This document shows positions 1 to 64,000 of a stretch of DNA of 64,000 nucleotides, in pieces; within the stretch, counting starts at the first letter, position 1, and every line of letters starts with the position of its first letter. Source of the DNA: an uncultured Mycoplasmatota bacterium. GTDB taxonomy: Bacteria; Bacillota_I; Bacilli_A; RF39; UBA660. The DNA is taken from assembly GCA_947302655.1 (NCBI GenBank), contig CAMYVW010000002.1, forward strand, positions 1 to 64,000. Reading direction: 5' to 3'. The notes beneath the pieces were generated by a model, which was not told the DNA's origin, made no database searches, and saw only the letters and a program-made list of their open reading frames with translations. Both the position numbers and the translations under genes were made by a program.

Positions 1-1111
<1,111 letters not shown>

Positions 1112-1174
1112 TTAATTTATTTATTGATTGTTAATGATGAGTGCATTATCTTGTTTTTAAAGGACAAAATCCTT

Positions 1175-1280
1175 TATTGGTGACGATAGCTAAGTGGACA
1201 CACCTCTTCCCATCCCGAACAGAGAAGTTAAGCACTTATACGCCGACGATAGTGTAAGCGAAAATAGGTAGTTGCCAATA
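1175..1280 (+). rRNA. rrf: 5S ribosomal RNA
   Basis: About 106 nt, closed by TATTGG at the 5' end and CCAATA at the 3' end. The conserved core CCCATCCCGAACAGAGAAG lies near 1211-1229. It sits 63 nt after 23S and is followed directly by a T run (1281-1289) that probably ends the rrn transcript. The spacer contains a small AAAGGA/TCCTTT stem that could be a processing site. No tRNA follows the operon. Confidence 0.95.
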
Positions 1281-1387
1281 TTTTTTTTTGCTTTAATTTT
1301 GGAAATAATTTTAAATATTATTAAATTTTAATATCAATATTTGACAGTATTTAAAACTATTTTCTTTATATAGATATTTAGCTTTGC

Positions 1388-1393
1388 TATAAT
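1388..1393 (+). promoter_or_regulatory. Extended -10 promoter for the tsa operon
   Basis: TATAAT at 1388-1393 is preceded by TGC, the extended -10 arrangement, 18 nt before the tsaE start. A TTGACA lies at 1341-1346 but is too far away to pair with this -10. It may serve a second weak -10 near 1364-1370. Assigned by eye. Confidence 0.5.
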
Positions 1394-1411
1394 AATTTTA
1401 GGTGATTATAA

Positions 1412-1864
1412 ATGGATTTTAAATATACATCAAGATCAGAAAACGATACTAAAGAGCTTGCTGAAAATATTGAAAGTGAAAAGTTTCCAGGAATGATTAT
1501 ATGTTTAAATGGTGAACTTGGAAGTGGTAAAACTTTATTTGTAAAGGGTTTTGCTAATGCTCTTGGAATTGAAGATGATATCACTTCGCCAACATTTAAC
1601 ATTATTAAGGAATATTTAGATGGTGAAGCAGAACTATACCATATGGATGTTTATAGAGTAGAAGATAATTATGATTCTGTAGGTATTGAAGACTATTTTA
1701 AACGTGATGGAATATGTATAATAGAATGGGCAGATATGATTGAAGAAATCCTTCCGAAAGAAAGACTGGATATTAACATATCAATTGCTGGTGAAAATAC
1801 TAGATTTTTAACTCTAATTCCTCATGGCGAAAAATACGAGGAACTTTGTAGATCAGTATTATAG
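1412..1864 (+). CDS. tsaE: tRNA t6A biosynthesis ATPase TsaE
   Basis: 150 aa, the normal size for TsaE. A Walker A loop (GELGSGKT, about residues 34-41) is followed by the family's SPTFN segment and a late EWAD motif. TsaE is the P-loop ATPase that works with TsaB and TsaD to put threonylcarbamoyl on A37 of ANN-decoding tRNAs. It is the first gene of tsaE-tsaB-rimI-tsaD, with 14 nt to the next gene and a GGTGAT ribosome site. The threonylcarbamoyl-AMP synthase gene (tsaC/ywlC) is not in this window. Function is by family; order and motifs are seen. Confidence 0.95.
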   Translation: MDFKYTSRSENDTKELAENIESEKFPGMIICLNGELGSGKTLFVKGFANALGIEDDITSPTFNIIKEYLDGEAELYHMDVYRVEDNYDSVGIEDYFKRDGICIIEWADMIEEILPKERLDINISIAGENTRFLTLIPHGEKYEELCRSVL

Positions 1865-1878
1865 AAAGAAGTGATAAT

Positions 1879-2436
1879 ATGTATTCACTTTTAATTGACA
1901 CACATGACACTAAGGTGTCTTTTGTGCTATATAAAAATGGTTTAGTAAAAGATCAGATTATTTTAGAAAGTAACATGAAGCATAGCGAAATTGCTATGCC
2001 TTCTTTAGATAAAATAATTTCTCGAAATAATATAAATATAAGAGATATTAATGAATTATTTGTTGTTATAGGCCCTGGAAGTTTTACAGGTGTAAGAATA
2101 GGTGTTGTAATTGCTAAAACTATTGCTTATCTACTTAACATACCTATTAAAACTTTAACTTCCTTAGATTTGCTAGTTTATTCAAATCAATCAATATTGT
2201 CTGGTTTATATAGTGTAATCGAAAAGAATGGTTATTTTATAGGTAAATATGATTCTGATGGATCATTAGTTAATGAAATAGAATATATAAACAAGGAAGA
2301 ATTTGATAAACTAAGTTTTATTGATGTAAAAGATTTGAATTATGAAAATATATATAAACATATTAAAGGTAAGGAACCTGTAAATCCCCATTTGGTTAAT
2401 CCAATATATGTGAAACAAATAGAGGCTTTAAAATGA
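1879..2436 (+). CDS. tsaB: tRNA t6A biosynthesis protein TsaB
   Basis: 185 aa with the ASKHA-fold signature GPGSFTGVRIG (about residues 65-75) and an N-terminal LLIDT strand typical of TsaB. TsaB is the scaffold partner of TsaD in the TsaBDE complex and is not itself a metalloenzyme. It is shorter than many TsaB proteins (around 220-230 aa); the missing part is in the variable C-terminal half. Its stop overlaps the start of rimI in ATGA, which suggests translational coupling. Confidence 0.93.
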   Translation: MYSLLIDTHDTKVSFVLYKNGLVKDQIILESNMKHSEIAMPSLDKIISRNNINIRDINELFVVIGPGSFTGVRIGVVIAKTIAYLLNIPIKTLTSLDLLVYSNQSILSGLYSVIEKNGYFIGKYDSDGSLVNEIEYINKEEFDKLSFIDVKDLNYENIYKHIKGKEPVNPHLVNPIYVKQIEALK

Positions 2437-2846
2437 TAACTAGATTAACTGATAATTTTTTACAGAAAGTATATAATTTAGGGATTGAATTGCATCAAAA
2501 TTTTAAAGATTTATATAATTTTGAGTCATTAAACACTGAGTTTAATGAAACTTATGTATATGTTGACAATAATAGTGTTTTAGGCTTTATTCACATACAA
2601 AGTTTAGTTGATGAAATTAATATAATTGACATTGTTGTTGATTCATCTATGAGAAAAAAAGGGATTGGATGTAGCTTAATTGAGCATGTTTTTAATATAT
2701 ATCCTGATAAGAGGTTTATATTAGAGGTTTCATGTGATAATACTGCTGCTTTGAACTTATATAAAAAACTTGGATTTGTTCAAATATCTGTTAGAAGTAA
2801 GTATTATAATGGTGTAGATGCTGTAGTTATGGAAAGGAAAAACTGA
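2433..2846 (+). CDS. rimI: Ribosomal-protein-alanine N-acetyltransferase-like (RimI family GNAT)
   Basis: 137 aa GNAT-fold acetyltransferase. The acetyl-CoA-binding pattern RKKGIGCSL lies near residue 71 and the C-terminal NTAALNLYKKLGF segment is typical of RimI. RimI acetylates the N-terminus of ribosomal protein S18 in E. coli, and fusion or linkage with tsa genes is common in Bacillota. The start overlaps the tsaB stop by 4 nt. Exact substrate here is inferred from the family and gene order. Confidence 0.85.
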   Translation: MITRLTDNFLQKVYNLGIELHQNFKDLYNFESLNTEFNETYVYVDNNSVLGFIHIQSLVDEINIIDIVVDSSMRKKGIGCSLIEHVFNIYPDKRFILEVSCDNTAALNLYKKLGFVQISVRSKYYNGVDAVVMERKN

Positions 2847-2848
2847 TT

Positions 2849-3859
2849 ATGAAAGATGTGTATATTCTTGCTGTTGAAACATCATGCGATGAAACAAGTC
2901 TTGCAATTGTTAAGAATGGTAAAGATGTTGTTGCCATGGAAGTGTACACACAAATGGATACTCATGCACTTTATGGTGGGGTAGTTCCTGAAATAGCATC
3001 TCGTATGCATACTGAAGCTATAACGCTTGTTTTAGAGTCACTTTTAAAGAAATCTAATATTAAAATTGATCAAGTTGATGCGGTTGCAGTTACATATGCA
3101 CCAGGACTAATGGGTGGACTACTTGTTGGTATAGAATTTGCTAAAACTATTTCATATATATATAATAAACCTTTAATTAAGGTAAATCATATGGTAGGAC
3201 ATATATATGCAAATAATATTGAAAATCAATTAGAGTTTCCTCTTTTAGCTATGGTTGTATCTGGTGGACATACTGAACTTGTTGAAATGAATGGCGACTA
3301 TGATTTTAAACTTTTAGGTGCAACTCTTGATGATGCTATTGGAGAAGCGTATGATAAAGTAGCAAGAATTATGGGTGTTCCATATCCAGGTGGTCCTAAT
3401 GTTGAAAAGTTAGCTAGAGATGGCAACGTAAGTTACCAATTAGCAAAACCTGTTAATGATAATACACTAAACTTTAGTTATAGTGGTTTAAAAAGTAATG
3501 TTATAAATTTAGTACATAATTATAAACAAAGGGGCGAAGAAATTAATATTAATGACTTAGCTGCTAGTTTTCAGTATGTAGCAGTTGATGAAATAATAAG
3601 AAAACTTAGTATTGCTTTATCTAATAAAAAATATAAAATGGTTGTTTTAGCTGGAGGAGTATCCGCTAATCAATATTTACGAAATGAAGTTGATAAACTA
3701 GTTAAAAGTTATGGAACAATATTAGCAGTTCCAAGAATGTTATATTGTACTGATAATGCTGCTATGATTGGGGCGGCTGCTTATCCATTATTTATTAACG
3801 GAAAAAATATAGTAGATTTCTCTCTTAATGCTAAAAGCCATATAAGCACAACTGATTAA
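2849..3859 (+). CDS. tsaD: tRNA N6-threonylcarbamoyladenosine transferase TsaD
   Basis: 336 aa, standard length. The N-terminus reads LAVETSCDET, and the metal-binding motif HMVGH places His114 and His118. Later glycine-rich segments (VSGGHTEL, GGVSANQYLR) belong to the ASKHA nucleotide-binding fold. TsaD transfers the threonylcarbamoyl group to A37 of tRNA. Last gene of the tsa operon, 2 nt after rimI, and followed by a clear terminator. Confidence 0.97.
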   Translation: MKDVYILAVETSCDETSLAIVKNGKDVVAMEVYTQMDTHALYGGVVPEIASRMHTEAITLVLESLLKKSNIKIDQVDAVAVTYAPGLMGGLLVGIEFAKTISYIYNKPLIKVNHMVGHIYANNIENQLEFPLLAMVVSGGHTELVEMNGDYDFKLLGATLDDAIGEAYDKVARIMGVPYPGGPNVEKLARDGNVSYQLAKPVNDNTLNFSYSGLKSNVINLVHNYKQRGEEININDLAASFQYVAVDEIIRKLSIALSNKKYKMVVLAGGVSANQYLRNEVDKLVKSYGTILAVPRMLYCTDNAAMIGAAAYPLFINGKNIVDFSLNAKSHISTTD

Positions 3860-3878
3860 CCATTTAAAATAATATAAA

Positions 3879-3912
3879 AAATTGTAATTCGACCAAGAAT
3901 TACAATTTTTTT
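3879..3912 (+). terminator. Rho-independent terminator after tsaD
   Basis: A 12-bp stem, AAATTGTAATTC with GAATTACAATTT, a 6-nt loop and a T run. It closes the tsa operon. Confidence 0.9.
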
Positions 3913-3947
3913 AATTTGGATGTAATATTTTAAAAAAGGTGATTATA

Positions 3948-4703
3948 TTGATAACTGGATATCAAAATGAGTTTGACTTTGTTTTATCTATTAACAGAAA
4001 GAAATTTTGTGAACTAAACCCTTTGCTTTCTGAATTGATAGTCGGCATTTTTGGAAATGTGGATCAGAATGCTATTATTAAATCATGGAGAAACCATTAT
4101 TCTCAGAAAACGGATGTTTTGATAAAAATAGGAGACGTTATAAAGAGAATAAGTATTAAGATGGGGTCCCGAAATTCTGTTCATCAAGAATCTTTAAAAA
4201 CGTTTATATCTTTTTTAGAAGAAAATGGTGTTCCTAGGTATATAATAGAAAAATATTTGATATTTCATTATGGTGATGGGACACTTAATGGTACGGGTTC
4301 TAAAAGATATGCAGCTATTTATTTGAGACATAGTATTAAATGCGATATTGATAATATCAATATTTTTTTTAATAATAAATCTTTAGTAAAAGATGTTTGT
4401 GATCGTTTTCTTATAAAAGGATTGATATTTAATGATAGAATTGATGCTCTTGTATACGGAACACCTAATGACTTTTTGTGGATAAAATCAGAGGATATAT
4501 ATAAATTGATGGAGAAAAAAATAAATAATAAATGTTCTAGTCCTCATTTTGGTTTCCTAGTTGTTCAGCCACTTAATAGATGTATTAATTATAATAATAA
4601 ATATGATTATGCTAGGCATAAAGTTCAACTAAAATGGTATACTCTTTTTGATGATATAATGTATTTTTTAAATGAAAAAGAGTCTTCAAAGCTGATAACA
4701 TAA
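3948..4703 (+). CDS. Hypothetical protein, possibly nuclease-like
   Basis: About 251 aa from TTG at 3948, chosen because AAAGGTGAT ends 5 nt upstream; a GTG at 3939 lies inside that ribosome site. Soluble, with no signal or membrane segment. A region near residues 45-65 reads as a buried Asp, then ISIKMG, then NSVHQES. This faintly recalls the D...(E/S)xK core of PD-(D/E)XK nucleases, but that is only a resemblance. It stands alone between the tsa operon and a tRNA gene on the other strand. I do not recognise a family. Confidence 0.7.
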   Translation: MITGYQNEFDFVLSINRKKFCELNPLLSELIVGIFGNVDQNAIIKSWRNHYSQKTDVLIKIGDVIKRISIKMGSRNSVHQESLKTFISFLEENGVPRYIIEKYLIFHYGDGTLNGTGSKRYAAIYLRHSIKCDIDNINIFFNNKSLVKDVCDRFLIKGLIFNDRIDALVYGTPNDFLWIKSEDIYKLMEKKINNKCSSPHFGFLVVQPLNRCINYNNKYDYARHKVQLKWYTLFDDIMYFLNEKESSKLIT

Positions 4704-4732
4704 AAAAACTTACAACTAATATGTTGTAAGTC
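4701..4732 (-). terminator. Terminator for the tRNA-Gly(UCC) transcript
   Basis: Stem ACTTACAAC/GTTGTAAGT at 4709-4731. The A run at 4702-4708 reads as a T run on the minus strand, directly downstream of the tRNA. Confidence 0.75.
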
Positions 4733-4745
4733 CTCATATTCAAAT

Positions 4746-4819
4746 TGGAGCGGGTGATGGGAATCGAACCCACGTTATCAGCTTGGAAGGCTGAAGCTCT
4801 ACCATTAAACTACACCCGC
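4746..4819 (-). tRNA. tRNA-Gly (anticodon UCC)
   Basis: The reverse complement folds as a cloverleaf: acceptor GCGGGTG with CACCCGC, D arm with TAATGGTAGAG, anticodon loop CTTCCAA giving UCC (reads GGA/GGG), T loop GTTCGATTC, and an encoded CCA end. 74 nt. Confidence 0.96.
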
Positions 4820-4917
4820 ATTAAAATTACTTTATTAGTATAGCATAAAAATTAAAAAAATCAAACTTTTTTCAGATTTTATTTATATTTTTATCTCAAT
4901 AAACATATTTAATATAA

Positions 4918-5640
4918 ATGAAATATGTATTTTTGAATTTTGTAAAAGGTGTGCTTTATGGTATTTTTAGTATTGTTCCTGGATTAAGTGGAGGGGTTCT
5001 TGCTTCAAGATTTGGTGATTATGAAAAAATCGTTAAAATTATTAATAAACCTTTATTGATAGTTGATAACATTAAGTACTTATGTTCAATTGTTTTTGGT
5101 ATTCTTTTTGGCATGTTTTTTATGTCAAAGATGATTTTGTTTTTATATAATAGGTTTCATACTACGTTCTTCTTACTAGTTATGTTATTCAATTCTTTAA
5201 TTGTTATTAAAATTCATCTTAAACAAGGCTTTAAATTATCTACTTTTATTACGACAGTTTTAATTATTAGTTTTATTATATTGTGCTATGGTTTTGTAGG
5301 TAATGACATTTCTTTTAATAGTAAATTTATAGAACTTTTAGTTACAAGTTTGATTTTTTCAATATCAAAAATACTTCCCGGTGTAAGTAGCACCTCAATT
5401 TTAATCAATATTGGTTTTTATGAAAAGATAATAATATTTTATTCTAATCCTATTAAATCTATATTTTCTATGCCTTTTTTCTGGATAATTTTTTGGATAC
5501 TATTTTTCATATATTCTATATTTTTACTAAAGATTGTTAATAAAATGATAGAACATGATAGCTTTAATTATTTTATATATTTTATTACTATATTTAATTC
5601 TATCCTTATGTTTTGGAGTTCATTAAAAAGCAGTATCTAA
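4918..5640 (+). CDS. DUF368 family membrane protein (putative undecaprenyl-phosphate flippase)
   Basis: 240 aa and strongly hydrophobic, with about 7-8 membrane segments. Two related half-motifs are visible: VPGLSGGVLA near residue 22 and LPGVSSTSILINIGFYEKI near residue 154. They are the inverted-repeat hallmark of DUF368. Members of this family (PopT) were reported in 2022, with DedA proteins, to recycle undecaprenyl phosphate across the membrane. That fits the cell-wall genes nearby. No convincing ribosome site precedes the start. The 3' end overlaps the convergent ZIP gene by 18 nt. Confidence 0.82.
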   Translation: MKYVFLNFVKGVLYGIFSIVPGLSGGVLASRFGDYEKIVKIINKPLLIVDNIKYLCSIVFGILFGMFFMSKMILFLYNRFHTTFFLLVMLFNSLIVIKIHLKQGFKLSTFITTVLIISFIILCYGFVGNDISFNSKFIELLVTSLIFSISKILPGVSSTSILINIGFYEKIIIFYSNPIKSIFSMPFFWIIFWILFFIYSIFLLKIVNKMIEHDSFNYFIYFITIFNSILMFWSSLKSSI

Positions 5641-6399
5641 AATCATCATTAATGTAAATCCAATAATTGAAAATATTGCCATTAATGATTTGTTATCATT
5701 TGTTTGGCTTTCGGGAATCAATTCTTGAATAATTACATAAATCATGGCTCCTGCAGCAAGTGATAGTAATATAGGCATGATTGATCTAATTTTTAGTGTA
5801 ATTAAAGCTCCTATTACTCCAAATATTGGTTCTACTATTGCACTTAGTGATCCATATATAAATGATTTTATTCTTGAATAGTTTTCTCTTCTTAAAGGCA
5901 AGCTTATTGCACTACCTTCAGGAAAGTTTTGAAGTCCAATTGCAAGTGATAACATGAGGGCACCTGTTATATTAGCCGATGCAATATTGTATTTTATAGA
6001 TCCAAAAGCTATTCCAATTGCAAGTCCTTCAGGAATATTATGCATTGTAATAGATAAGATCATAAGAAATAGTCTTTTTTCGTTTCTATTTTTTCTTTTT
6101 ATTTTTTTTTGAAATATTTTATCAGTAATAAATATAAATAATCCCCCAAGCAAGAAACCAATAGAAACAACAGCCCATGGTCTTTGCTTTAATTCAATTG
6201 CATTTGTAATTGCAGGATTTAGCAAAGACCAAAAAGATGCAGACATCATAATACCTGCGGCTATTCCTAGGGAGGCATCCATAATATTCTTATTAATTTT
6301 TTTGAAGAAGAATACCATACTAGATCCTAGCATTGTTATAAACCAGGTAAACAATGTTGCAAATAACGCAAGGATTGTATAATTATTTGAATGAATCAT
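5623..6399 (-). CDS. ZIP family divalent metal transporter
   Basis: 258 aa with about 8 membrane segments. The two ZIP metal-site motifs are clear: HNIPEGLAIG in the fourth helix and QNFPEGSAIS in the fifth. ZIP proteins bring Zn2+ and related metals into the cytoplasm; the sequence resembles the ZupT/GufA branch. The start has a strong GGAGG. It is transcribed against DUF368 with an 18-nt 3' overlap, so no intergenic terminator separates them. Confidence 0.9.
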   Translation of the reverse strand: MIHSNNYTILALFATLFTWFITMLGSSMVFFFKKINKNIMDASLGIAAGIMMSASFWSLLNPAITNAIELKQRPWAVVSIGFLLGGLFIFITDKIFQKKIKRKNRNEKRLFLMILSITMHNIPEGLAIGIAFGSIKYNIASANITGALMLSLAIGLQNFPEGSAISLPLRRENYSRIKSFIYGSLSAIVEPIFGVIGALITLKIRSIMPILLSLAAGAMIYVIIQELIPESQTNDNKSLMAIFSIIGFTLMMILDTAF

Positions 6400-6514
6400 A
6401 ATTATTTCCTCCTTTTTTATATTTATGTTTTAAATTTTTATTTGTTAATTATTTTGTTGACTGAATTATTATCTAATGATATAGTAACTAATTAAAGAAA
6501 TGGAGTTGTGATTA

Positions 6515-6754
6515 ATGCAAGATCATTTTACTGAAATTTTATCAGAAGCTACTTTAGAATATTTTCGAACAGGATGTGATGAACCATCTGTTTGTGCTTA
6601 TTTAAATGAGTATTCATATAGTACTATTTGCACTTGTAAACATATGGTTGATAGTATGCCTTTTTTATCAGAGGATATGAAACCTGTGATGAAAAGATGC
6701 ATTGATGCAGTAATTGTTTATAAATCTATATATGGGGATGGAAGAAGCAGATAG
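6515..6754 (+). CDS. Small hypothetical protein
   Basis: 79 aa with a GGAG ribosome site and five Cys residues spread through it, two of them in a CTC pair near residue 40. Predicted mostly helical, with no membrane segment. Monocistronic, between a divergent ZIP gene and a tRNA on the opposite strand, and followed by a good terminator. Family not recognised. Confidence 0.65.
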   Translation: MQDHFTEILSEATLEYFRTGCDEPSVCAYLNEYSYSTICTCKHMVDSMPFLSEDMKPVMKRCIDAVIVYKSIYGDGRSR

Positions 6755-6783
6755 TTATTAAAAGATATATTTTTTCAAAATAA

Positions 6784-6816
6784 AAACTGATCAAAATTAT
6801 GATCAGTTTTTTTTAC
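6784..6816. terminator. Bidirectional terminator
   Basis: AAAACTGATC/GATCAGTTTT stem with T runs in both directions. It serves the small gene on the plus strand and the tRNA-Gly(GCC) on the minus strand. Confidence 0.88.
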
Positions 6817-6819
6817 ATT

Positions 6820-6894
6820 TGGAGCAAGTGAGGAGAATCGAACTCCCATCTCAACCTTGGCAAGGTCGCATATTAACCATTATACTACACCTGC
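6820..6894 (-). tRNA. tRNA-Gly (anticodon GCC)
   Basis: The reverse complement gives acceptor GCAGGTG with CACTTGC (one G-T pair), anticodon stem CGACC/GGTTG with loop TTGCCAA (anticodon GCC, reads GGC/GGU), T loop GTTCGATTC and CCA. 75 nt. With the UCC tRNA 2 kb upstream this covers all glycine codons. Confidence 0.96.
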
Positions 6895-6985
6895 GCATAA
6901 ATATAGTACCAAAAAAAAGTATTATTTGCAAGTTTATTTTATTGGTATATCATGGTATAATTACTATTATAAATGAGGTATTTAA

Positions 6986-9025
6986 ATGAAGGAAAATAAA
7001 GATAATTTGTTTGTTAGAACAAGAAGAAGAATAGTAAATTATTTTTTGACTAATAAGTTATTTGTTTCTTATGTTATACTTGCACTACTTGGGACTATTG
7101 TTGCTCGAGGTTTTTCTTTTGGCCATACATTTTATTTAAAAGCTCATGCTACTGATTTAGCAATGATTCTTATAATTGGATCTTTTGTATATTTTATGAA
7201 ACCTAAGAATAGATTTAAATACTTATTATTTTGGCTTGCTGTATTTGCAGGAATAGAAACAATAAATGTTATTTACTACAAGTTTTTTACAAGTTTTGCT
7301 TCATTTGGAGAACTTGCCACTTTAGGTCAAACTGAAACAGTTGTAGGTTCTATTTTTGAAAAATTAAGAGTAATTAATTTTATCTATGTTTTAAACCCTC
7401 TTATTTTTATCTATTTATATACAAAAATGAATAAAACTGCTTATTTTAATTTTATAGAAAAAATTAATAGGGCAAAAAGATGTTTTTTTGGCACATTATT
7501 AGGTGCACTTTTATGTTTAATATTTACCTTTGCATCTGCAACTAAAACAGATTATAGCAGATTAGTTAAGCAATGGAATAGAGTTTATGTAGCTGATCGT
7601 TTTGGTTTTATAATGTATCAATTTAACGATTTAGTGCAAACTCTAACTCCTAAGTTTAGTAGTTTATTTGGTTATGATGATGCTTTAAAGAAATTTGAAA
7701 GATTCTTTACTAAAGAAGAAATTAATGAATACGCTGCAAAGAATCAATACACAGATATTTTTAAAGGTAAAAATGTTATATTTGTTCATATGGAAAGTAT
7801 TCAATCCTTTCTTATGGATTTAGAGTTTAATGGTGAAGAAGTTGTTCCTACTGTTAATAAACTTGCTAAAGAAGGAATGTATTTTGAAAACTTCTATCCT
7901 CAGATAAGTACAGGTACATCTTCTGATACTGAATTTACTTTATTATCAAGTTTATTACCTGCTGCATCAGGTACTGTATTTGTTAGTTATTATAATAGAG
8001 ATTATAATACTATTCCTAAGTATTTAAAGGAGCAAGGTTATAAGACATTTAGCGTTCATGGCAATCATGCATCTATGTGGAATCGTAGTAAAGTTCATCC
8101 AAGACTTGGTTATGATAAAATGTATTTTGAAGAATCATTTGTGTATACGGAAGATGATGTTATTAACTTAGGTATAAATGATTCATTATTCTTTAAACAG
8201 GTTATACCTATTCTTGAAGGATACGAAAAAGAAGATAGCCCTTATATGAGTACAGTGATAACACTTTCTAATCATTCACCATTTATTTATAAAGATAAAT
8301 ATGCTCCTTTTGATTTATCTGATACTGTTGTTGATGCAAAAGGGAAAACAGTAGTTACTAATTATTTAGATGGTACACCTGTTGGAAACTATATTGTAAG
8401 TAGTCACAGTGCTGATTTATCTTTAGGAAACTTTATAGATTATATAAATGAATCAGAGTATTTTGATGATACAATTTTTGTATTCTATGGAGATCATGAT
8501 GCAAGATTATCACGTTCTGAAATAAATTATTTATATAATTATAATCCTGCAGATGGATCTACATATGAAGTTGGTGATGAAGAATATAAAGATTATGATA
8601 TTTTTGATCATGAATTAAATAAGAAGACTCCACTTATAATATGGAGTAAAAATAAAACTATTAGAGATAATTTAAATAAAACAGTTTCATATACAATGGG
8701 TATGTATGATGTTATGCCTACTATTGGAAATATGTTTGGGTTTAAAAATCCATTTGCTTTAGGTCACGATATTTTTAATATTAAAAACAATAATGTAGTT
8801 GTTTTTCCAAATGGAAGCTATGTTACAAATGAAGTATATTTTAGTAATCAAAATGGTAAATATAAAACTCTAAAGACTAATGCTGTTTTAGATGAAAATT
8901 ATGTTAAATCAAGAGCAGATTATGCTGAAGAGAGACTTGAAGTAAGTAATGCAATTATTGTTCATAATTTAATTAAAAATGATGGGGATAATTTGCTTAA
9001 TAAATTAGATAATGAAGGTGAATAA
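6986..9025 (+). CDS. ltaS: Lipoteichoic acid synthase family protein (LtaS-like)
   Basis: 679 aa, with five N-terminal membrane segments (about residues 25-185) followed by an extracellular sulfatase-fold domain. LtaS polymerises glycerol phosphate from phosphatidylglycerol on the outside of the cell. Metal and catalytic positions are visible: Glu270 in VHMES, a Thr/Ser-rich nucleophile segment TGTSSDTEF at 309-317, and a late FYGDHDARL. In S. aureus LtaS the nucleophile is the Thr of KTSDSEF; by alignment Ser312 or Thr311 fills that position here. Overlaps the next start by 1 nt. May make LTA or a related glycerol-phosphate polymer. Confidence 0.88.
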   Translation: MKENKDNLFVRTRRRIVNYFLTNKLFVSYVILALLGTIVARGFSFGHTFYLKAHATDLAMILIIGSFVYFMKPKNRFKYLLFWLAVFAGIETINVIYYKFFTSFASFGELATLGQTETVVGSIFEKLRVINFIYVLNPLIFIYLYTKMNKTAYFNFIEKINRAKRCFFGTLLGALLCLIFTFASATKTDYSRLVKQWNRVYVADRFGFIMYQFNDLVQTLTPKFSSLFGYDDALKKFERFFTKEEINEYAAKNQYTDIFKGKNVIFVHMESIQSFLMDLEFNGEEVVPTVNKLAKEGMYFENFYPQISTGTSSDTEFTLLSSLLPAASGTVFVSYYNRDYNTIPKYLKEQGYKTFSVHGNHASMWNRSKVHPRLGYDKMYFEESFVYTEDDVINLGINDSLFFKQVIPILEGYEKEDSPYMSTVITLSNHSPFIYKDKYAPFDLSDTVVDAKGKTVVTNYLDGTPVGNYIVSSHSADLSLGNFIDYINESEYFDDTIFVFYGDHDARLSRSEINYLYNYNPADGSTYEVGDEEYKDYDIFDHELNKKTPLIIWSKNKTIRDNLNKTVSYTMGMYDVMPTIGNMFGFKNPFALGHDIFNIKNNNVVVFPNGSYVTNEVYFSNQNGKYKTLKTNAVLDENYVKSRADYAEERLEVSNAIIVHNLIKNDGDNLLNKLDNEGE

Positions 9026-9651
9026 TGAAAAAGGGTTATAGAACTGGGATACTTATAATTATATTTTTAATACTTGCTATTGGAGCAGCATATATTTCAT
9101 CTAAATATTTATTTAATAATTTTAAAAAGAAAAAGTTTACGGTTGTTGTTGATAATATTAATGACTATGGGTACTCTCTTGATAAAAGGGATACCAAATT
9201 AATGAAAGATAAATTTAATGAATTAAAGAAAATCCTTAAAACAAAGGATGTTGATTATCAAAAATATAGTGAACTTATTTCTGAACTTTATGTAATAGAT
9301 TTATATACTATTGATAATAAGGTAAATAAATATGATGTTCCTTGTCTTGAATATATATATGCTGATCAAGTAGAGAAATTTAAATCTATGATTAAAATGG
9401 AATTTTACAGTAAAATTGAAGATAATTCTGATAAAAATCGTACACAAAAGTTACCTGTTGTAAGTTCTGTTGAAGTAACTAATATTGAAGAAGGAACATA
9501 TGATATTAATGGTGAAAGTAAAAACGGATATATTGTTACATTAGTATGGGACTATGAAGAAGATTTGGGTTATGATAAAAAAGCTCAAATAACAACCGTT
9601 ATTGATAATAATAAAGTATATGTTGTTAAACATTCACCAATTATTGATTGA
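9025..9651 (+). CDS. Hypothetical membrane-anchored protein downstream of ltaS
   Basis: 208 aa, with an uncleaved signal-anchor (about residues 7-30) and a soluble extracytoplasmic domain. The second half has alternating beta-type sequence, with a WDYEEDLGYDKKAQ segment near residue 175. The start overlaps the ltaS stop (TAATG) and has an AAGGTGA site, so it is probably co-translated with ltaS and works in the same envelope process. Family not recognised. Confidence 0.75.
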   Translation: MKKGYRTGILIIIFLILAIGAAYISSKYLFNNFKKKKFTVVVDNINDYGYSLDKRDTKLMKDKFNELKKILKTKDVDYQKYSELISELYVIDLYTIDNKVNKYDVPCLEYIYADQVEKFKSMIKMEFYSKIEDNSDKNRTQKLPVVSSVEVTNIEEGTYDINGESKNGYIVTLVWDYEEDLGYDKKAQITTVIDNNKVYVVKHSPIID

Positions 9652-9696
9652 TTTTTATACATATTTGATTATAATATAAGTGCGAGGTGGATGAAT

Positions 9697-10386
9697 ATGG
9701 GTAAATTTGATGCAATTGATATTATATTTATACTATTAATTTCTTTTTACTTATGTGTTTTCACTGTTATCTTTGTATTATTAATTATTAAATTTCACGG
9801 ACTTAAAGGTTTTTTAAGGTATCTTCTTTCAGATAATGACACATATGTTGGTGATGATCAAAATAAAGTAACTATTGAGGAATTTATTAAGAAAGAAAAC
9901 AAACTTAAAAGAAAAGAAAAGAGATTACTTAAATCGAAGAATAAACAAATGAAAGCTGTGAGTGATGAAATGAATCTTACAAATAAAGAAAAGAAAAGTA
10001 TTAGAAAATTTATTGATGATTTATTAGATAAGGTCTTTTCTAAAGATAAGAAAAAAAGTACAGAATCAAAAAATGCTACTAAAAAACAATCTAATAGTGG
10101 TAAAAAGAAAACTACAACTAAAAAAAGTTCTAATGCAAAACCTAAATTTACAACTAATAAGGCAACTGCTAGTAAAAAGACTTTTGCTACAAAGAAAAAA
10201 ATAACAAATGGTAAAACAGGTACTGCTAAAACAAGTAAAGCAATAAAAAAACCTACTCAAAAAAAGAAAACAACTATAACTAAGAAAACTACTAAACCTG
10301 TTGCAAAGAAGAAGACAAGTACTAGTAAAGCTAAATCTACAGCTACTAATAAAACAAAACAAAATAAAAAAACATCTAAGAAATAG
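9697..10386 (+). CDS. Membrane protein with long Lys/Thr-rich cytoplasmic tail
   Basis: About 229 aa from ATG 9697, chosen because GAGGTG ends 7 nt upstream; ATG 9691 touches the ribosome site. One membrane helix (residues 8-30) is followed by a charged linker and then, from about residue 115, a low-complexity tail of Lys with Thr/Ser/Ala. The tail resembles the basic tails of histone-H1-like proteins and could bind nucleic acid or an acidic surface. This is inference from composition. The C-rich, S-rich frame on the other strand is a shadow of this tail. Confidence 0.7.
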   Translation: MGKFDAIDIIFILLISFYLCVFTVIFVLLIIKFHGLKGFLRYLLSDNDTYVGDDQNKVTIEEFIKKENKLKRKEKRLLKSKNKQMKAVSDEMNLTNKEKKSIRKFIDDLLDKVFSKDKKKSTESKNATKKQSNSGKKKTTTKKSSNAKPKFTTNKATASKKTFATKKKITNGKTGTAKTSKAIKKPTQKKKTTITKKTTKPVAKKKTSTSKAKSTATNKTKQNKKTSKK

Positions 10387-10396
10387 ATGTTTTTTT
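10368..10396. terminator. Bidirectional terminator overlapping a stop codon
   Basis: The AAACATCT/AGATGTTT stem spans the stop of the Lys-rich gene, with T runs on both sides. It separates that gene from the convergent LCP gene. Confidence 0.85.
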
Positions 10397-12200
10397 ATTT
10401 GTTTATATATATAGTTATTTCTTTAATATCTGATACTCTAGTTCTACTTGTAACACTTTGATTAGCAATATATCCGTTTTCATATGAACTATTATACTTT
10501 TGATTAGTGTGATCAACATATTCATAATTAACTATTATTTGTTTATCTCCTAACCAGTTGATAACATCACTTATTGTTTGACCTCTAAAGTCAGGTAAAG
10601 TTTCGATTGTGTTTCCACTTGTTAGTCCTTTACCAATTATCTTTTGTTCGTATTCTTGGTTATAGTCATAACTAAATGATTTATTAAGAGTAATCTTTTT
10701 AATTCCTAGGTTCATCTTCATGGCATCTCTAATAGCTTCCAAAGATGATTCATAATAGCCAATAGCTGACATGTATCCGTAACTAGTATATATTGGAAGA
10801 TCATAATATTCTAGATATGTTTTTTCAATTGTTACTAAATCTTCACCATTTAAAGAATTTAGAAGCATTTGCTTAATTGTGTCATAGAATGATAAGATTT
10901 GTTCTGTTTCAATATTTGTGGCTATATTGTCACTTATTGAATCAAGAATTTCTTTAAAATCACTAAATGATACTTTCTTTAACATTTTCTTAGCGATGGC
11001 TTCAATAACTAATTGTTGATGTTTAGTTCTATCGATATCTCCTCGAAGTAGTGAATGTCTATGTCTTGCAAATGCAAGAGCTTGTTCACCATTTAAATGT
11101 TGATATCCTTTGTCTAGACAGATTTCATATTCACCAAATCTTCTTTCACTATCTTGCTCACAGAATTTAATTGGTACATCAACATCAATTCCACCAAGTG
11201 AATCAATAAGATTAACAACACCTTTAAAGTTTATTTTTATATAGTAATCAATTTTTATATCTGTTAAGTTTTCAATTGTATCAATTACACATTTTGTTCC
11301 ATAAGCAGCTGATGAATTAATTTTGTTTTCAGCATTTTTACGACATGCTATTGGAACGTATGTATCTCTTGGAATGCTAAATATTGTTGCATTTAGGGTT
11401 TTAGGATTAAATGTTATTAACATTAATGTATCACCATTAAATGCTGCATTAGCATTAAGCCCATCTTTTTCTGAGTCAACACCCATTATTAATATAGTAA
11501 ATGGTTCATTTAAACTTTTTTCTGATTTAAGCTCTAAATCTTTATTTTTCATTTCTTTTGTTAATTTATGAATTACTTTAGTATCGTTTGCTAAATCAGA
11601 ATATTCATCTTCATTTTGAAATATTGTAATGTAATTTGATGATACAAAAATTGCATCAACTTTTTCATCAAATAATGCTTTCATCATTGAAAAGTAATCA
11701 TTATATGTTACAACAGAGTTTTTTAATTTCTTTTTTTCAATAAGTTCTTGAGGAAGAATATATCCTTCAATATCTTCTTTATTAGAAATAATTCCAATTG
11801 TTGATTCACTAGTAAATTCACTTTTAGATAGTGTTATTAAATTAGTTGTATAGTTGATTTTATTTCTTTCCCCAAATTTATTTAAGCTGTGATAAATTTC
11901 ATTAATATAATAAGTTCCAACCGTAAATACGAGTGAAAAAATAATTGTTATTAACATTAATATAAAGAATTTATGATGCTTTTTGGTTATTAAGTTGACT
12001 AAATTTGATAAAAAATAATATATAAAATATAAACTAAAGAACACCAAAAGAATTATTCGTATTACTGTTTCTATTTTTTTAAGTTTTAAAACACATATAG
12101 TAAAAAGAATATATGAAATCAAGTAATAAAGCACTGATGTAAGGTACAGTGTAAGCTCGATTTTATTGGTTCTTTTTATTTTTTTTATAAGTACCCTCAT
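10395..12200 (-). CDS. LytR-CpsA-Psr (LCP) family protein with C-terminal PASTA-like domain
   Basis: About 601 aa. Four N-terminal membrane segments (to about residue 115) are followed by an accessory domain and the LCP core. The core shows GDTLML, the arginine-containing FSIPRDTYVP and ARHRHSLLRGDIDR, which bind the polyprenyl pyrophosphate head. A C-terminal 70-residue stretch starting LPDFRGQTISD looks like one PASTA domain. LCP proteins attach teichoic acids or capsular polymers to peptidoglycan. The ATG at 12200 is preferred over an adjacent GTG at 12203 for ribosome-site spacing. Confidence 0.9.
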   Translation of the reverse strand: MRVLIKKIKRTNKIELTLYLTSVLYYLISYILFTICVLKLKKIETVIRIILLVFFSLYFIYYFLSNLVNLITKKHHKFFILMLITIIFSLVFTVGTYYINEIYHSLNKFGERNKINYTTNLITLSKSEFTSESTIGIISNKEDIEGYILPQELIEKKKLKNSVVTYNDYFSMMKALFDEKVDAIFVSSNYITIFQNEDEYSDLANDTKVIHKLTKEMKNKDLELKSEKSLNEPFTILIMGVDSEKDGLNANAAFNGDTLMLITFNPKTLNATIFSIPRDTYVPIACRKNAENKINSSAAYGTKCVIDTIENLTDIKIDYYIKINFKGVVNLIDSLGGIDVDVPIKFCEQDSERRFGEYEICLDKGYQHLNGEQALAFARHRHSLLRGDIDRTKHQQLVIEAIAKKMLKKVSFSDFKEILDSISDNIATNIETEQILSFYDTIKQMLLNSLNGEDLVTIEKTYLEYYDLPIYTSYGYMSAIGYYESSLEAIRDAMKMNLGIKKITLNKSFSYDYNQEYEQKIIGKGLTSGNTIETLPDFRGQTISDVINWLGDKQIIVNYEYVDHTNQKYNSSYENGYIANQSVTSRTRVSDIKEITIYINK

Positions 12201-12231
12201 CACTTTATCCCTTTCTCATCTACTATGTTAA

Positions 12232-12260
12232 ATTATAATATATAATGATGAATATTACAA
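12232..12260 (-). promoter_or_regulatory. Promoter for the LCP gene
   Basis: On the minus strand, TTGTAA (12260-12255), 17 nt, then a perfect TATAAT (12237-12232), 32 nt before the LCP start. Confidence 0.65.
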
Positions 12261-12365
12261 TTAATTAATTTTTATTGACACTTGCTTTATACATGATTTG
12301 GGGCATATTAGTGAAAACATCTTGTTTTTCAGGTATAATTAAATCAAATAGGTAGGAGGTGCTTT

Positions 12366-13922
12366 ATGAAAAAATTAATTAAAAATATCATTTTAATTAT
12401 TTTTGTTATGAGCATTTTTCTACAATCATTACCTATAGTAGTTGCTGGAACTATTGGTGTAATATCAGGTGATGAAGTAAATTTAAGAGAAAAAGCCACT
12501 ACAAATTCTAATGCTATAACTAAACTTTCAACTGGTACACAAGTTGAAGTAATTAGTGATAATCCTGTAACTGGTACTGGATGTAATAATGGTTGGATTA
12601 ATATTAGATATGGTGGTAACACTGGATATGTATGTTTTAACTATATATATATACCAGGTAAAGATGTTTATGGTAGACCATGGACTTCTCCGAAAAAAGC
12701 TATTGTAGGTGGAGCTAAGTTTATAGGTTCACAATATATACATAAAAATCAATATACTTCTTATTTAAAGAAATTTAATGTAGCTTCTAGTAAGCTTTAT
12801 ACACATCAGTATATGGGTAACTTAAGAGCTCCTTGGAGTGAAGCTAAAACAAGTTACAATGCTTATAGTGCTGCTGGTGTTTTAAATAGTGCACTAGTAT
12901 TTTCTATTCCTGTTTATAATAATATGCTTGATTCATATGCATTACCAGGAACTGACTTTGACTCAACAGGTTTAGATCAAGTTGAAGATTATGATTTTGA
13001 AGCAAAACTTGATCAACAGGGATTCCCTGAATCCTATAAAAAAAGATTAAGATATATTCATAAGCTTCATCCAAATTGGGTATTTGAAGCTATTAATACT
13101 AACCTAGATTTTGCTGAAGTTGTTGAAAATGAATATGGATTATGTGTTGTTGATGGAGGTAATACTCTTCTTAGAAATGATATTAATTATTCTTCAGAGA
13201 GTGGATGGTATACACCAAATAGAGAAACAACTGCATATTTTATGGATCCTCGTAATTTTATTTTTAATCAAGAAAGAATATTACAATTTGAAAAATTGTA
13301 TTTTAGTGAGATTTATACAGAAGCAACTGTTCAAGCTGTTTTGAATAATACATTTATGAGTGGCATATCATTTCTTGATAACCAAAGTTATGCATCTATA
13401 TTCATGGAAGCAGGAAGAACTAATAATGTTAATCCAGTATATTTAGCATCTTTATCTAAACAAGAAGTTGGTGTTAATGGTTCAAGAGCAACTAGTGGAG
13501 CTGAGTTTACTTATAAAGACAAAACTTATAAAGGCTTATATAATTTTTATAATATAGGAGCTTATGCTAAAGAACAATCACCAGTTTTAGCTGGTTTAGT
13601 ATGGGGTTCTGTTGGTTATGATTATGCATCTATTGTTCAAACTATTATTGATACAACTGGTGCTGATCAAGTTGATGACAGTGCAGATTATACTCCAGTT
13701 CAAAATAATAATACTAAACCTACATCTAAAAAAGGTGATATTAATGGAGATAATGTGATTAATTCTGCAGATTTACTTAAAGTAAGACAACATTTACTTG
13801 GAACTAGTATTTTAACCGGTGAATATTTTGATGCTGCAGACATAGATAGTAATGGAGTAATAAATTCAGCAGACTTACTTAGAGTAAGACAACATTTACT
13901 TGGAACTAAGTCTATTTATTAA
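12366..13922 (+). CDS. Secreted SH3b / glucosaminidase-like protein with C-terminal dockerin
   Basis: 518 aa. Signal peptide (about 1-27); bacterial SH3 domain (about 28-95, with [11 protein letters not shown]); a long middle; a Flg/LytG-type glucosaminidase domain (about 290-440, with AYFMDPRNF and the late SKQEVG); and two dockerin type I repeats at 455-515, each with the DxNxDxxxNSADL calcium loop and RQHLLGT helix. Likely cleaves glycan chains of peptidoglycan while held at the surface by its dockerin. Followed 20 nt later by a gene whose product has a cohesin-like N-terminus. Ribosome site GGAGG. Confidence 0.88.
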
Positions 13923-13942
13923 TTAAGGAAAGGGATATTAGT

Positions 13943-15343
13943 GTGAAAAAAATAAAATATTTATTAACAAGTTTTATATTTTTTATAGTTGGTTTTACTA
14001 ATTGCTTTGCTGCACCTTCATCAAGCATTGGTGTAAGTAGAAATCAAATAGAAGTAGGTCAAACAGTTACTGCTACTATTACTATTAAAAATGTTGCTGC
14101 ATGGAACATTAAAATAAACGGAACGGGAAATACAAATTCATGTTCTACATCTGCTGCAGATGCTACATCAAATGGAAAAAATGCAACTAGAAGCTTCTCT
14201 TTAACTTGTAAAGCTAATTCTGTAGGCGTTATTAGAATTTCTTATTCTGGTGATGCAACTAGTGAAGATGGTTCTACATCTTCTTTAAGTGGTTCTAAAA
14301 CTATTACAGTAGTTGCTGCAAGACCTAAATCAAATAATAATAATTTAAAGAGTTTAAGTGTTGATGGGTCTACAATTTCTCCAGAGTTTGATGCTGATGT
14401 TTTGGAATACACTTCAGTATTTGAACCGGGTACAACTAAAATTAGTATTAATGCTGAAAAAGCAGATGGTTATGCATCTATTTCTGGCGTAGGTGAAAAA
14501 GATGTTGTTGAAGGTGATAATAAATTTGAAGTTGTTGTTACAAGTGAAACAGGCGTTTCTAAAACATATGTTATAACTGTAACAGTTAAAGAATTTGCAC
14601 CAATTATTGTTAAAGTTGATGGTAAAGAACTTTCTCTTGTAAGAAAAGCTGATAGCTTAGTTAAACCAGAATCTTTTGAGGAAACTACAGTTCAAATTGG
14701 TGAAGATACTATACCTGCTTTTTATAGTGAAAAACTTGATATTACATTAGTTGGTTTAAAAGATAGTGATGGTAATGTTTCGTTATATAAATATAATGAT
14801 GGAAAATATACAAGGTATATTGAATTATCATCTAAAACAACAATAATAAATATTATTGATATGGATATGAGTAAATTACCTGATGGATATGAAAAATATT
14901 TAGTTAAATATGCTGGATTTGAGTTTAGCGCATATAAAATAGACAAAGATTCCAACTTTGCTCTTGTGTATGCTACAAATACATTAACAGGTAAAAAGGA
15001 TCTTTATCAAATAGATTTAAAAAATGAGACTGTTCAGTTATTTAATAATGATTATGAAAAATTACTTACTAAATATAATAAACTTGGATACATAATTCTT
15101 GGAGTTCTTGGTGGTGTAATTTTACTTCAGTTCTTTATGATTTTAATATTAAAAGGCAAAAACAAAAGAATTATTGGAAAGATTAAAAAAGAAAAATTTG
15201 ATAAAGTAAAAAAAGCAGCCATAAAAGAGTCGAAGAAAGAATCTGTTGATAAAAAGGATTTAAAGACTGGCGAAATAGAATTAAAAGATGAAGAAGTTAT
15301 TGTAGATAAAACTAAAAAATCCAAAAAAAAGAAAGTTAATTAA
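13943..15343 (+). CDS. Membrane-anchored surface protein with cohesin/Ig-like and cadherin-like sandwich domains
   Basis: 466 aa from GTG 13943 (AAGGAAAGGG upstream). Signal peptide (1-24); a beta domain (25-128) beginning with a VGQTVTATITIKN pattern of the cohesin/Ig-like type; a cadherin-like beta-sandwich domain (about 135-218, beginning LKSLSVDGS); a further extracellular region; one membrane helix (about 378-402); and a Lys-rich cytoplasmic tail. The cohesin reading is tentative, but the preceding gene carries a dockerin, so the two could bind each other. No sortase motif seen. Confidence 0.75.
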   Translation: MKKIKYLLTSFIFFIVGFTNCFAAPSSSIGVSRNQIEVGQTVTATITIKNVAAWNIKINGTGNTNSCSTSAADATSNGKNATRSFSLTCKANSVGVIRISYSGDATSEDGSTSSLSGSKTITVVAARPKSNNNNLKSLSVDGSTISPEFDADVLEYTSVFEPGTTKISINAEKADGYASISGVGEKDVVEGDNKFEVVVTSETGVSKTYVITVTVKEFAPIIVKVDGKELSLVRKADSLVKPESFEETTVQIGEDTIPAFYSEKLDITLVGLKDSDGNVSLYKYNDGKYTRYIELSSKTTIINIIDMDMSKLPDGYEKYLVKYAGFEFSAYKIDKDSNFALVYATNTLTGKKDLYQIDLKNETVQLFNNDYEKLLTKYNKLGYIILGVLGGVILLQFFMILILKGKNKRIIGKIKKEKFDKVKKAAIKESKKESVDKKDLKTGEIELKDEEVIVDKTKKSKKKKVN

Positions 15344-15353
15344 ATACCAAAAT

Positions 15354-15386
15354 AAAATTAGTATATTTTTATATACTAATTTTTAA
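15354..15386 (+). terminator. Terminator after the surface-protein pair
   Basis: AAAATTAGTATA/TATACTAATTTT stem with a T-rich tail, between the surface-protein pair and the TagO-like gene. Confidence 0.8.
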
Positions 15387-15438
15387 TTTAAAAATAATTT
15401 ATTATAGGTTATAATAATGTTACTAGGAGATTGATTAT

Positions 15439-16485
15439 ATGTTCGAAGTAAATGGAATTAATGTTTTATATATTTTGCTTGTAACTTTTTTAACTTCATT
15501 AATATTTATTCCAATATCTAAAAAAATAGCAAAACATATTGGTGCTATGGATATTCCTAATGAAAGAAAGATTCACGAAAAACCTATGCCAAGACTTGGC
15601 GGAATAGCAATATATGCTTCATTCTTGGTAGGTTTTATGTTCTTTGGTAACAATTCTTCGCAAATGCTTTCGGTATTAATTGGAAGCTTTTTACTTATGC
15701 TTATGGGAATTATAGATGATATTAATCCTGTTCCTGCAAGGTATCAATTTTTGGTACATATTATAGCTGCATGTATTGTTGTTTTTTATGGAAAGATATA
15801 CTTAGCTGATGTTTCATTTTTTGGACTGGATATTACTTTTCCATTAATTGTTTCATATATAGTTTCAATCTTATTTATAGTTTCTTTGATAAGTGCTATA
15901 AACTTAGTTGATGGACTTGATGGTATGTCAGCAGGTATTGGTATTATATATTTTATAACTATTTCTATCGTAGCTTATATTCTTGAAAGATTTGGTGGAC
16001 TTGAAATTACTTTAGCTCTTGTTATGATAGGTTCTCTTTTAGGGTTCTTAGTCTTTAACTTTCCACCGGCATCTATTTTTATGGGACAATGTGGAAGTAA
16101 CTTTTTAGGATTTATGGTTGCTGTTACATCCTTAATAGGATTTAAAACAACAACATTTACTTCAGTAATAATTCCTATTGTGGTTTTAGCTCTTCCTATA
16201 TTTGATACGGCTTTTTCTATTTTTAGAAGGCTTTTAAAAGGTCAGGGAATTACAGAACCTGATAAAGAACATTTTCATCATCAATTATTAAAGATGAAAT
16301 TTTCACCTAGAACATCAGTTATTATTATATATTTAATTAATATTGCTTTTGCTGCTGTAACTATTTTTTATGTTCTTGGTGATGACAAGTTTGCTATAGT
16401 AATATATTTATTATTGATTATTTTACTGTTATTTATTGTTCTTAAAACTGATATTTTATTCGAACATAATCATAGCAAGAAATAA
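15439..16485 (+). CDS. tagO: Undecaprenyl-phosphate GlcNAc-1-phosphate transferase (TagO/WecA-like)
   Basis: 348 aa with about 10-11 membrane segments. Signature loops of the MraY/WecA superfamily are present: PNERKIHEKPMPRLGG near residue 40, the GIIDD pair near residue 92, NLVDGLDGMSAG near 155 and HFHHQLLKM near 277. The HIHH-type last motif and the length favour the WecA/TagO branch over MraY. It starts wall teichoic acid or another envelope polymer by loading GlcNAc-1-P on undecaprenyl phosphate. Fits with LtaS, LCP and DUF368 genes in this block. A terminator follows. Confidence 0.9.
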   Translation: MFEVNGINVLYILLVTFLTSLIFIPISKKIAKHIGAMDIPNERKIHEKPMPRLGGIAIYASFLVGFMFFGNNSSQMLSVLIGSFLLMLMGIIDDINPVPARYQFLVHIIAACIVVFYGKIYLADVSFFGLDITFPLIVSYIVSILFIVSLISAINLVDGLDGMSAGIGIIYFITISIVAYILERFGGLEITLALVMIGSLLGFLVFNFPPASIFMGQCGSNFLGFMVAVTSLIGFKTTTFTSVIIPIVVLALPIFDTAFSIFRRLLKGQGITEPDKEHFHHQLLKMKFSPRTSVIIIYLINIAFAAVTIFYVLGDDKFAIVIYLLLIILLLFIVLKTDILFEHNHSKK

Positions 16486-16501
16486 TAATAATTTATTAAT
16501 A

Positions 16502-16530
16502 TAAACATCTACATTTTGTAGATGTTTTTT
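16502..16530 (+). terminator. Terminator after tagO
   Basis: AAACATCTAC/GTAGATGTTT stem with a T run, located between tagO and nifJ. Confidence 0.9.
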
Positions 16531-16556
16531 GTTATAATTAATAATAGGGTGATGCT

Positions 16557-19500
16557 ATGATAAAGTTAATTGATGGTAATAAAGCTTGCGCTCATGTAGC
16601 TCAACTTTTTAGTGAAGTATGTGCAATATATCCAATAACACCTTCTTCACCAATTGCTGCAGAAGTTTCTAAACTTGCTGATGAAGGTAAAGAAAATATA
16701 TTTGGTGGTAAAACAAAAGTAGTTGAAATGCAATCTGAAGCGGGAGCTGCAGGTGCACTTCATGGAGCGTTAATAACTGGGTCGCTTGCATCAACATTTA
16801 CTTCTTCTCAAGGGTTACTTTTAATGATTCCCAATATGTATAAAATAGCAGGAGAAATGCTTCCTGGTGTTATACATACAGCTGCGAGAAGTTTATCAAC
16901 TCATGCTTTATCTATTTTTGGTGATCATCAAGATGTTTATGCAACAAGAGCAACAGGTTTTTGTATTTTAGCATCTAGTAATGTAGAAGAAGCAGGTAAT
17001 CTTGCTGTAGTTGCTCATTTAAGTGCACTTGAAGGAAGTTTGCCATTTTTACATTTTTATGATGGTTTTAGAACAAGTCATGAGATTAATACAGTTAAAC
17101 TTTTAAGTGATGATGATATTAAAAACTTAGTTGATTTAAATTTAGTTAATAAATATAAAGATAGAATAATAAATGTTGGAAATAATATTCAAAGTGGTCT
17201 TGCTCAAAATGAAGATATTTATTTTCAAACAACTGAAGCAAGAAACATAGCTTATAATAAAATGATTGATATTGTTATAAACAATATGAATAAAGTAAAT
17301 GATATTTTGGGAACTAATTATAAACCATTTGAGTTTTATGGAAGCCCTAAAGCTAGTGATGTTATAGTTGTTATGGGTAGTGCTAGTGATACTACAAAAT
17401 TAGTTGTAGATAATTTAAATAAAAATGGTTATGACGTTGGTATGGTAAGTGTTCATCTTTATAGACCATTTAGTAAAGAATGTTTAAAGAAAGTTTTACC
17501 TGATACAGTAAAAAGAATAGCTGTTCTTGATAGAACTAAAGAAGCTGGAAGTTATGGTGAACCACTTTATTTAGATGTTCTAGCTGCACTTAATGATACT
17601 AATATTAAAGTTGTTGGTGGAAGGTATGGCCTTTCTAGTAAAGAAGTAGATCCATCAGATATTAAAAGTGTCTTCACAATGCTTATGGGTCACATGAGAC
17701 ACAACTTTACTATAGGTATTCATGATGATGTTACTAAACTTTCTTTAGTAAGAGAAACATTTAATATTGATTTAGGTGTTGATGAAATTAAGATCTTTGG
17801 ATATGGATCAGATGGAATGGTTTCAGCATCTAAAGAGATTTTAAGTATTCTATCCGAAAAGCTTGGTAAAAGTGCACAAGGATATTTTGAATATGATTCA
17901 AGAAAAAGTGGAGGAGTAACTGTATCTCATTTAAGGGTCGGAAAAAAAGAAATTAAAGCTCCATACTATGTTAAAAATCCTAATTTTATTGTTGTAACTA
18001 AATTAGAGTATTTAAACAAATATAATTGTTTAGATGGAATAAAAAATAGGGGAGTTTTACTTGTAAATACCTCTTTATCTGAAACTGAGTTTGATCAATA
18101 TATAAAATCTGAAGTTAAAACAGAAATCTTTACTAAAAATATTATGGTATATTTAGTTGATGCCGATAAAATTGCAAACGAATATAATTTAAGAGGAAAA
18201 ATTAGTAAAATTATGGAAGTAATTATTCTTCGCGTACTTGGTGTAAATGACTCTACTAAGATTGTTGGAGACTATATCAAAAAAGCATTTAAAACTAAGG
18301 GTGAAGAAGTTATTAATAATAATTTAAAAGCTATTGAACAAGCTTTATATAAAATTAATGTATATAGTTCTCACTCTCAAGGTGATGAGTCAACAAGTGA
18401 GGAATTAGATATTTTTGAAAAGATTAATCAAAGATTAGGTGATACCTTAAAGGTAAGTGATTTACTACCTTATAATAATGGAATAATGCCTAATAACCTT
18501 GCTATCAAAGATAAAAAGGTTACAAGTGAATTTGTTCCTGTTTGGAATAAAGAATCATGTATTGGATGTGCAAACTGTAGTTTAGTATGTCCTCATGGAG
18601 CTATCAGAGTTATTTTAAATAAAGAAGAAGGTATCGAGTATAAAAAAGATAAAGAATATAAATTTAAAATAAGTATTAATAAGGATATTTGTACAGGATG
18701 TATGGAATGTATTAAATCATGTCCTATACCTGATGATAAAAAGCCACTCAAGTTAGTTCCTTATAATGAAGCGCCTAAAGCTAGTGAAGAGTTCTTTGAT
18801 CATATTAATCCTGAATCATCAACTGATGATATTGTTGGTTCACAGTTAAAGAAATCATGCTTTATTAATCCGGGTGCATGTGCTGGTTGTGGTGAAACAC
18901 CTTATATTAAATTATTAACACAATTATTTGGTGAAAGACTAGTAATTGCAAATGCAACAGGTTGTTCAAGTATATATGGTGGTAGTGCTCCAAGAACTCC
19001 ATATAGTATTCCATGGGCTTCGAGTCTATTTGAAGATAATGCTGAGTTTGGTTTTGGAATGCTACTATCTTATAATCAAAAAAGAGAACATTTAAAAAAT
19101 GCTATAGATAAATATTATGACAGTGTAGATTCTAATACTAAATCTATTTTAAAAAGATTAAAAGATAATTTTGATAGTTTTGAAGAAACTATCAAAATTA
19201 AAGAAGAACTTGAAGATACAATTCTTCCAGATGAACTATCAAATTTAGTTTCTTACATACCATCTAGAAGTGTTTGGACTATTGGTGGAGACGGATGGGC
19301 TTATGATATTGGATTTGGCGGAATAGATCATGTTTTATCATCTAATGCTAAAGCCAGAATATTAGTTCTTGACACAGAGGTATATTCTAATACTGGTGGA
19401 CAGATGAGTAAATCTAGTCAATTAGGTCAAGTTGCGGAGTTTGCGAATTTTGGCAAAAATAATAGTAAGAAGGATCTATTTAGAATTGCTATGAGTTATC

Positions 19501-19904
19501 CTAATTGTTATGTTGCATCCATTTCTTTAGGAGCTAATCCTATTCAAACAATTAAAGCATTTAAAGAAGCTGAAAATAATGATGGCCCATCTATTATTAT
19601 TGCATACTCTCCATGTATAGAGCATGGAATAAAATCTGGATGTTCTAATAAAGAAGAAAAACTAGTTGTTGAATCTGGTTATACATTACTTATGAGATAT
19701 AAACCTGATGAAGATAAATTATATTTAGATTCTAGAGAACCTAAATATGAAAAGCTAGAAGAATTCTGGAATAATGAAACTAGATTTAACGCTCTTAAGA
19801 TTAAAGATGAAAAATTAGCTACTGAGCTATTAAATAATCAAAAAGAAGCTATTATTAAAAGATATAATTATTATAAAGAAATAAGTTCTAAGCAAGATGC
19901 TTAG
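16557..19904 (+). CDS. nifJ: Pyruvate:ferredoxin (flavodoxin) oxidoreductase
   Basis: 1115 aa, a little shorter than the usual ~1170-1190. A single-chain PFOR: N-terminal pyruvate-binding domain (ICPITPS type: IYPITPSSPIA), gamma domain, then a 2x[4Fe-4S] ferredoxin domain with CIGCANCSLVCP and CTGCMECIKSCP (about residues 669-720), and a C-terminal TPP domain with GDGWAYDIGFGG and DTEVYSNTGGQ. It converts pyruvate and CoA to acetyl-CoA and CO2 with reduced ferredoxin, a hallmark of strictly anaerobic metabolism. Monocistronic between two terminators. Confidence 0.97.
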   Translation: MIKLIDGNKACAHVAQLFSEVCAIYPITPSSPIAAEVSKLADEGKENIFGGKTKVVEMQSEAGAAGALHGALITGSLASTFTSSQGLLLMIPNMYKIAGEMLPGVIHTAARSLSTHALSIFGDHQDVYATRATGFCILASSNVEEAGNLAVVAHLSALEGSLPFLHFYDGFRTSHEINTVKLLSDDDIKNLVDLNLVNKYKDRIINVGNNIQSGLAQNEDIYFQTTEARNIAYNKMIDIVINNMNKVNDILGTNYKPFEFYGSPKASDVIVVMGSASDTTKLVVDNLNKNGYDVGMVSVHLYRPFSKECLKKVLPDTVKRIAVLDRTKEAGSYGEPLYLDVLAALNDTNIKVVGGRYGLSSKEVDPSDIKSVFTMLMGHMRHNFTIGIHDDVTKLSLVRETFNIDLGVDEIKIFGYGSDGMVSASKEILSILSEKLGKSAQGYFEYDSRKSGGVTVSHLRVGKKEIKAPYYVKNPNFIVVTKLEYLNKYNCLDGIKNRGVLLVNTSLSETEFDQYIKSEVKTEIFTKNIMVYLVDADKIANEYNLRGKISKIMEVIILRVLGVNDSTKIVGDYIKKAFKTKGEEVINNNLKAIEQALYKINVYSSHSQGDESTSEELDIFEKINQRLGDTLKVSDLLPYNNGIMPNNLAIKDKKVTSEFVPVWNKESCIGCANCSLVCPHGAIRVILNKEEGIEYKKDKEYKFKISINKDICTGCMECIKSCPIPDDKKPLKLVPYNEAPKASEEFFDHINPESSTDDIVGSQLKKSCFINPGACAGCGETPYIKLLTQLFGERLVIANATGCSSIYGGSAPRTPYSIPWASSLFEDNAEFGFGMLLSYNQKREHLKNAIDKYYDSVDSNTKSILKRLKDNFDSFEETIKIKEELEDTILPDELSNLVSYIPSRSVWTIGGDGWAYDIGFGGIDHVLSSNAKARILVLDTEVYSNTGGQMSKSSQLGQVAEFANFGKNNSKKDLFRIAMSYPNCYVASISLGANPIQTIKAFKEAENNDGPSIIIAYSPCIEHGIKSGCSNKEEKLVVESGYTLLMRYKPDEDKLYLDSREPKYEKLEEFWNNETRFNALKIKDEKLATELLNNQKEAIIKRYNYYKEISSKQDA

Positions 19905-19918
19905 AACTTATTTTTATT
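19881..19918. terminator. Terminator spanning the nifJ stop codon
   Basis: A 13-bp stem, ATAAGTTCTAAGC/GCTTAGAACTTAT, with a T-rich tail. Lies between nifJ and the convergent regulator and could serve both. Confidence 0.85.
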
Positions 19919-20534
19919 TAGATAACTTTATAATAAAGTTATATTCTCCAATGTTGTATTCACATAATTTTGCGTAGTCTTCTTCATTAACTACAAAAGA
20001 TATACTTCCATAACCATAATCAAATACTTTTACATTTGCTGCAATTGGTTTAGCTGAATTGTTAAAGTATTCCTCGCTTTCAATATATATATCTACATAT
20101 TTTCCTTCATAATATTTAAGCGTTTCATAGTCTCTATTTGATATTCGATAATCAGTTGTTGACCATATAGTATAGTTTTCTGGTATTTCTTTAACTATAA
20201 CTTTTGTTATTGTATGGTTTTTATGATATTTATAGCCTAAAAATAGTGAAGATATAAAAATAATTATTAATAATATAATTATAATAGTTAATTTTTTGTG
20301 AGATTTAATCTTTTTATCTATATCTTTAACAACTTTTTTATCCGATTTTAATAAGTCATCAAGTGAAATATTAAATATGTTACTAATTAATATTAGCGTT
20401 TCAATATCTGGATAGAATTTTCTGTTTTCCCAGTTAGATACTGTTTGTCTTGATACATATAGTTTTTCCGCTAGTTCATCTTGAGTTAAGTTATTATCTT
20501 TTCTTAATTTAATTAATTTATCTTTTAGATTCAT
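19914..20534 (-). CDS. Membrane-anchored XRE-family transcriptional regulator
   Basis: 206 aa. N-terminal helix-turn-helix (residues 1-58: NLTQDELAEKLYVSRQTVSNWE), a basic linker, one membrane helix (about 78-97) and a short extracytoplasmic beta-type domain. This layout suggests a DNA-binding protein that senses an extracellular or membrane signal. It is followed on the upstream side by a 687-bp gap that contains small-RNA-like units. Target unknown. Confidence 0.82.
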   Translation of the reverse strand: MNLKDKLIKLRKDNNLTQDELAEKLYVSRQTVSNWENRKFYPDIETLILISNIFNISLDDLLKSDKKVVKDIDKKIKSHKKLTIIIILLIIIFISSLFLGYKYHKNHTITKVIVKEIPENYTIWSTTDYRISNRDYETLKYYEGKYVDIYIESEEYFNNSAKPIAANVKVFDYGYGSISFVVNEEDYAKLCEYNIGEYNFIIKLSK

Positions 20535-20624
20535 ATATACTTCTTCCTTTCATATATTTAAAGTATATATGTATATTATAAATATTTCTATCAAAGTTAT
20601 TTTACATTTATATTTTTAAACAAA

Positions 20625-20717
20625 AAAATAGGAGCTGCCCCCTGAGACAGCTCCAAAGAATAAAAAGGGGTTGACTAGTGTGATACTAGTACCAATTCGC
20701 CTTTAAGTGAATTGGTG
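20625..20717 (-). ncRNA. Candidate small RNA (three hairpins), minus strand
   Basis: A consensus promoter on the minus strand (TTGACA at 20752-20747, 17 nt, TAGGAT at 20729-20724) is followed by about 90 nt of hairpins. They are ACCAATTC/GAATTGGT, then ACTAGT/ACTAGT around GTATCAC-type loops, a single-stranded AACCCC, and a terminator stem GGAGCTG/CAGCTCC with a T-rich tail. No ORF with a ribosome site fits inside. I do not recognise the family. It lies 90 nt upstream of, and co-oriented with, the regulator gene but is ended by its own terminator. Confidence 0.6.
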
Positions 20718-20723
20718 ATACCT

Positions 20724-20752
20724 ATCCTAATCGAAAAGTACTATTTTGTCAA
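20724..20752 (-). promoter_or_regulatory. Promoter of minus-strand small RNA
   Basis: TTGACA, 17-nt spacer, TAGGAT on the minus strand, immediately before the hairpin-rich unit. Confidence 0.65.
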
Positions 20753-20819
20753 GCATTTTTTATTATTTTTTTAATATTTATTTTCGACAAAATATTTCAT
20801 AATATTTCTATTATTTAAA

Positions 20820-20848
20820 TTGACAAAGAGAGTAAAAAATTATAAACT
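20820..20848 (+). promoter_or_regulatory. Promoter of plus-strand small RNA
   Basis: TTGACA at 20820-20825, 17 nt, TAAACT at 20843-20848. It faces away from the minus-strand small-RNA promoter, leaving about 70 bp between the two -35 boxes. Confidence 0.5.
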
Positions 20849-20854
20849 TATTAT

Positions 20855-20955
20855 AGCATGATACTATCATGCTAGACCCATCTACGATTTATTGTAGTTA
20901 GGTCAAACCAAAACCCCCTGAATGACCACCTTTTGGTGGTCTTTGTTTTTTGTTT
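20855..20955 (+). ncRNA. Candidate small RNA with C-rich seed, plus strand
   Basis: About 100 nt: a palindromic 5' hairpin GCATGATA/TATCATGC, a two-step hairpin GACC-CTAC/GTAG-GGTC, then an unpaired stretch AAAACCCCCTGAATG, ending in a terminator GACCACC/GGTGGTC plus T run. The rest of the 20535-21221 gap holds nothing else I can support. The C-rich single strand just before the terminator is the type of seed used by Bacillota sRNAs to pair with ribosome sites. This function is inference only. Confidence 0.5.
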
Positions 20956-21221
20956 TTATTTATGGTGGCTTCGTTATTTTAAGCTTTATTAAAAATGTGT
21001 CTAAGTAATGATATACTTTTTTTCTGATTATATTTAAGAATATTTCACAATACTTAAAAGAAAAGAGCTTAATTGTGATTCCTGATACTAAAATAGATCA
21101 ATATAAAAAACTATTAATAAATCTTTGCTAAAGTGATGAAAAAGAAGAAATCTATACTTTTATTAAACAGCATTGCTAATTAATCATAGTTATAGTAAAC
21201 TTTAAATATCGGTGATTAAAT

Positions 21222-21863
21222 ATGAATGATAATTTTGAAATTCGAAATGAGATTCTAAGAGATATGCTTAATAACAATAATGACATAAAAAGGGAAAGAA
21301 AAAGAAAATTATTAAAGATATTTTTATCATTAATTTGTATACTTGGTTTTCGTTTGTTTGTAGGAAAGATTTTAATTCCAAATGTTTTTGGATTTCCTTC
21401 TGGGTATAATAGATACTTCCTAATCGAATTTAATAATAAACCCTTAAGCATAGAATATAAAATAACAAATGAATTACCAATTATACCTTTTATAGTTTAT
21501 CTAAAAAGTTCGACTGAAAGTATGAGCAAATTATCACCTGAAAACGTGGAAAATTTTTATTATACTGTTGAACAAGACATAAAAATGAATATTAAATCAT
21601 TTGAATGCTATAACAATAAGTCTCGAATTAGATGTGAATACTATGATAAAACAAATTTGAAAGAAAAAAAATTACGTCTTTCAACCATGAAAATAACTCA
21701 TACTTCAAATCCTTATAAACTAGTCTATGAGGGAGAGTATAACTCCAATATAGGAAAATATTTAAAATATAATGGCAGTTTCACGATTAATATTACAGGT
21801 AAATATGGATTGAATACTGTCCATTTAACAACTTATATTATCAAGAAGAGTTCTGGTAAATGA
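21222..21863 (+). CDS. Hypothetical membrane protein
   Basis: 213 aa with a GGTGAT ribosome site. A charged cytoplasmic N-terminus (about 1-28) is followed by one membrane helix (29-46) and a soluble outer domain with Cys residues near 127 and 134. Not recognised. It is bracketed by two copies of a C-rich terminator segment (20918 and 22040), as if it were a cassette between repeated ends. Confidence 0.65.
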   Translation: MNDNFEIRNEILRDMLNNNNDIKRERKRKLLKIFLSLICILGFRLFVGKILIPNVFGFPSGYNRYFLIEFNNKPLSIEYKITNELPIIPFIVYLKSSTESMSKLSPENVENFYYTVEQDIKMNIKSFECYNNKSRIRCEYYDKTNLKEKKLRLSTMKITHTSNPYKLVYEGEYNSNIGKYLKYNGSFTINITGKYGLNTVHLTTYIIKKSSGK

Positions 21864-22175
21864 AAAATTTGACCTGTTCTTCTTTTTAATTTTATTTAAT
21901 TTAAAAATTATTTTAGGTTCTATTTAGGTGCTAAAAACATTAAAATACATTAAAAAGTTATAATGACTTAAAATATAGAAAGTAAGTAAGTAAAAGGTTT
22001 TAACCAATATTAAATAGCAAAAAGTCTAGTTTTAAGTGACCCCCTGAATGACCACCTTTTTAGGTGGTCTTTTTTGTTTTTACTAGTTTAATAATATGCT
22101 TTACATAATTTATTATGAAGTTGTGGTTTAAACTGAATTATTATTATATAATTAAGCAAAGGAGTACAATTAAAT
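21864..22175. other. 312-bp gap without a gene
   Basis: AT-rich. It contains a TATAAT near 21958, several short TAAG repeats near 21985, and near its middle a C-rich segment plus terminator (22036-22072) that repeats the 3' end of the small RNA at 20855-20955. I see no ORF with a ribosome site. Confidence 0.5.
22036..22075 (+). terminator. Terminator with repeated C-rich lead-in
   Basis: GACCACC/GGTGGTC stem with a long T run, preceded by CCCCCTGAAT exactly as at 20918. Probably ends the transcript of the 21222 gene or a small RNA starting near 21970. Confidence 0.75.
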
Positions 22176-22868
22176 ATGGATAAAGAATTAAAGAATATAT
22201 TATCTTACTTTTATTTAAAATTAGAAATTGAAAATGGTGAACTACACATATATGATAATAATAATATTGAATGTGATGTTTATAGTATAACTGAACCTTT
22301 TTTAACTCCTGAAAAAACTAAAAATATGGATTTAATATTTGATAAAGTTACTAATTGCTCTAATATCCGTGTTATTCCTAAAAGGGTTAATAATCTAGAT
22401 TCGGAAATTTGTTACGCAATTCATCTTTCGTATTCTAATGGTGTGCCATGTGTAAATGTTGAAAAACATGAGAGAATTAATAATGATGATAAACAAATTA
22501 AGATTACTGAAATTTCTGTTAATGAAGGACTTGGAAATAAAAATGGTTATATAAAAGAGTTTTATAATGGTAACTGCATGGATACTTATACAATTGATAG
22601 AAATGCTAAGAATTTGGCATATGTAGATTATGAAAATCAAGGAATATTTAATATCCAATTTTTAAATGATGAAGCCTATATATCTGCACATAATAATAAA
22701 CTAACCTATAAACCTGCAATTATGGATGTTTTTGATCAATCTGAATTATTTAAAAAAGTATTAAATGATTATTTTCCTGAATTGAATGAGAAATATAACG
22801 CATTAAGAAATGATGAAATAAAAAATTCTATACTTAATTTACAGCCTTCAAGAGGCATTGAAAGATAA
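22176..22868 (+). CDS. Hypothetical protein
   Basis: 230 aa with an AAAGGAG ribosome site. Soluble, acidic and Asn-rich, with no signal, membrane segment or recognisable motif. The middle reads as alternating beta strands and the C-terminal 45 residues as helix. It ends 14-20 nt before a small GACCACC/GGTGG terminator. It forms a run of unrelated-looking hypotheticals with the next two genes, each with its own promoter. Confidence 0.65.
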   Translation: MDKELKNILSYFYLKLEIENGELHIYDNNNIECDVYSITEPFLTPEKTKNMDLIFDKVTNCSNIRVIPKRVNNLDSEICYAIHLSYSNGVPCVNVEKHERINNDDKQIKITEISVNEGLGNKNGYIKEFYNGNCMDTYTIDRNAKNLAYVDYENQGIFNIQFLNDEAYISAHNNKLTYKPAIMDVFDQSELFKKVLNDYFPELNEKYNALRNDEIKNSILNLQPSRGIER

Positions 22869-22879
22869 TGTAGTATTTA

Positions 22880-22906
22880 TAGACCACCTTCTAGGTGGCC
22901 TTTTTT
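22880..22906 (+). terminator. Terminator after the 22176 gene
   Basis: CCACCTT/AGGTGG stem with a T run, directly before a consensus promoter. Confidence 0.75.
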
Positions 22907-22913
22907 GTTTTAT

Positions 22914-22942
22914 TTGACATAATTTATATATTAGATTATAAT
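22914..22942 (+). promoter_or_regulatory. Consensus sigma-A promoter
   Basis: Perfect TTGACA, 17-nt spacer and perfect TATAAT, 41 nt before the start at 22983. Among the best promoters in the window. Confidence 0.85.
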
Positions 22943-22982
22943 ATGTAACTGTATTTATTGATATAAAAAGGAGATGTTTTAA

Positions 22983-23483
22983 ATGAAACCAGGATCTAAT
23001 GATATACCTGCAATTAAATTTGGCGTTCTTGTTGGTAAAAACCTTGAAGGAAAACTTGATATTAATATTGATAATCTATGTGATAATATTAATTGTATTG
23101 TTGACTTTGGTCAAGTTGATGGTTTAACATTTAAACAACTTTTAACTTTAAGACCAGAAATGAATGATTCTGATGTTATATTTTTTGCATATATTGATTT
23201 AGCTCATCCAAAGGCAGATAAATTTGGTATGGAATCAATTTTATGTGTAACAGTTAATAATCTTGGTAATTTAAAGGATAGTAATGATGATATATCTGCT
23301 ACAATTGAAAACTATTTAATTAAAAATATAAATAACCTTAAAGTTATAGGTAATATTTCATCTAATGATATAGTATGTACATTCTTATCAAGATATATGG
23401 GAAAATCCGATCAAGAAATAGATGAAAAAGTTAGAACAAGAGCAATGAGAGAGTTTAATAAAACAGCTCACCATTTATGGTAA
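22983..23483 (+). CDS. Hypothetical protein
   Basis: 166 aa with an AAGGAG ribosome site and a perfect promoter. Soluble; mixed alpha/beta pattern with a conserved-looking VFFAYIDLAHPKADKFG segment near residue 80 and a helical, basic C-terminus. A terminator stem overlaps the stop. The strong promoter suggests high expression. Family not recognised. Confidence 0.68.
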   Translation: MKPGSNDIPAIKFGVLVGKNLEGKLDINIDNLCDNINCIVDFGQVDGLTFKQLLTLRPEMNDSDVIFFAYIDLAHPKADKFGMESILCVTVNNLGNLKDSNDDISATIENYLIKNINNLKVIGNISSNDIVCTFLSRYMGKSDQEIDEKVRTRAMREFNKTAHHLW

Positions 23484-23500
23484 GCTGGTTTTTATTTATA
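23462..23500 (+). terminator. Terminator overlapping the 22983-gene stop
   Basis: Stem AACAGCT-ACCAT/ATGGT-AGCTGGTT with a T-rich tail; the stop codon lies inside the hairpin. Confidence 0.7.
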
Positions 23501-23509
23501 TAAAAATAT

Positions 23510-23538
23510 TTGACTTAATATATATAAATATATATAAT
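23510..23538 (+). promoter_or_regulatory. Sigma-A promoter for the 23579 gene
   Basis: TTGACT, 17 nt, TATAAT, 40 nt upstream of the start. Confidence 0.75.
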
Positions 23539-23578
23539 ATACTGCACTATATATTTTATATATATGTGGGGGATTTTT

Positions 23579-24520
23579 ATGAAGTATAATGTAGTATTTT
23601 GGGAACTAGATAAAAAGCTTGCTATATCAATGGATTCATTTATTAATAAAGAAGTTGATGAACTAAGTGAAAAGTTCCCAGATTTAATTTATGGTAGAAA
23701 AAATAATACAGGTAAAAGTTATAAGAACTTAATTATAAAAGGTGTAGGTAATAACTTTGTTGATATTAGTTTTTCAAGTTTTAATGTACAAACTGAAAAA
23801 GAAGCTATGCTTAATTCAATGACTATTAAAAATATGGATAATAATACTAAATTATTATCAGTAATAAATATTGGTAGTACTTATTTTAAAAACTTTGGTT
23901 CACATACATTACCTGAAGAGTGTATAATACCTGAGGCTTTTGATTATGATAAAAAAATAATTGATTATTTATCTAATAAAGATATTGATGTTTTATTTAC
24001 AAATTGTATCCATAACTTTAAATATAGTAAACCAGAATATATGCTTGATAGAGTAGAAGTATATGATAAGGTTGATAGTGCATGGCCTACACCTGAATAT
24101 AGTAAACATTTTGAAAGTTTAATGTCTCATAAAGATGAAATAGATGAAAATATATTCAGTGTTCTTTATTATTTGTTCACATCTCCAATTATTAATTCTC
24201 AAATGTTTGGAGAAGTTATTTATAAAGCCGTATATCCTAGTTATTGGAATGAATATGCATCTTGTTTGGACAAACTTGATATTGAAGAAAATAATAAAGC
24301 TGTTCGTACTTATACTGATTTAGATAAAGAAAAAAGTATCAATGAAATTAATAATTTACTTCTTGGTAATAAAAATGTTAATAAAGAACAAGTTAATATT
24401 TCTTTAGATGAGTTTATAACAAAACATAATGAAGTTAATGAAACAAGACCTGATGTTAATTCATTAATAAATGATAATCATGATATATTAGATAATAATA
24501 AAAATAGAACAAGAAGATAA
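23579..24520 (+). CDS. Hypothetical protein
   Basis: About 313 aa from ATG 23579, which has GGGGGA 6 nt upstream; an ATG at 23564 lies before that site. Soluble; residues 1-170 look alpha/beta, followed by helical segments and an Asn-rich, basic C-terminus ending NKNRTRR. No recognised domain. Closed by a strong terminator that overlaps the stop. Confidence 0.65.
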   Translation: MKYNVVFWELDKKLAISMDSFINKEVDELSEKFPDLIYGRKNNTGKSYKNLIIKGVGNNFVDISFSSFNVQTEKEAMLNSMTIKNMDNNTKLLSVINIGSTYFKNFGSHTLPEECIIPEAFDYDKKIIDYLSNKDIDVLFTNCIHNFKYSKPEYMLDRVEVYDKVDSAWPTPEYSKHFESLMSHKDEIDENIFSVLYYLFTSPIINSQMFGEVIYKAVYPSYWNEYASCLDKLDIEENNKAVRTYTDLDKEKSINEINNLLLGNKNVNKEQVNISLDEFITKHNEVNETRPDVNSLINDNHDILDNNKNRTRR

Positions 24521-24545
24521 GTTTTTAACTTATCTTCTTTTTATA
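24512..24545 (+). terminator. Terminator after the 23579 gene
   Basis: AGAAGATAAG/CTTATCTTCT stem followed by a T run; the stop codon is in the stem. Confidence 0.88.
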
Positions 24546-24569
24546 TTTAATTTTATATTATGATATAAT

Positions 24570-24660
24570 GTAAATAATTAAGTGCGAAGCCTTATGCGCT
24601 TAAAAGTTGGTAGTTAGCTTTTGTTTATTTTTATATACTACAGGCATGAAAGGAGAGAAA
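24570..24660 (+). promoter_or_regulatory. Structured leader of the XRE/DUF2975 gene
   Basis: After a TATAATG -10-like box near 24563, the transcript could form a 7-bp stem AAGTGCG/TGCGCTT and a second AAAAG/CTTTT hairpin before the GGAGAG ribosome site. I do not recognise a riboswitch class. The unit could be an ordinary leader. Confidence 0.3.
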
Positions 24661-24665
24661 ATCTA

Positions 24666-25568
24666 ATGAAGTTTGGAGATAATTTAAAACAAATTAGAAA
24701 ATCAAAAAATATATCACAGGAGGATCTTGCAGAAAAACTTGGAGTATCAAGACAAAGTGTTTCTAAATGGGAAACAGGAGAAAACTATCCAAGTATGTTT
24801 AATATAATGTGCTTATGTGACATATTTAATTGTAAGATTAATAATTTAGTTCATGAATCTATGTCTGATATTAATTCATTAGATGAAGAAATTAAGATGA
24901 GTGTTGTTAAGTTTAAAGAAAATGAACAAAAGAAGATGAAAGGGTTTACTAAAGCACTATATATAATTAGTAATATAGCAAAACATGTATGCTTTGTAAT
25001 GACTATATTAATGATTATCATTACTATTGCTGGAGCTGTTATAGTTCCATCTGTAAAAATAGATAATAAAAATAATACAATTAGTTTATATGGTCATAAA
25101 GTCGATTACAAGTTAACAAAAAACACATTAACTATTAATGGAGATAAAGTAACAACTCATGATGATTACGAATATACTCAAATTAAAAAAGCTACAGAAA
25201 TGAGTTCTACTAAATTAACTATAGTTTCGCTATTCTTAACTGTATCTGCAACATTAGTATTATTTGTATCTTATAAATTATTTAGTAATTTATCTCAATT
25301 ATTTAAAAATATTCATGATCAAAATACACCATTTAGTATGGAAAATGTTAATGCTATTAGAAAACTTGCTTTATATTCATTTTTAACTGTATTAATACCT
25401 GATGTTGCTGGTAGCATTGCATCTATAATAAGTAATATTGATTTTGGAGTAACTATTGGTTTATTCTCATATCTATTTAGTTTAATGCTTATTGTGTTAT
25501 CATACATCTTTAAATATGGTTATGAAATACAGTTAGATTCAAAAGGAACAATGTATAATGAAAAATAA
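24666..25568 (+). CDS. XRE-family regulator with DUF2975-like membrane domain
   Basis: 300 aa from ATG 24666 (AAGGAGAG upstream). N-terminal helix-turn-helix (residues 1-60, SQEDLAEKLGVSRQSVSKWE); then membrane helices near 107-130, 190-215, 245-265 and 270-290. The C-terminal part, with FSMENVNAIRKLALYS, resembles DUF2975. Such proteins are likely membrane-tethered regulators. It overlaps the next gene by 11 nt, so the two are co-translated. Confidence 0.8.
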   Translation: MKFGDNLKQIRKSKNISQEDLAEKLGVSRQSVSKWETGENYPSMFNIMCLCDIFNCKINNLVHESMSDINSLDEEIKMSVVKFKENEQKKMKGFTKALYIISNIAKHVCFVMTILMIIITIAGAVIVPSVKIDNKNNTISLYGHKVDYKLTKNTLTINGDKVTTHDDYEYTQIKKATEMSSTKLTIVSLFLTVSATLVLFVSYKLFSNLSQLFKNIHDQNTPFSMENVNAIRKLALYSFLTVLIPDVAGSIASIISNIDFGVTIGLFSYLFSLMLIVLSYIFKYGYEIQLDSKGTMYNEK

Positions 25569-25830
25569 CAAAAGAGCATTGTTAGTAGATCTTAAAGAAA
25601 GACTTAATTGTTCAGAGGAAGAATGCATTATTATAAATAATATTGTTGAAGATACATCATTATTTGGCAAAAAGAATAGAGCTAAAATGATAGATGGCTT
25701 TATGGATCAACTTAATGTATCTGAAGAAAGAGCAATTGAAATTTATAATACATTTATGGATATATTTAAATATAGAGTAAAGTTTAAAATTTTTCATCCA
25801 TTTAAAAGTATTAAAAAGAAAGAAGATTAA
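25558..25830 (+). CDS. Small hypothetical protein coupled to the XRE/DUF2975 gene
   Basis: 90 aa, starting 11 nt inside the preceding gene. Helical, with two related helix pairs (LNCSEEECIIINNIVED and LNVSEERAIEIYNTFMD) that look like an internal duplication, then a basic C-terminus. No membrane segment. Possibly a partner or antagonist of the membrane regulator, judged only from the coupling. Confidence 0.7.
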   Translation: MKNNKRALLVDLKERLNCSEEECIIINNIVEDTSLFGKKNRAKMIDGFMDQLNVSEERAIEIYNTFMDIFKYRVKFKIFHPFKSIKKKED

Positions 25831-25854
25831 CACTTTGTCGTTAATCTTTTTTTA
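25824..25854 (+). terminator. Terminator after the regulator pair
   Basis: AGATTAAC/GTTAATCT stem with a T run, overlapping the stop codon. Confidence 0.85.
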
Positions 25855-25894
25855 TGTTTTTATAATGTGATATAATTATACTGGTGAATATCAA

Positions 25895-26146
25895 ATGAAT
25901 GCGGAAAAGATAAAAAAACATAAAAGAAGGTTTAAAATATATAACATTATATCTATTATTTTAAGTATTCTAATAACTTATGGTATATATATGTTTATGT
26001 ATGGATGGGCTAAAGGTGATGGAAATGATGTTACATTTACATTTAATACTTTCTTAATACTCTTATGTCTTGCATGTGGATTTTATGTTACTTTGATTTT
26101 TCCAGGATATTTATTACATAAAATAATTTTGATGAGGAATAAGTAA
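25895..26146 (+). CDS. Small membrane protein (two helices)
   Basis: 83 aa. Basic N-terminus, then two membrane helices (about 17-36 and 50-78). Sequence and layout resemble the next gene (basic start, two helices, Gly and Pro near the second helix exit), so the two look like tandem duplicates. The ribosome site is weak (GGTGA, 12 nt). Function unknown. Confidence 0.65.
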   Translation: MNAEKIKKHKRRFKIYNIISIILSILITYGIYMFMYGWAKGDGNDVTFTFNTFLILLCLACGFYVTLIFPGYLLHKIILMRNK

Positions 26147-26147
26147 A

Positions 26148-26420
26148 ATGAATAATGAAGATAAGGTTTTAAAACGTAAAAAATATTTTAAGATGTATTT
26201 AAAATTTATTACATCTGGTTCTATAGGTGGAGGTATATGCCTTGTTCTATTTATATATTTCATAGGTCTTGCTATAGGAGGACCCAAGAGTCTTTCTACA
26301 GAAAGTATAGGTATAATGCTTGGAATAGCTATAACTTTATTTTTGATGTTTTTTATACCAGGGTTAATTATACATTTGCTTATTATTAGAAAATATAAAA
26401 AGAAAGGTAATGATAAATAA
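26148..26420 (+). CDS. Small membrane protein (two helices), paralogue of upstream gene
   Basis: 90 aa, 1 nt after the previous stop. Two membrane helices (about 22-44 and 55-78) with a FIPGLIIHLLI end that parallels FPGYLLHKIIL in the upstream protein. Probably a tandem duplicate. Function unknown. Confidence 0.65.
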   Translation: MNNEDKVLKRKKYFKMYLKFITSGSIGGGICLVLFIYFIGLAIGGPKSLSTESIGIMLGIAITLFLMFFIPGLIIHLLIIRKYKKKGNDK

Positions 26421-26421
26421 T

Positions 26422-26814
26422 ATGAAAGAGACATATGATTTTTTAAAGAAATGTGGAGTTTTTTACTTAGCTACTGTAGATGGTGATAAACCTAGGGTAA
26501 GACCATTTGGGGCTATTAATATATTTGAGGATAAATTATATTTTCAAACTGGTAAAATTAAAAATGTTTCAAAACAACTAAATTGTAATCCTAATGTAGA
26601 GATATGTGGTTTTGTTGATGGAAAGTGGATTAGAGTTGAAGGAACATTAATAAATGATGAAAGAATTGAAGCTAAAGAGGATATGCTTAACCATAATCCA
26701 GAACTTAAAAATATGTATAATGCAAATGATGATAATACGCAAGTGTTATATTTAAAAGATGCAACTTCAACTATATATTCGTTTACAGAAGCACCTGTTA
26801 TTTACAGGTTTTAA
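26422..26814 (+). CDS. Pyridoxamine 5'-phosphate oxidase-like flavoprotein
   Basis: About 130 aa from ATG 26422; an in-frame ATG at 26410 is closer to the AAAGG site, so the start is uncertain by four residues. The split-barrel FMN-binding family signature is clear: FYLATVDGDKPRVRPFG near the start, then YFQTGK and WIRVEGTL. Small PNPOx-like proteins use FMN or F420 on varied substrates; the reaction here is unknown. A terminator follows. Confidence 0.82.
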   Translation: MKETYDFLKKCGVFYLATVDGDKPRVRPFGAINIFEDKLYFQTGKIKNVSKQLNCNPNVEICGFVDGKWIRVEGTLINDERIEAKEDMLNHNPELKNMYNANDDNTQVLYLKDATSTIYSFTEAPVIYRF

Positions 26815-26835
26815 AGTTAAGTAACAGTAAAGTAA

Positions 26836-26863
26836 GAACATATAATATATGTTCTTTTTTATT
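26836..26863 (+). terminator. Terminator after the PNPOx-like gene
   Basis: GAACATATA/TATATGTTC stem with a T run. Confidence 0.85.
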
Positions 26864-26895
26864 TAAGTGATAGAATTATCATGGAGGGTAGTTGT

Positions 26896-27864
26896 ATGAA
26901 CTATAAGAAAATTGTTGTAGCTGGTGGTGGCGTACTAGGAAGTCAAATAGCTTACCAAACTGCTTATTCAGGCTATGATGTTATAATTTTAATTAGAAAA
27001 GAAGATAATAAAGAAGATGTTGTAAATAAACTTTATAATCTTCATGATACATATATAGATTCTGTTAACGCTATGAATACTAAAGATACTTCACTATGGT
27101 GTCGAGGTATTGCTGATGTTGATAGTTTTGATAAAAAAGAATGCCTAACTAATGTTGATGAAGCTTTAAAAAGAATTAATATTCTTAATGATCCAGTTAA
27201 AGCTTTAGAAGATGCTGATTTGTTAATTGAATCAATTACAGAAGATATTAATGTAAAAGCTAGATTTTATAAATCTATTTCTTCTATATTACCTGAAAAA
27301 ACTGTAATTGTTACAAATTCCTCAACACTTCTTCCATCTAAACTTGCTAAATATACTGGAAGAGCGGAAAAATATTTATCAATGCATTTTGCAAATGCAA
27401 TTTGGAAAAATAATATATCTGAGATAATGGGTCATGATAAAACTGATAAGAAGTATTTTGATGAAATTATAAAATTTGCTGAATCAATTAAGATGATTCC
27501 ACTTCCTGTTTATAAGGAAAAATCTGGATATTTACTTAATTCTATGTTAGTTCCTTTCTTACTTAGTGCAATGGATTTACTTGCTAATGGGGTATCTGAT
27601 CCAAAAACTATAGATGAAGCGTGGACTTTAGGAACTGGTGCACCAAATGGACCATTTGAAATTCTCGACGTTGTTGGTCTTGAAACAGCCAAAAATATTG
27701 TTCTTCAATATCAAAAAGTACCTAATATAATAGATCCACTGCTTAAAAAGATGATGCTTCCATATAATTATAGTGGTATGTTAAAAATATTAAATCAATA
27801 TATTGAAGAAGGTAAAATGGGTAAATCTACTGGTGAAGGTTTCTTTAAATATAATGATAAATAA
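26896..27864 (+). CDS. 3-hydroxyacyl-CoA dehydrogenase family protein
   Basis: 322 aa from ATG 26896, which has GGAGGG 7 nt upstream (the ATG at 26881 overlaps that site). N-terminal Rossmann motif GGGVLGSQIA, then the ESITEDINVK segment, NSSTLLPS with the catalytic-type Ser, SMHFANA in place of the usual MHFFNP His region, and the C-terminal TGAPNGPFEILD. It belongs to the NAD-dependent HAD/HBD family. Alone in its operon, without thiolase or crotonase genes, so the substrate is open. Confidence 0.85.
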   Translation: MNYKKIVVAGGGVLGSQIAYQTAYSGYDVIILIRKEDNKEDVVNKLYNLHDTYIDSVNAMNTKDTSLWCRGIADVDSFDKKECLTNVDEALKRINILNDPVKALEDADLLIESITEDINVKARFYKSISSILPEKTVIVTNSSTLLPSKLAKYTGRAEKYLSMHFANAIWKNNISEIMGHDKTDKKYFDEIIKFAESIKMIPLPVYKEKSGYLLNSMLVPFLLSAMDLLANGVSDPKTIDEAWTLGTGAPNGPFEILDVVGLETAKNIVLQYQKVPNIIDPLLKKMMLPYNYSGMLKILNQYIEEGKMGKSTGEGFFKYNDK

Positions 27865-27892
27865 AAAAGGTTTTTAAAACCTTTTTTTATTT
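27862..27892 (+). terminator. Terminator after the HAD-family gene
   Basis: AAAAAGGTTTT/AAAACCTTTTT stem with a T run directly after the stop. Confidence 0.8.
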
Positions 27893-27994
27893 ATGTTTCT
27901 ATAAAATGCTTTGTTGTGATAAAATATATTTAGAGATAGAGGGTTTATGGTTAATTAACTATAATTCTCATTTATTTAAATATAGGAGAATATT

Positions 27995-29383
27995 ATGTTT
28001 GACGTTGTAATTATTGGTGCAGGACCTGCTGGTTTATTTGCTGCATATGAACTTGTAGAAAGTAATAAGAATTTAAAGGTATGTATTCTTGATAGAGGGT
28101 CATATGCAAGTAAAAGGGTATGTCCGATGAATAAACTTGGGGTTCCTTGTAAGAATTGTAAACCATGTGCGATTTTATCTGGGTATGGTGGAGCAGGAAC
28201 TTTTTCTGATGGAAAACTTAACTTTATTCCAAAACTTGGTAAAAGTGATTTAACTAAATATATGAGTGAATCTGATGCATATAAACTTATAGATGAAACA
28301 GAGGAAATATTTACTAAGTTTAAAATGGATGCTGAAGTATATCCAAGTAATATGGATGAAGCAGAAGAAATTAGAAGAAAAGTTGCAGTTGCTGGAGCTA
28401 AACTTTTAATTATTAAACAAAAACATTTAGGATCAGATCATTTACCTGATTATATTCAAGGTATATCCGATTATTTAGAAAAGAATAACGTTAAATTATT
28501 TGAAAAAGCAAATGTTGAAGATATAGTAAAAAATAAAAATAATTATGATGTTATATATAATAAAGATAATAAAGTAACAGGAAAGTATGTTATTGTTGCT
28601 CCAGGTAGAACTGGTGCTAAATGGGTTCAAGAATTATCTGATAAGTATAATATCCCATATACTTCTAAATCAATTGAAGTTGGAGTTAGAGTTGAAGTTA
28701 GAAAAGATATTATGAAAGAACTTACAGATGTTATATATGATCCTACCATATTTATTAAAACTAAAACTTATGGAGATGAAATTAGAACATTCTGTACAAA
28801 TCCAGGAGGATTTGTAGCAAAAGAAAATTATTATGGATATATATGCGTTAATGGTCATGCTCTTAAAGATATAAAAAGTAATAATACAAACTTTGCATTT
28901 ATCTCTAAAGTAAATTTAACTGAACCGGTTACAAACACAAGACTATATGGTGAATCAATAGCTAAAATAGCAAATGTACTTGGTGATGGTAAACCTATAA
29001 TTCAGAATTTAAAAGATTTAAAAAATGGAAGAAGAAGTGAGTGGCATCGTATTAATAAAGGTTTTATTGAACCAACTTTAAAAGATTGTGTTGCTGGTGA
29101 TTTAGCTTTAGTTCTTCCTCATAGAATAATTACTAATATTTTAGAAGGTTTAGAAATACTAGATAAAATAATACCTGGTATTAATAATGATGATACATTG
29201 TTGTATGGACCGGAAATTAAGTTCTTTAGTAATGAAATAGAAACTGATAATAATTTCAAATTAGATGGTAATAATATTTATTTTGTTGGTGATGGTTCTG
29301 GTAAGGCTGGTAATATAGTAACAGCTGCTGCAACAGGACTAGTTGCTGCTAGAGATATTATTAAAAATATAAAAAATAAATAA
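27995..29383 (+). CDS. FAD-dependent oxidoreductase (COG2509-like)
   Basis: 462 aa with an AGGAG ribosome site. The N-terminal FAD Rossmann motif is VVIIGAGPAGLFAAYEL. It is followed by a Cys-rich segment (CPMNKLGVPCKNCKPC, about residues 43-58), a GYGGAGTFSDGKLN motif, and a C-terminal GDGSGKAGNIVTAAATGLVAA FAD-closing segment. This matches the uncharacterised FAD-dependent dehydrogenase family often annotated COG2509. The Cys cluster may hold a metal or act in redox. Reaction unknown. Confidence 0.85.
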   Translation: MFDVVIIGAGPAGLFAAYELVESNKNLKVCILDRGSYASKRVCPMNKLGVPCKNCKPCAILSGYGGAGTFSDGKLNFIPKLGKSDLTKYMSESDAYKLIDETEEIFTKFKMDAEVYPSNMDEAEEIRRKVAVAGAKLLIIKQKHLGSDHLPDYIQGISDYLEKNNVKLFEKANVEDIVKNKNNYDVIYNKDNKVTGKYVIVAPGRTGAKWVQELSDKYNIPYTSKSIEVGVRVEVRKDIMKELTDVIYDPTIFIKTKTYGDEIRTFCTNPGGFVAKENYYGYICVNGHALKDIKSNNTNFAFISKVNLTEPVTNTRLYGESIAKIANVLGDGKPIIQNLKDLKNGRRSEWHRINKGFIEPTLKDCVAGDLALVLPHRIITNILEGLEILDKIIPGINNDDTLLYGPEIKFFSNEIETDNNFKLDGNNIYFVGDGSGKAGNIVTAAATGLVAARDIIKNIKNK

Positions 29384-29395
29384 TTATTTTTTATT

Positions 29396-29424
29396 AATGA
29401 ACTCTAGTAATACTAGAGTTCATT
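29396..29424 (+). terminator. Terminator after the FAD oxidoreductase
   Basis: ATGAACTCTAG/CTAGAGTTCAT 11-bp stem, AT-rich tail. Confidence 0.8.
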
Positions 29425-29454
29425 TAATTTGTTACTTTTTTAGAAGGTGAAAAT

Positions 29455-30192
29455 ATGAAAATAGCAAGTTTTAATATTAAACATCGTATTTTTAGAAATA
29501 ATAAGAACATATCTAATGATGTTTTTAATATTATTAAAAATAATAATATTGATATTTTGTGTGCTCAAGAAATACCACGTAGTTTAGCAAGAAGTTTTTT
29601 ACGTGTTATGAAAGGATATAGTGTTAATGGTGATTCAAGATATCATCACTACTTTAAAAGTTTACCTTTTAATGAAAAGACACCTATCATAACTAAAAAT
29701 AAAGTTGTAAATACTAAAACCATTAGATATAAGAATAAAATAAATAATATTTCGGAATTTTTTAAATATTTAAAACACCTTCCAATAATTCCTAGAATTG
29801 CAACGATTGTTATTGTTAAAGTAAAAGATGATAGAGATATATGCGTTATTAATACTCATTTAGACTATAAATTATCAATTATTCAAAAAAAGCAATTAAA
29901 TCATTTGATTGAAATTATTAGTGAATACAAAGATAAGTATGACATAGTTCTAACTGGTGATTTTAATATGGATGAAAAAGATGAACATTTTATAAATTTT
30001 ATTAATTCTATAAATAAAATAGGTTTAGAAAAAGTATCTATTAATGGATTTACATGGAGAGGAAAGAAAAACAAGAAGAGAATACTAGATTATATTTTTG
30101 TGTCAAAAAATTTACAGTTAAAAGGTTATGGTTTAATTGAATCAAAATCTCTTTCAGACCATGAAATTATTTATGTTGATATTAATTTATAA
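29455..30192 (+). CDS. Endonuclease/exonuclease/phosphatase (EEP) family protein
   Basis: 245 aa with an AAGGTGA site. All EEP-fold motifs are present in order: IASFNIKH, CAQE (metal Glu), INTHLDY, TGDFNMDE (catalytic Asp/Asn) and SDHEII (catalytic Asp-His). No signal peptide, so cytoplasmic. Members act on DNA abasic sites, phosphoinositides or sphingomyelin; the short size resembles small bacterial phosphohydrolases. Substrate not deducible. Confidence 0.85.
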   Translation: MKIASFNIKHRIFRNNKNISNDVFNIIKNNNIDILCAQEIPRSLARSFLRVMKGYSVNGDSRYHHYFKSLPFNEKTPIITKNKVVNTKTIRYKNKINNISEFFKYLKHLPIIPRIATIVIVKVKDDRDICVINTHLDYKLSIIQKKQLNHLIEIISEYKDKYDIVLTGDFNMDEKDEHFINFINSINKIGLEKVSINGFTWRGKKNKKRILDYIFVSKNLQLKGYGLIESKSLSDHEIIYVDINL

Positions 30193-30305
30193 AAATTTTA
30201 TATGTCAATTTTGTGTCTCCATCTATTAATATGTTTTTTTAACATGTTATAATCGTTCTAGATATAAAGTAGATGTTTATTTTAAACTTTGGGGAGGTGT
30301 TTAAA

Positions 30306-30923
30306 TTGGCGGATTTAGTTTTTGTTTATGGTGCAATGGGCTGTGGTAAAACAACGGAACTACTTATGAAAATTTATGATTATGAAAGTGAAGGTAAAAT
30401 AGTATTTTTTATTAAACCTTCTACAGATAGTAAAGGCGATAATAAAGCTGTAAATAGGTTTGGTATGGAAAGACAGGTTGATTATCTTGTTAAACCTGAT
30501 GAGAGTATTTTAGGCATTATTACTTCTCTTAAAACCTTACCTGATGCTATAGTTGTAGAAGAAGCACAATTTTTACAAAAGAAACAAGTTGATGAATTAT
30601 TTTTAATTTCAAAAGATTTTGATATCGAAGTATTTACTTATGGTATACGTAGTGATTTTAGACAAGATGAATTTACTGGTTCTTCAAGACTATTTACTAT
30701 TGCTGATAAAATACAAGAACTAGATAAAAAAATATGTAGCTGTGGTGCTAAAGCTACTAATAATTTAAGACTTTTTAATGGAGTGCCTACATTTGATGGT
30801 AATTCTATATTAATTGATAATGTAAGTGATCCAAGTTATAATGAAGAAACTAATTTTTCTTATAAATCTGTATGTGGAGATTGCTATTTAAGAATTAGAA
30901 GAAAATATTCAAATGATAAATAA
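30306..30923 (+). CDS. tdk: Thymidine kinase
   Basis: 205 aa from TTG 30306, chosen because GGGGAGGTG ends 6 nt upstream and the product then starts where thymidine kinases do. P-loop GAMGCGKTTELL; the lasso/Walker B region VVEEAQFL; zinc Cys pairs CSCGA and CGDC near the C-terminus. It salvages thymidine to dTMP. Fits with the ribonucleotide reductase operon 2.5 kb downstream. A terminator follows. Confidence 0.92.
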   Translation: MADLVFVYGAMGCGKTTELLMKIYDYESEGKIVFFIKPSTDSKGDNKAVNRFGMERQVDYLVKPDESILGIITSLKTLPDAIVVEEAQFLQKKQVDELFLISKDFDIEVFTYGIRSDFRQDEFTGSSRLFTIADKIQELDKKICSCGAKATNNLRLFNGVPTFDGNSILIDNVSDPSYNEETNFSYKSVCGDCYLRIRRKYSNDK

Positions 30924-30954
30924 AAAAACACTTTTAAAAAGTGTTTTTTTATTT
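30922..30954 (+). terminator. Terminator after tdk
   Basis: AAAAACACTTT/AAAGTGTTTTT stem followed by T's. Confidence 0.88.
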
Positions 30955-31004
30955 ATATATAGGTAAATGTTATAATCCCATCTATATTATATGCGTATTA
31001 TATA

Positions 31005-31370
31005 GTGAAAGGTGATGGTTTTATAAAAATTAAAATCAATATTAGAGGAATATATAAATATAATGATAAACAACCTTATGTATTTATATATGATATGAAT
31101 AATAATTTAGTATCTAGTGGATATGCTAGATGTGGTGTATATTATGCATGTTTAAATGAATGTAAGAGATATAAAGTTATTGTTAAATTTTTAAATAGTA
31201 AAGTATGCTCTTATATATACACTAATAGATGTGAGTTTGATATATATTTAAATATATGTATAAAACAAGGTAATAATAGAACTGTTACTTTTCGACTTGT
31301 TGATTATTTTTATAATCTTCCAATAGCGAAAGGGGTTTTAAATTTTGGACAAACAAGTAATTATAACTAA
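31005..31370 (+). CDS. Surface-type beta-repeat protein, 5' fragment (probable frameshift)
   Basis: 121 aa from GTG 31005. The ribosome-like GAAAGGTGAT lies just after the GTG, so the true start is unclear; a one-base indel in GGTTTTAT would instead join an ATG at 31014 to this frame. The C-terminal segment RTVTFRLVDYFYNLPIAKG resembles the last 25 residues of the next frame (RTINLTDANYDNLPIESG), that is, the edge of a repeated Cna-B-like domain. The protein is cut off in a T4 run (31343-31346) while the next frame continues the domain. Best read as half of one gene. Confidence 0.5.
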   Translation: MKGDGFIKIKINIRGIYKYNDKQPYVFIYDMNNNLVSSGYARCGVYYACLNECKRYKVIVKFLNSKVCSYIYTNRCEFDIYLNICIKQGNNRTVTFRLVDYFYNLPIAKGVLNFGQTSNYN

Positions 31371-31884
31371 CGGAGTTGGTACATCTGATATTATAAATGG
31401 TAATTATAATGTAACTGCAGATGTAACAGGTTATAGCAATCAAACTATAACTCCTGCATCAGTTAATATAGTTGAAGGAACAAATACATATAATTTTACA
31501 ATCGAAGCTGATGGAACATTAACTATTCATGTTACAGAGGATGGAACTTCGGGTGGAACACCTATTGTTGGGGCTACTTTTATTAGAACTGATTCATCTG
31601 GAACAGAATATGGGACAGCTATAACAACAGATGCATCTGGTAATGCTGTATTTAATAATGTTCCATATGATGCAACTGGAGCACCTACAATTTATTATAA
31701 ACAAACTGCATCAGATGGAAATCATGAGTTTGATAATACAGTTCAAAGTACAACGCTTACAACACAAACTTCAACTGTTGAAGTAACTAATGCACCAGGT
31801 GCAACAAGAACAATTAATCTAACAGATGCTAACTATGACAATTTACCAATAGAATCTGGAACTCTTACACTTAGCAGCAATTAA
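31345..31884 (+). CDS. Surface-type Cna-B/carboxypeptidase-regulatory-like protein, 3' fragment
   Basis: 179 aa opening at TTG 31345 without a ribosome site. It contains beta-rich repeats of the prealbumin-like type: NYNVTADVTGYSNQ, then GTSGGTPIVGATFI...TDASGNAVFNNVPY, and TNAPGATRTINLTDANYDN. Removing one T from the run at 31343-31346 fuses it to the upstream fragment and would give one protein of about 290 aa. No signal, anchor or LPxTG motif seen. Could be a real frameshift or a sequence error. Confidence 0.55.
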   Translation: MDKQVIITNGVGTSDIINGNYNVTADVTGYSNQTITPASVNIVEGTNTYNFTIEADGTLTIHVTEDGTSGGTPIVGATFIRTDSSGTEYGTAITTDASGNAVFNNVPYDATGAPTIYYKQTASDGNHEFDNTVQSTTLTTQTSTVEVTNAPGATRTINLTDANYDNLPIESGTLTLSSN

Positions 31885-31885
31885 A

Positions 31886-31912
31886 ATAAGGTCGATATCA
31901 TCGACCTTGTTT
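31886..31912. terminator. Terminator between surface-type gene and LysR gene
   Basis: AAGGTCGAT/ATCGACCTT stem between convergent genes; the T-rich tail is on the plus strand. Confidence 0.75.
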
Positions 31913-32794
31913 GTTATTTATAATATTTAATAATTCATTAACACAGTAGTTATTTAATTTATTATTTAAAGTAGCTATACCTATATATCTATTTGGTAAT
32001 TTGTCATCAAGTTTTATTTCATAAAGTTTTCCATTTTTTATATCATCTTGAATATTTTCTTTAGTAGTTAATCCTATTCCTAATCCTAATTTAGCAAACT
32101 CACTAACAAGCGTATAGCTACTTAGCTCTATTGTTGGAGATATGTTAATATTATGCTTTTCTAAATATGATTCAATTATCTCTCTGCTACTTGATCCTTT
32201 TATTTGCATTATAAATGGGTATTCCTGTAAATCACAAATATTATGAATACTAGTAAGGTTTTTGTATTCCTCACCAACAACTAAACAGTTATCAATATCT
32301 TTTATTTTGAGTATGTTTAAATCATATGAATATTTTTTATCTGTAAAGTGCATTATTATTATATCAACTAATCCATTCTTTAAATTTTGTATTAATTCGT
32401 TGCCTGTATCTGTGATTATTTTTATTTTTACTTTTGGATGTTTTTGGTGATATATACTTAGGTACGGAATAAAAAAGCTTTCTGTTAAATTTGTACTTAT
32501 CCCAATTCTAACTGTCCCGCTTTCAAGGCTAAGCATATTACTAAATTCAGTTTCACCGTTTTCTATTAATATTTTTGCTTGTTTAATATAATTAAATAAT
32601 ACTTGTCCCTCTTTTGTTAAAATTACACCTTTTTTACCCCTTATAAATAAACTGCCTCCAAGGTATTCTTCAAGATTTTTTATAGATTTAGATATTGCGG
32701 GTTGAGTAACATTTAATGATTGACATGCCTTTGTTATATTTCCTTCTTTTGCTACTTCATAAAATACTTTATATAGTTCATAATTTATATTCAT
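31898..32794 (-). CDS. LysR family transcriptional regulator
   Basis: 298 aa from ATG 32794 (AGGTT 8 nt upstream), which gives the standard LysR start NYELYKVFYEVAKEGNITKA. N-terminal winged helix-turn-helix (residues 1-62, with NVTQPAISKSIKNLE) and a two-lobed periplasmic-binding-like effector domain (from about 88). Effector and targets are unknown; it is transcribed away from the small gene at 32890, its most likely target. Confidence 0.9.
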   Translation of the reverse strand: MNINYELYKVFYEVAKEGNITKACQSLNVTQPAISKSIKNLEEYLGGSLFIRGKKGVILTKEGQVLFNYIKQAKILIENGETEFSNMLSLESGTVRIGISTNLTESFFIPYLSIYHQKHPKVKIKIITDTGNELIQNLKNGLVDIIIMHFTDKKYSYDLNILKIKDIDNCLVVGEEYKNLTSIHNICDLQEYPFIMQIKGSSSREIIESYLEKHNINISPTIELSSYTLVSEFAKLGLGIGLTTKENIQDDIKNGKLYEIKLDDKLPNRYIGIATLNNKLNNYCVNELLNIINNKQGR

Positions 32795-32889
32795 AAAACA
32801 TAACCTCACTTTATGATTATAATAACAAACATTCATTTTAATTATATATCAGAAAATTGTATAATACAAGTATGAAAGGAAGATTATAA

Positions 32890-33231
32890 ATGGAAGAGGG
32901 AGTTTATAAGGTTGGAAATATTGGAGTTTGCTTTGCTTATGCTAGAGTTCTTGTTGTAATGACAAGAGAGTTCGTATCTACTTATCTACATATGTCAATT
33001 GATAAAATTGATAAAATTGAAAAATCTGTTGATTTTAGTGATATTGATTTTGATGATCTGATGAAAGTATATTATATGATGAATGAGCTACGCAGAAATA
33101 ATACACTTAGTGATGAAGTTCACAAAGTTTCACACAAAGTTATGATGCAAGCAAACAAAGTTATTGCTGAATATATTAATAATCCCGTTAATAATTTAGA
33201 TGATTTTGATAAACCAAGAACATTGTCATAA
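32890..33231 (+). CDS. Hypothetical protein divergent from LysR
   Basis: 113 aa with an AAAGGAAG site. Soluble, predicted helical after residue 30, acidic. Not recognised. Its position head-to-head with the LysR gene makes it a candidate target of that regulator. A hairpin ACATA/TATGT with a long T run follows near 33291-33330. Confidence 0.65.
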   Translation: MEEGVYKVGNIGVCFAYARVLVVMTREFVSTYLHMSIDKIDKIEKSVDFSDIDFDDLMKVYYMMNELRRNNTLSDEVHKVSHKVMMQANKVIAEYINNPVNNLDDFDKPRTLS

Positions 33232-33290
33232 ACATTATTTTAATATTTGTATATTATATGTAAATCATACATATGCAGTATAAAATTTAA

Positions 33291-33332
33291 GAACATAGAT
33301 ATATTCCCTGTATTTATGTTTTTTTTATACAA
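33291..33332 (+). terminator. Terminator after the 32890 gene
   Basis: AACATAGATA/TATTTATGTT imperfect stem followed by eight T's. Confidence 0.65.
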
Positions 33333-33449
33333 AAATTAAAAATCTCAAAAAAATAAAAGTGTAAAATTTTAAAAAGTTGTGTAAAAAAACATTGAATGAA
33401 ATAAAAATAAATGATACGATACAGTTACAGTAAAGTAGGTGTGGCAAAT

Positions 33450-35393
33450 ATGTGGAACGAAGTTTTAGAAAACATAGTTGTTGTTAAACGTAGTGGTCAA
33501 AGAGTTGATTTTAATGCATCAAAAATAGCAATAGCTATAAAAAAAGCTTTTGATGCTGTTTACCAAGAACCTGATGAAAAACAAATATATAGTGTATTTG
33601 AAAGTGTACTTAAATATATAAACAAAGAATATAGTGAACGAAAAACAATAAGTGTAGAAGATATTCAAGATACCATTGAAGATCATCTAAAAAAACTTGG
33701 TTTTATTGATGTATATAATTCATTTAGTGAATATAGACAAAAAAGAGCAGCTTCAAGAAAAGCTTTTAGTGAAAAACAACAACATAAATTTGTAAAAGTA
33801 ATTGAAAGTATTGAAAATATTGATTCATCACTTACACCAAGAAAACTTTTACATAAGTTTGGAAAAATAATTTCTTCTGAATATGCTAAGTCTTACATAC
33901 TTGATTCAAAATATATAAGAGCTTACGAAGAAGGAAATATATATATTCATAATTTAGAGTTCTTTCCACTTGGTTATATGTCACATTTAAATCTTCTTTT
34001 AGATATTAAAGATGATGATGAATATCTAGATGAATTTATAAGTGACATTATAAATTCACAAAGTGAAGTAAGTGCAGAAATAGGAATTAATAATATTGAT
34101 AAATTATTAGAAAGTTATTTTTTAGATCATTATAAAAAATTACTTAAATATAAATTTAAATGTTATTTTGAGATTAACGGTACTATTGATTTTATTCAAT
34201 TTAATAAACTTGAGGATTTAGTTAACAGAATTGATAATATTGATATTGATGTAAGTTATTTTGAAAACTTTAATAATAATCAAGTTTTAAAAAACATTTT
34301 TAAAATTATTATTAATAATACATATACCGAAGAAATAACTTTTATTAATAATACAATAGTAAGATTATTTACTAGTTTAAAAACTTATCAAACAAATAAT
34401 AGTTATACAGTAAGTGTTAGTACATCAACATCAAGTGTTACAAGAATAATAAGAGAAAACATTATATCATATGTTGCTGATAATAATTTGATTGATAACA
34501 TAAATGTTGTTTTTAAAATTAATGATGATACAGATGATACTTATCTATCAAAAATTTCAAGTTTAATTATTAATAAAAAGAATGTTTATCTATCATTTCC
34601 AAATTCTTCATATAACAAAGATGATAATAATGATGTTGAGTACTTTAGTAATGGTCTTAGAATATTTGAAAGTCTTAATGAAAACGAAAAAAGTTCAAAT
34701 GGTAGAATGATTGTAACTAGTACTTCAATTAATATTGCAAGACTTGGTCTTAAATATTTAAACAATAAAAGTATTTCAAACTTTTATGAAGAATTAGACC
34801 AATTACTTGAACTAACTAAAAATGAAATGATACTTGCTTTTGAAACTATAGGTAATAAAAATAAAGAGAATTTCCAAGTTTTATTTAATGGAAATATCCT
34901 TGGTGATGAAAGACTTGAATCTGGACAAAAAATTAGAAAGATAATTAAATCAGGAGTTTTAAATGTTGGACTTGTAGGTTTAAAAGAATGTGTTCTTTCT
35001 TTTGAACCTGATCCTAATAAACAGTATGATTTATTAATCAAGATTCTTAATTATGTTAATGTAAAGTTAAAACAATTTAGCGATGAAACCAAATTATTCT
35101 TTCAATTATTTGAACCGAGTGGTTTAACAGCTAGAAAACATTTTATTGGTATAGATAAATCTATATATGGATCACATAAAGATGTAACTGATAAAAATGC
35201 TTATGATTTAATTGATACATCTAAATTTATTAAAAGTAATAAAGAACTTGCTAAAGTTCAAGAACTACTTAGTGGTGGATGCCTTGTTACTATAAATGTT
35301 TCTGATAAAGCTAATAATAAGAAAATAGTAGATCTAATTAAAGAAATTAAAAATGATAATTTAGGATTTGTAAAATTGAGGGTTGGTAAGTGA
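33450..35393 (+). CDS. Truncated NrdD-like paralogue (ATP-cone plus partial class III RNR body, no glycyl-radical site)
   Basis: 647 aa from ATG 33450 (GGTGTGG upstream). Residues 1-90 form an ATP-cone (VVKRSGQRVDFNASKIAIAIKKAF). The body follows class III RNR in outline: IHNLEFF near 170, and a late EPSGLTARKHF segment matching EATPAESTSYR of NrdD. It then stops at the GGCLVTINVSD strand, just before the region where NrdD carries its zinc Cys and glycyl-radical loop. Both are absent. Probably inactive as a reductase; could modulate the real NrdD. First gene of the nrdG-nrdD-trxB operon; its TGA overlaps the nrdG ATG. Confidence 0.75.
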   Translation: MWNEVLENIVVVKRSGQRVDFNASKIAIAIKKAFDAVYQEPDEKQIYSVFESVLKYINKEYSERKTISVEDIQDTIEDHLKKLGFIDVYNSFSEYRQKRAASRKAFSEKQQHKFVKVIESIENIDSSLTPRKLLHKFGKIISSEYAKSYILDSKYIRAYEEGNIYIHNLEFFPLGYMSHLNLLLDIKDDDEYLDEFISDIINSQSEVSAEIGINNIDKLLESYFLDHYKKLLKYKFKCYFEINGTIDFIQFNKLEDLVNRIDNIDIDVSYFENFNNNQVLKNIFKIIINNTYTEEITFINNTIVRLFTSLKTYQTNNSYTVSVSTSTSSVTRIIRENIISYVADNNLIDNINVVFKINDDTDDTYLSKISSLIINKKNVYLSFPNSSYNKDDNNDVEYFSNGLRIFESLNENEKSSNGRMIVTSTSINIARLGLKYLNNKSISNFYEELDQLLELTKNEMILAFETIGNKNKENFQVLFNGNILGDERLESGQKIRKIIKSGVLNVGLVGLKECVLSFEPDPNKQYDLLIKILNYVNVKLKQFSDETKLFFQLFEPSGLTARKHFIGIDKSIYGSHKDVTDKNAYDLIDTSKFIKSNKELAKVQELLSGGCLVTINVSDKANNKKIVDLIKEIKNDNLGFVKLRVGK

Positions 35394-36076
35394 TGAAGAT
35401 AGCAGGATTTCAAAAACTTACTTTGCTAGACTTTCCTGGTAAAGTAGCTTGCATATTATTTACTCAAGGATGTAATTTTAGATGTCCTTATTGTCAAAAC
35501 TCAGGTTTAATAGGTCATGAAAATGAAGAATTAATTAGTGAAGAAGAAATATTTTCTTATTTAAATAAAAGAAAAGGGGTATTAGATGGTGTAGTTGTTA
35601 GTGGTGGAGAACCTACTGTGCAACCAGACTTAGAATCTTTTATGAAAAAAATTAAAGATATGGGATTTTTAGTTAAACTTGATACAAACGGAAGTAATCC
35701 AGATTTAATTGAAAAGTTAATTAAAGATGGTGTAGTTGATTATATAGCAATGGATATAAAAAATGTCTTACCACTATATATGAATGTAGCTTCTGTTAAA
35801 GCAAGTGTTGACAAATTAAAAAGAAGTATCGAGATTATTAAATCAAGTTCTATAGATCACGAATTTAGAACAACTATTATAAAAAATATTCATGATATAG
35901 ATAAAATGAAAGAAATTTGTAGTTATGTTGGTGGGGATAAAATGTATCTACAAAACTTTGAACAAAGTGAAAATGTTTTAGGTAAAAACTTAGAATCATT
36001 TTCAAAAGAAGAGCTTATTGAAATAAGCAAAATAATTAAAGGGAATTATCCTAACGTAAAAGTTAGGGGAATATGA
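35393..36076 (+). CDS. nrdG: Anaerobic ribonucleotide reductase activating protein
   Basis: 227 aa from ATG 35393, which overlaps the upstream stop (TGATG). A radical-SAM enzyme with the CxxxCxxC cluster motif CNFRCPYC near residue 29 and the SAM-binding VVSGGEPTVQ segment. It cleaves SAM to generate the glycyl radical on NrdD. The sequence is of the longer NrdG2 type often seen with NrdD carrying an ATP-cone. It is followed 13 nt later by nrdD with a strong GAGGAGG. Confidence 0.93.
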   Translation: MKIAGFQKLTLLDFPGKVACILFTQGCNFRCPYCQNSGLIGHENEELISEEEIFSYLNKRKGVLDGVVVSGGEPTVQPDLESFMKKIKDMGFLVKLDTNGSNPDLIEKLIKDGVVDYIAMDIKNVLPLYMNVASVKASVDKLKRSIEIIKSSSIDHEFRTTIIKNIHDIDKMKEICSYVGGDKMYLQNFEQSENVLGKNLESFSKEELIEISKIIKGNYPNVKVRGI

Positions 36077-36089
36077 GGAGGAAATATTA

Positions 36090-38465
36090 ATGTATAAAGT
36101 TAGAAAGAGAGATGGAAAAATTGTTCCATTCGAAATTGAAAAAATTAAAGGAGCTATAATAAAAGCTTTTGAAGCAGAAGAAGTAAAATATGACGAGAAT
36201 GTTATTGATTTTTTATCACTTAAAGTTACAGCTGCTTTTGAACCTGAAGTTAAGGATAACATAATTGATGTTGAAGTAATTCAAGATAAAGTTGAAGAAG
36301 TTTTATCTCAAGCTGGATATACTGGTGTAGCTAAAGCTTATATCCTTTATCGTAAACTTCATGAAAAACAAAGAGCTATGCAATCTACTATTTTAGACTA
36401 TAAACAAGTTGTAAATAGTTATATAAATGTAACTGACTGGAGAGTTAAAGAAAACTCAACAGTTACTTACTCAGTTGGTGGGTTAATACTTAGTAACTCA
36501 GGAGCTATTACAGCTAACTACTGGCTTTCTGAAGTATATGATGAAGAAATAGCTAAAGCACATAGAGATTGTGATTTTCATATTCATGATTTATCAATGC
36601 TTACTGGATACTGTGCTGGTTGGAGTTTAAAACAACTTATTAAAGAAGGTTTAGGTGGAGTTCCTGGTAAGATTACATCAAGCCCTGCTAAACACTTATC
36701 AACACTTTGTAATCAAATGGTTAACTTCTTAGGTATAATGCAAAATGAATGGGCTGGTGCTCAAGCATTCTCATCATTTGATACATATCTAGCTCCATTT
36801 GTTAAAATTGACAACTTAAATTATCATGATGTTAAACAATGTATTCAAAGCTTTGTATATGGTGTTAATACTCCATCAAGATGGGGGACTCAAGCTCCAT
36901 TTACAAATATTACTTTAGACTGGGTTGTACCAAATGACCTTGCTGAACTTAACTGTATTATTGGTGGAAAAGAAGTAGATTTTAAATATAAAGATTGTCA
37001 AAAAGAAATGAATATGATTAATAAAGCATTCATTGAGATAATGATTGAAGGAGATGCTAATGGTAGAGGTTTCCAATATCCAATTCCAACATATTCAATT
37101 ACTAAGGATTTTGACTGGTCTGAAACTGAAAATAATAAATTACTTTTCGAAATGACTGCTAAATATGGTACTCCATATTTCTCAAATTATATTAATAGCG
37201 ATATGGAACCATCTGATGTTAGATCAATGTGCTGTCGTTTAAGACTTGACTTAAGAGAACTTCGTAAAAAATCTGGTGGATACTTTGGTTCTGGTGAATC
37301 AACTGGATCTGTTGGTGTTGTAACAATCAACATGCCTAGAATTGCATATCTATCTAAAGATGAAAATGAATTCTATGAAAGACTAGAAAAACTAATGAAT
37401 ATAGCTGCTAGAAGTTTAAAAATTAAACGTAATGTAATTACTAAACTTTTAGAAGAAGGATTATATCCATATACTAAGAGATATTTAGGAACATTTAATA
37501 ATCACTTCTCAACAATTGGTCTTGTTGGTATGAATGAAGTTTGTTTAAATGCTAAATGGATTAAAGAAGATTTAACTAATGTTAAAGCTCAAAACTTTAC
37601 TAAAGATGTTCTTAACTTCATGAGAGAAAAATTATCAGATTATCAAGAAGAATATGGTGACCTTTATAACCTAGAAGCTACACCAGCTGAATCAACTTCA
37701 TATAGAATGGCCAAAAAGGATAAAGCTTTATATCCTGATATTATTACAGCATCTAATGATGAAACTCCATATTATACTAACAGTTCGCATTTACCAGTTG
37801 GTTATACTGATGATATTTTTGAAGCACTTGATATTCAAGATGATCTTCAAACACTATATACATCAGGAACTGTGTTCCATGCATTTATGGGTGAAAGATT
37901 AGAAGACTGGAAAGCTGCTGCTAACTTAGTTAGAAAGATAGCAGAGAATTATAAACTTCCATATTATACTTTATCTCCTACATATTCTGTTTGTAAGAAC
38001 CATGGATATATTACTGGTGAAGTTTATAAATGCCCTGAGTGTGGTGCTGAAACAGAAGTTTATAGCCGTATTACAGGATATTATAGACCTATTAAAAACT
38101 GGAATGATGGTAAAACTAAAGAATATGAAATGCGTAAAGAATATGATATGAAAAAAGCTGCATGTAAAAAAATATCTTCTAAAAAAAGCACTTCTAAAAA
38201 AGAATGCAAATGTGAAGAAGATAAATGCAAAGATGGCATAATTCTTTTTGGAACTAAAACATGTCCTAACTGCGCTGCTGCTAAAAAGTTACTAGATAAA
38301 TTCAAAATTAAATATGAATTTGTTGATGCTGAAGAAAACGCTGATATGACGAAAAACTTTGGTGTTAAACAAGCTCCAACACTTGTTAATATTAAAAAAG
38401 GAGAAATAGAGTTAATACCTAATTTATCAAATATCAAAAAGTTTGCTGAAAGCTATAAAAAGTAG
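36090..38465 (+). CDS. nrdD: Anaerobic ribonucleoside-triphosphate reductase with fused glutaredoxin-like domain
   Basis: 791 aa, longer than the usual ~710. ATP-cone (1-90); RNR body; zinc-site Cys near 635 and CPEC at 648-651; glycyl-radical loop RITGYYRP with Gly663. A Lys/Ser/Cys-rich linker (about 690-714) leads to a thioredoxin-fold domain (716-791) with active-site CPNC at 725-728 and a cis-Pro-type QAPTL. It reduces NTPs to dNTPs without oxygen. The fused glutaredoxin-like domain and the following trxB suggest electrons come from NADPH through thioredoxin reductase rather than formate. That is inference from known thioredoxin-dependent class III enzymes. Confidence 0.93.
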   Translation: MYKVRKRDGKIVPFEIEKIKGAIIKAFEAEEVKYDENVIDFLSLKVTAAFEPEVKDNIIDVEVIQDKVEEVLSQAGYTGVAKAYILYRKLHEKQRAMQSTILDYKQVVNSYINVTDWRVKENSTVTYSVGGLILSNSGAITANYWLSEVYDEEIAKAHRDCDFHIHDLSMLTGYCAGWSLKQLIKEGLGGVPGKITSSPAKHLSTLCNQMVNFLGIMQNEWAGAQAFSSFDTYLAPFVKIDNLNYHDVKQCIQSFVYGVNTPSRWGTQAPFTNITLDWVVPNDLAELNCIIGGKEVDFKYKDCQKEMNMINKAFIEIMIEGDANGRGFQYPIPTYSITKDFDWSETENNKLLFEMTAKYGTPYFSNYINSDMEPSDVRSMCCRLRLDLRELRKKSGGYFGSGESTGSVGVVTINMPRIAYLSKDENEFYERLEKLMNIAARSLKIKRNVITKLLEEGLYPYTKRYLGTFNNHFSTIGLVGMNEVCLNAKWIKEDLTNVKAQNFTKDVLNFMREKLSDYQEEYGDLYNLEATPAESTSYRMAKKDKALYPDIITASNDETPYYTNSSHLPVGYTDDIFEALDIQDDLQTLYTSGTVFHAFMGERLEDWKAAANLVRKIAENYKLPYYTLSPTYSVCKNHGYITGEVYKCPECGAETEVYSRITGYYRPIKNWNDGKTKEYEMRKEYDMKKAACKKISSKKSTSKKECKCEEDKCKDGIILFGTKTCPNCAAAKKLLDKFKIKYEFVDAEENADMTKNFGVKQAPTLVNIKKGEIELIPNLSNIKKFAESYKK

Positions 38466-38474
38466 GTCATAACT

Positions 38475-39365
38475 ATGTATGACGTAATAATTATTGGAGG
38501 AGGTCCTGCAGGTATTACTGCAGGTATCTACTGCCAAAGAGCTAATTTAAAGACAATTATTTTCGAAAAGGAAACAATTGGAGGGCAAATTGCATCTAGT
38601 CCACTAGTTGAAAATTTTCCCGGATGTAAGTCTATAAGTGGAGCCCAGCTTGCTACTAATTTTTATGAACAAGCAGATGAGCTTGGGATACCAATTGAGA
38701 TAGAAGAAGTACTCGAGATTATACCAGGTGAAAAAATAAAAGTAATTACTGATTTTGGAGAGTACGAATCTAAGGTTGTTATTTTAGCAACGGGCTCTAA
38801 GTATAGATTACTAGGTCTTCCTAACGAAATAGAATATATCGGTAAAGGAATTGCATTTTGTACATCATGTGATGGTGCATTCTTTAAAGGAAAAGATATA
38901 GCTATAATTGGTGGAGGTAATTCTGCTGTTACTAATGCTATTTATATGTCAAATATAGCTAAGAAAATATATTTAGTTGATATTTGTGATCACCTAATAT
39001 GTGAGAAAACTTTAGAAGATAAACTTAGAAGTTTAGATAATGTTGAAATAATTCAGCAAACTGGAGTTAAAGAATTACTAGGTGATGAAGAATTAAATGG
39101 TGTAATTTTATCAAATGATAGAAAACTTGATATTCAAGGCATGTTTATATCAATTGGTATGGTTGCTCAAACTGAACTTGTAAAAGATTTAGTAAAATTA
39201 AATAAACAAAACTATGTTGATAGTGAAGATTGCAAAACTAATTTAGATAATATTTTTGTTGCAGGTGACTGCAGAAGTAAAAATATCAGACAATTAACAA
39301 CAGCTGTTGCTGATGGAACAACTGCTGCAATTAATGCTATTAAATATATTGAAGATCATAAATAA
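38475..39365 (+). CDS. trxB: Thioredoxin reductase
   Basis: 296 aa. FAD motif IIGGGPAGITAGIY at the N-terminus, redox pair CTSC (in FCTSCDG, about residue 133), NADPH motif IIGGGNSAV and C-terminal FVAGDCRS. Reduces thioredoxin or a glutaredoxin-like protein with NADPH. It lies 9 nt after nrdD, so its nearest likely client is the CPNC domain fused to NrdD. A terminator follows. Confidence 0.92.
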   Translation: MYDVIIIGGGPAGITAGIYCQRANLKTIIFEKETIGGQIASSPLVENFPGCKSISGAQLATNFYEQADELGIPIEIEEVLEIIPGEKIKVITDFGEYESKVVILATGSKYRLLGLPNEIEYIGKGIAFCTSCDGAFFKGKDIAIIGGGNSAVTNAIYMSNIAKKIYLVDICDHLICEKTLEDKLRSLDNVEIIQQTGVKELLGDEELNGVILSNDRKLDIQGMFISIGMVAQTELVKDLVKLNKQNYVDSEDCKTNLDNIFVAGDCRSKNIRQLTTAVADGTTAAINAIKYIEDHK

Positions 39366-39392
39366 GAAGAAAATAACATTTTCTTCTTTTTG
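39363..39392 (+). terminator. Terminator of the anaerobic RNR operon
   Basis: AAGAAGAAAAT/ATTTTCTTCTT stem with T's, right after trxB. Confidence 0.85.
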
Positions 39393-39428
39393 TTTTTATA
39401 TATTGTTATAATGAATATAGGTGGTAGT

Positions 39429-40568
39429 ATGGAACAGAATAGAAAATATTTAAACAGTTATGTTTTTATATCAACATTTGCAAGAAGTTTAATTGAGATA
39501 TTTGTTGGTACTATATTATTTAAAGCAGGATTTACATTAAAGGAAGTTATTTTATATTATGTATTTATTAATATATTTTCTTTTATATTAGATTTTCCTT
39601 ATTTATATATTGCTAAAAAACACTCTAATAGAGTTCTATCTATTATAGGTATAGTGTCTTTTTTATCTTTACAATTAGCCCTTAATTTCGTTCACCTAAC
39701 GTACTGGTACCTTTTATTATTATCATTTCTTTTTGCATCTTATAGAAGAGGATACTGGATATCAAGAAGGTACTATACATTCCAGGTTATAGATAATCAA
39801 AATATAAGTAAAGAGTATTCATTTATTTCTATTTTAAATCAATTAGCTCTTTTATTATCTTCTTATATTGGTTCACTTTTACTTGAATATATCTCTATTA
39901 AAGTAATAATTATTATTTCAATTTTGTTATTAATAATAAGTTTATACTGCGTCTTTAAAATTAAACTTGAAACAGAAATTAATAAATTCAAAATTGATTT
40001 AAAAGAATCCTTAAAAGTAACTCCTTTTAAAACAATAATTAATATAGGATGTTATGAATTACAAAACGTTATATCGTTTTTACTTCCTTTATATATAATT
40101 ATATATGTTAAAAACACTTATACTGCAGTTGGTATTATTAATTTACTAGCTCAACTTGCAACAATTATATTTTTATATGTTTATGGTTTATTAATAAATA
40201 AGAATAAGAATTATTTAAAATTTAGTATTATCTTCTTTATTATTTTTAAAGTTCTTCAAGTTGAAACATATGGTGTACTTCTTTTTATAATTACTTTTAT
40301 TAGTGGGCTTGCTGCCAAGATGTATGAGCAATCATATCATAAAGAACTGTTAATATTATCAAAAAATTATGAATTTCATAATTTTAACTTAGTTTATGAG
40401 TGTATTCAAAATTTATTTAGAATGGTAGTTGCTGCTATTTTATATTTCTTTGTATCTGATGTTAGAATAATGATATATATTGTTTTAGGAATTATGATAC
40501 TTCCTTTAATACTAAAATTTAATACTAGTGTAAAAATGAAAAAAAGTGATGTATTATGGAAAGAGTAA
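39429..40568 (+). CDS. Multi-helix membrane transporter, MFS-like
   Basis: 379 aa from ATG 39429 (GGTGGT upstream; an earlier in-frame ATG at 39390 lies in the terminator). About 11-12 membrane helices with a basic cytoplasmic loop after helix 2-3 (SYRRGYWISRRYY) and a central loop (about 185-205), the layout of a major facilitator protein. No substrate signature. Monocistronic and closed by a hairpin. Confidence 0.75.
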   Translation: MEQNRKYLNSYVFISTFARSLIEIFVGTILFKAGFTLKEVILYYVFINIFSFILDFPYLYIAKKHSNRVLSIIGIVSFLSLQLALNFVHLTYWYLLLLSFLFASYRRGYWISRRYYTFQVIDNQNISKEYSFISILNQLALLLSSYIGSLLLEYISIKVIIIISILLLIISLYCVFKIKLETEINKFKIDLKESLKVTPFKTIINIGCYELQNVISFLLPLYIIIYVKNTYTAVGIINLLAQLATIIFLYVYGLLINKNKNYLKFSIIFFIIFKVLQVETYGVLLFIITFISGLAAKMYEQSYHKELLILSKNYEFHNFNLVYECIQNLFRMVVAAILYFFVSDVRIMIYIVLGIMILPLILKFNTSVKMKKSDVLWKE

Positions 40569-40581
40569 ATAACAAAATTTA

Positions 40582-40613
40582 AATAGTGTATATGTATACA
40601 CTATTTTTTTATT
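40582..40613 (+). terminator. Terminator after the MFS-like gene
   Basis: AATAGTGTATA/TATACACTATT stem plus seven T's. Confidence 0.85.
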
Positions 40614-40619
40614 ATATCT

Positions 40620-40637
40620 ATAGTTGTATACAACTAT
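40620..40637. promoter_or_regulatory. 18-bp perfect palindrome upstream of the Mrr-like gene
   Basis: ATAGTTGTATACAACTAT reads the same on both strands and lies 36 nt before the 40673 start, where an operator would sit. It could also be a by-product of AT-rich sequence; no regulator is identified. Confidence 0.3.
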
Positions 40638-40672
40638 TATGTTAAAATAATGATATAAGGATGGATGTATAT

Positions 40673-41050
40673 ATGACTGATTCAAATATAATTGATAACT
40701 TTATTGATGAAAGAGAATTTAGAAATTACGTTATAAGTTTACTACCAAAATTTGGTTATGAGCTTATTTCTATTGATGATGTAAGAATATCTGATGAAGA
40801 TATAAAAAACAATAATGATGTTCTTGCACGAAAAGATGGTAGAAGATATGCTATTCAAACTTATTTAAATAAAGATATAACATTAGATGAACTTAATGAA
40901 GCTATTATAGATAAACTTTTAGAGCATACTTCTTATGCTTTAATTATAACTAATAAATGCATTGATAAAGATGTTAAAGAAAAAGCTTTATCAAGAAACA
41001 TTACTTTAATTGATAGAGAAGATTTAATTAAAGTTATTCCTCAAGAATAG
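40673..41050 (+). CDS. Mrr-like restriction endonuclease-fold protein
   Basis: 125 aa from ATG 40673 (AAGGATG upstream). The pattern LLPKFGYELISIDD, then NNDVLARKDGRRYAIQTYL and LIITN, matches the core of Mrr-like PD-(D/E)XK nucleases. Asp in NDVLA and the Q in YAIQTY fill the D...(E/Q)xK positions, but the final Lys is not obvious (QTY), so catalysis is uncertain. It lacks a DNA-recognition domain. First gene of the accessory stretch. Confidence 0.7.
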   Translation: MTDSNIIDNFIDEREFRNYVISLLPKFGYELISIDDVRISDEDIKNNNDVLARKDGRRYAIQTYLNKDITLDELNEAIIDKLLEHTSYALIITNKCIDKDVKEKALSRNITLIDREDLIKVIPQE

Positions 41051-41056
41051 GTATAT

Positions 41057-41482
41057 ATGAAGAAAGTATTATATACATTATTTTTAGTTATTATATCTAT
41101 AACTATTGTAGGTTGTAGTAATAATAAAACGGTAGAAAAGGTTAGTGATACTGTGAAAGTATTTATTAATGATAAAGAATATAAACTTAATTTATATGAT
41201 AATGAAACTGCTGATAGTTTAGTTAAGTTATTTCCAATTGAAGTAACTATGAAAACATTAAGTGAAAATGAAGTATATGTTTATTTAGATGAAAAGTTTC
41301 CAACTAATTCATCTAATCCTAAAAGTATACATTCAGGTGATGTAATGCTTTATGGTGATAACTGTTTAGTAATTTTTTATAAAACATTTAATACATCATA
41401 TAGTTATACTAAAATAGGTCATATAGATAATTTACCGATAATTAATGAAGATATGGTAAGGGTAAGAATAGAAAAAGAGTAG
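41057..41482 (+). CDS. Lipoprotein with cyclophilin-like domain
   Basis: 141 aa. Lipoprotein signal peptide with lipobox IVGCS (Cys20). The mature domain reads as the cyclophilin-like fold family: VFINDKEYKLNLYDNETA, SGDVMLYGDNCLVIFY, then SYSYTKIGHI. These are small secreted proteins in gut Bacillota, with no proven isomerase activity. It is 6 nt after the Mrr-like gene. A terminator overlaps the stop. Confidence 0.82.
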   Translation: MKKVLYTLFLVIISITIVGCSNNKTVEKVSDTVKVFINDKEYKLNLYDNETADSLVKLFPIEVTMKTLSENEVYVYLDEKFPTNSSNPKSIHSGDVMLYGDNCLVIFYKTFNTSYSYTKIGHIDNLPIINEDMVRVRIEKE

Positions 41483-41503
41483 ATATAAATCTACTCTTTT
41501 TTG
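41474..41503 (+). terminator. Terminator after the lipoprotein gene
   Basis: AAAGAGTAGAT/ATCTACTCTTT stem with a T run; the stop codon lies in the stem. Confidence 0.88.
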
Positions 41504-41529
41504 TTATAATTTATAAAAGGTGATTCTTT

Positions 41530-42195
41530 ATGAATATTGAATATGACATCTTTAAAAGAAGTAAAGTTAATTTTAATAAATTAACTATATATGGTTTTAT
41601 TAAAAATAATAATAACTATATATTAGAGAAGATATTTTTTAATGATAAGTTTAAAGCTATTATTACTATAGATGATAAAGGTAGTGTAAGTGGTAAAGTA
41701 ATAGATATAGATATTAATGAAGAATATACACCTCTTAGAATTAATATGACAGGTGAATATGTGTCTAAGGTAAGAGAAGCTTATAAAGATATATTAATAG
41801 ATATAAAAAATAATATATGTGATACTAACTATTTTATTTTTGGTCAAACTGATAAAGTTAATAAATATATTAAAGATAAATATAATATAGATCCAGAATT
41901 CTTATGGGATAGACTTCCTGGTTGTGGAGTATATAGAAATAAAGATACTAATAAATGGTTTGGTATTATTATGAATATTGATTATTCTAAAGTTGATAAA
42001 AGTAAACAAGGTGAAGTAGAAGTTTTAAATGTTAAACTTAATAGAAATGAAATAAAAGAGTTACTTAATAAAAATGGTTATTATAAAGCTTATCACATGA
42101 GTAAAGTTGATTGGATATCTATAGTTTTAAATGATACACTTAGTTTGGATGAAATAACATCTTTAATAGACAAATCATTTAATTTAGTTTGCTAG
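41530..42195 (+). CDS. MmcQ/YjbR family protein with N-terminal extension
   Basis: 221 aa. The second half (about 100-221) is a YjbR/MmcQ domain: FLWDRLPGCGVYRNKDTNKWFGIIM, then AYHMSKVDWISIVL. The first 95 residues are a separate alpha/beta domain typical of longer YjbR proteins. YjbR has a CyaY-like fold and may bind DNA; the biological role is not established. AAAGGTGAT ribosome site. Single gene. Confidence 0.82.
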   Translation: MNIEYDIFKRSKVNFNKLTIYGFIKNNNNYILEKIFFNDKFKAIITIDDKGSVSGKVIDIDINEEYTPLRINMTGEYVSKVREAYKDILIDIKNNICDTNYFIFGQTDKVNKYIKDKYNIDPEFLWDRLPGCGVYRNKDTNKWFGIIMNIDYSKVDKSKQGEVEVLNVKLNRNEIKELLNKNGYYKAYHMSKVDWISIVLNDTLSLDEITSLIDKSFNLVC

Positions 42196-42255
42196 TTGTC
42201 TATTTAGTATTGTGTGATATACTTAAAGTAATTATAGAAGTGGTGATTTGATAAC

Positions 42256-42855
42256 ATGGCTTTGATTAAATGTTGTGAATGTGGTAATGAGGTTAGTGAC
42301 AAAGCTAAGTCCTGTCCAAGATGCGGATATCCGATATCTGAGGATTTTAAACAAATTAAGTGTCAATTTTGTGGCGATATAATTCCTGCTAACTCTTCAA
42401 AATGCCCAAGTTGCTATAATTCTCCTAAAGATAAATTACAAAATGATAATTCTAATAGAAAGACTAGATATATAATTATCGCATGGTTGTTTTTGCTAGG
42501 ACAAGTGATGGCGATTTCTAATAAAGCTAGAAATATATATGACAAGGGAACTTTTCTAAAATTTGAAAATGTTTTTGAATTATTTGGTTATTTCTTAATT
42601 GGCATTGTTGGAGTGATAATTTTTATCAAATATAGAAAGTATTTTATCGAAGGAACAAAACGAATACTATCAATTGTGTGTATCTGTTTAATTGTATCAT
42701 TATCCGCTTATACATGTTTTAATGTATATAATTATAATCATAGTGATACTAAGACACGTGATGATATTATACGTGAAAAGTGTAAACAGCATATAGTTGG
42801 GGAAGTTCAATTAGACGGAACCCAAATTGATTATCATTGTGAACGCTTTGACTAA
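42256..42855 (+). CDS. Zinc-ribbon membrane protein
   Basis: 199 aa. Two N-terminal zinc ribbons: CCECGNEVSDKAKSCPRCG (residues 6-24) and CQFCGDIIPANSSKCPSC (36-53). Three membrane helices follow (about 70-90, 108-128 and 136-158), and then a short C-terminal tail with two Cys. Such proteins are common near accessory genes; function unknown. Translation starts after GGTGAT. Followed by a terminator. Confidence 0.75.
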   Translation: MALIKCCECGNEVSDKAKSCPRCGYPISEDFKQIKCQFCGDIIPANSSKCPSCYNSPKDKLQNDNSNRKTRYIIIAWLFLLGQVMAISNKARNIYDKGTFLKFENVFELFGYFLIGIVGVIIFIKYRKYFIEGTKRILSIVCICLIVSLSAYTCFNVYNYNHSDTKTRDDIIREKCKQHIVGEVQLDGTQIDYHCERFD

Positions 42856-42873
42856 TTAATTTTAATTTATAAT

Positions 42874-42898
42874 AAGCTAGATGGTATCTAGTTTTTTT
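42874..42898 (+). terminator. Terminator after the zinc-ribbon gene
   Basis: CTAGAT/ATCTAG stem with seven T's. Confidence 0.7.
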
Positions 42899-42962
42899 CG
42901 TATCAATTTAATTTACCGGAATTTATAAAACTTCTATGATATAATTAATGAAGGTGATAATC

Positions 42963-43277
42963 ATGCGTGAATTAATAGAAAAAGTAGTAGAATTTACACG
43001 AGAAAGAGACTGGGATCAATTTCATTCTCCTGAGAATTTAGCTAAGAGTATTTCTATTGAAGCAGGTGAATTATTAGAATGTTTTCAATGGAATAACGAA
43101 TATAACTTAGATGAAGTTAAAGAAGAACTTGCCGATATTATAAATTATTGTTTATTAATGGCAGATAAATTGGGTGTTGATCCTAAGCAAATAGTGCTTG
43201 ATAAAATGGAGAAAACAGCAAAAAAATATCCTATTGAAAAAGCTAAGGGAAAAAGTACAAAATATAATAAGTTATAA
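42963..43277 (+). CDS. MazG-like nucleotide pyrophosphohydrolase
   Basis: 104 aa from ATG 42963, with AAGGTGAT 5 nt upstream (the ATG at 42948 overlaps it). The all-alpha NTP pyrophosphatase metal motif is intact: EAGELLE near residue 34 and EELADIINY near residue 57. It hydrolyses nucleoside triphosphates to monophosphates; members remove abnormal dNTPs or lower alarmone levels. It is 9 nt before the GIY-YIG/DUF2075 gene, so the two form an operon. Confidence 0.9.
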   Translation: MRELIEKVVEFTRERDWDQFHSPENLAKSISIEAGELLECFQWNNEYNLDEVKEELADIINYCLLMADKLGVDPKQIVLDKMEKTAKKYPIEKAKGKSTKYNKL

Positions 43278-43286
43278 GAGGTATAT

Positions 43287-45011
43287 ATGACTGAAATAAA
43301 GACTTTAAAATTTAACAATGATACGCCATCACAATTAAAACATATAAAGTATGGTACTGATTGGCCTGTTGTTTACATTATCAATAATAATGAAGAGGCT
43401 TATGTTGGTGAAACAACTGATGCTAGTATAAGAACTAATCAACATTTAGCAAATAATGTAAGAAGAGGTTTAGATAAGATAAATATAATTGGTGATGATA
43501 TGTTTAACAAATCATCCATTCTTGATTTAGAGTCATTTCTTATTAAGTATATGTCTGCTGATAACAGATTTAAACTTCAAAATGGTAATGGCGGTTTGCA
43601 AAACCATAATTATTATCAAAGACAATTGTATACAGAAAAGTTTAGAGAAATATGGTTACAATTAAAAAATAAAGGCTTAGTAAAACATGATTTAAGAATG
43701 ATAGAAAATTCTGATTTGTTTAAATATTCACCATATAAATCTTTAACAATTGATCAATATATGATTGTAAATAATATATTATCTGATTTGGCAAATTTAG
43801 TTAATAAAAGTGAACCAGGCACTTTTGTTGTTGAGGGTGGAGCTGGAACTGGAAAAACTATTCTTGGTATTTATATGCTTAAACTTTTAATGCAAGCTAA
43901 AGACGAAAAACAAATTGAAATTGAGGAAGATCAAGTTGAACAAAATCTTTCTGAAATATTAAAAATTAATGATGCAATAGATGACTTAAAAATAGGGATA
44001 GTTATTCCTATGGATAATTTAAGGTCAACTTTAAAAAGAGTATTTAGGCACATAAAAGGATTAAGCGCAAATATGGTATTAAGCCCTCATGATGTTGGTA
44101 AATCAGATGAAATATATGATTTGTTAATAGTTGATGAAGCACATAGATTAAGAAGGAGAAAAAATCTTACTCAATATGGAACATTTGATGAAAATAATAG
44201 AAGAATGAATTTGGGAAATGATGGTACTGAGTTGGATTGGATACTTCTTAAAAGTAAATATCAAATATTCTTTTATGATGAAGGTCAATCTATTAAACCT
44301 ACAGATATAAGAAAAGATAGTTTTAGGAAATTAATGCTGAGAAAAAATTACCATGAATATACTTTAACAGCACAGCTTAGATGTATTAAAGGTGGAGAAG
44401 AATATGTTGATTATATTAAACAAATATTTAGTAATAATCCACCCAAGAAAAAAATTAAATTTAAGGATTATGATTTAAAATTATTTGATGATGTTAAAAT
44501 TATGACTGATACCATTATTCATAAGGATTCTGAATATGGTTTGTGTAGAAATATAGCTGGTTATGCTTGGGAATGGAAGAGCAAAGGGAAAAAGAATCCA
44601 ATGCAATCGCATTCAAAAGATGTTAAAAAGAATATTGAGGATGGAGTATTTGATCTAGTAATAAATGGTAACAAGTATATATGGAATTCAAAACCTACTG
44701 ACTGGATAAATTCTCCAAACTCTTTGAATGAAATTGGGAGCATACATACAACTCAAGGATTTGATTTAAACTATACTGGATTAATTATAGGTAATGAAAT
44801 TAAATATGATTTACAAAAAAGCAAGTTTATTATTGATAGAAAATCATACTTTGATTCAAAAGGAAAAGCTGATACTACTGATGAAGAATTATTAGGATAT
44901 TTGCTAAATATATATCGTACTATGATGTTAAGGGGTATGCTTGGTACTTATATATATGTGTGTGATCCAGGATTAAGAGAATATCTTAGTAGATTTATTG
45001 ATATTGTTTAA
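43287..45011 (+). CDS. GIY-YIG nuclease fused to DUF2075 P-loop ATPase/helicase
   Basis: 574 aa. N-terminal GIY-YIG-type domain (about 27-85: VVYIINN, AYVGETT, Arg50, Glu82), then a DUF2075 superfamily-1-like ATPase with Walker A GGAGTGKT (184-191), Walker B LLIVDEAHR (279-287) and a late GSIHTTQGFDL motif. The layout suggests a DNA- or RNA-cutting machine driven by ATP. It is in operon with MazG and followed 15 nt later by a membrane protein. Pairing with a nucleotide pyrophosphohydrolase suggests a defence or phage-response role, which is inference. Confidence 0.85.
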   Translation: MTEIKTLKFNNDTPSQLKHIKYGTDWPVVYIINNNEEAYVGETTDASIRTNQHLANNVRRGLDKINIIGDDMFNKSSILDLESFLIKYMSADNRFKLQNGNGGLQNHNYYQRQLYTEKFREIWLQLKNKGLVKHDLRMIENSDLFKYSPYKSLTIDQYMIVNNILSDLANLVNKSEPGTFVVEGGAGTGKTILGIYMLKLLMQAKDEKQIEIEEDQVEQNLSEILKINDAIDDLKIGIVIPMDNLRSTLKRVFRHIKGLSANMVLSPHDVGKSDEIYDLLIVDEAHRLRRRKNLTQYGTFDENNRRMNLGNDGTELDWILLKSKYQIFFYDEGQSIKPTDIRKDSFRKLMLRKNYHEYTLTAQLRCIKGGEEYVDYIKQIFSNNPPKKKIKFKDYDLKLFDDVKIMTDTIIHKDSEYGLCRNIAGYAWEWKSKGKKNPMQSHSKDVKKNIEDGVFDLVINGNKYIWNSKPTDWINSPNSLNEIGSIHTTQGFDLNYTGLIIGNEIKYDLQKSKFIIDRKSYFDSKGKADTTDEELLGYLLNIYRTMMLRGMLGTYIYVCDPGLREYLSRFIDIV

Positions 45012-45025
45012 GGAAGGAAATTATA

Positions 45026-45634
45026 ATGAGTAAAAAAAGAATAAAAAGCCAAAATGGCGAGTATCCTAGAATTGTTAAAATATTTTTCTGCTGTTTTGCC
45101 ATATTAGTCGTTATTGGACTCGTTTTTGCGTATAAAGATGGAATATCTAAAAACGATGATAATATAGATACTATTACTGAGACAGATGATGACTCCGATA
45201 ATTCCAAAGGAACAGTTATCGATTCAAATAACACCACTGATAAAAAACAAGAAGAAAATAAAACTACTAATATATCAGAAAAGTCATCATCAAATACTAA
45301 AAATAATAAAAAATATGATATTGAAGTAGATGCAAAAACAATATCAAATGTTTATTATAATAATGAATTAGATGGTAATAAAAAGTATTTTGGAAAAATT
45401 ATAAAGACTACTGCAAAATTTGTTAAAGCTGAAAAAAGCTCATTATCAGGATGGATGGTTTCCTTTGATACAGATGGCAAATATGACTATTATTGTACAT
45501 CGTTTAAAAAAGGAGAAAAGAATTACTTTAGCGAATATAATAGAGGCGAAACGTTAGTTATCTATGGAAAAGTAGATGAACTGATTGGCAATTCTTTAAA
45601 TTTAAAAAATTGTGATATTGAAAAATTGAAATAA
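45026..45634 (+). CDS. Membrane-anchored OB-fold (tRNA_anti-like) protein
   Basis: 202 aa with an AAGGAAGG site. Signal-anchor helix (about 17-36), a Ser/Thr/Asn/Asp-rich spacer (40-95), and a C-terminal OB-type domain (about 103-202: TISNVYYNNELDGNKKYFGK, then VIYGKVDEL) of the kind called tRNA_anti-like in Pfam. It would sit outside the membrane. It is 15 nt after the DUF2075 gene and may be the third gene of that operon. Function unknown. Confidence 0.72.
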   Translation: MSKKRIKSQNGEYPRIVKIFFCCFAILVVIGLVFAYKDGISKNDDNIDTITETDDDSDNSKGTVIDSNNTTDKKQEENKTTNISEKSSSNTKNNKKYDIEVDAKTISNVYYNNELDGNKKYFGKIIKTTAKFVKAEKSSLSGWMVSFDTDGKYDYYCTSFKKGEKNYFSEYNRGETLVIYGKVDELIGNSLNLKNCDIEKLK

Positions 45635-45746
45635 TGTTTATAAAATTTCTTGATTAAATTTTTCTATATGATATATTGATATAAATAATAAGAGTGTATT
45701 TCATTATTAAGATGGAATATGCTCTTTTTTATTGGGAGGAGTTAAA

Positions 45747-46277
45747 ATGAGTAAATATATTAAAGATAGTATTGATTTTCAAAGTGACTCAGGAAAATAT
45801 GTTTTGTTGAAACCAACGTCTATATTTTATGAAAACATAAAAGATATTTTATCTGAGAATGAGTTGATTGAATCCTATGTTTCTGCTGTAAAGTGTTTAG
45901 CAAACTATATTAAAGGTAGGTTAAAACCTAATATTTCTATTCTTGACTCGAGTATGCCTACAACGCCCTTTTTATTCTTGTGTAGACATACAATTGAAAT
46001 AATAATCAAAAGAAAACTTGAACTAAATAATATAGATATAATGAATATTCATCTACTGAAAGATTTATGGGATATTCTTTCTCAAAGTTGTAAAGAAGAT
46101 TTATCATCATATAATGAGTTGATTTTAACTTTTGATAAAATGGATTATAATGGTCAATGTTTTAGGTATGCTAAAGATACTAAGGGTCAGTATTTTGAGA
46201 ATAAGCCGAAATTTATTGATGTTATTCAGATATATAATGATATATTACTATTAAAGAAGACTTTACTAGAAAACTAA
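45747..46277 (+). CDS. HEPN-like hypothetical protein
   Basis: 176 aa from ATG 45747 (GGGAGGAG upstream). All-helical; RHTIEIIIKRKLE, the IHLLKDLWDIL segment and FRYAKDTKG match a family of uncharacterised proteins with a HEPN-type helical fold. The canonical RNase motif (R-x4-6-H) is not clearly placed. Monocistronic: upstream is a spacer with an AGAG/CTCTTTTTT hairpin near 45692-45731, downstream a hairpin shared in sequence with the end of the retron gene. Confidence 0.6.
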   Translation: MSKYIKDSIDFQSDSGKYVLLKPTSIFYENIKDILSENELIESYVSAVKCLANYIKGRLKPNISILDSSMPTTPFLFLCRHTIEIIIKRKLELNNIDIMNIHLLKDLWDILSQSCKEDLSSYNELILTFDKMDYNGQCFRYAKDTKGQYFENKPKFIDVIQIYNDILLLKKTLLEN

Positions 46278-46335
46278 CTCACATGCTTAAGCATTCGTTC
46301 TTTAATAAATCTCTATACCTATAGAGATTTTTTAA
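46275..46335 (+). repeat. Post-stop repeat, copy A, with terminator
   Basis: Starts at the TAA of the HEPN-like gene: CACATGCTTAAGCATTCG, then AATCTCTATA/TATAGAGATT and a T run. It aligns over about 60 nt with 49007-49069 after the retron gene, including identical terminator arms. Confidence 0.6.
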
Positions 46336-46405
46336 CAGATATATTTGCTATATCTGTAATACTAATAAATGTATAGTATAATATCTATATAAAAGGAGTA
46401 AACTT

Positions 46406-47152
46406 ATGAAAGAAGTATTATATAACACTTTTACTAATAAATTTTTTATAGCTGCATGTATATTTGCTATTGTAGCTTATATTATTAATAAATACTTTCT
46501 TGCAAAAATACTTGGTTGGTTTGGTGAACACTGGGCTAAAGGAGAACTTAAAAAACTTCCTAAAGATAAATATAAAGTAATAAATAATTTATTTATAAAT
46601 ATTAATAATAAAACTCATCAAATAGATCATGTAGTAGTATCTATATATGGAATATTTGTTATAGAAACTAAACAATATAATGGATATATAACTGGTAGTA
46701 AGTATGATTATAAATGGATAAGACATACAAGAGGTAAAAGATATGAATATACTAATCCTATTAGACAAAACTATGGTCATGTTAAATCTATAGCTGAACT
46801 ACTTAATATAGATGAAAGTAAATTATATAACTTAGTATATATACCTAGTAAACATGTTAAACTTAATATAAAACATAATGGAGAACTATTAAGACCAGGT
46901 TATTTATATAAAACTATTATAGAAACTACAGAAGAGAAACTTCCTAATTATGAAGAGATATATAATAAATTATTAAGTTATAATATAACTGATAAAAATG
47001 CTGTTAAAGCACACATTACTAATATAAGAAATGAACATATAAATGATACTAATAGATGCCCTAAATGTGGTGGAGAGTTAGTACTAAGACAAGGACAGTA
47101 TGGATCATTTTATGGATGTTCAAACTATCCTAAATGTAAATATACTAAATAG
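46406..47152 (+). CDS. NERD domain protein with C-terminal topoisomerase-type zinc finger
   Basis: 248 aa. N-terminal membrane helix (about 14-30), then a NERD (nuclease-related) domain with INNKTHQIDHVVVSIYGIFVIETKQYNG: an Asp and the ExK pair of the PD-(D/E)XK-like core are present. At the C-terminus CPKCGGELVLRQGQYG-FYGCSNYPKC is a type I topoisomerase zinc finger. NERD proteins are predicted membrane-tethered nucleases, some of them in defence islands. It precedes the retron and ends in its own terminator. Confidence 0.82.
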   Translation: MKEVLYNTFTNKFFIAACIFAIVAYIINKYFLAKILGWFGEHWAKGELKKLPKDKYKVINNLFININNKTHQIDHVVVSIYGIFVIETKQYNGYITGSKYDYKWIRHTRGKRYEYTNPIRQNYGHVKSIAELLNIDESKLYNLVYIPSKHVKLNIKHNGELLRPGYLYKTIIETTEEKLPNYEEIYNKLLSYNITDKNAVKAHITNIRNEHINDTNRCPKCGGELVLRQGQYGSFYGCSNYPKCKYTK

Positions 47153-47158
47153 TATTCG

Positions 47159-47190
47159 GTACATACTTTATGTATGTACTTTTATTTTTT
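47159..47190 (+). terminator. Terminator after the NERD gene
   Basis: GTACATAC/GTATGTAC stem with T-rich tail, 26 nt before the retron RNA. Confidence 0.8.
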
Positions 47191-47215
47191 AACAAATTAT
47201 GATAGTATATTTCAC

Positions 47216-47360
47216 TAGTAAGAGAAAATTGCTATAGCATGTGCGTTTCGCCATGGTTAGAGGGACGTACTGTTTAACAGGTCCTAAACTATATACTATA
47301 ATAAAAACAGTTAAATATATATTGCTATATATTTAGACAATGTCGAATTTCTCTTACTAA
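47216..47360 (+). ncRNA. Retron msr-msd RNA (candidate)
   Basis: About 145 nt directly upstream of a retron-type reverse transcriptase. The ends are a perfect 12-bp inverted repeat: TAGTAAGAGAAA at 47216-47227 (a1) and TTTCTCTTACTA at 47348-47359 (a2), with ATTG/CAAT extending the pair. After a1 comes TAGC at 47235-47238, whose G could be the 2'-branch point. A hairpin GGGAC/GTCC follows at 47262-47284, and then a long 9-bp stem AAATATATA/TATATATTT with loop TTGC at 47313-47334, a likely msd stem. A weak promoter (TATGAT at 47198) precedes it. The exact msd boundaries cannot be fixed by eye. Confidence 0.8.
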
Positions 47361-47371
47361 AGAGGTGATTA

Positions 47372-49009
47372 ATGTTGCAAAATAAAACTTTATGTAATAT
47401 TCAAACTATAGATGAATTATGCAACATTTTAGATATATCAAAAAATCAGTTATTTTATATTGTTTATAAGAAAAAGAACAAGTATAGAACTTTTAATATA
47501 CCAAAGAAAAATGGAAAAATGAGAACGATTTTTGCGCCTGATTATGACTTAAGAAATTTTCAAAAAAAAATTAAAAATATACTTGAAGATTCTTATAATT
47601 TTCCAGATTATATTCATGGTTTTGTTAAAGGTAAAAGTAATTCGACTAATGCAGATGTTCATGTTCATAAAAGATTTGTTTTAAACATAGATATAGAAGA
47701 TTTTTTTCCTACAATACACTTTGGTAGAGTTTGTGGTTTATTTCAAAATAGACCCTTTTATTGTAGTAAAGTTGTATCATACTATTTAGCAAAACTTATT
47801 TGTTGTGATGGCTTTTTACCACAAGGTTCTCCTTGTTCACCAGTTATTTCAAATATTATTTGCTTTACCATGGATAAAGAAATATTTCGATTATGCAAAA
47901 GAAATAGATGTGTTTATACTAGATATGCTGATGACATAACAATATCATCTAATAGAGAGATATTTCCTAAAGAAATTGCGTTTAAACGTGATAATGAAGT
48001 TGCTATTTCTGATGAGCTAATAAAAATAATTAGTGGTGGTTTTAAAAACGGATTTAAAGTGAATACTTATAAATTGAATTTTTCAAAACGAATGCAAAGA
48101 CACGAAGTAACAGGTATAATTGTTAATGAAAAGAAAAATTTAAAGAAAAAATTTGTAAAAAAAGTGCGCGCTATACTTTATGAAATTAACAAAAATGGAT
48201 TTTTATCAGCATATAATAAAACTTTTAATTCTGTTTGTAAGGACGAACAATACGCATTTAAGAAACTAAAAAGATATCTGTCTGGGAAATTAAATTATTA
48301 TAGAATGGTAAGAGGCAATAATAATTTAATGTTTTTAAAATATGCGAGTGAGTTTAATAAAACTTTTGATTGTGAACAATTTAATGTTGATGATATCAAA
48401 AATTTAATGGAATATAATGTTGAACGATGTATGATTATTTCAGATGAAAATATTAGTAATCAGGGCTCTGCATTCAAACTTGATAATGATAAAGTATATA
48501 CCTCAACTCATGTATTAATCAATTCTACCGTATTGCCTGAATTTATTGATAATGAAAAAACCGAAGAATATTTTAAACAATTTCCATTAAGTTTACCTAA
48601 CAAGAATTCATTATTTTTAAATATATTCGATAAGGAAAAGAATTTCAAAGATAACGTTAGGTATACTATCAAAGAGTCTGATGTTGAAAGCGATATTGTT
48701 AATATAGATAATAAATTAAATATAAAATCATATAAAAAATCTAAGAACAAGTGCAAAATTGGTGATGAAGTAATTCTGGTTGGATATGCTGATTATACTA
48801 GTAAAAGTGATATATATATAATAAAAACTAGAATAATATCTGAAAATGTTTTGTTTGGCAGAAAAATGTTTGTAACTAATGATCATCCACGACATGGAAT
48901 GAGTGGAGGACCGGTTCTGAACTCTAAGAAAGAAGTTGTTGGGATAGTTTATGCAGGTGTTGATGAAGAAGATTACAATGGATCAATGTCTGGATTTATC
49001 CCACTGTAA
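47372..49009 (+). CDS. Retron reverse transcriptase fused to trypsin-like serine protease
   Basis: 545 aa with AGAGGTGATTA before ATG. The reverse transcriptase (about 1-320) carries the retron marks: NADVH (93-97, the NAxxH motif), QGSPCSP (151-157), catalytic YADD (185-188) and VTG (246-248). Residues 345-545 read as a trypsin-fold protease with STH (His380), SDIV (Asp441) and GMSGGP (Ser511), so the triad looks intact. It would make msDNA from the upstream RNA; the protease is probably the effector. No separate effector gene follows. No maturase or diversity-generating repeat is seen. Function in phage defence is inferred from retrons in general. Confidence 0.88.
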   Translation: MLQNKTLCNIQTIDELCNILDISKNQLFYIVYKKKNKYRTFNIPKKNGKMRTIFAPDYDLRNFQKKIKNILEDSYNFPDYIHGFVKGKSNSTNADVHVHKRFVLNIDIEDFFPTIHFGRVCGLFQNRPFYCSKVVSYYLAKLICCDGFLPQGSPCSPVISNIICFTMDKEIFRLCKRNRCVYTRYADDITISSNREIFPKEIAFKRDNEVAISDELIKIISGGFKNGFKVNTYKLNFSKRMQRHEVTGIIVNEKKNLKKKFVKKVRAILYEINKNGFLSAYNKTFNSVCKDEQYAFKKLKRYLSGKLNYYRMVRGNNNLMFLKYASEFNKTFDCEQFNVDDIKNLMEYNVERCMIISDENISNQGSAFKLDNDKVYTSTHVLINSTVLPEFIDNEKTEEYFKQFPLSLPNKNSLFLNIFDKEKNFKDNVRYTIKESDVESDIVNIDNKLNIKSYKKSKNKCKIGDEVILVGYADYTSKSDIYIIKTRIISENVLFGRKMFVTNDHPRHGMSGGPVLNSKKEVVGIVYAGVDEEDYNGSMSGFIPL

Positions 49010-49069
49010 CCCGCAGGCTTAGGCAGCCGGCCTTCTTAAAAATCTCTATAAGTATAGAGATTTTTTTAT
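49007..49069 (+). repeat. Post-stop repeat, copy B, with terminator
   Basis: Starts at the TAA of the retron gene. CCCGCAGGCTTAGGCAGCC is unusually GC-rich for this window, then AATCTCTATA/TATAGAGATT and a T run. It is the partner of 46275-46335; together they bracket the NERD and retron genes. Confidence 0.6.
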
Positions 49070-49140
49070 ATTATAAACATAAGATTAAAATCTTATATTC
49101 ATATATATGTTATAATAAAAATATATAAGGAAGTTTTAGT

Positions 49141-49635
49141 ATGATAGTAGAATATGAAGACAAATACTTAGAAGATGTTAAAGATTTACTAGTTGAACTA
49201 GAAGAATATATTATATCTATAGATAAAGATAATCTTGATTTATTACATAAAGATTATCGTGATAAAAAAGCTATACTTGATTTAGAAGAAGTATCTAAAA
49301 ATAATGGTAAATGTTATTTATATATAGATGATGATAAAGTACTAGGTTTAATAATGGGTATAGAAAGAAAGTATGAAGAAGAAGATTATTTAGATTATAA
49401 ATGTCCTAAACAAGGTATTATAACTGAACTTATTGTTACATCTAAAACAAGAAGCAAAGGAATAGGTAAAAAATTAATAAAGCATATGGAAGATTATTTT
49501 AAATCTATTGGTTGTGATTATATCTTAGTTGATGTCTTTGCTTATAATGAAGTAGGTAAAAACTTTTATGAAAATAATGGATATCACTCTAGAATGATTA
49601 CAGAGATTAAAAAAATAGGAGATAACCATGAATAA
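49141..49635 (+). CDS. GNAT family N-acetyltransferase
   Basis: 164 aa. GNAT motifs: ITELIVTSKTRSKGIGKKLIKH (acetyl-CoA loop RSKGIG near residue 107) and the C-terminal NEVGKNFYENNGYH. Acidic N-terminal half. AAGGAAG ribosome site. Substrate unknown; single gene after the retron, followed by a strong terminator. Confidence 0.85.
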   Translation: MIVEYEDKYLEDVKDLLVELEEYIISIDKDNLDLLHKDYRDKKAILDLEEVSKNNGKCYLYIDDDKVLGLIMGIERKYEEEDYLDYKCPKQGIITELIVTSKTRSKGIGKKLIKHMEDYFKSIGCDYILVDVFAYNEVGKNFYENNGYHSRMITEIKKIGDNHE

Positions 49636-49645
49636 CAAAAAAATA

Positions 49646-49678
49646 AAACATAAGATAACAAATCTTATGTTTTTTTAT
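49646..49678 (+). terminator. Terminator after the GNAT gene
   Basis: AAACATAAGAT/ATCTTATGTTT stem with seven T's. Confidence 0.88.
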
Positions 49679-49706
49679 ATGTTATAATTATACATAGGTG
49701 ATATAT

Positions 49707-50336
49707 ATGGAGTATGAAGTTAGATTTTACTATAATACAAATAAATTAAATGAATTACTTTCTATGCTTAGATCTAATAAAGATCTAGTTGAAAATATTA
49801 GAACTTATGAAAAGACTATTCAGTATAACCACTCTGAACCTAAATATGATTTTTATTCTAAGGAAATAGATGGAAGATTTAGATTAAGAATATCCAAAAA
49901 TGATAAAGAATCAAAAGCTAAATTAAGTTGGAAAAGAAGACTTAATGATAATACTTCTTCATTAGTTAATAAAGAAGAAGAAAAAGAAGTTAATATTGAT
50001 TCAGAAGATTTTGAAAACTTTGAATATATTATAGAAAATGTTATGCATTTTACTATAGTAGAAAGTTATGAAAGATATAGAACTACATTTACAAATGATG
50101 ATATAGAAATATCTTTAGATGAATATCCTTTTGGAATAGCTTTAGAAGTAGAAAATAAATCTATTGATAAGATTCCTGAAGAGGTAGTAAAGGAGTACGT
50201 TTCTAAAATAGGTTTAGATATAAATGATAAATATCCTTTATCATGGGATGATAAATATGAAGAGTTGTGTAAGAATCAAAATATACCAATATATAAAGAA
50301 GTAACGTTTGATAAAGAAATGCCTGAGGTAAAATAG
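49707..50336 (+). CDS. CYTH-domain protein (triphosphatase/adenylate-cyclase-like)
   Basis: 209 aa from ATG 49707 (AGGTG upstream). Starts MEYEVRFYY, the E-x-E-x-R-like entry of CYTH tunnels (one E replaced), with later RFRLRISKN, KLSWKRR and EISLDEYPFGIALEVE. CYTH enzymes hydrolyse inorganic triphosphate or thiamine triphosphate, or cyclise ATP. Substrate cannot be read from sequence. It is followed by a short gene at 50346. Confidence 0.75.
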   Translation: MEYEVRFYYNTNKLNELLSMLRSNKDLVENIRTYEKTIQYNHSEPKYDFYSKEIDGRFRLRISKNDKESKAKLSWKRRLNDNTSSLVNKEEEKEVNIDSEDFENFEYIIENVMHFTIVESYERYRTTFTNDDIEISLDEYPFGIALEVENKSIDKIPEEVVKEYVSKIGLDINDKYPLSWDDKYEELCKNQNIPIYKEVTFDKEMPEVK

Positions 50337-50345
50337 GAGATAACC

Positions 50346-50447
50346 ATGAATAATAAAAAAATAAAAGAATTAAGTGGAGCTAATATGGATATTGATTTAA
50401 ATAATATATGCACTAAACATAATGAGGAAAATTTTAAATATTTTTAA
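50346..50447 (+). CDS. 33-aa peptide sharing its N-terminus with the gene at 51198
   Basis: ATG 50346 preceded by AGGAG (spacing 7). The first 18 residues, MNNKKIKELSGANMDIDL, are nearly identical to the start of the 51198 protein, with DNA identity over GGAGCTAATATGGATATTGA. The two then diverge and this copy stops after 15 more residues. Either a truncated duplicate or a real small peptide. Confidence 0.5.
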   Translation: MNNKKIKELSGANMDIDLNNICTKHNEENFKYF

Positions 50448-50536
50448 TTAATCTATTACTATAAATATATTCAAATTTTCTTTAATAATGTTTATTAATA
50501 ATATATAATATTTAGTAATGAAATGAGGTTTTGGTT

Positions 50537-51127
50537 ATGAATGAATATTTTGATGAATTATATCAAAAATATAAGATAAATAATACTGGTGAAAGTTTAA
50601 TGTTATACAAGAACTTATTTGCTGATGTAGAATTAGTTAAAGGCAGTGAGCAATATGATTTTGTTAGAAATGGATTTAATGATATTATTTCAAGTATTAC
50701 TGTTAAATATGGTGAAAGTCAAGATAAAGAGTTAGATGTTATGTTTCATATAATTCAAAATATATTTGATAATGGATATCACTTAGGTGCTTATACAGGA
50801 GCTTTATTCTTTTGGTATAACAATGAATATTATGTATTGCATGGACTAGATATTGATGAACTTGATGAAGAAAGTATGGAATTTAGAGTTTCTGTATTTG
50901 GTGATGAGAAAATTAGACAAATACTAGATATACAATCTAGGGAATATAGTTATATTCCTGTATTACCCGATACTTTATTTAAATTTGGTATTGAACCTGA
51001 TTATACTGCATTATATACAAGATTTGCTCCTGGTTGTCAGGAAGATTTTATTACTTTATGTATAAATCTTATTCAAAGAGAAAAAGAAAACGCAGCACCT
51101 AGTGTAAGAAGTAAAGTTGAAAGATAA
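50537..51127 (+). CDS. Hypothetical protein
   Basis: About 196 aa from ATG 50537 (GAGGTT upstream; TTG 50531 also possible). Soluble, mixed alpha/beta, with a Tyr/Phe/Trp-rich centre near residue 85 (GALFFWYNNEYYVLHG). Not recognised. It lies between the two genes with the shared KIKELSGANMDIDL N-terminus, as if inserted between duplicates. Confidence 0.62.
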   Translation: MNEYFDELYQKYKINNTGESLMLYKNLFADVELVKGSEQYDFVRNGFNDIISSITVKYGESQDKELDVMFHIIQNIFDNGYHLGAYTGALFFWYNNEYYVLHGLDIDELDEESMEFRVSVFGDEKIRQILDIQSREYSYIPVLPDTLFKFGIEPDYTALYTRFAPGCQEDFITLCINLIQREKENAAPSVRSKVER

Positions 51128-51197
51128 TAAACCTTATTTAATTAAGTAATTGGTTGATTTATTAAATATGATTTTTTTATAGTATGGTGAAGAAATT

Positions 51198-51443
51198 ATG
51201 AATAATGAAAAAATAAAAGAGTTAAGTGGAGCTAATATGGATATTGATTTAACTACTAATTCATCTAAAATAGATTGGAGACAAGAATCATGTCCTTGGA
51301 ATAAAGAAGAAAACACAAGTGTACATAAATGTTGTATAAAAAATACATCTATATGTAAGTATTTTTGTGGTATTAAATATTTGGATAAAGTACTATGCAG
51401 TTATCCATTGGAAAGTAAAGAGATTTTGAAAGAAAATAAATAA
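51198..51443 (+). CDS. Small Cys-rich protein
   Basis: 81 aa. N-terminus MNNEKIKELSGANMDIDL duplicates that at 50346. After a short linker it has seven Cys in ESCPWN, HKCCIKNTSICKYFCG and LCSYP, suggesting a metal-binding knuckle or disulfide-rich domain. No signal peptide. A terminator follows. Ribosome site is weak (GGTGAAGAA). Family not certain. Confidence 0.65.
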   Translation: MNNEKIKELSGANMDIDLTTNSSKIDWRQESCPWNKEENTSVHKCCIKNTSICKYFCGIKYLDKVLCSYPLESKEILKENK

Positions 51444-51473
51444 TCACATATCTGATGATATGTGATTATTTAT
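51440..51473 (+). terminator. Terminator after the Cys-rich gene
   Basis: AATAATCACATAT/ATATGTGATTATT stem; T-rich tail, bidirectional in character. Confidence 0.75.
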
Positions 51474-51559
51474 TGTTGACTATATATAAACTTCTTTGTA
51501 AAATTATTTCAACTATATAAAAACAGAATTTAAGTTAATACATCATGGAGGTGACACAA

Positions 51560-52288
51560 ATGAATTCTGAACAAATAATATATATAAATCTTGATGATTC
51601 TGGAAAACTTACTTCAAAAGAAAAAGTATCTTGTTATGGTGGAATAGTGTTCTTGTCAAAAGATGAAAGAGCAAAATTTATTGTTCAATATAGATCGATA
51701 ATTGAACAAATTAGATGTTCATATTGTAAGCACTCAAAAAGATGTAAAAATTTATGCCCTGAAGTAAAGAATCATAATATTAAATCATCACATAAAAGAA
51801 GACTTATAAATCTTACAAAAAAACATATGACTATAGGCTTTGTTATAGATAATAAGAGAATATATAAACATATATTAAATGATAAAGCCTCTAGAGGAAG
51901 ATATTCTGATTATTGTTTAAAATTACTTATTAAAACTTTTGTAAAAAAACTTATAATTAATAAAAGAATAGATCCTTATAAGCCTTTAAAATTAATTATA
52001 GATATAGATCAGCAAACTACAAAAAGTAATGGTTACTATGATTTAAAAAATGGAATATATGAAGAACTAAAACATGGAATATCCAATTTTAATTATGCTA
52101 GAACTTTTAAACCATTACTTTATTCTGATTTGATGATAACTTTAATGTATAAGGATTCTTCCAAGAATTATCTTATTCAAGCATCTGATTTACTTGCAGG
52201 AACTGTTAGAGGTATTGCTTTAAATAACTATCCTAGATATGATGCTTCAAATTATAAAGACTTTAATTTAATAGTATTTTTCCCATAA
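51560..52288 (+). CDS. DUF3800 family protein
   Basis: 242 aa from ATG 51560 (GGAGGTGAC 6 nt upstream). Begins with the DUF3800 signature INLDDSG and CYGGIVF, has a middle LIIDIDQQT strand and a C-terminal QASDLLAGTVRG. These acidic residues form an RNase-H-like active site in the family. A four-Cys cluster (CSYCKHSKRCKNLC, about residues 53-66) may bind zinc. DUF3800 genes are found in accessory islands, with some retrons, and beside several conserved RNA motifs. A structured RNA unit lies convergently just downstream. Confidence 0.85.
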   Translation: MNSEQIIYINLDDSGKLTSKEKVSCYGGIVFLSKDERAKFIVQYRSIIEQIRCSYCKHSKRCKNLCPEVKNHNIKSSHKRRLINLTKKHMTIGFVIDNKRIYKHILNDKASRGRYSDYCLKLLIKTFVKKLIINKRIDPYKPLKLIIDIDQQTTKSNGYYDLKNGIYEELKHGISNFNYARTFKPLLYSDLMITLMYKDSSKNYLIQASDLLAGTVRGIALNNYPRYDASNYKDFNLIVFFP

Positions 52289-52400
52289 GAAAAGAGCTTC
52301 ATAAGAAGCTCTTATCCCAGTTGGGTCGATGTACTTACAGTACACTTAACAATTATGTCGAGTCCCTACTGTCGACCTGACGAGATTTTCATCTCCGGTA
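52288..52400 (-). ncRNA. DUF3800-linked structured RNA (candidate), minus strand
   Basis: About 110 nt transcribed toward the DUF3800 gene from a clear promoter. In RNA order: GGAGAT/ATCTC hairpin; a multi-branch unit closed by GGTCGA/TCGACC, enclosing TGTACT/AGTACA; an ACTGGG strand; and a terminator stem AAGAGCTTCT/AGAAGCTCTT-type with TTTTCTT. No ORF. Published comparative searches describe several RNA motifs next to DUF3800 genes; membership of one of them is inference. Confidence 0.65.
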
Positions 52401-52405
52401 CTAAA

Positions 52406-52434
52406 ATACTAACAAACAAAATATTGCTTGTCAA
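52406..52434 (-). promoter_or_regulatory. Promoter of the DUF3800-linked RNA
   Basis: Minus strand: perfect TTGACA (52434-52429), 17-nt spacer, TAGTAT (52411-52406). Confidence 0.75.
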
Positions 52435-52522
52435 TAATATTATATAAAAAAATATATAGAAGATGTATGGTAAAAAAAGTAATAACTGTTAATGTGTTAT
52501 AATTTATATAGGTGAGTAAAAT

Positions 52523-52813
52523 ATGGCATCAACTAAAGAATATAGAGATTTTATATTAGAACAATTAAGCACTTTAGATAATATAACTTGTAAATCTATG
52601 ATGGGTGAATATTTACTATATTATAAAAATGTTTTATTTGGTGGTATTTATGATGATAGATTACTAGTAAAAATAACTGATACTAATAAAAAATATCATA
52701 TGGAAGAAGATATTCCATATGATGGAGCTAAGAATATGTATCTAGTTGATGATATTGATAATATAGATAAATTAAAAGATATTGTCATTGATACATATAA
52801 TGGTTTAAAATAA
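52523..52813 (+). CDS. TfoX N-terminal domain protein
   Basis: 96 aa. The TfoX_N pattern is clear: LDNITCKSMMGEYLLYYKNVLFGGIYDDRLLVKITD. This is the stand-alone N-terminal domain; it lacks the C-terminal helix-hairpin domain of competence regulator TfoX. Function of the short form is unknown. GGTGAG ribosome site; followed 24 nt later by a 33-aa membrane peptide gene. Confidence 0.85.
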   Translation: MASTKEYRDFILEQLSTLDNITCKSMMGEYLLYYKNVLFGGIYDDRLLVKITDTNKKYHMEEDIPYDGAKNMYLVDDIDNIDKLKDIVIDTYNGLK

Positions 52814-52837
52814 TGTTATATAAAGGAGTATATATTT

Positions 52838-52939
52838 ATGGAAAATGATCCTAAGAAAAAATTTGATAAAAAAACAATACTTAGTATTGTTGCTGGAATA
52901 ATAGGTTTTATTATTGGATATTTATTAGTTAATTTATAA
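52838..52939 (+). CDS. 33-aa single-helix membrane peptide
   Basis: ATG 52838 with AAAGGAG 11 nt upstream. Product starts MENDPKKKFDKK and continues as one hydrophobic helix (residues 14-33) with a GxxxG-like pattern. Good coding look (ribosome site, stop followed by terminator). Could be a subunit, a toxin-type peptide or a regulator; no antisense RNA seen. Confidence 0.6.
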   Translation: MENDPKKKFDKKTILSIVAGIIGFIIGYLLVNL

Positions 52940-52943
52940 AAAA

Positions 52944-52972
52944 ATAGTCTTAATAAGACTATTTTTTATATT
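52944..52972. terminator. Bidirectional terminator
   Basis: AATAGTCTTA/TAAGACTATT stem with A and T runs on either side, between the membrane peptide and the convergent gene. Confidence 0.85.
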
Positions 52973-53424
52973 CTTTTTCTATTATTTTGACCTATTGTTA
53001 AAGTGTATTTTATTTCATCAGGAGTCATTATTTTAAGTAAATCATATGCATTATCATTTAAGAATAATGATATTCTATTATCTCGATCACATAGAGAATA
53101 GATAATACCAACTTTATTTTTTTCAACAAATCTTGTTTCATATATTAAAGGTAACATATCAGCAAAATACGCAGGATCAATATGGTAATATACTATATAT
53201 TTATTATATAATCCTGGAATAATAGCTTCATTTCCTTCATTATCAACAACATAATTTAATTCTTCTGGGTTTAATTTTTTAGGTTCTAACTCAAGAGTAT
53301 TAATTGCTTCCCATATAGCATCAATTTGCCATCTATTTAATATTTCATTTTCAATTACTCTATTCGCAAATAATTCTTGATCTTCACAATTTTTAAAATG
53401 TTTAATTTGATCTATTTGTTTCAT
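52966..53424 (-). CDS. Hypothetical protein
   Basis: 152 aa with a GGAGG site. Soluble and acidic. An N-terminal helical part (QELFANRVIENEILNRWQIDAIWEAI) is followed by a beta-type region and a basic end. Not recognised. The only minus-strand gene between 33 and 60.9 kb, so it is probably independently regulated. Confidence 0.65.
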   Translation of the reverse strand: MKQIDQIKHFKNCEDQELFANRVIENEILNRWQIDAIWEAINTLELEPKKLNPEELNYVVDNEGNEAIIPGLYNKYIVYYHIDPAYFADMLPLIYETRFVEKNKVGIIYSLCDRDNRISLFLNDNAYDLLKIMTPDEIKYTLTIGQNNRKRI

Positions 53425-53578
53425 AAAAACCTCCGCTTTCTTTTTCTATAGATAATAATCTATTTATGAATAATAATCAATATATTTTTGTATATCATTT
53501 ATTTATATTATTTATAATTTAAAAATTATAAGTAACTATTATGATATAATATATTTATACAAAGGAGCGTTTATTTTT

Positions 53579-53824
53579 ATGTTTAAAAATTTAATTGGTG
53601 AAAAAGTTACTGTAATGATTTCTTCTAGAGGAGATAATGTTTTGGAGTACTATGGAACTTTAATAAGTGAAAATGAAGAATCAATAGAATTATCAAATGT
53701 TGACATTTCTATTATGATGCTTAATTTTCAAAAAGGATTATTTGGTTCAAATATGAATAAATATAAAGAAGATGTTGAAAAAGTAATTATAAATAAAAAA
53801 TATATAATTTCTTGTAATAAATAA
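53579..53824 (+). CDS. Small Sm/LSm-like hypothetical protein
   Basis: 81 aa with an AAAGGAG site. The pattern LIGEKVTVMISSRGDNVLEYYGTLISENEESIELSN is like the five-stranded Sm/LSm small beta barrel. No membrane segment. It is 13 nt before a transglutaminase-like gene. Fold assignment is tentative. Confidence 0.6.
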   Translation: MFKNLIGEKVTVMISSRGDNVLEYYGTLISENEESIELSNVDISIMMLNFQKGLFGSNMNKYKEDVEKVIINKKYIISCNK

Positions 53825-53837
53825 TTAAGGTATATAT

Positions 53838-54347
53838 ATGATAGATAGTATTAATAAAATAATGGATGAAATTGAGTATGGATGGGTAGATAAAAACGGA
53901 AATATTTATTATGAAGTAAATGATAAGTTTTCTGATAATTATGTTTTAGAATCTCCTGATGACGTTCTTAAAAATAAAGTTGGAGTATGTTTTGATCAAG
54001 TTGAACTTGAAAGAAAACTATTTACAGATATTAATGTAAGTTTTGATACGTATTTTATTGTTCATTATAATGACAAAGAAATGCCTTCACATACTTTTTT
54101 AATTTATAAAGATAGCGATAAATTTTATTGGTATGAAAACTCATGGCTTATGTATAAAGGTGTTCATAAATATGATTCTATAAATGAAGCTTTAACAGAT
54201 ATAAAACAAAAATTTATTGATTCAGAAATTGATACTGAATATAATCCTTATAACTTATGTATTTATAGATATAGTAAACCTAAATATGGTATAAGTTCTT
54301 TAGAATTTTATAATCATTGTGAAAAAGGTGAGAATATCATTTTATAA
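53838..54347 (+). CDS. Transglutaminase-like cysteine protease-fold protein
   Basis: 169 aa. NKVGVCFDQVELER (Cys near residue 54), MPSHTFLIY (His near 86) and FYWYENSWL (Asn/Glu) give a Cys-His-Asn/Asp arrangement of papain/transglutaminase type. Cytoplasmic, no signal. Related small proteins are common in gut Bacillota but uncharacterised. A terminator overlaps the stop. Confidence 0.72.
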   Translation: MIDSINKIMDEIEYGWVDKNGNIYYEVNDKFSDNYVLESPDDVLKNKVGVCFDQVELERKLFTDINVSFDTYFIVHYNDKEMPSHTFLIYKDSDKFYWYENSWLMYKGVHKYDSINEALTDIKQKFIDSEIDTEYNPYNLCIYRYSKPKYGISSLEFYNHCEKGENIIL

Positions 54348-54364
54348 TGATATTCTTTTTTTTA
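54331..54364 (+). terminator. Terminator after the transglutaminase-like gene
   Basis: AGAATATCA/TGATATTCT stem with a long T run; stop codon in the loop. Confidence 0.88.
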
Positions 54365-54397
54365 AATTTATATTATAATTTTATTAGGTGATTATAT

Positions 54398-54856
54398 ATG
54401 GAAGTTATAACTAAAGAAATAATAATTAATTCATTTTTTAAAGCTGGTTATGATAAAGTTGATACTTTTAGATATAGTTATTTATTAGATAAATTATCTA
54501 ATTTAACTGATTCTAAATTTATATTTGTAAGTGAAGATTTTACATCTGCTTTTTCAGATGTAGTTGAATGTAATAATGGAGTATATGGTGTTAAAAAAGA
54601 AAGTTCTAATAAAACTAATGAATTATCTATAAGTAATGATTTAGTAACATTTATATTAAATATAGATACAATAGATTTAGTTAAACACAAATTATATTTT
54701 TATGGTTTTCTAAGTTATAGTGATTATGATGATTGTTTTAGTACTTTAGAAAAAGAGTACCGTCAAATTGTATTTGGTTCACAGTATAAAAATATAATTA
54801 GTGATATAGACAAATCTAATGTAACTATTAGAACAAAAAAAGAAATTAATGAATAA
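54398..54856 (+). CDS. Hypothetical protein
   Basis: 152 aa with an AGGTGAT site. Soluble, no recognised motif; helices at both ends with a beta-type centre. It is followed by ATGCTTAAGC, a short sequence also found just after the HEPN-like gene (46284). Family not recognised. Confidence 0.6.
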   Translation: MEVITKEIIINSFFKAGYDKVDTFRYSYLLDKLSNLTDSKFIFVSEDFTSAFSDVVECNNGVYGVKKESSNKTNELSISNDLVTFILNIDTIDLVKHKLYFYGFLSYSDYDDCFSTLEKEYRQIVFGSQYKNIISDIDKSNVTIRTKKEINE

Positions 54857-54923
54857 TGCTTAAGCGTTTTAATTGATAAATAATATTAATTATGTTAGTA
54901 TAACTAACCAAGGTGGGATAGTA

Positions 54924-56042
54924 ATGTCTAATAAATACAATTTGACTGATTATAATAAAGCAAGAATAGCATGTAAAATAGGATATAATAGAGAAGCTGA
55001 GGAAGTTCTTAGAACATGTTATAATTCTCATCCTAATTTTTTAGAAGGTCATTTGGAATATGCAAGATCTTTACTATTTAATAAATCTCGAAATAAAGAT
55101 GTAGATGTTCTTCGTATGAAAGATGGTTTTCAAATTTTAAATCGCCTAATTAATAATCCAAAGATTGATTATAATACACTTTATACTGTTGAAAATACTA
55201 TGATGAAAGCTTTATTTGAATCTGATAATTATTATGAAGCCTATAAATATTGCGATAAACTACTTTATACTGCACATGCTCAGCATTGTAATTATTACAT
55301 GGGATGTATTGATAGTCGTTTAGGCGATGTATATAGTGCTGAAGAAAAATTTAAAGCAGTAAATGGATTATTTTATGACAATATAAATAAAGAAATGGCA
55401 TTAATTACTATTGCATCTGGTGATTTTGATAGAGCTCAAAAATATATTGATAAAATGAAAAAAGCTAAAAGGCCAAATAATAATGTTCCAGTTGAAGAAA
55501 TATATTTATATATCAAAAAAGGTGATTATAAAACAGCTTATGAACTATATAAAGAGTTCAAATCTAAATTGTCTTATGTTTCTACTAATTATGCAAATAT
55601 AGGATATTTTTTAGAATATAAACTTGGTTTAAATGATTTAAAAGATATTGGCAAAAATTACTTAATGAGTCAAGTAGTTGATTACAAACAAAACAAAGCT
55701 AAAGCATATATTAGAAGAATTACTGATATCGATAGTGATGCTTATTTAAAAAGTAGTGATATTAATTTTGTTAATGATATATTTAATTTTGCTAAGGATT
55801 GTATTGTTGATGATATTCCTTTTAGATCTGAAATTCTCGATTACTATGTTATTGAATGTAATTATGATGGAAAACCTGCTGATATAGGTTTTGTTAGAGG
55901 AAATGTACCAACTAATGTTATTAAAGTAGGAGCTATTTCTGGAACTAAAAATATTGTAACTATACGACCTATTGAATCTCTTCCATATATAAGACAAAAA
56001 ATAGAAAGAGATAAGGGCATAGGTAGAGAAAGAAAAAAATAA
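54924..56042 (+). CDS. TPR-like helical repeat protein
   Basis: 372 aa from ATG 54924 (AAGGTGGG upstream; the open frame starts earlier at 54873 without a site). Residues 1-270 are paired helices spaced about 34 residues apart: YNREAEEVLRTCYNSHPN, DNYYEAYKYCDKLL, GDFDRAQKYIDKMKKA and GDYKTAYELYKEFK. These are TPR-type repeats. The last 100 residues are a different domain with RPIESLPYIRQK. Likely a scaffold or regulatory sensor; partner unknown. Confidence 0.75.
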   Translation: MSNKYNLTDYNKARIACKIGYNREAEEVLRTCYNSHPNFLEGHLEYARSLLFNKSRNKDVDVLRMKDGFQILNRLINNPKIDYNTLYTVENTMMKALFESDNYYEAYKYCDKLLYTAHAQHCNYYMGCIDSRLGDVYSAEEKFKAVNGLFYDNINKEMALITIASGDFDRAQKYIDKMKKAKRPNNNVPVEEIYLYIKKGDYKTAYELYKEFKSKLSYVSTNYANIGYFLEYKLGLNDLKDIGKNYLMSQVVDYKQNKAKAYIRRITDIDSDAYLKSSDINFVNDIFNFAKDCIVDDIPFRSEILDYYVIECNYDGKPADIGFVRGNVPTNVIKVGAISGTKNIVTIRPIESLPYIRQKIERDKGIGRERKK

Positions 56043-56093
56043 CGTTTAATTTTTTTAATCCTTCTTATAATAAAGTTATAAGGAGGATTTTTT

Positions 56094-56288
56094 ATGACTC
56101 AAAAAGAGTTACTATATGTTGAGGATGCAATAAATCATGAACGTAATATTGTTTATTATCTAAATGATGCTATTTCATCTATTCAAAATGAAGAATTAAC
56201 TTCATTTTTGGAAGATGAAATCATTTATCATGAAGAAATATCAAAGAAATTATTAAATCTCTTGGACGGTGAAATTAATGAGCGATAA
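56094..56288 (+). CDS. Small helical protein, CotF/ferritin-like half
   Basis: 64 aa with an AAGGAGG site. Two helices with the pattern NHERNIVYYLNDAI and DEIIYHEEISKKLLNLL, like one helical hairpin of CotF or rubrerythrin-like bundles, including His and Glu at metal-type positions. It overlaps the next gene by 11 nt; the two together may form one bundle. Confidence 0.6.
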   Translation: MTQKELLYVEDAINHERNIVYYLNDAISSIQNEELTSFLEDEIIYHEEISKKLLNLLDGEINER

Positions 56289-56532
56289 TGAATTAATTAC
56301 TAATTATTTATCATTATTAAAAAGTAATGTTGAAGTTTATGTTCATGGAACAATTGAAAGTTCCAATAAAAGTGTTAGAAAAGTAATTCATGATGGATTA
56401 GATAGGACTTTAGATTCTCAAGAAAGAACTTTTAATATTATGGTTTCAAATAGTATGTATGAAGTATCAAATCTTGATAGTAATGAAATTAAAAAAGTAT
56501 ATAACAAAATTTGTAAAAAAGATAAAAATTAG
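56278..56532 (+). CDS. CotF-like small protein
   Basis: 84 aa from ATG 56278 (GGTG 6 nt upstream). Sequence like the spore coat protein F family: NELITNYLSLLKSNVEVYVHGTIESSNKSVRKVIHDGLD, then QERTFNIMVSNSMYEV. CotF-type proteins occur in sporulating and non-sporulating Bacillota, so sporulation is not proved. Its stop lies inside the CIRCE element of the next gene. Confidence 0.65.
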   Translation: MSDNELITNYLSLLKSNVEVYVHGTIESSNKSVRKVIHDGLDRTLDSQERTFNIMVSNSMYEVSNLDSNEIKKVYNKICKKDKN

Positions 56533-56555
56533 CACTCTCTACTTGACAGTGCTAA
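56529..56555. promoter_or_regulatory. CIRCE operator (HrcA binding site)
   Basis: TTAGCACTC, 9-nt spacer, CAGTGCTAA: the CIRCE inverted repeat with one mismatch (C for G at the first base of the right arm). It overlaps the -35 box of the HSP20 promoter, the expected place for repression by HrcA. hrcA itself is not in the window. Confidence 0.9.
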
Positions 56556-56571
56556 TTTTTAGTGATATGAT
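56543..56571 (+). promoter_or_regulatory. HSP20 promoter
   Basis: Perfect TTGACA, 17 nt, TATGAT, about 77 nt before the HSP20 start, with the -35 inside CIRCE. Confidence 0.85.
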
Positions 56572-56647
56572 TTATATGTAAGATCAAAAAACACATAATC
56601 TTACGGTATAAAACATTATATATATAAAATGAAAGGTGATGATTAAT

Positions 56648-57070
56648 ATGATGTTAATGCCAAGAAGAAATGATTTTGATTTATGGGATGATATTTTTAA
56701 CGATCCGTTTTTTACATCAAAACCTGTTGTTAAAAATATGAAGACAGATATTATAGAAAAGGATGATAAATATCAAGTTGATATTGATTTACCTGGCTTT
56801 GATAAAAAAGATTTAAAAATATCTGTTGAAGGTGGATATTTAACTGTAACTGCCAAAAAAGAAACATCTAATGAAGAAAAGAAAGATGGCTCTTATATTA
56901 GACGTGAAAGATATTCTGGTGAATGCTCTAGAACATTTTATGTTGGAGAAGAGTATGAAGCAGAAGATATTAAAGCTTCATTTAAAAATGGCATATTAAG
57001 TTTAGATATTCCTAAAAAGGAAGAAAAGAAAGAAATATCTGAGAAAAAATATATTGAAATTGATGACTAA
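56648..57070 (+). CDS. HSP20 family small heat-shock protein
   Basis: 140 aa from ATG 56648 (AAAGGTGAT upstream; ATG 56639 also possible). Alpha-crystallin domain about 30-125: YQVDIDLPGFDKKDLKISVEGG, then GILSLDIPKK. A holdase chaperone for denatured proteins. The N-terminal WDDIFNDPFF segment is typical of the Hsp18 type in Clostridia and Bacilli. Controlled by CIRCE, thus heat-induced through HrcA. The terminator overlaps the stop. Confidence 0.95.
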   Translation: MMLMPRRNDFDLWDDIFNDPFFTSKPVVKNMKTDIIEKDDKYQVDIDLPGFDKKDLKISVEGGYLTVTAKKETSNEEKKDGSYIRRERYSGECSRTFYVGEEYEAEDIKASFKNGILSLDIPKKEEKKEISEKKYIEIDD

Positions 57071-57090
57071 TTAGTCATCAATTTTTTTAT
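57059..57090 (+). terminator. Terminator after HSP20
   Basis: ATTGATGACTAA/TTAGTCATCAAT stem with seven T's, overlapping the stop. Confidence 0.88.
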
Positions 57091-57172
57091 GTATACTTGA
57101 AACAAATAATCACAAGTTGTATAATTTAAGTACGAAAGGAAAGTAATTTTAAATTACTATGGATTATATTTT

Positions 57173-57736
57173 ATGGGACTAAAGGACATGATTGCAAACA
57201 AATTTGCACCTATATCTGATGAAAGGGCACTTGAAATCATTAGGAGTAATTTGGGCTTGATTAGTTCTTTAACAGAAGAATACATTAAGAAGAATGGAGT
57301 TACTGAGGATGTTTTATTAAATCCTTCAGCTAGAGAAAAGAAAGACAAAAGAGGTCCAAATACTTCTCAAAGAATTCTTCTTAGAGTCCATGAAGCTTTC
57401 CCTGAGTTTATGCTTAATAATGAAGAACTTTATGTTTCTTGTTTTATATTTCATATGTATGCTAATCCAAAACTTGATAAAGAAACAAAAAAAGAGTTTT
57501 CTAATTTTTTAGCTAATGGAGTTTTTGATAAATTTGTTAATAAAGCTTGTGGTACATTATTAAATGATGCTGGAACTTTATTAATAATTCCAAGAACAGA
57601 GCAACAAAGAACTCGTAAAGAACAAATAATTAATAATTTTGATGAAGTTATGAGTGAGTATGATTATGTATTTGGTAATAAAAATTTAAAAGAAAGAAAT
57701 GCTAATAATACTTATCAAAGAAAAAGAAGTAAATAA
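57173..57736 (+). CDS. Hypothetical protein with a short upstream frame
   Basis: 187 aa, no membrane segment. Helical, with an Arg-rich RILLRVHEAFPEFM stretch near residue 65 and a basic C-terminus (TYQRKRSK). No ribosome site directly precedes the ATG. Instead GAAAGGAAAG (57135) precedes a hairpin (AGTAATTT/AAATTACT) and a 7-codon frame at 57159-57182 whose stop overlaps the start region of this gene, suggesting coupling. Family not recognised. Confidence 0.65.
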   Translation: MGLKDMIANKFAPISDERALEIIRSNLGLISSLTEEYIKKNGVTEDVLLNPSAREKKDKRGPNTSQRILLRVHEAFPEFMLNNEELYVSCFIFHMYANPKLDKETKKEFSNFLANGVFDKFVNKACGTLLNDAGTLLIIPRTEQQRTRKEQIINNFDEVMSEYDYVFGNKNLKERNANNTYQRKRSK

Positions 57737-57763
57737 AGTCCTTTATAGGACTTTTTTTATGTT
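57735..57763 (+). terminator. Terminator after the 57173 gene
   Basis: AAAGTCCT/AGGACTTT stem with T run. Confidence 0.88.
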
Positions 57764-57791
57764 ATAATATTTATAGTTAGGGTGTGGTTTT

Positions 57792-58547
57792 ATGGATGAG
57801 TTAGTGTTACCTCCTTTTGTTATTGATTCTATTAATAATGGTCTTATCCAAGAAAACATACTTAATGTTTTAAATCAAGAAAAATTTCAAGAAGAAAATA
57901 AAGAAGTAAAATTATTTAAGAATCATCAAGATTATTTACTTAGTTATATTAAAGCATACATGGTATACGTTATTTGTGGATATGTTTATGATAGTAAATC
58001 TACTTTAGAAAGTAGAAATACCAAGTTTGACGCTTTAATTCCATATTATTTTGATAATTATATTCAACTTCGAACTAGAGAAGAAGTAGTTTATAATGAA
58101 GTATCAATTTTCTTTGATATATTAAGAAAAGCATCACTTACTGATAATGACTTAAGAGCTATGTTTTTAAAGGATCGTTGTGAATATTTAAATCTACGAT
58201 CTTTTGAAAATAGTGAACGCTTTAATGAATTAAATAAATATGATGTTTTAATTAATAGAACTATTAGTGAACTTGGTAGTGGAGTTTTTGATATTAGTCG
58301 TGATTTACTTATTAGATTATCTAAATGTTATATATTAAGTAAAGAAGATTTATCTGATAGTGAATATGTATGTGGATCATCATCATTTTTATATAATATT
58401 ATTTGTGATGCTTACTCAATATATGAAGCTTCTTTAAAGAGTATGGATGATATGATTAATGATAGAAATAGCGATGTTGAAAAAGTACAATCTTTAAGAA
58501 GAATTATAAAAAAGAATAGATTTTATTCAGGTGATGATGATGCTTAG
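57792..58547 (+). CDS. Hypothetical protein
   Basis: 251 aa with an AGGGTG site. Soluble and predicted mainly helical, rich in Asp, Asn, Ser and Arg. No recognised motif. Its end overlaps the start of the following membrane-protein gene by a few bases, so the two are translationally coupled and may act together. Confidence 0.65.
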   Translation: MDELVLPPFVIDSINNGLIQENILNVLNQEKFQEENKEVKLFKNHQDYLLSYIKAYMVYVICGYVYDSKSTLESRNTKFDALIPYYFDNYIQLRTREEVVYNEVSIFFDILRKASLTDNDLRAMFLKDRCEYLNLRSFENSERFNELNKYDVLINRTISELGSGVFDISRDLLIRLSKCYILSKEDLSDSEYVCGSSSFLYNIICDAYSIYEASLKSMDDMINDRNSDVEKVQSLRRIIKKNRFYSGDDDA

Positions 58548-59064
58548 TAAATATATATTTGCAAATATAATTGTTATTTTAGTAAATCATCTTGGTTTTA
58601 TTTTCTATTTAGGTAAAAGGAATTTAAAATCAGATTATTATTTTTTAACTATTTGTTACGTCACATATGCTATAGCTTTTTACTTAATAGGTGGCTATGT
58701 TGGTGTTTTGTTTTATATGATGTGTGCATCAAATATTTTAATGCAGCTTTTTAAAGCTAATAAGATTATTATATCAAGGCTTGTTTTTACTTTTTCATTT
58801 ATGTTTTTATATTGGTATATAAAAGATTATAGTTTTTATACTAATATTCCTTATATAGTTGCATTATCATATATGTGGATAAAACCATTTACAAAAAACT
58901 TTAAAAAAGAACTATTAGAACATATAGAAGATATTTTAATTATTATATATTCTTATCAATTTAAATTATATGCTCTTTCATTTCTTTTATTATTTCGTTT
59001 ATGTTTTAAAATAGTAACAAAGTATTTTAAAAAGTATTTAAAATTTGTTAATAGTAAGATATAA
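58540..59064 (+). CDS. Hypothetical multi-helix membrane protein
   Basis: About 174 aa from ATG 58540, the last of four in-frame starts (GTG/ATG/ATG/ATG) and the one correctly spaced from AGGTGAT. Five to six membrane helices across the whole length and a basic C-terminus. No transporter signature. Coupled to the upstream soluble protein. A long terminator follows. Confidence 0.68.
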   Translation: MLSKYIFANIIVILVNHLGFIFYLGKRNLKSDYYFLTICYVTYAIAFYLIGGYVGVLFYMMCASNILMQLFKANKIIISRLVFTFSFMFLYWYIKDYSFYTNIPYIVALSYMWIKPFTKNFKKELLEHIEDILIIIYSYQFKLYALSFLLLFRLCFKIVTKYFKKYLKFVNSKI

Positions 59065-59122
59065 AACACCTTAGTTATTTGTAAAGTTATACATTTTCAA
59101 ATAACAATTAAGGTGTTTTTTA
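59064..59122 (+). terminator. Long terminator hairpin
   Basis: AACACCTTA-TTATTTG/CAAATAA-TAAGGTGTT, a two-part stem with a T run. Confidence 0.82.
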
Positions 59123-59159
59123 TAACTTATTAATATATAATAAATTATGATGATGATAT

Positions 59160-59723
59160 ATGAAAATAAAACGAAGAGATATGAAACTTACTGATTTTTA
59201 TGATGATAAATGTGATAAACTTTATTATTCTAAAGAGAAACAAATTGGTAATATGAAAACTGTTGTAAGTATATTAAAATGGACTAATGTTAAAGAAAAT
59301 TTTGAAGTACATTACAATTTTAAAGATGAAATAATTGTTGGAAATGATTATACATGGATTCAAATTGCACCTTTTGATAATAATTTTTGGATTAAATCAA
59401 TGTATGATGAAAAAGATAATTTAGTTGAAGTTTATATTGATGTTACAAAAGGTAATTATTTTGATGATATAACTAATCCATCTTATGATGATTTATTTTT
59501 AGATATAGTAGTTCCAAAAAAAGGACATATATATCAAATGGATGATGTTGAGTTAATGAAAGCTTATAATGAAAATTTAATAAGTGAAGATGAATATAAT
59601 ATGGCTAAAATTGTTTGTAAAAAATTAATTCAGTTTTTAAATGAACATCATCAAGATTTTTTAGATTATTTAAAACAATTAAGATTAGAACTTAGTTATG
59701 AGTTATATAATAATGTTAATTAG
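59160..59723 (+). CDS. DUF402 family protein
   Basis: 187 aa. The DUF402 core is visible: DYTWIQIAPFDNNFWIKSMYDEKDNLVEVYIDV, then LFLDIVVPKKGHIYQMD-DELMKAY-like spacing with acidic metal residues. Characterised relatives are nucleoside di/triphosphatases or RNase E/G-linked proteins (FAU-1). No ribosome site is evident. The next gene starts 8 nt after its stop. Confidence 0.8.
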   Translation: MKIKRRDMKLTDFYDDKCDKLYYSKEKQIGNMKTVVSILKWTNVKENFEVHYNFKDEIIVGNDYTWIQIAPFDNNFWIKSMYDEKDNLVEVYIDVTKGNYFDDITNPSYDDLFLDIVVPKKGHIYQMDDVELMKAYNENLISEDEYNMAKIVCKKLIQFLNEHHQDFLDYLKQLRLELSYELYNNVN

Positions 59724-59731
59724 GTGATGCT

Positions 59732-60538
59732 ATGCTTACACTTAAAAATGAAGAAGATATTAAGTTAATGAAAAATTACTATCGTGCATCTGACATGATA
59801 GATTTTTGGTATTTCTTTCCAAAATCATCACCACTAGAAAATTTAGCTATTGTTACTGACATAGATGATTATTTAGCTAATAAAGACTATTTAGAAACAT
59901 TTGATAGTTATAGGGTAGATACGCTAAAACCATATACATTAATAAGTGGTGTTGAAAGTGATGGTGGAAAAACTGATTTTGTTAATTTATTTAACAAAAT
60001 TAAAAAAATTAATCCTAACTCTGCTGTACTATTTTTTGACTTAAAAGGTGAACCAACAAAAAGGTATCAAAGAGAAGCAGGTCTTTCAATAAATGTAAAT
60101 ATGTATGAAGATGTTTGTATTGAAGCTGTTGGTAAAGGATTTGATGGAAGAGAGATATCAAAAGGAAAATGTGTTCATGAACGATATGTTATTCCTTGGT
60201 TTGAACTTAGAGATATTAATGTTAGTAATTTTCATAAGTATAATATATATATGATAGATCAAAATAAATATTATGAATCAAGAATAGACAGAATAGAATA
60301 TTTAAGGTCTCTAGGTTTAAAGAAGGATGAATTTCTTAAATATATTCCAGCTACATATAAACCGATACCTGATTATATCTGGGAAGATTTAATACAAAAT
60401 GTTTTAATATATCTTGAAAAAAATGATGAAATTTTAACAAAAAGTGGTTATAAACATTTTTGTATTAACGGAAATACTGAAGGTAGAGAATGTTTTTTAA
60501 TTCAAATGTATAATAAAGATAGATATATTGATTATTAA
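59732..60538 (+). CDS. Hypothetical protein
   Basis: 268 aa with an AGGTGAT site, 8 nt after the DUF402 gene. Soluble, with a SGVESDGGKTDFVNLFNKI segment near residue 71 and an ERYVIPWFELRDI stretch near 150. GGK-T recalls a loop but is not a proper Walker A. Predicted alpha/beta. Likely co-transcribed with DUF402. Not recognised. Confidence 0.65.
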   Translation: MLTLKNEEDIKLMKNYYRASDMIDFWYFFPKSSPLENLAIVTDIDDYLANKDYLETFDSYRVDTLKPYTLISGVESDGGKTDFVNLFNKIKKINPNSAVLFFDLKGEPTKRYQREAGLSINVNMYEDVCIEAVGKGFDGREISKGKCVHERYVIPWFELRDINVSNFHKYNIYMIDQNKYYESRIDRIEYLRSLGLKKDEFLKYIPATYKPIPDYIWEDLIQNVLIYLEKNDEILTKSGYKHFCINGNTEGRECFLIQMYNKDRYIDY

Positions 60539-60581
60539 AGTATATTTTGTAATATTATGTCGAAAATATTAATGATGTGTT

Positions 60582-60908
60582 ATGAAGAAGTCATTAATAT
60601 TTTTTTTAATTTTTATTATAGCTTTATTTTTTGATGGCTTTAAAGTTAAATCAAAAACTGATTTAAGTTTTAAAAGTTATAATTATTTATCAACATATAA
60701 TTTTAAAGATTTAATTAGTAAGAAAACTCTAAGTAATATAAAAAAAATATGTACAGATGATATCTGTACATATAATTTGAATTATAGTTATTATTTTTTA
60801 ATAAAAAAGCATATTAATAATATATTAAGAAGGATATCTGATGATGAAATTAAAGAGACGATTATTTTAAAAGGCGTTAAGATTAATAGAATTTATTTTA
60901 AATATTAG
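60582..60908 (+). CDS. Hypothetical secreted or anchored protein
   Basis: 108 aa. N-terminal signal or anchor helix (about 4-20), then a basic, Tyr/Ser-rich region with one Cys pair (CTDDIC) that could form a disulfide outside the cell. Weak ribosome site. Its last 11 bases overlap the convergent radical-SAM gene. Family not recognised. Confidence 0.5.
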   Translation: MKKSLIFFLIFIIALFFDGFKVKSKTDLSFKSYNYLSTYNFKDLISKKTLSNIKKICTDDICTYNLNYSYYFLIKKHINNILRRISDDEIKETIILKGVKINRIYFKY

Positions 60909-61815
60909 ATCTAATTCCTTGATAATAATCTCTTTTTTTCATTTCTTTATCAATGTCATTTAGTAATACAAATTTTTTTATAAGCCAGTTAGGAGTTATT
61001 AAATCTTTTGGTACTGGATCTCCAGTTATTCTTTCAATAACGATTTCTGGTTTTAAGTAAGTTAATTGTTCACAAACTATGTCGATATATTCTTCTTTTG
61101 TTAAAACCTTAAAAGGCTTCTTTTCATATATTTCTCCAAGTTTTGTATTTTTTAATACATGAAGCATGTGGATTTTAATTGCATCAACATTAAGTTTATT
61201 TAAAAACTTTGCTGTTTCAATCATCATTTCTTTAGTTTCTCCAGGAAGTCCATTTATGATGTGAGCTACTACAAATATATTTCTTTCTTTTAATTTTTTT
61301 ACCATATTGGTAAATGAAGCAACATCATGACCTCGATTAATATATTTTAATGTATTATCATGGCAAGATTGAAGACCAAGTTCTACCATAAGAAAAGTTC
61401 TTTTATTTATATCTTCAAGGTAATCAAGCACCTCATTACTGATTGAATCAGGTCTTGTTGCAATAGCAAATCCGACAACATTCTTTTCGTTTATTAAAGG
61501 TTCATATATCTTTTTTAAGTTTTCAACACTGTCCATTGTATTGGTATTAGCTTGAAGATATGGTATATATAATCCTTCAGGCCATTTTTTATGCATTATT
61601 ATTTTTTCTTCTTCAAATTGTTCTAATACACTTTTATTGTTATTAGTTATATTTGATTTACTTCCTTCACTACAAAAAATACATCCACCAGTTTTTTTGT
61701 TGGGACATGAAAAGTTAGCATCTAGCGCTATTTTAAATACTTTTGTATTAAACTTATTTTTTAAGAAATAATTAAATGTATGATATCTTTTATTATCTAA
61801 AGTGTATTTAAACAT
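60898..61815 (-). CDS. TIGR01212-type radical SAM protein (YtqA-like)
   Basis: 305 aa from ATG 61815 (GAGGTAAGG upstream; the open frame begins earlier without a site). The unusual cluster motif C-x(5-6)-C-x2-C is present as CPNKKTGGCIFC near residue 36, followed by LYIPYLQANTNT, VGFAIATRPDS and LPGETKEMM. These are the marks of the YtqA/YhcC radical-SAM family, linked to tRNA or protein modification but uncharacterised. Single gene, divergent from the GH31 gene. Confidence 0.88.
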   Translation of the reverse strand: MFKYTLDNKRYHTFNYFLKNKFNTKVFKIALDANFSCPNKKTGGCIFCSEGSKSNITNNNKSVLEQFEEEKIIMHKKWPEGLYIPYLQANTNTMDSVENLKKIYEPLINEKNVVGFAIATRPDSISNEVLDYLEDINKRTFLMVELGLQSCHDNTLKYINRGHDVASFTNMVKKLKERNIFVVAHIINGLPGETKEMMIETAKFLNKLNVDAIKIHMLHVLKNTKLGEIYEKKPFKVLTKEEYIDIVCEQLTYLKPEIVIERITGDPVPKDLITPNWLIKKFVLLNDIDKEMKKRDYYQGIRSNI

Positions 61816-61910
61816 ATGCCTTACCTCAAGAAGAATTATACCAATAAATAATTGTTTTGTTAAATAATATATGTTAAAATTATTTAATAATAGGAAGGGT
61901 GTTGATACAT

Positions 61911-64000
61911 ATGGCTGGTAATATTTCACAAAGTAATTCCGGTGCTATATTTAAAGGTCAAAAGTATCGCATCACTATATTAACTGAAAGATTAATAAGA
62001 CTTGAATATAATCCTAAAGGTATATTTTTAGATGAAAAAAGTGAATTTGCTATAAATAGAAATTTTTCATTACCTCAATTTAAAGTTCAACAAGATCAAC
62101 AATTTTTACAAATTTCAACTAGTTACTTTGTTTTAACATATAGAAAAGAAGCTCCTTTTCAAGGTGCTAAATTTGCTCCTGATTCAAATCTAAAGGTTAC
62201 TCTTGTTAACACTGATAAGTGTTGGTATTTTAATCATCCTGAAGCGAGAAATTTTGGAGGAAGTGCTATTTCTTTAGATGCTAACGGAGTTAATACTAAA
62301 TTAAGTAGAGGTTTATATTCAACAGATGGTTTTGCATCTATTGATGATTCTGATTCTCTTATTTTTGATGAAGATAATTATCTTAAAAAGAATGAAAATC
62401 CACATACTGATATATATTTATTTATGTACAGAAGAGATTTTGGTTTATGTTTAAAAGACTATTTTGAACTTACTGGTAAACCAGCACTAATTCCTAGATA
62501 TGCTCTTGGTATATGGTGGAATCGTGAAAAAATATATAATGATCACGATATAAAAAGAATTATTTTAACTTTTAATAAGTATAAAATTCCACTTTCTGTT
62601 GTACTTCTTACTGATTTTTGGCATATAAAAGATGCTAGAAATCTAGATAAGTATAAGACAGGATTTACATTTAACCCTGGATTATTTCCTGATCCATTTG
62701 ATTTTACAAATTATCTTCATGATAGAGGAGTAAGAATTGGAGTATCACTAGATCCATATGAAGGAATATATCCACATGAATTTTTATATAAAGATGTTAA
62801 AAATGAACTGGGTATTGAAGATGAGAAAAATAAAGTTATTCCATTTAATGTATTTGATAAAAATTTAGTAAAAGTATATTTTACAAAACTAATATCTAAA
62901 TTAACTAATGATGGAGTGGATTTTTTCTGGATAGATTATAAAAAAGATTTAACTACATTAAAAGCACTAAATTATTATCATTATTCAAACTTATTTACAA
63001 AGTCAAATAATAGACCTTTAATTTTATCAAGAAATACTATGAAAGCTGCTCATAGGTATCCTGTTCATTATTCCGGTGAAACAATTGTTTCATGGGATAC
63101 ACTAAATTATTTACCAAGCTTTAATGCTAGTGCAAGTAATATAGGACTTTCTTGGTGGAGTCATGATGTTGGCGGATTTAAAGAAGGTATAGAAGATAGT
63201 GAACTATACATGAGATATGTTCAGTTCGCATGTTTTTCTCCTATATTTAGATTTGCTGCTAAAAGAGGTCCATATTATAAAAGAGAACCATGGCTTTGGG
63301 ATGTAAAGACATTTAATATTGTTAAAGATTATTGTTCTTTAAGACAAAGGCTTATTCCATATTTATATGCTGAAGGTTATAAATATTCATCAACTGGTCT
63401 TCCTTTAATTCAACCACTATATTATACATATCCAGAAATATATGATGAACCTTTATATAAAAATGAATATTATTTTGGAACCGAACTTTTTGTTGCTCCA
63501 ATTACACGAAAAAAAGATGAAATCATGAACCGTGTTGTTCAAAGAATATATTTACCAAAAGGTATTTGGTATGATTTTGGAACCGGAAAGAAATTCCCTG
63601 GTAATAAAAGATATATAGCTTTTTATAAAGATGAGGATTACCCAGTATTTGCAAAAGCAGGGTCAATTATTCCGCTTGCTTTCTTTGATAAAAATATAAA
63701 TGTATCTAATATTCCATCAAAGATGGAAATACATATTTTTCCAGGAGAAAGTAATACATATAAACTTTATGAAGATGATGGTGTAACTAAACTTTATGAA
63801 AAAGGTTATTATACAGTTACAACTATAGATTATAATTACATGCAAAATAACTATACTGTAATTATAAGACCTACTGAAGGTAAAAATGGTATTTTACCTG
63901 AAACAAGAGATTATCTAATAAGATTTAGAAATACAAGAACAGCTGATGATGTTGTTGTATATCTTGATAATAAAGTAGCTGATTTTAAATATGAAACTTA
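61911..64000 (+). CDS. Glycoside hydrolase family 31 (alpha-glucosidase/xylosidase-like), 3' end outside window
   Basis: More than 696 aa; open to the right edge. AAGGG and ATG 61911 mark the start. No signal peptide, so probably cytoplasmic. GH31 fold: N-terminal beta sandwich (1-190), barrel with ALGIWWNRE, the nucleophile segment FFWIDYKKD and the acid-base region HYSGETIVSWDTL, then SWWSHDVGGF and FSPIFRF. The acid-base residue is normally Asp in this motif (SGDT); here Glu is read. Cleaves alpha-linked sugars from non-reducing ends. Confidence 0.9.
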   Translation, partial: MAGNISQSNSGAIFKGQKYRITILTERLIRLEYNPKGIFLDEKSEFAINRNFSLPQFKVQQDQQFLQISTSYFVLTYRKEAPFQGAKFAPDSNLKVTLVNTDKCWYFNHPEARNFGGSAISLDANGVNTKLSRGLYSTDGFASIDDSDSLIFDEDNYLKKNENPHTDIYLFMYRRDFGLCLKDYFELTGKPALIPRYALGIWWNREKIYNDHDIKRIILTFNKYKIPLSVVLLTDFWHIKDARNLDKYKTGFTFNPGLFPDPFDFTNYLHDRGVRIGVSLDPYEGIYPHEFLYKDVKNELGIEDEKNKVIPFNVFDKNLVKVYFTKLISKLTNDGVDFFWIDYKKDLTTLKALNYYHYSNLFTKSNNRPLILSRNTMKAAHRYPVHYSGETIVSWDTLNYLPSFNASASNIGLSWWSHDVGGFKEGIEDSELYMRYVQFACFSPIFRFAAKRGPYYKREPWLWDVKTFNIVKDYCSLRQRLIPYLYAEGYKYSSTGLPLIQPLYYTYPEIYDEPLYKNEYYFGTELFVAPITRKKDEIMNRVVQRIYLPKGIWYDFGTGKKFPGNKRYIAFYKDEDYPVFAKAGSIIPLAFFDKNINVSNIPSKMEIHIFPGESNTYKLYEDDGVTKLYEKGYYTVTTIDYNYMQNNYTVIIRPTEGKNGILPETRDYLIRFRNTRTADDVVVYLDNKVADFKYET

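Follow-up and report, generated by a model that had tools for sequence, protein, structure and literature searches.

Two undescribed small-RNA families in uncultured gut bacteria: a predicted silencer of pilus genes and a putative integration site for mobile elements

In Streptococcus sanguinis, the small RNA (sRNA) csRNA1-1 represses pilT, the mRNA of a type IV pilus ATPase (PMC8186281). In Staphylococcus and Bacillus, RsaE/RoxS sets an unpaired C-rich motif against ribosome-binding sites and is matched by a sponge, RosA, that bears a complementary G-rich stretch, and RsaI is regulator and sponge at once (PMC8216469). Genomic islands insert themselves in RNA genes and rebuild the genes that they enter (PMC4383910), and sRNA genes are known as prophage integration sites (PMC5502288). 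How does the locus described here, with its two units A and B, compare with these systems? Like the CiaR-dependent csRNA1-1 (PMC8186281), A is an sRNA of ~90 nt that pairs, in its case by prediction, with a type IV pilus ATPase mRNA, and tandem copies occur (for A, in the relative L053); as in the csRNAs generally, an unpaired linker between hairpin(s) and terminator is matched to a ribosome-binding site, again by prediction for A. Unlike csRNA1-1, A has pilB, cpaF, and prepilins as its predicted targets, no sequence relationship between the two was found, and the CiaR repeat TTTAAG-N5-TTTAAG was present in 0 of 150 distinct regions upstream of A. A and B share with RoxS and RosA the unpaired C-rich motif directed at ribosome-binding sites and the complementary G-rich stretch on a second RNA, and A would be regulator and sponge in one, as RsaI is (PMC8216469). 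However, the predicted targets of A lie in the pilus and not in central metabolism; the Rfam RsaE covariance model gave no match at its gathering score or at E ≤ 5, and no Rex operator (TTGTGA-N4/8-TCACAA) was found in the 150 upstream regions. B resembles the islands and prophages found in tRNA, tmRNA, and sRNA genes (PMC4383910, PMC5502288) in that a tyrosine integrase adjoins the site, the element restores the 3' end of the gene, and the displaced copy lies at the far end, whereas the site is a new sRNA family and the exchanged piece is only the terminator after a 9-bp core. A is neither a csRNA nor RsaE, and A and B are new families of a known kind.

We consider it probable that A is a trans-acting sRNA that silences pilus genes, that B is an sRNA whose 3' end serves as an integration site, and that the two came to lie head to head through loss of recG. 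A would be transcribed from a strong sigma-A promoter, with two 5' hairpins and a terminator flanking its exposed C-rich linker CAACCCCUUUUUAUUCUUU. This linker would pair with the ribosome-binding sites of pilus-biogenesis mRNAs, chiefly that of pilB, the type IV pilus ATPase, with further partners in a Tad-type operon with cpaF and in the first codons of prepilins, and the pairing would block translation of these mRNAs. B would be a second trans-acting sRNA whose C-rich linker is likewise exposed. Recombination by tyrosine integrases would take place at CCCCCTGAA inside B, and incoming elements would bring a new terminator, so that B would stay intact while its 3' end is exchanged. The loss of recG, which separates A and B elsewhere, would then have left the two units facing away from each other.

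The window analysed here is a stretch of 64,000 nt from contig C2 of a 1.04-Mb draft genome (G000), which was represented by sampled stretches. Both units lie in the gap between a gene for an XRE regulator and an ORF of the opposite strand, with the following features:

16557–19904, forward strand: pyruvate:ferredoxin oxidoreductase gene, by our reading of its sequence
19914–20534, reverse strand: membrane-anchored XRE regulator with an HTH_3 domain, not a conserved partner
20624–20718, reverse strand: putative sRNA A, ~95 nt, from folding; the covariance-model match spans 20620–20721
20631–20654, reverse strand: A intrinsic terminator and T-run, stem variable among species, apical UCAGGGGG conserved
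20638–20645, reverse strand: octamer TCAGGGGG in the loop of the A terminator, the exact reverse complement of the B sequence CCCCCTGA
20655–20673, reverse strand: A linker CAACCCCTTTTTATTCTTT, unpaired and near-invariant; it is the proposed anti-Shine-Dalgarno seed against the mRNAs of pilB, cpaF, and prepilins
20674–20690, reverse strand: A stem 2 with invariant loop (ACTAGTATCACACTAGT), from folding and alignment
20691–20716, reverse strand: A stem 1 (ACCAATTC...GAATTGGT), 7 pairs, from folding and alignment
20724–20752, reverse strand: A promoter TTGACA-17-TAGGAT, -35 at 20752–20747 and -10 at 20729–20724
20820–20848, forward strand: B promoter TTGACA-17-TAAACT, -35 at 20820–20825 and -10 at 20843–20848
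20853–20952, forward strand: putative sRNA B, ~100 nt, from folding, covariance model, and covariation
20855–20873 and 20875–20904, forward strand: B hairpins, from RNA folding
20905–20923, forward strand: B linker AAACCAAAACCCCCTGAAT, unpaired, including the 9-bp core CCCCCTGAA
20924–20941, forward strand: B terminator, from terminator call and folding
21222–21863, forward strand: ORFan of 213 aa without a Pfam match, between two att-like copies, probable cargo or remnant

An initial annotation had read the gap as two divergent promoters about 70 bp apart, each leading into an ORF-free, hairpin-rich unit with a terminator, and this picture was borne out. Both promoters are of the sigma-A type, with -35 boxes 67 bp apart; the units measure ~95–100 nt and end in intrinsic terminators, the locus holding three terminator-like sites vs. 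0.4 in shuffled sequences; and no ORF of at least 40 aa was found within 20535–21175. A folds at -32.1 kcal/mol (z-score -5.0) and B at -34.0 kcal/mol (z-score -7.1), with 0 of 200 shuffles as stable in either case. A promoter of the form TTGAC[AT]-16/18-TAnnnT precedes A in 149 of the 150 distinct upstream regions, with a 17-nt spacer in 145 of them. The annotation had also proposed a comparison with Rfam and a covariance analysis in related genomes. Neither unit reached the gathering score of any family in Rfam 15, and a search at E ≤ 5 led to no accepted family, the best subthreshold matches being ncr1241 for A (20.5 of 60 bits) and Hrs13 for B (25.9 of 52 bits). A and B are, on this sequence evidence, two undescribed sRNA families, whose transcription we infer from promoter, terminator, and covariation.

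How widespread are the two units? A covariance model of A matches 172 of the 193 genomes of the host's family (139 of 148 genera) and none of 173 sampled genomes from other families of the class; a blastn-type DNA search of 60 relatives likewise recovered A from almost every genome of that family. In a pattern scan, the A core AGTATCACACTAGYCRACCCCTTTTTATTC had exact matches in at least 118 contig stretches, and the matches listed come from uncultured Bacilli, Tenericutes/Mollicutes, Erysipelotrichaceae, Bacillales, and similar MAGs, many of them of gut or rumen origin, labels that suggest GTDB order RF39. Two genomes (G181 and G128) carry two strong copies of A each, and two tandem copies lie 155 nt apart in L053 (5000–5350). 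The model of B, built from seven sequences, matches 140 of the 193 family genomes (115 of 148 genera) and a single genome of another family. This outlying B-type sRNA (59.6 bits, G339:C5:1304–1404) sits near a contig start and may reflect horizontal transfer or a binning error. Confinement of B to the genus was considered and rejected, as blastn mostly missed B and the covariance model found it family-wide. The uncultured gut bacteria of this large family, whose genomes are of ~1 Mb, would thereby gain two undescribed, nearly universal sRNA genes, which make the gene regulation and gene flow of unculturable organisms directly testable.

Both families bear the marks of conserved RNA structure. 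In an alignment of 60 A sequences, the two stems carry some compensatory changes (in stem 1, two-sided changes of U-A to A-U and of C-G to U-A), one loop is invariant, and the linker is nearly so. The terminator stem is free to vary, with 49 different 5' arms among 113 sequences, and its apical UCAGGGGG is kept in 113 of 149 distinct A sequences. In the model-fitted alignment of B, 97.7% of pair cells hold standard pairs and two-sided changes occur at 17 of 21 pairs, with 230 double-sided changes vs. 58.5 in shuffles; the covariation score is 0.54, compared with 0.15 in shuffles and at most 0.09 with slid partners. The B linker, approximately AACC(A/G)AA(A)CCCCCTGA, is nearly invariant.

Do A and B act on each other? 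The octamer in the A loop UCAGGGGG is an exact complement of the B core, and the two RNAs may pair. It is possible, and we put it forward tentatively, that they form an sRNA–sponge pair in which the A loop captures the B linker CCCCCUGA in mutual titration, as RosA does with RoxS; this is compatible with the explanation preferred above, as an addition to it. The persistence of the 8-nt complement in those 113 A sequences while the surrounding stem varies speaks for such a pair, as do the YUNR-type motif YUCA, with which 109 of 117 A loops begin, and the energy of the isolated duplex of A loop and B linker (-16.7 kcal/mol vs. -9.6 kcal/mol with A's own linker). However, cofolding of full-length A and B predicts no contact and leaves the terminator closed, because its upper stem would have to open, and the octamer in B that complements the A loop is also the DNA att core. 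In addition, at least 10 genomes lack the A loop while B retains CCCCCTGA. Since losses of the loop are not mirrored by loss of CCCCCTGA in B, coevolution of the two was not found, which leaves the sponge a tentative proposal.

Which mRNAs might A regulate? The unpaired linker between its hairpins and terminator is predicted to pair with ribosome-binding sites, and we take CAACCCCUUUUUAUUCUUU to resemble the anti-Shine-Dalgarno motifs of RsaE/RoxS and the csRNAs. Translational repression is the usual outcome when an sRNA pairs over a ribosome-binding site. Of the 15 other GAATAAAAAGGGGTT sites (at most 2 mismatches) in the window's genome, 7 are prepilin starts with the codons N-K-K-G-F. When 503 start regions were ranked by energy, prepilins and a single Tad-type operon came out close to the top; Pfam returned T2SSE, DUF5411, and N_methyl among the top-ranked candidates. 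The pilus set was picked after viewing this ranking, which is therefore exploratory, and so the pilus targets were tested in other genera, the pilB and cpaF runs serving as independent tests. There, pilB starts ranked 7/147, 2/96, 1/74, 1/65, and 1/61. Across 27 further genera, the median duplex energy at pilB was -15.4 vs. -7.6 in a background of 937 other genes (P = 2e-14), and at cpaF in 28 further genera it was -12.6 vs. -7.6 (P = 3e-7), P values in which species are not independent draws; shuffled linkers did as well in 0 of 200 cases for either gene, and 74% of pilB starts lay beyond the background's best 5%. The typical pilB site AAAAAGGGGTTGA lies right before the start codon and is a perfect complement of UCAACCCCUUUUU. 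The upstream extension GAATAAAA, where the site reaches past the Shine-Dalgarno sequence, precedes 7 of 110 pilus genes vs. 1 of 937 others. Within the genome of the window itself, pilB comes only 55th and cpaF 22nd of 563, with one prepilin in first place and two genes of the Tad operon in the top six. A has the look of a silencer that masks the ribosome-binding sites of pilus genes, and it offers a testable pilus regulon with sequence-only support in dozens of genera. Three near-identical tandem prepilin-like genes of ~675 aa (L184:8003–14337; G000:C1, ~257–263 kb) carry the same A site at each start, with N_methyl confirmed for the first. A prediction of mRNA targets for B gave top-ranked genes that share no function.

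Could A instead be a general C-rich regulator of metabolism like RsaE/RoxS, its pilus matches mirroring no more than the G-richness of ribosome-binding sites and the KKGF codons with which prepilins begin? We judge this unlikely, although its linker CCCCUUU is like that of RsaE/RoxS, A usually lies beside the gene for pyruvate:ferredoxin oxidoreductase, and high ranks in the window's genome also go to unrelated genes. Composition does account for part of the Tad signal, as the reversed linker reaches P = 3e-5 and extension-shuffled linkers attain the observed P value in 5 of 60 cases. However, a generic anti-Shine-Dalgarno tail, that of 16S rRNA, shows no preference for pilB or cpaF sites (P = 0.24 and 0.26, respectively), and the reversed linker, the B linker, and the RsaE motif all show a far weaker preference for these sites than the A linker does. 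The pilB and cpaF sites, moreover, recur in 27 and 28 genera.

In the preferred explanation, B doubles as a point of entry for mobile DNA. What marks its 3' end as such a site? The relevant features of the window are as follows:

20914–20941, forward strand: B 3' end (CCCCCTGAA and terminator), putative attachment site in relatives, from tyrosine integrases and direct repeats
22039–22081, forward strand: second copy of the B 3' end, an att-like direct repeat 1126 bp downstream
22882–22915, forward strand: third, partial copy, terminator half only, from a repeat search

Tyrosine integrase genes (PF00589) with Phage_integrase, SAM-like, and Arm domains lie 95–190 bp after the 3' end of B in 15 genomes, convergent with B, and the element examined there encodes a Mob_Pre relaxase and an AAA_25 ATPase. 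Copies of CCCCCTGAA plus terminator recur downstream of B on the same strand, with direct repeats of CCCCCTGAA spanning 2.2 kb in L068, 8.4 kb in L246, 10.9 kb in L242, and 13.3 kb in L235. The 3' tails after CCCCCTGAA are identical among species with different B bodies, one tail being found in nine loci; because the swapped piece is just the terminator after the 9-bp core, B genes bear many different 3' ends. Many contigs stop 0–140 nt past B. From these observations we infer that the 3' end of B is an attachment site at which tyrosine-integrase mobilizable elements would recombine. B would be a chromosomal entry point for a large set of such elements in the host's family. In the window itself, ORFans lie between the att-like copies and no integrase was found next to them; the copies would be a decayed or cargo-only remnant of integration. 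The terminator of A was considered as a second att site and rejected, as no integrase was found there. In L098 (4069–4143 and 5034–5128), a second, truncated B-like copy made of part of the upstream stem and the 3' end lies ~960 nt downstream of B. Look-alikes of AbiEi/AbiEii, a DUF1016 nuclease, and Fic, identified by eye from sequence, lie between B-type att copies in L249 (627–1996) and L241 (415–2455), on the reverse strand of the locus; B is probably a defence-gene hotspot.

A family-wide regulatory pair, in which A silences pili and carries a decoy loop for B and the linker with which B binds its targets doubles as the recombination core through which mobile elements enter, seems to us quite unlikely. 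If it were true, the arrival of an element might change B and the way it pairs with A and, through this, DNA uptake or contact linked to pili.

The preferred explanation also holds that recG was lost between the units. Other genera show the arrangement POR → ← A / recG → B →, in which the divergent units A and B typically stand 2.1–2.4 kb apart (recG and POR, pyruvate:ferredoxin oxidoreductase, are names that we assigned by reading the proteins); in many relatives, a gene of the POR family lies downstream of A and converges on it. A recG model run over five genomes of the window's genus gave no match above the cut-off, with a partial match to ORFs of ~1055 aa (probably Mfd) and a weak one to ORFs of ~665 aa (probably UvrB). 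A and B lie head to head in four of the five genus members, and in the fifth (G004) they are ~6 kb apart. As recG is absent from the window's genus, the head-to-head arrangement is therefore derived, a deletion scar from its loss. The initial annotation had singled out a divergent sRNA pair beside a membrane-anchored XRE regulator: the two divergent, undescribed sRNA genes stand, and the regulator is present, but the pair beside it is not the feature itself, as A and B elsewhere in the family flank recG ~2.3 kb apart. The regulator is not a conserved neighbour of the units, and its presence here is incidental. That the units are leaders or attenuators of adjoining genes and not free sRNAs, as might be suggested by the window, where A precedes the XRE gene on a shared strand and B precedes ORF 21222, is highly improbable and was rejected because the neighbours differ between genomes, the downstream neighbour of A often being convergent, and strong terminators end both units. 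Elsewhere in the window, positions 52281–52406 on the reverse strand match the DUF3800-I RNA (Rfam RF02969) above its gathering score.
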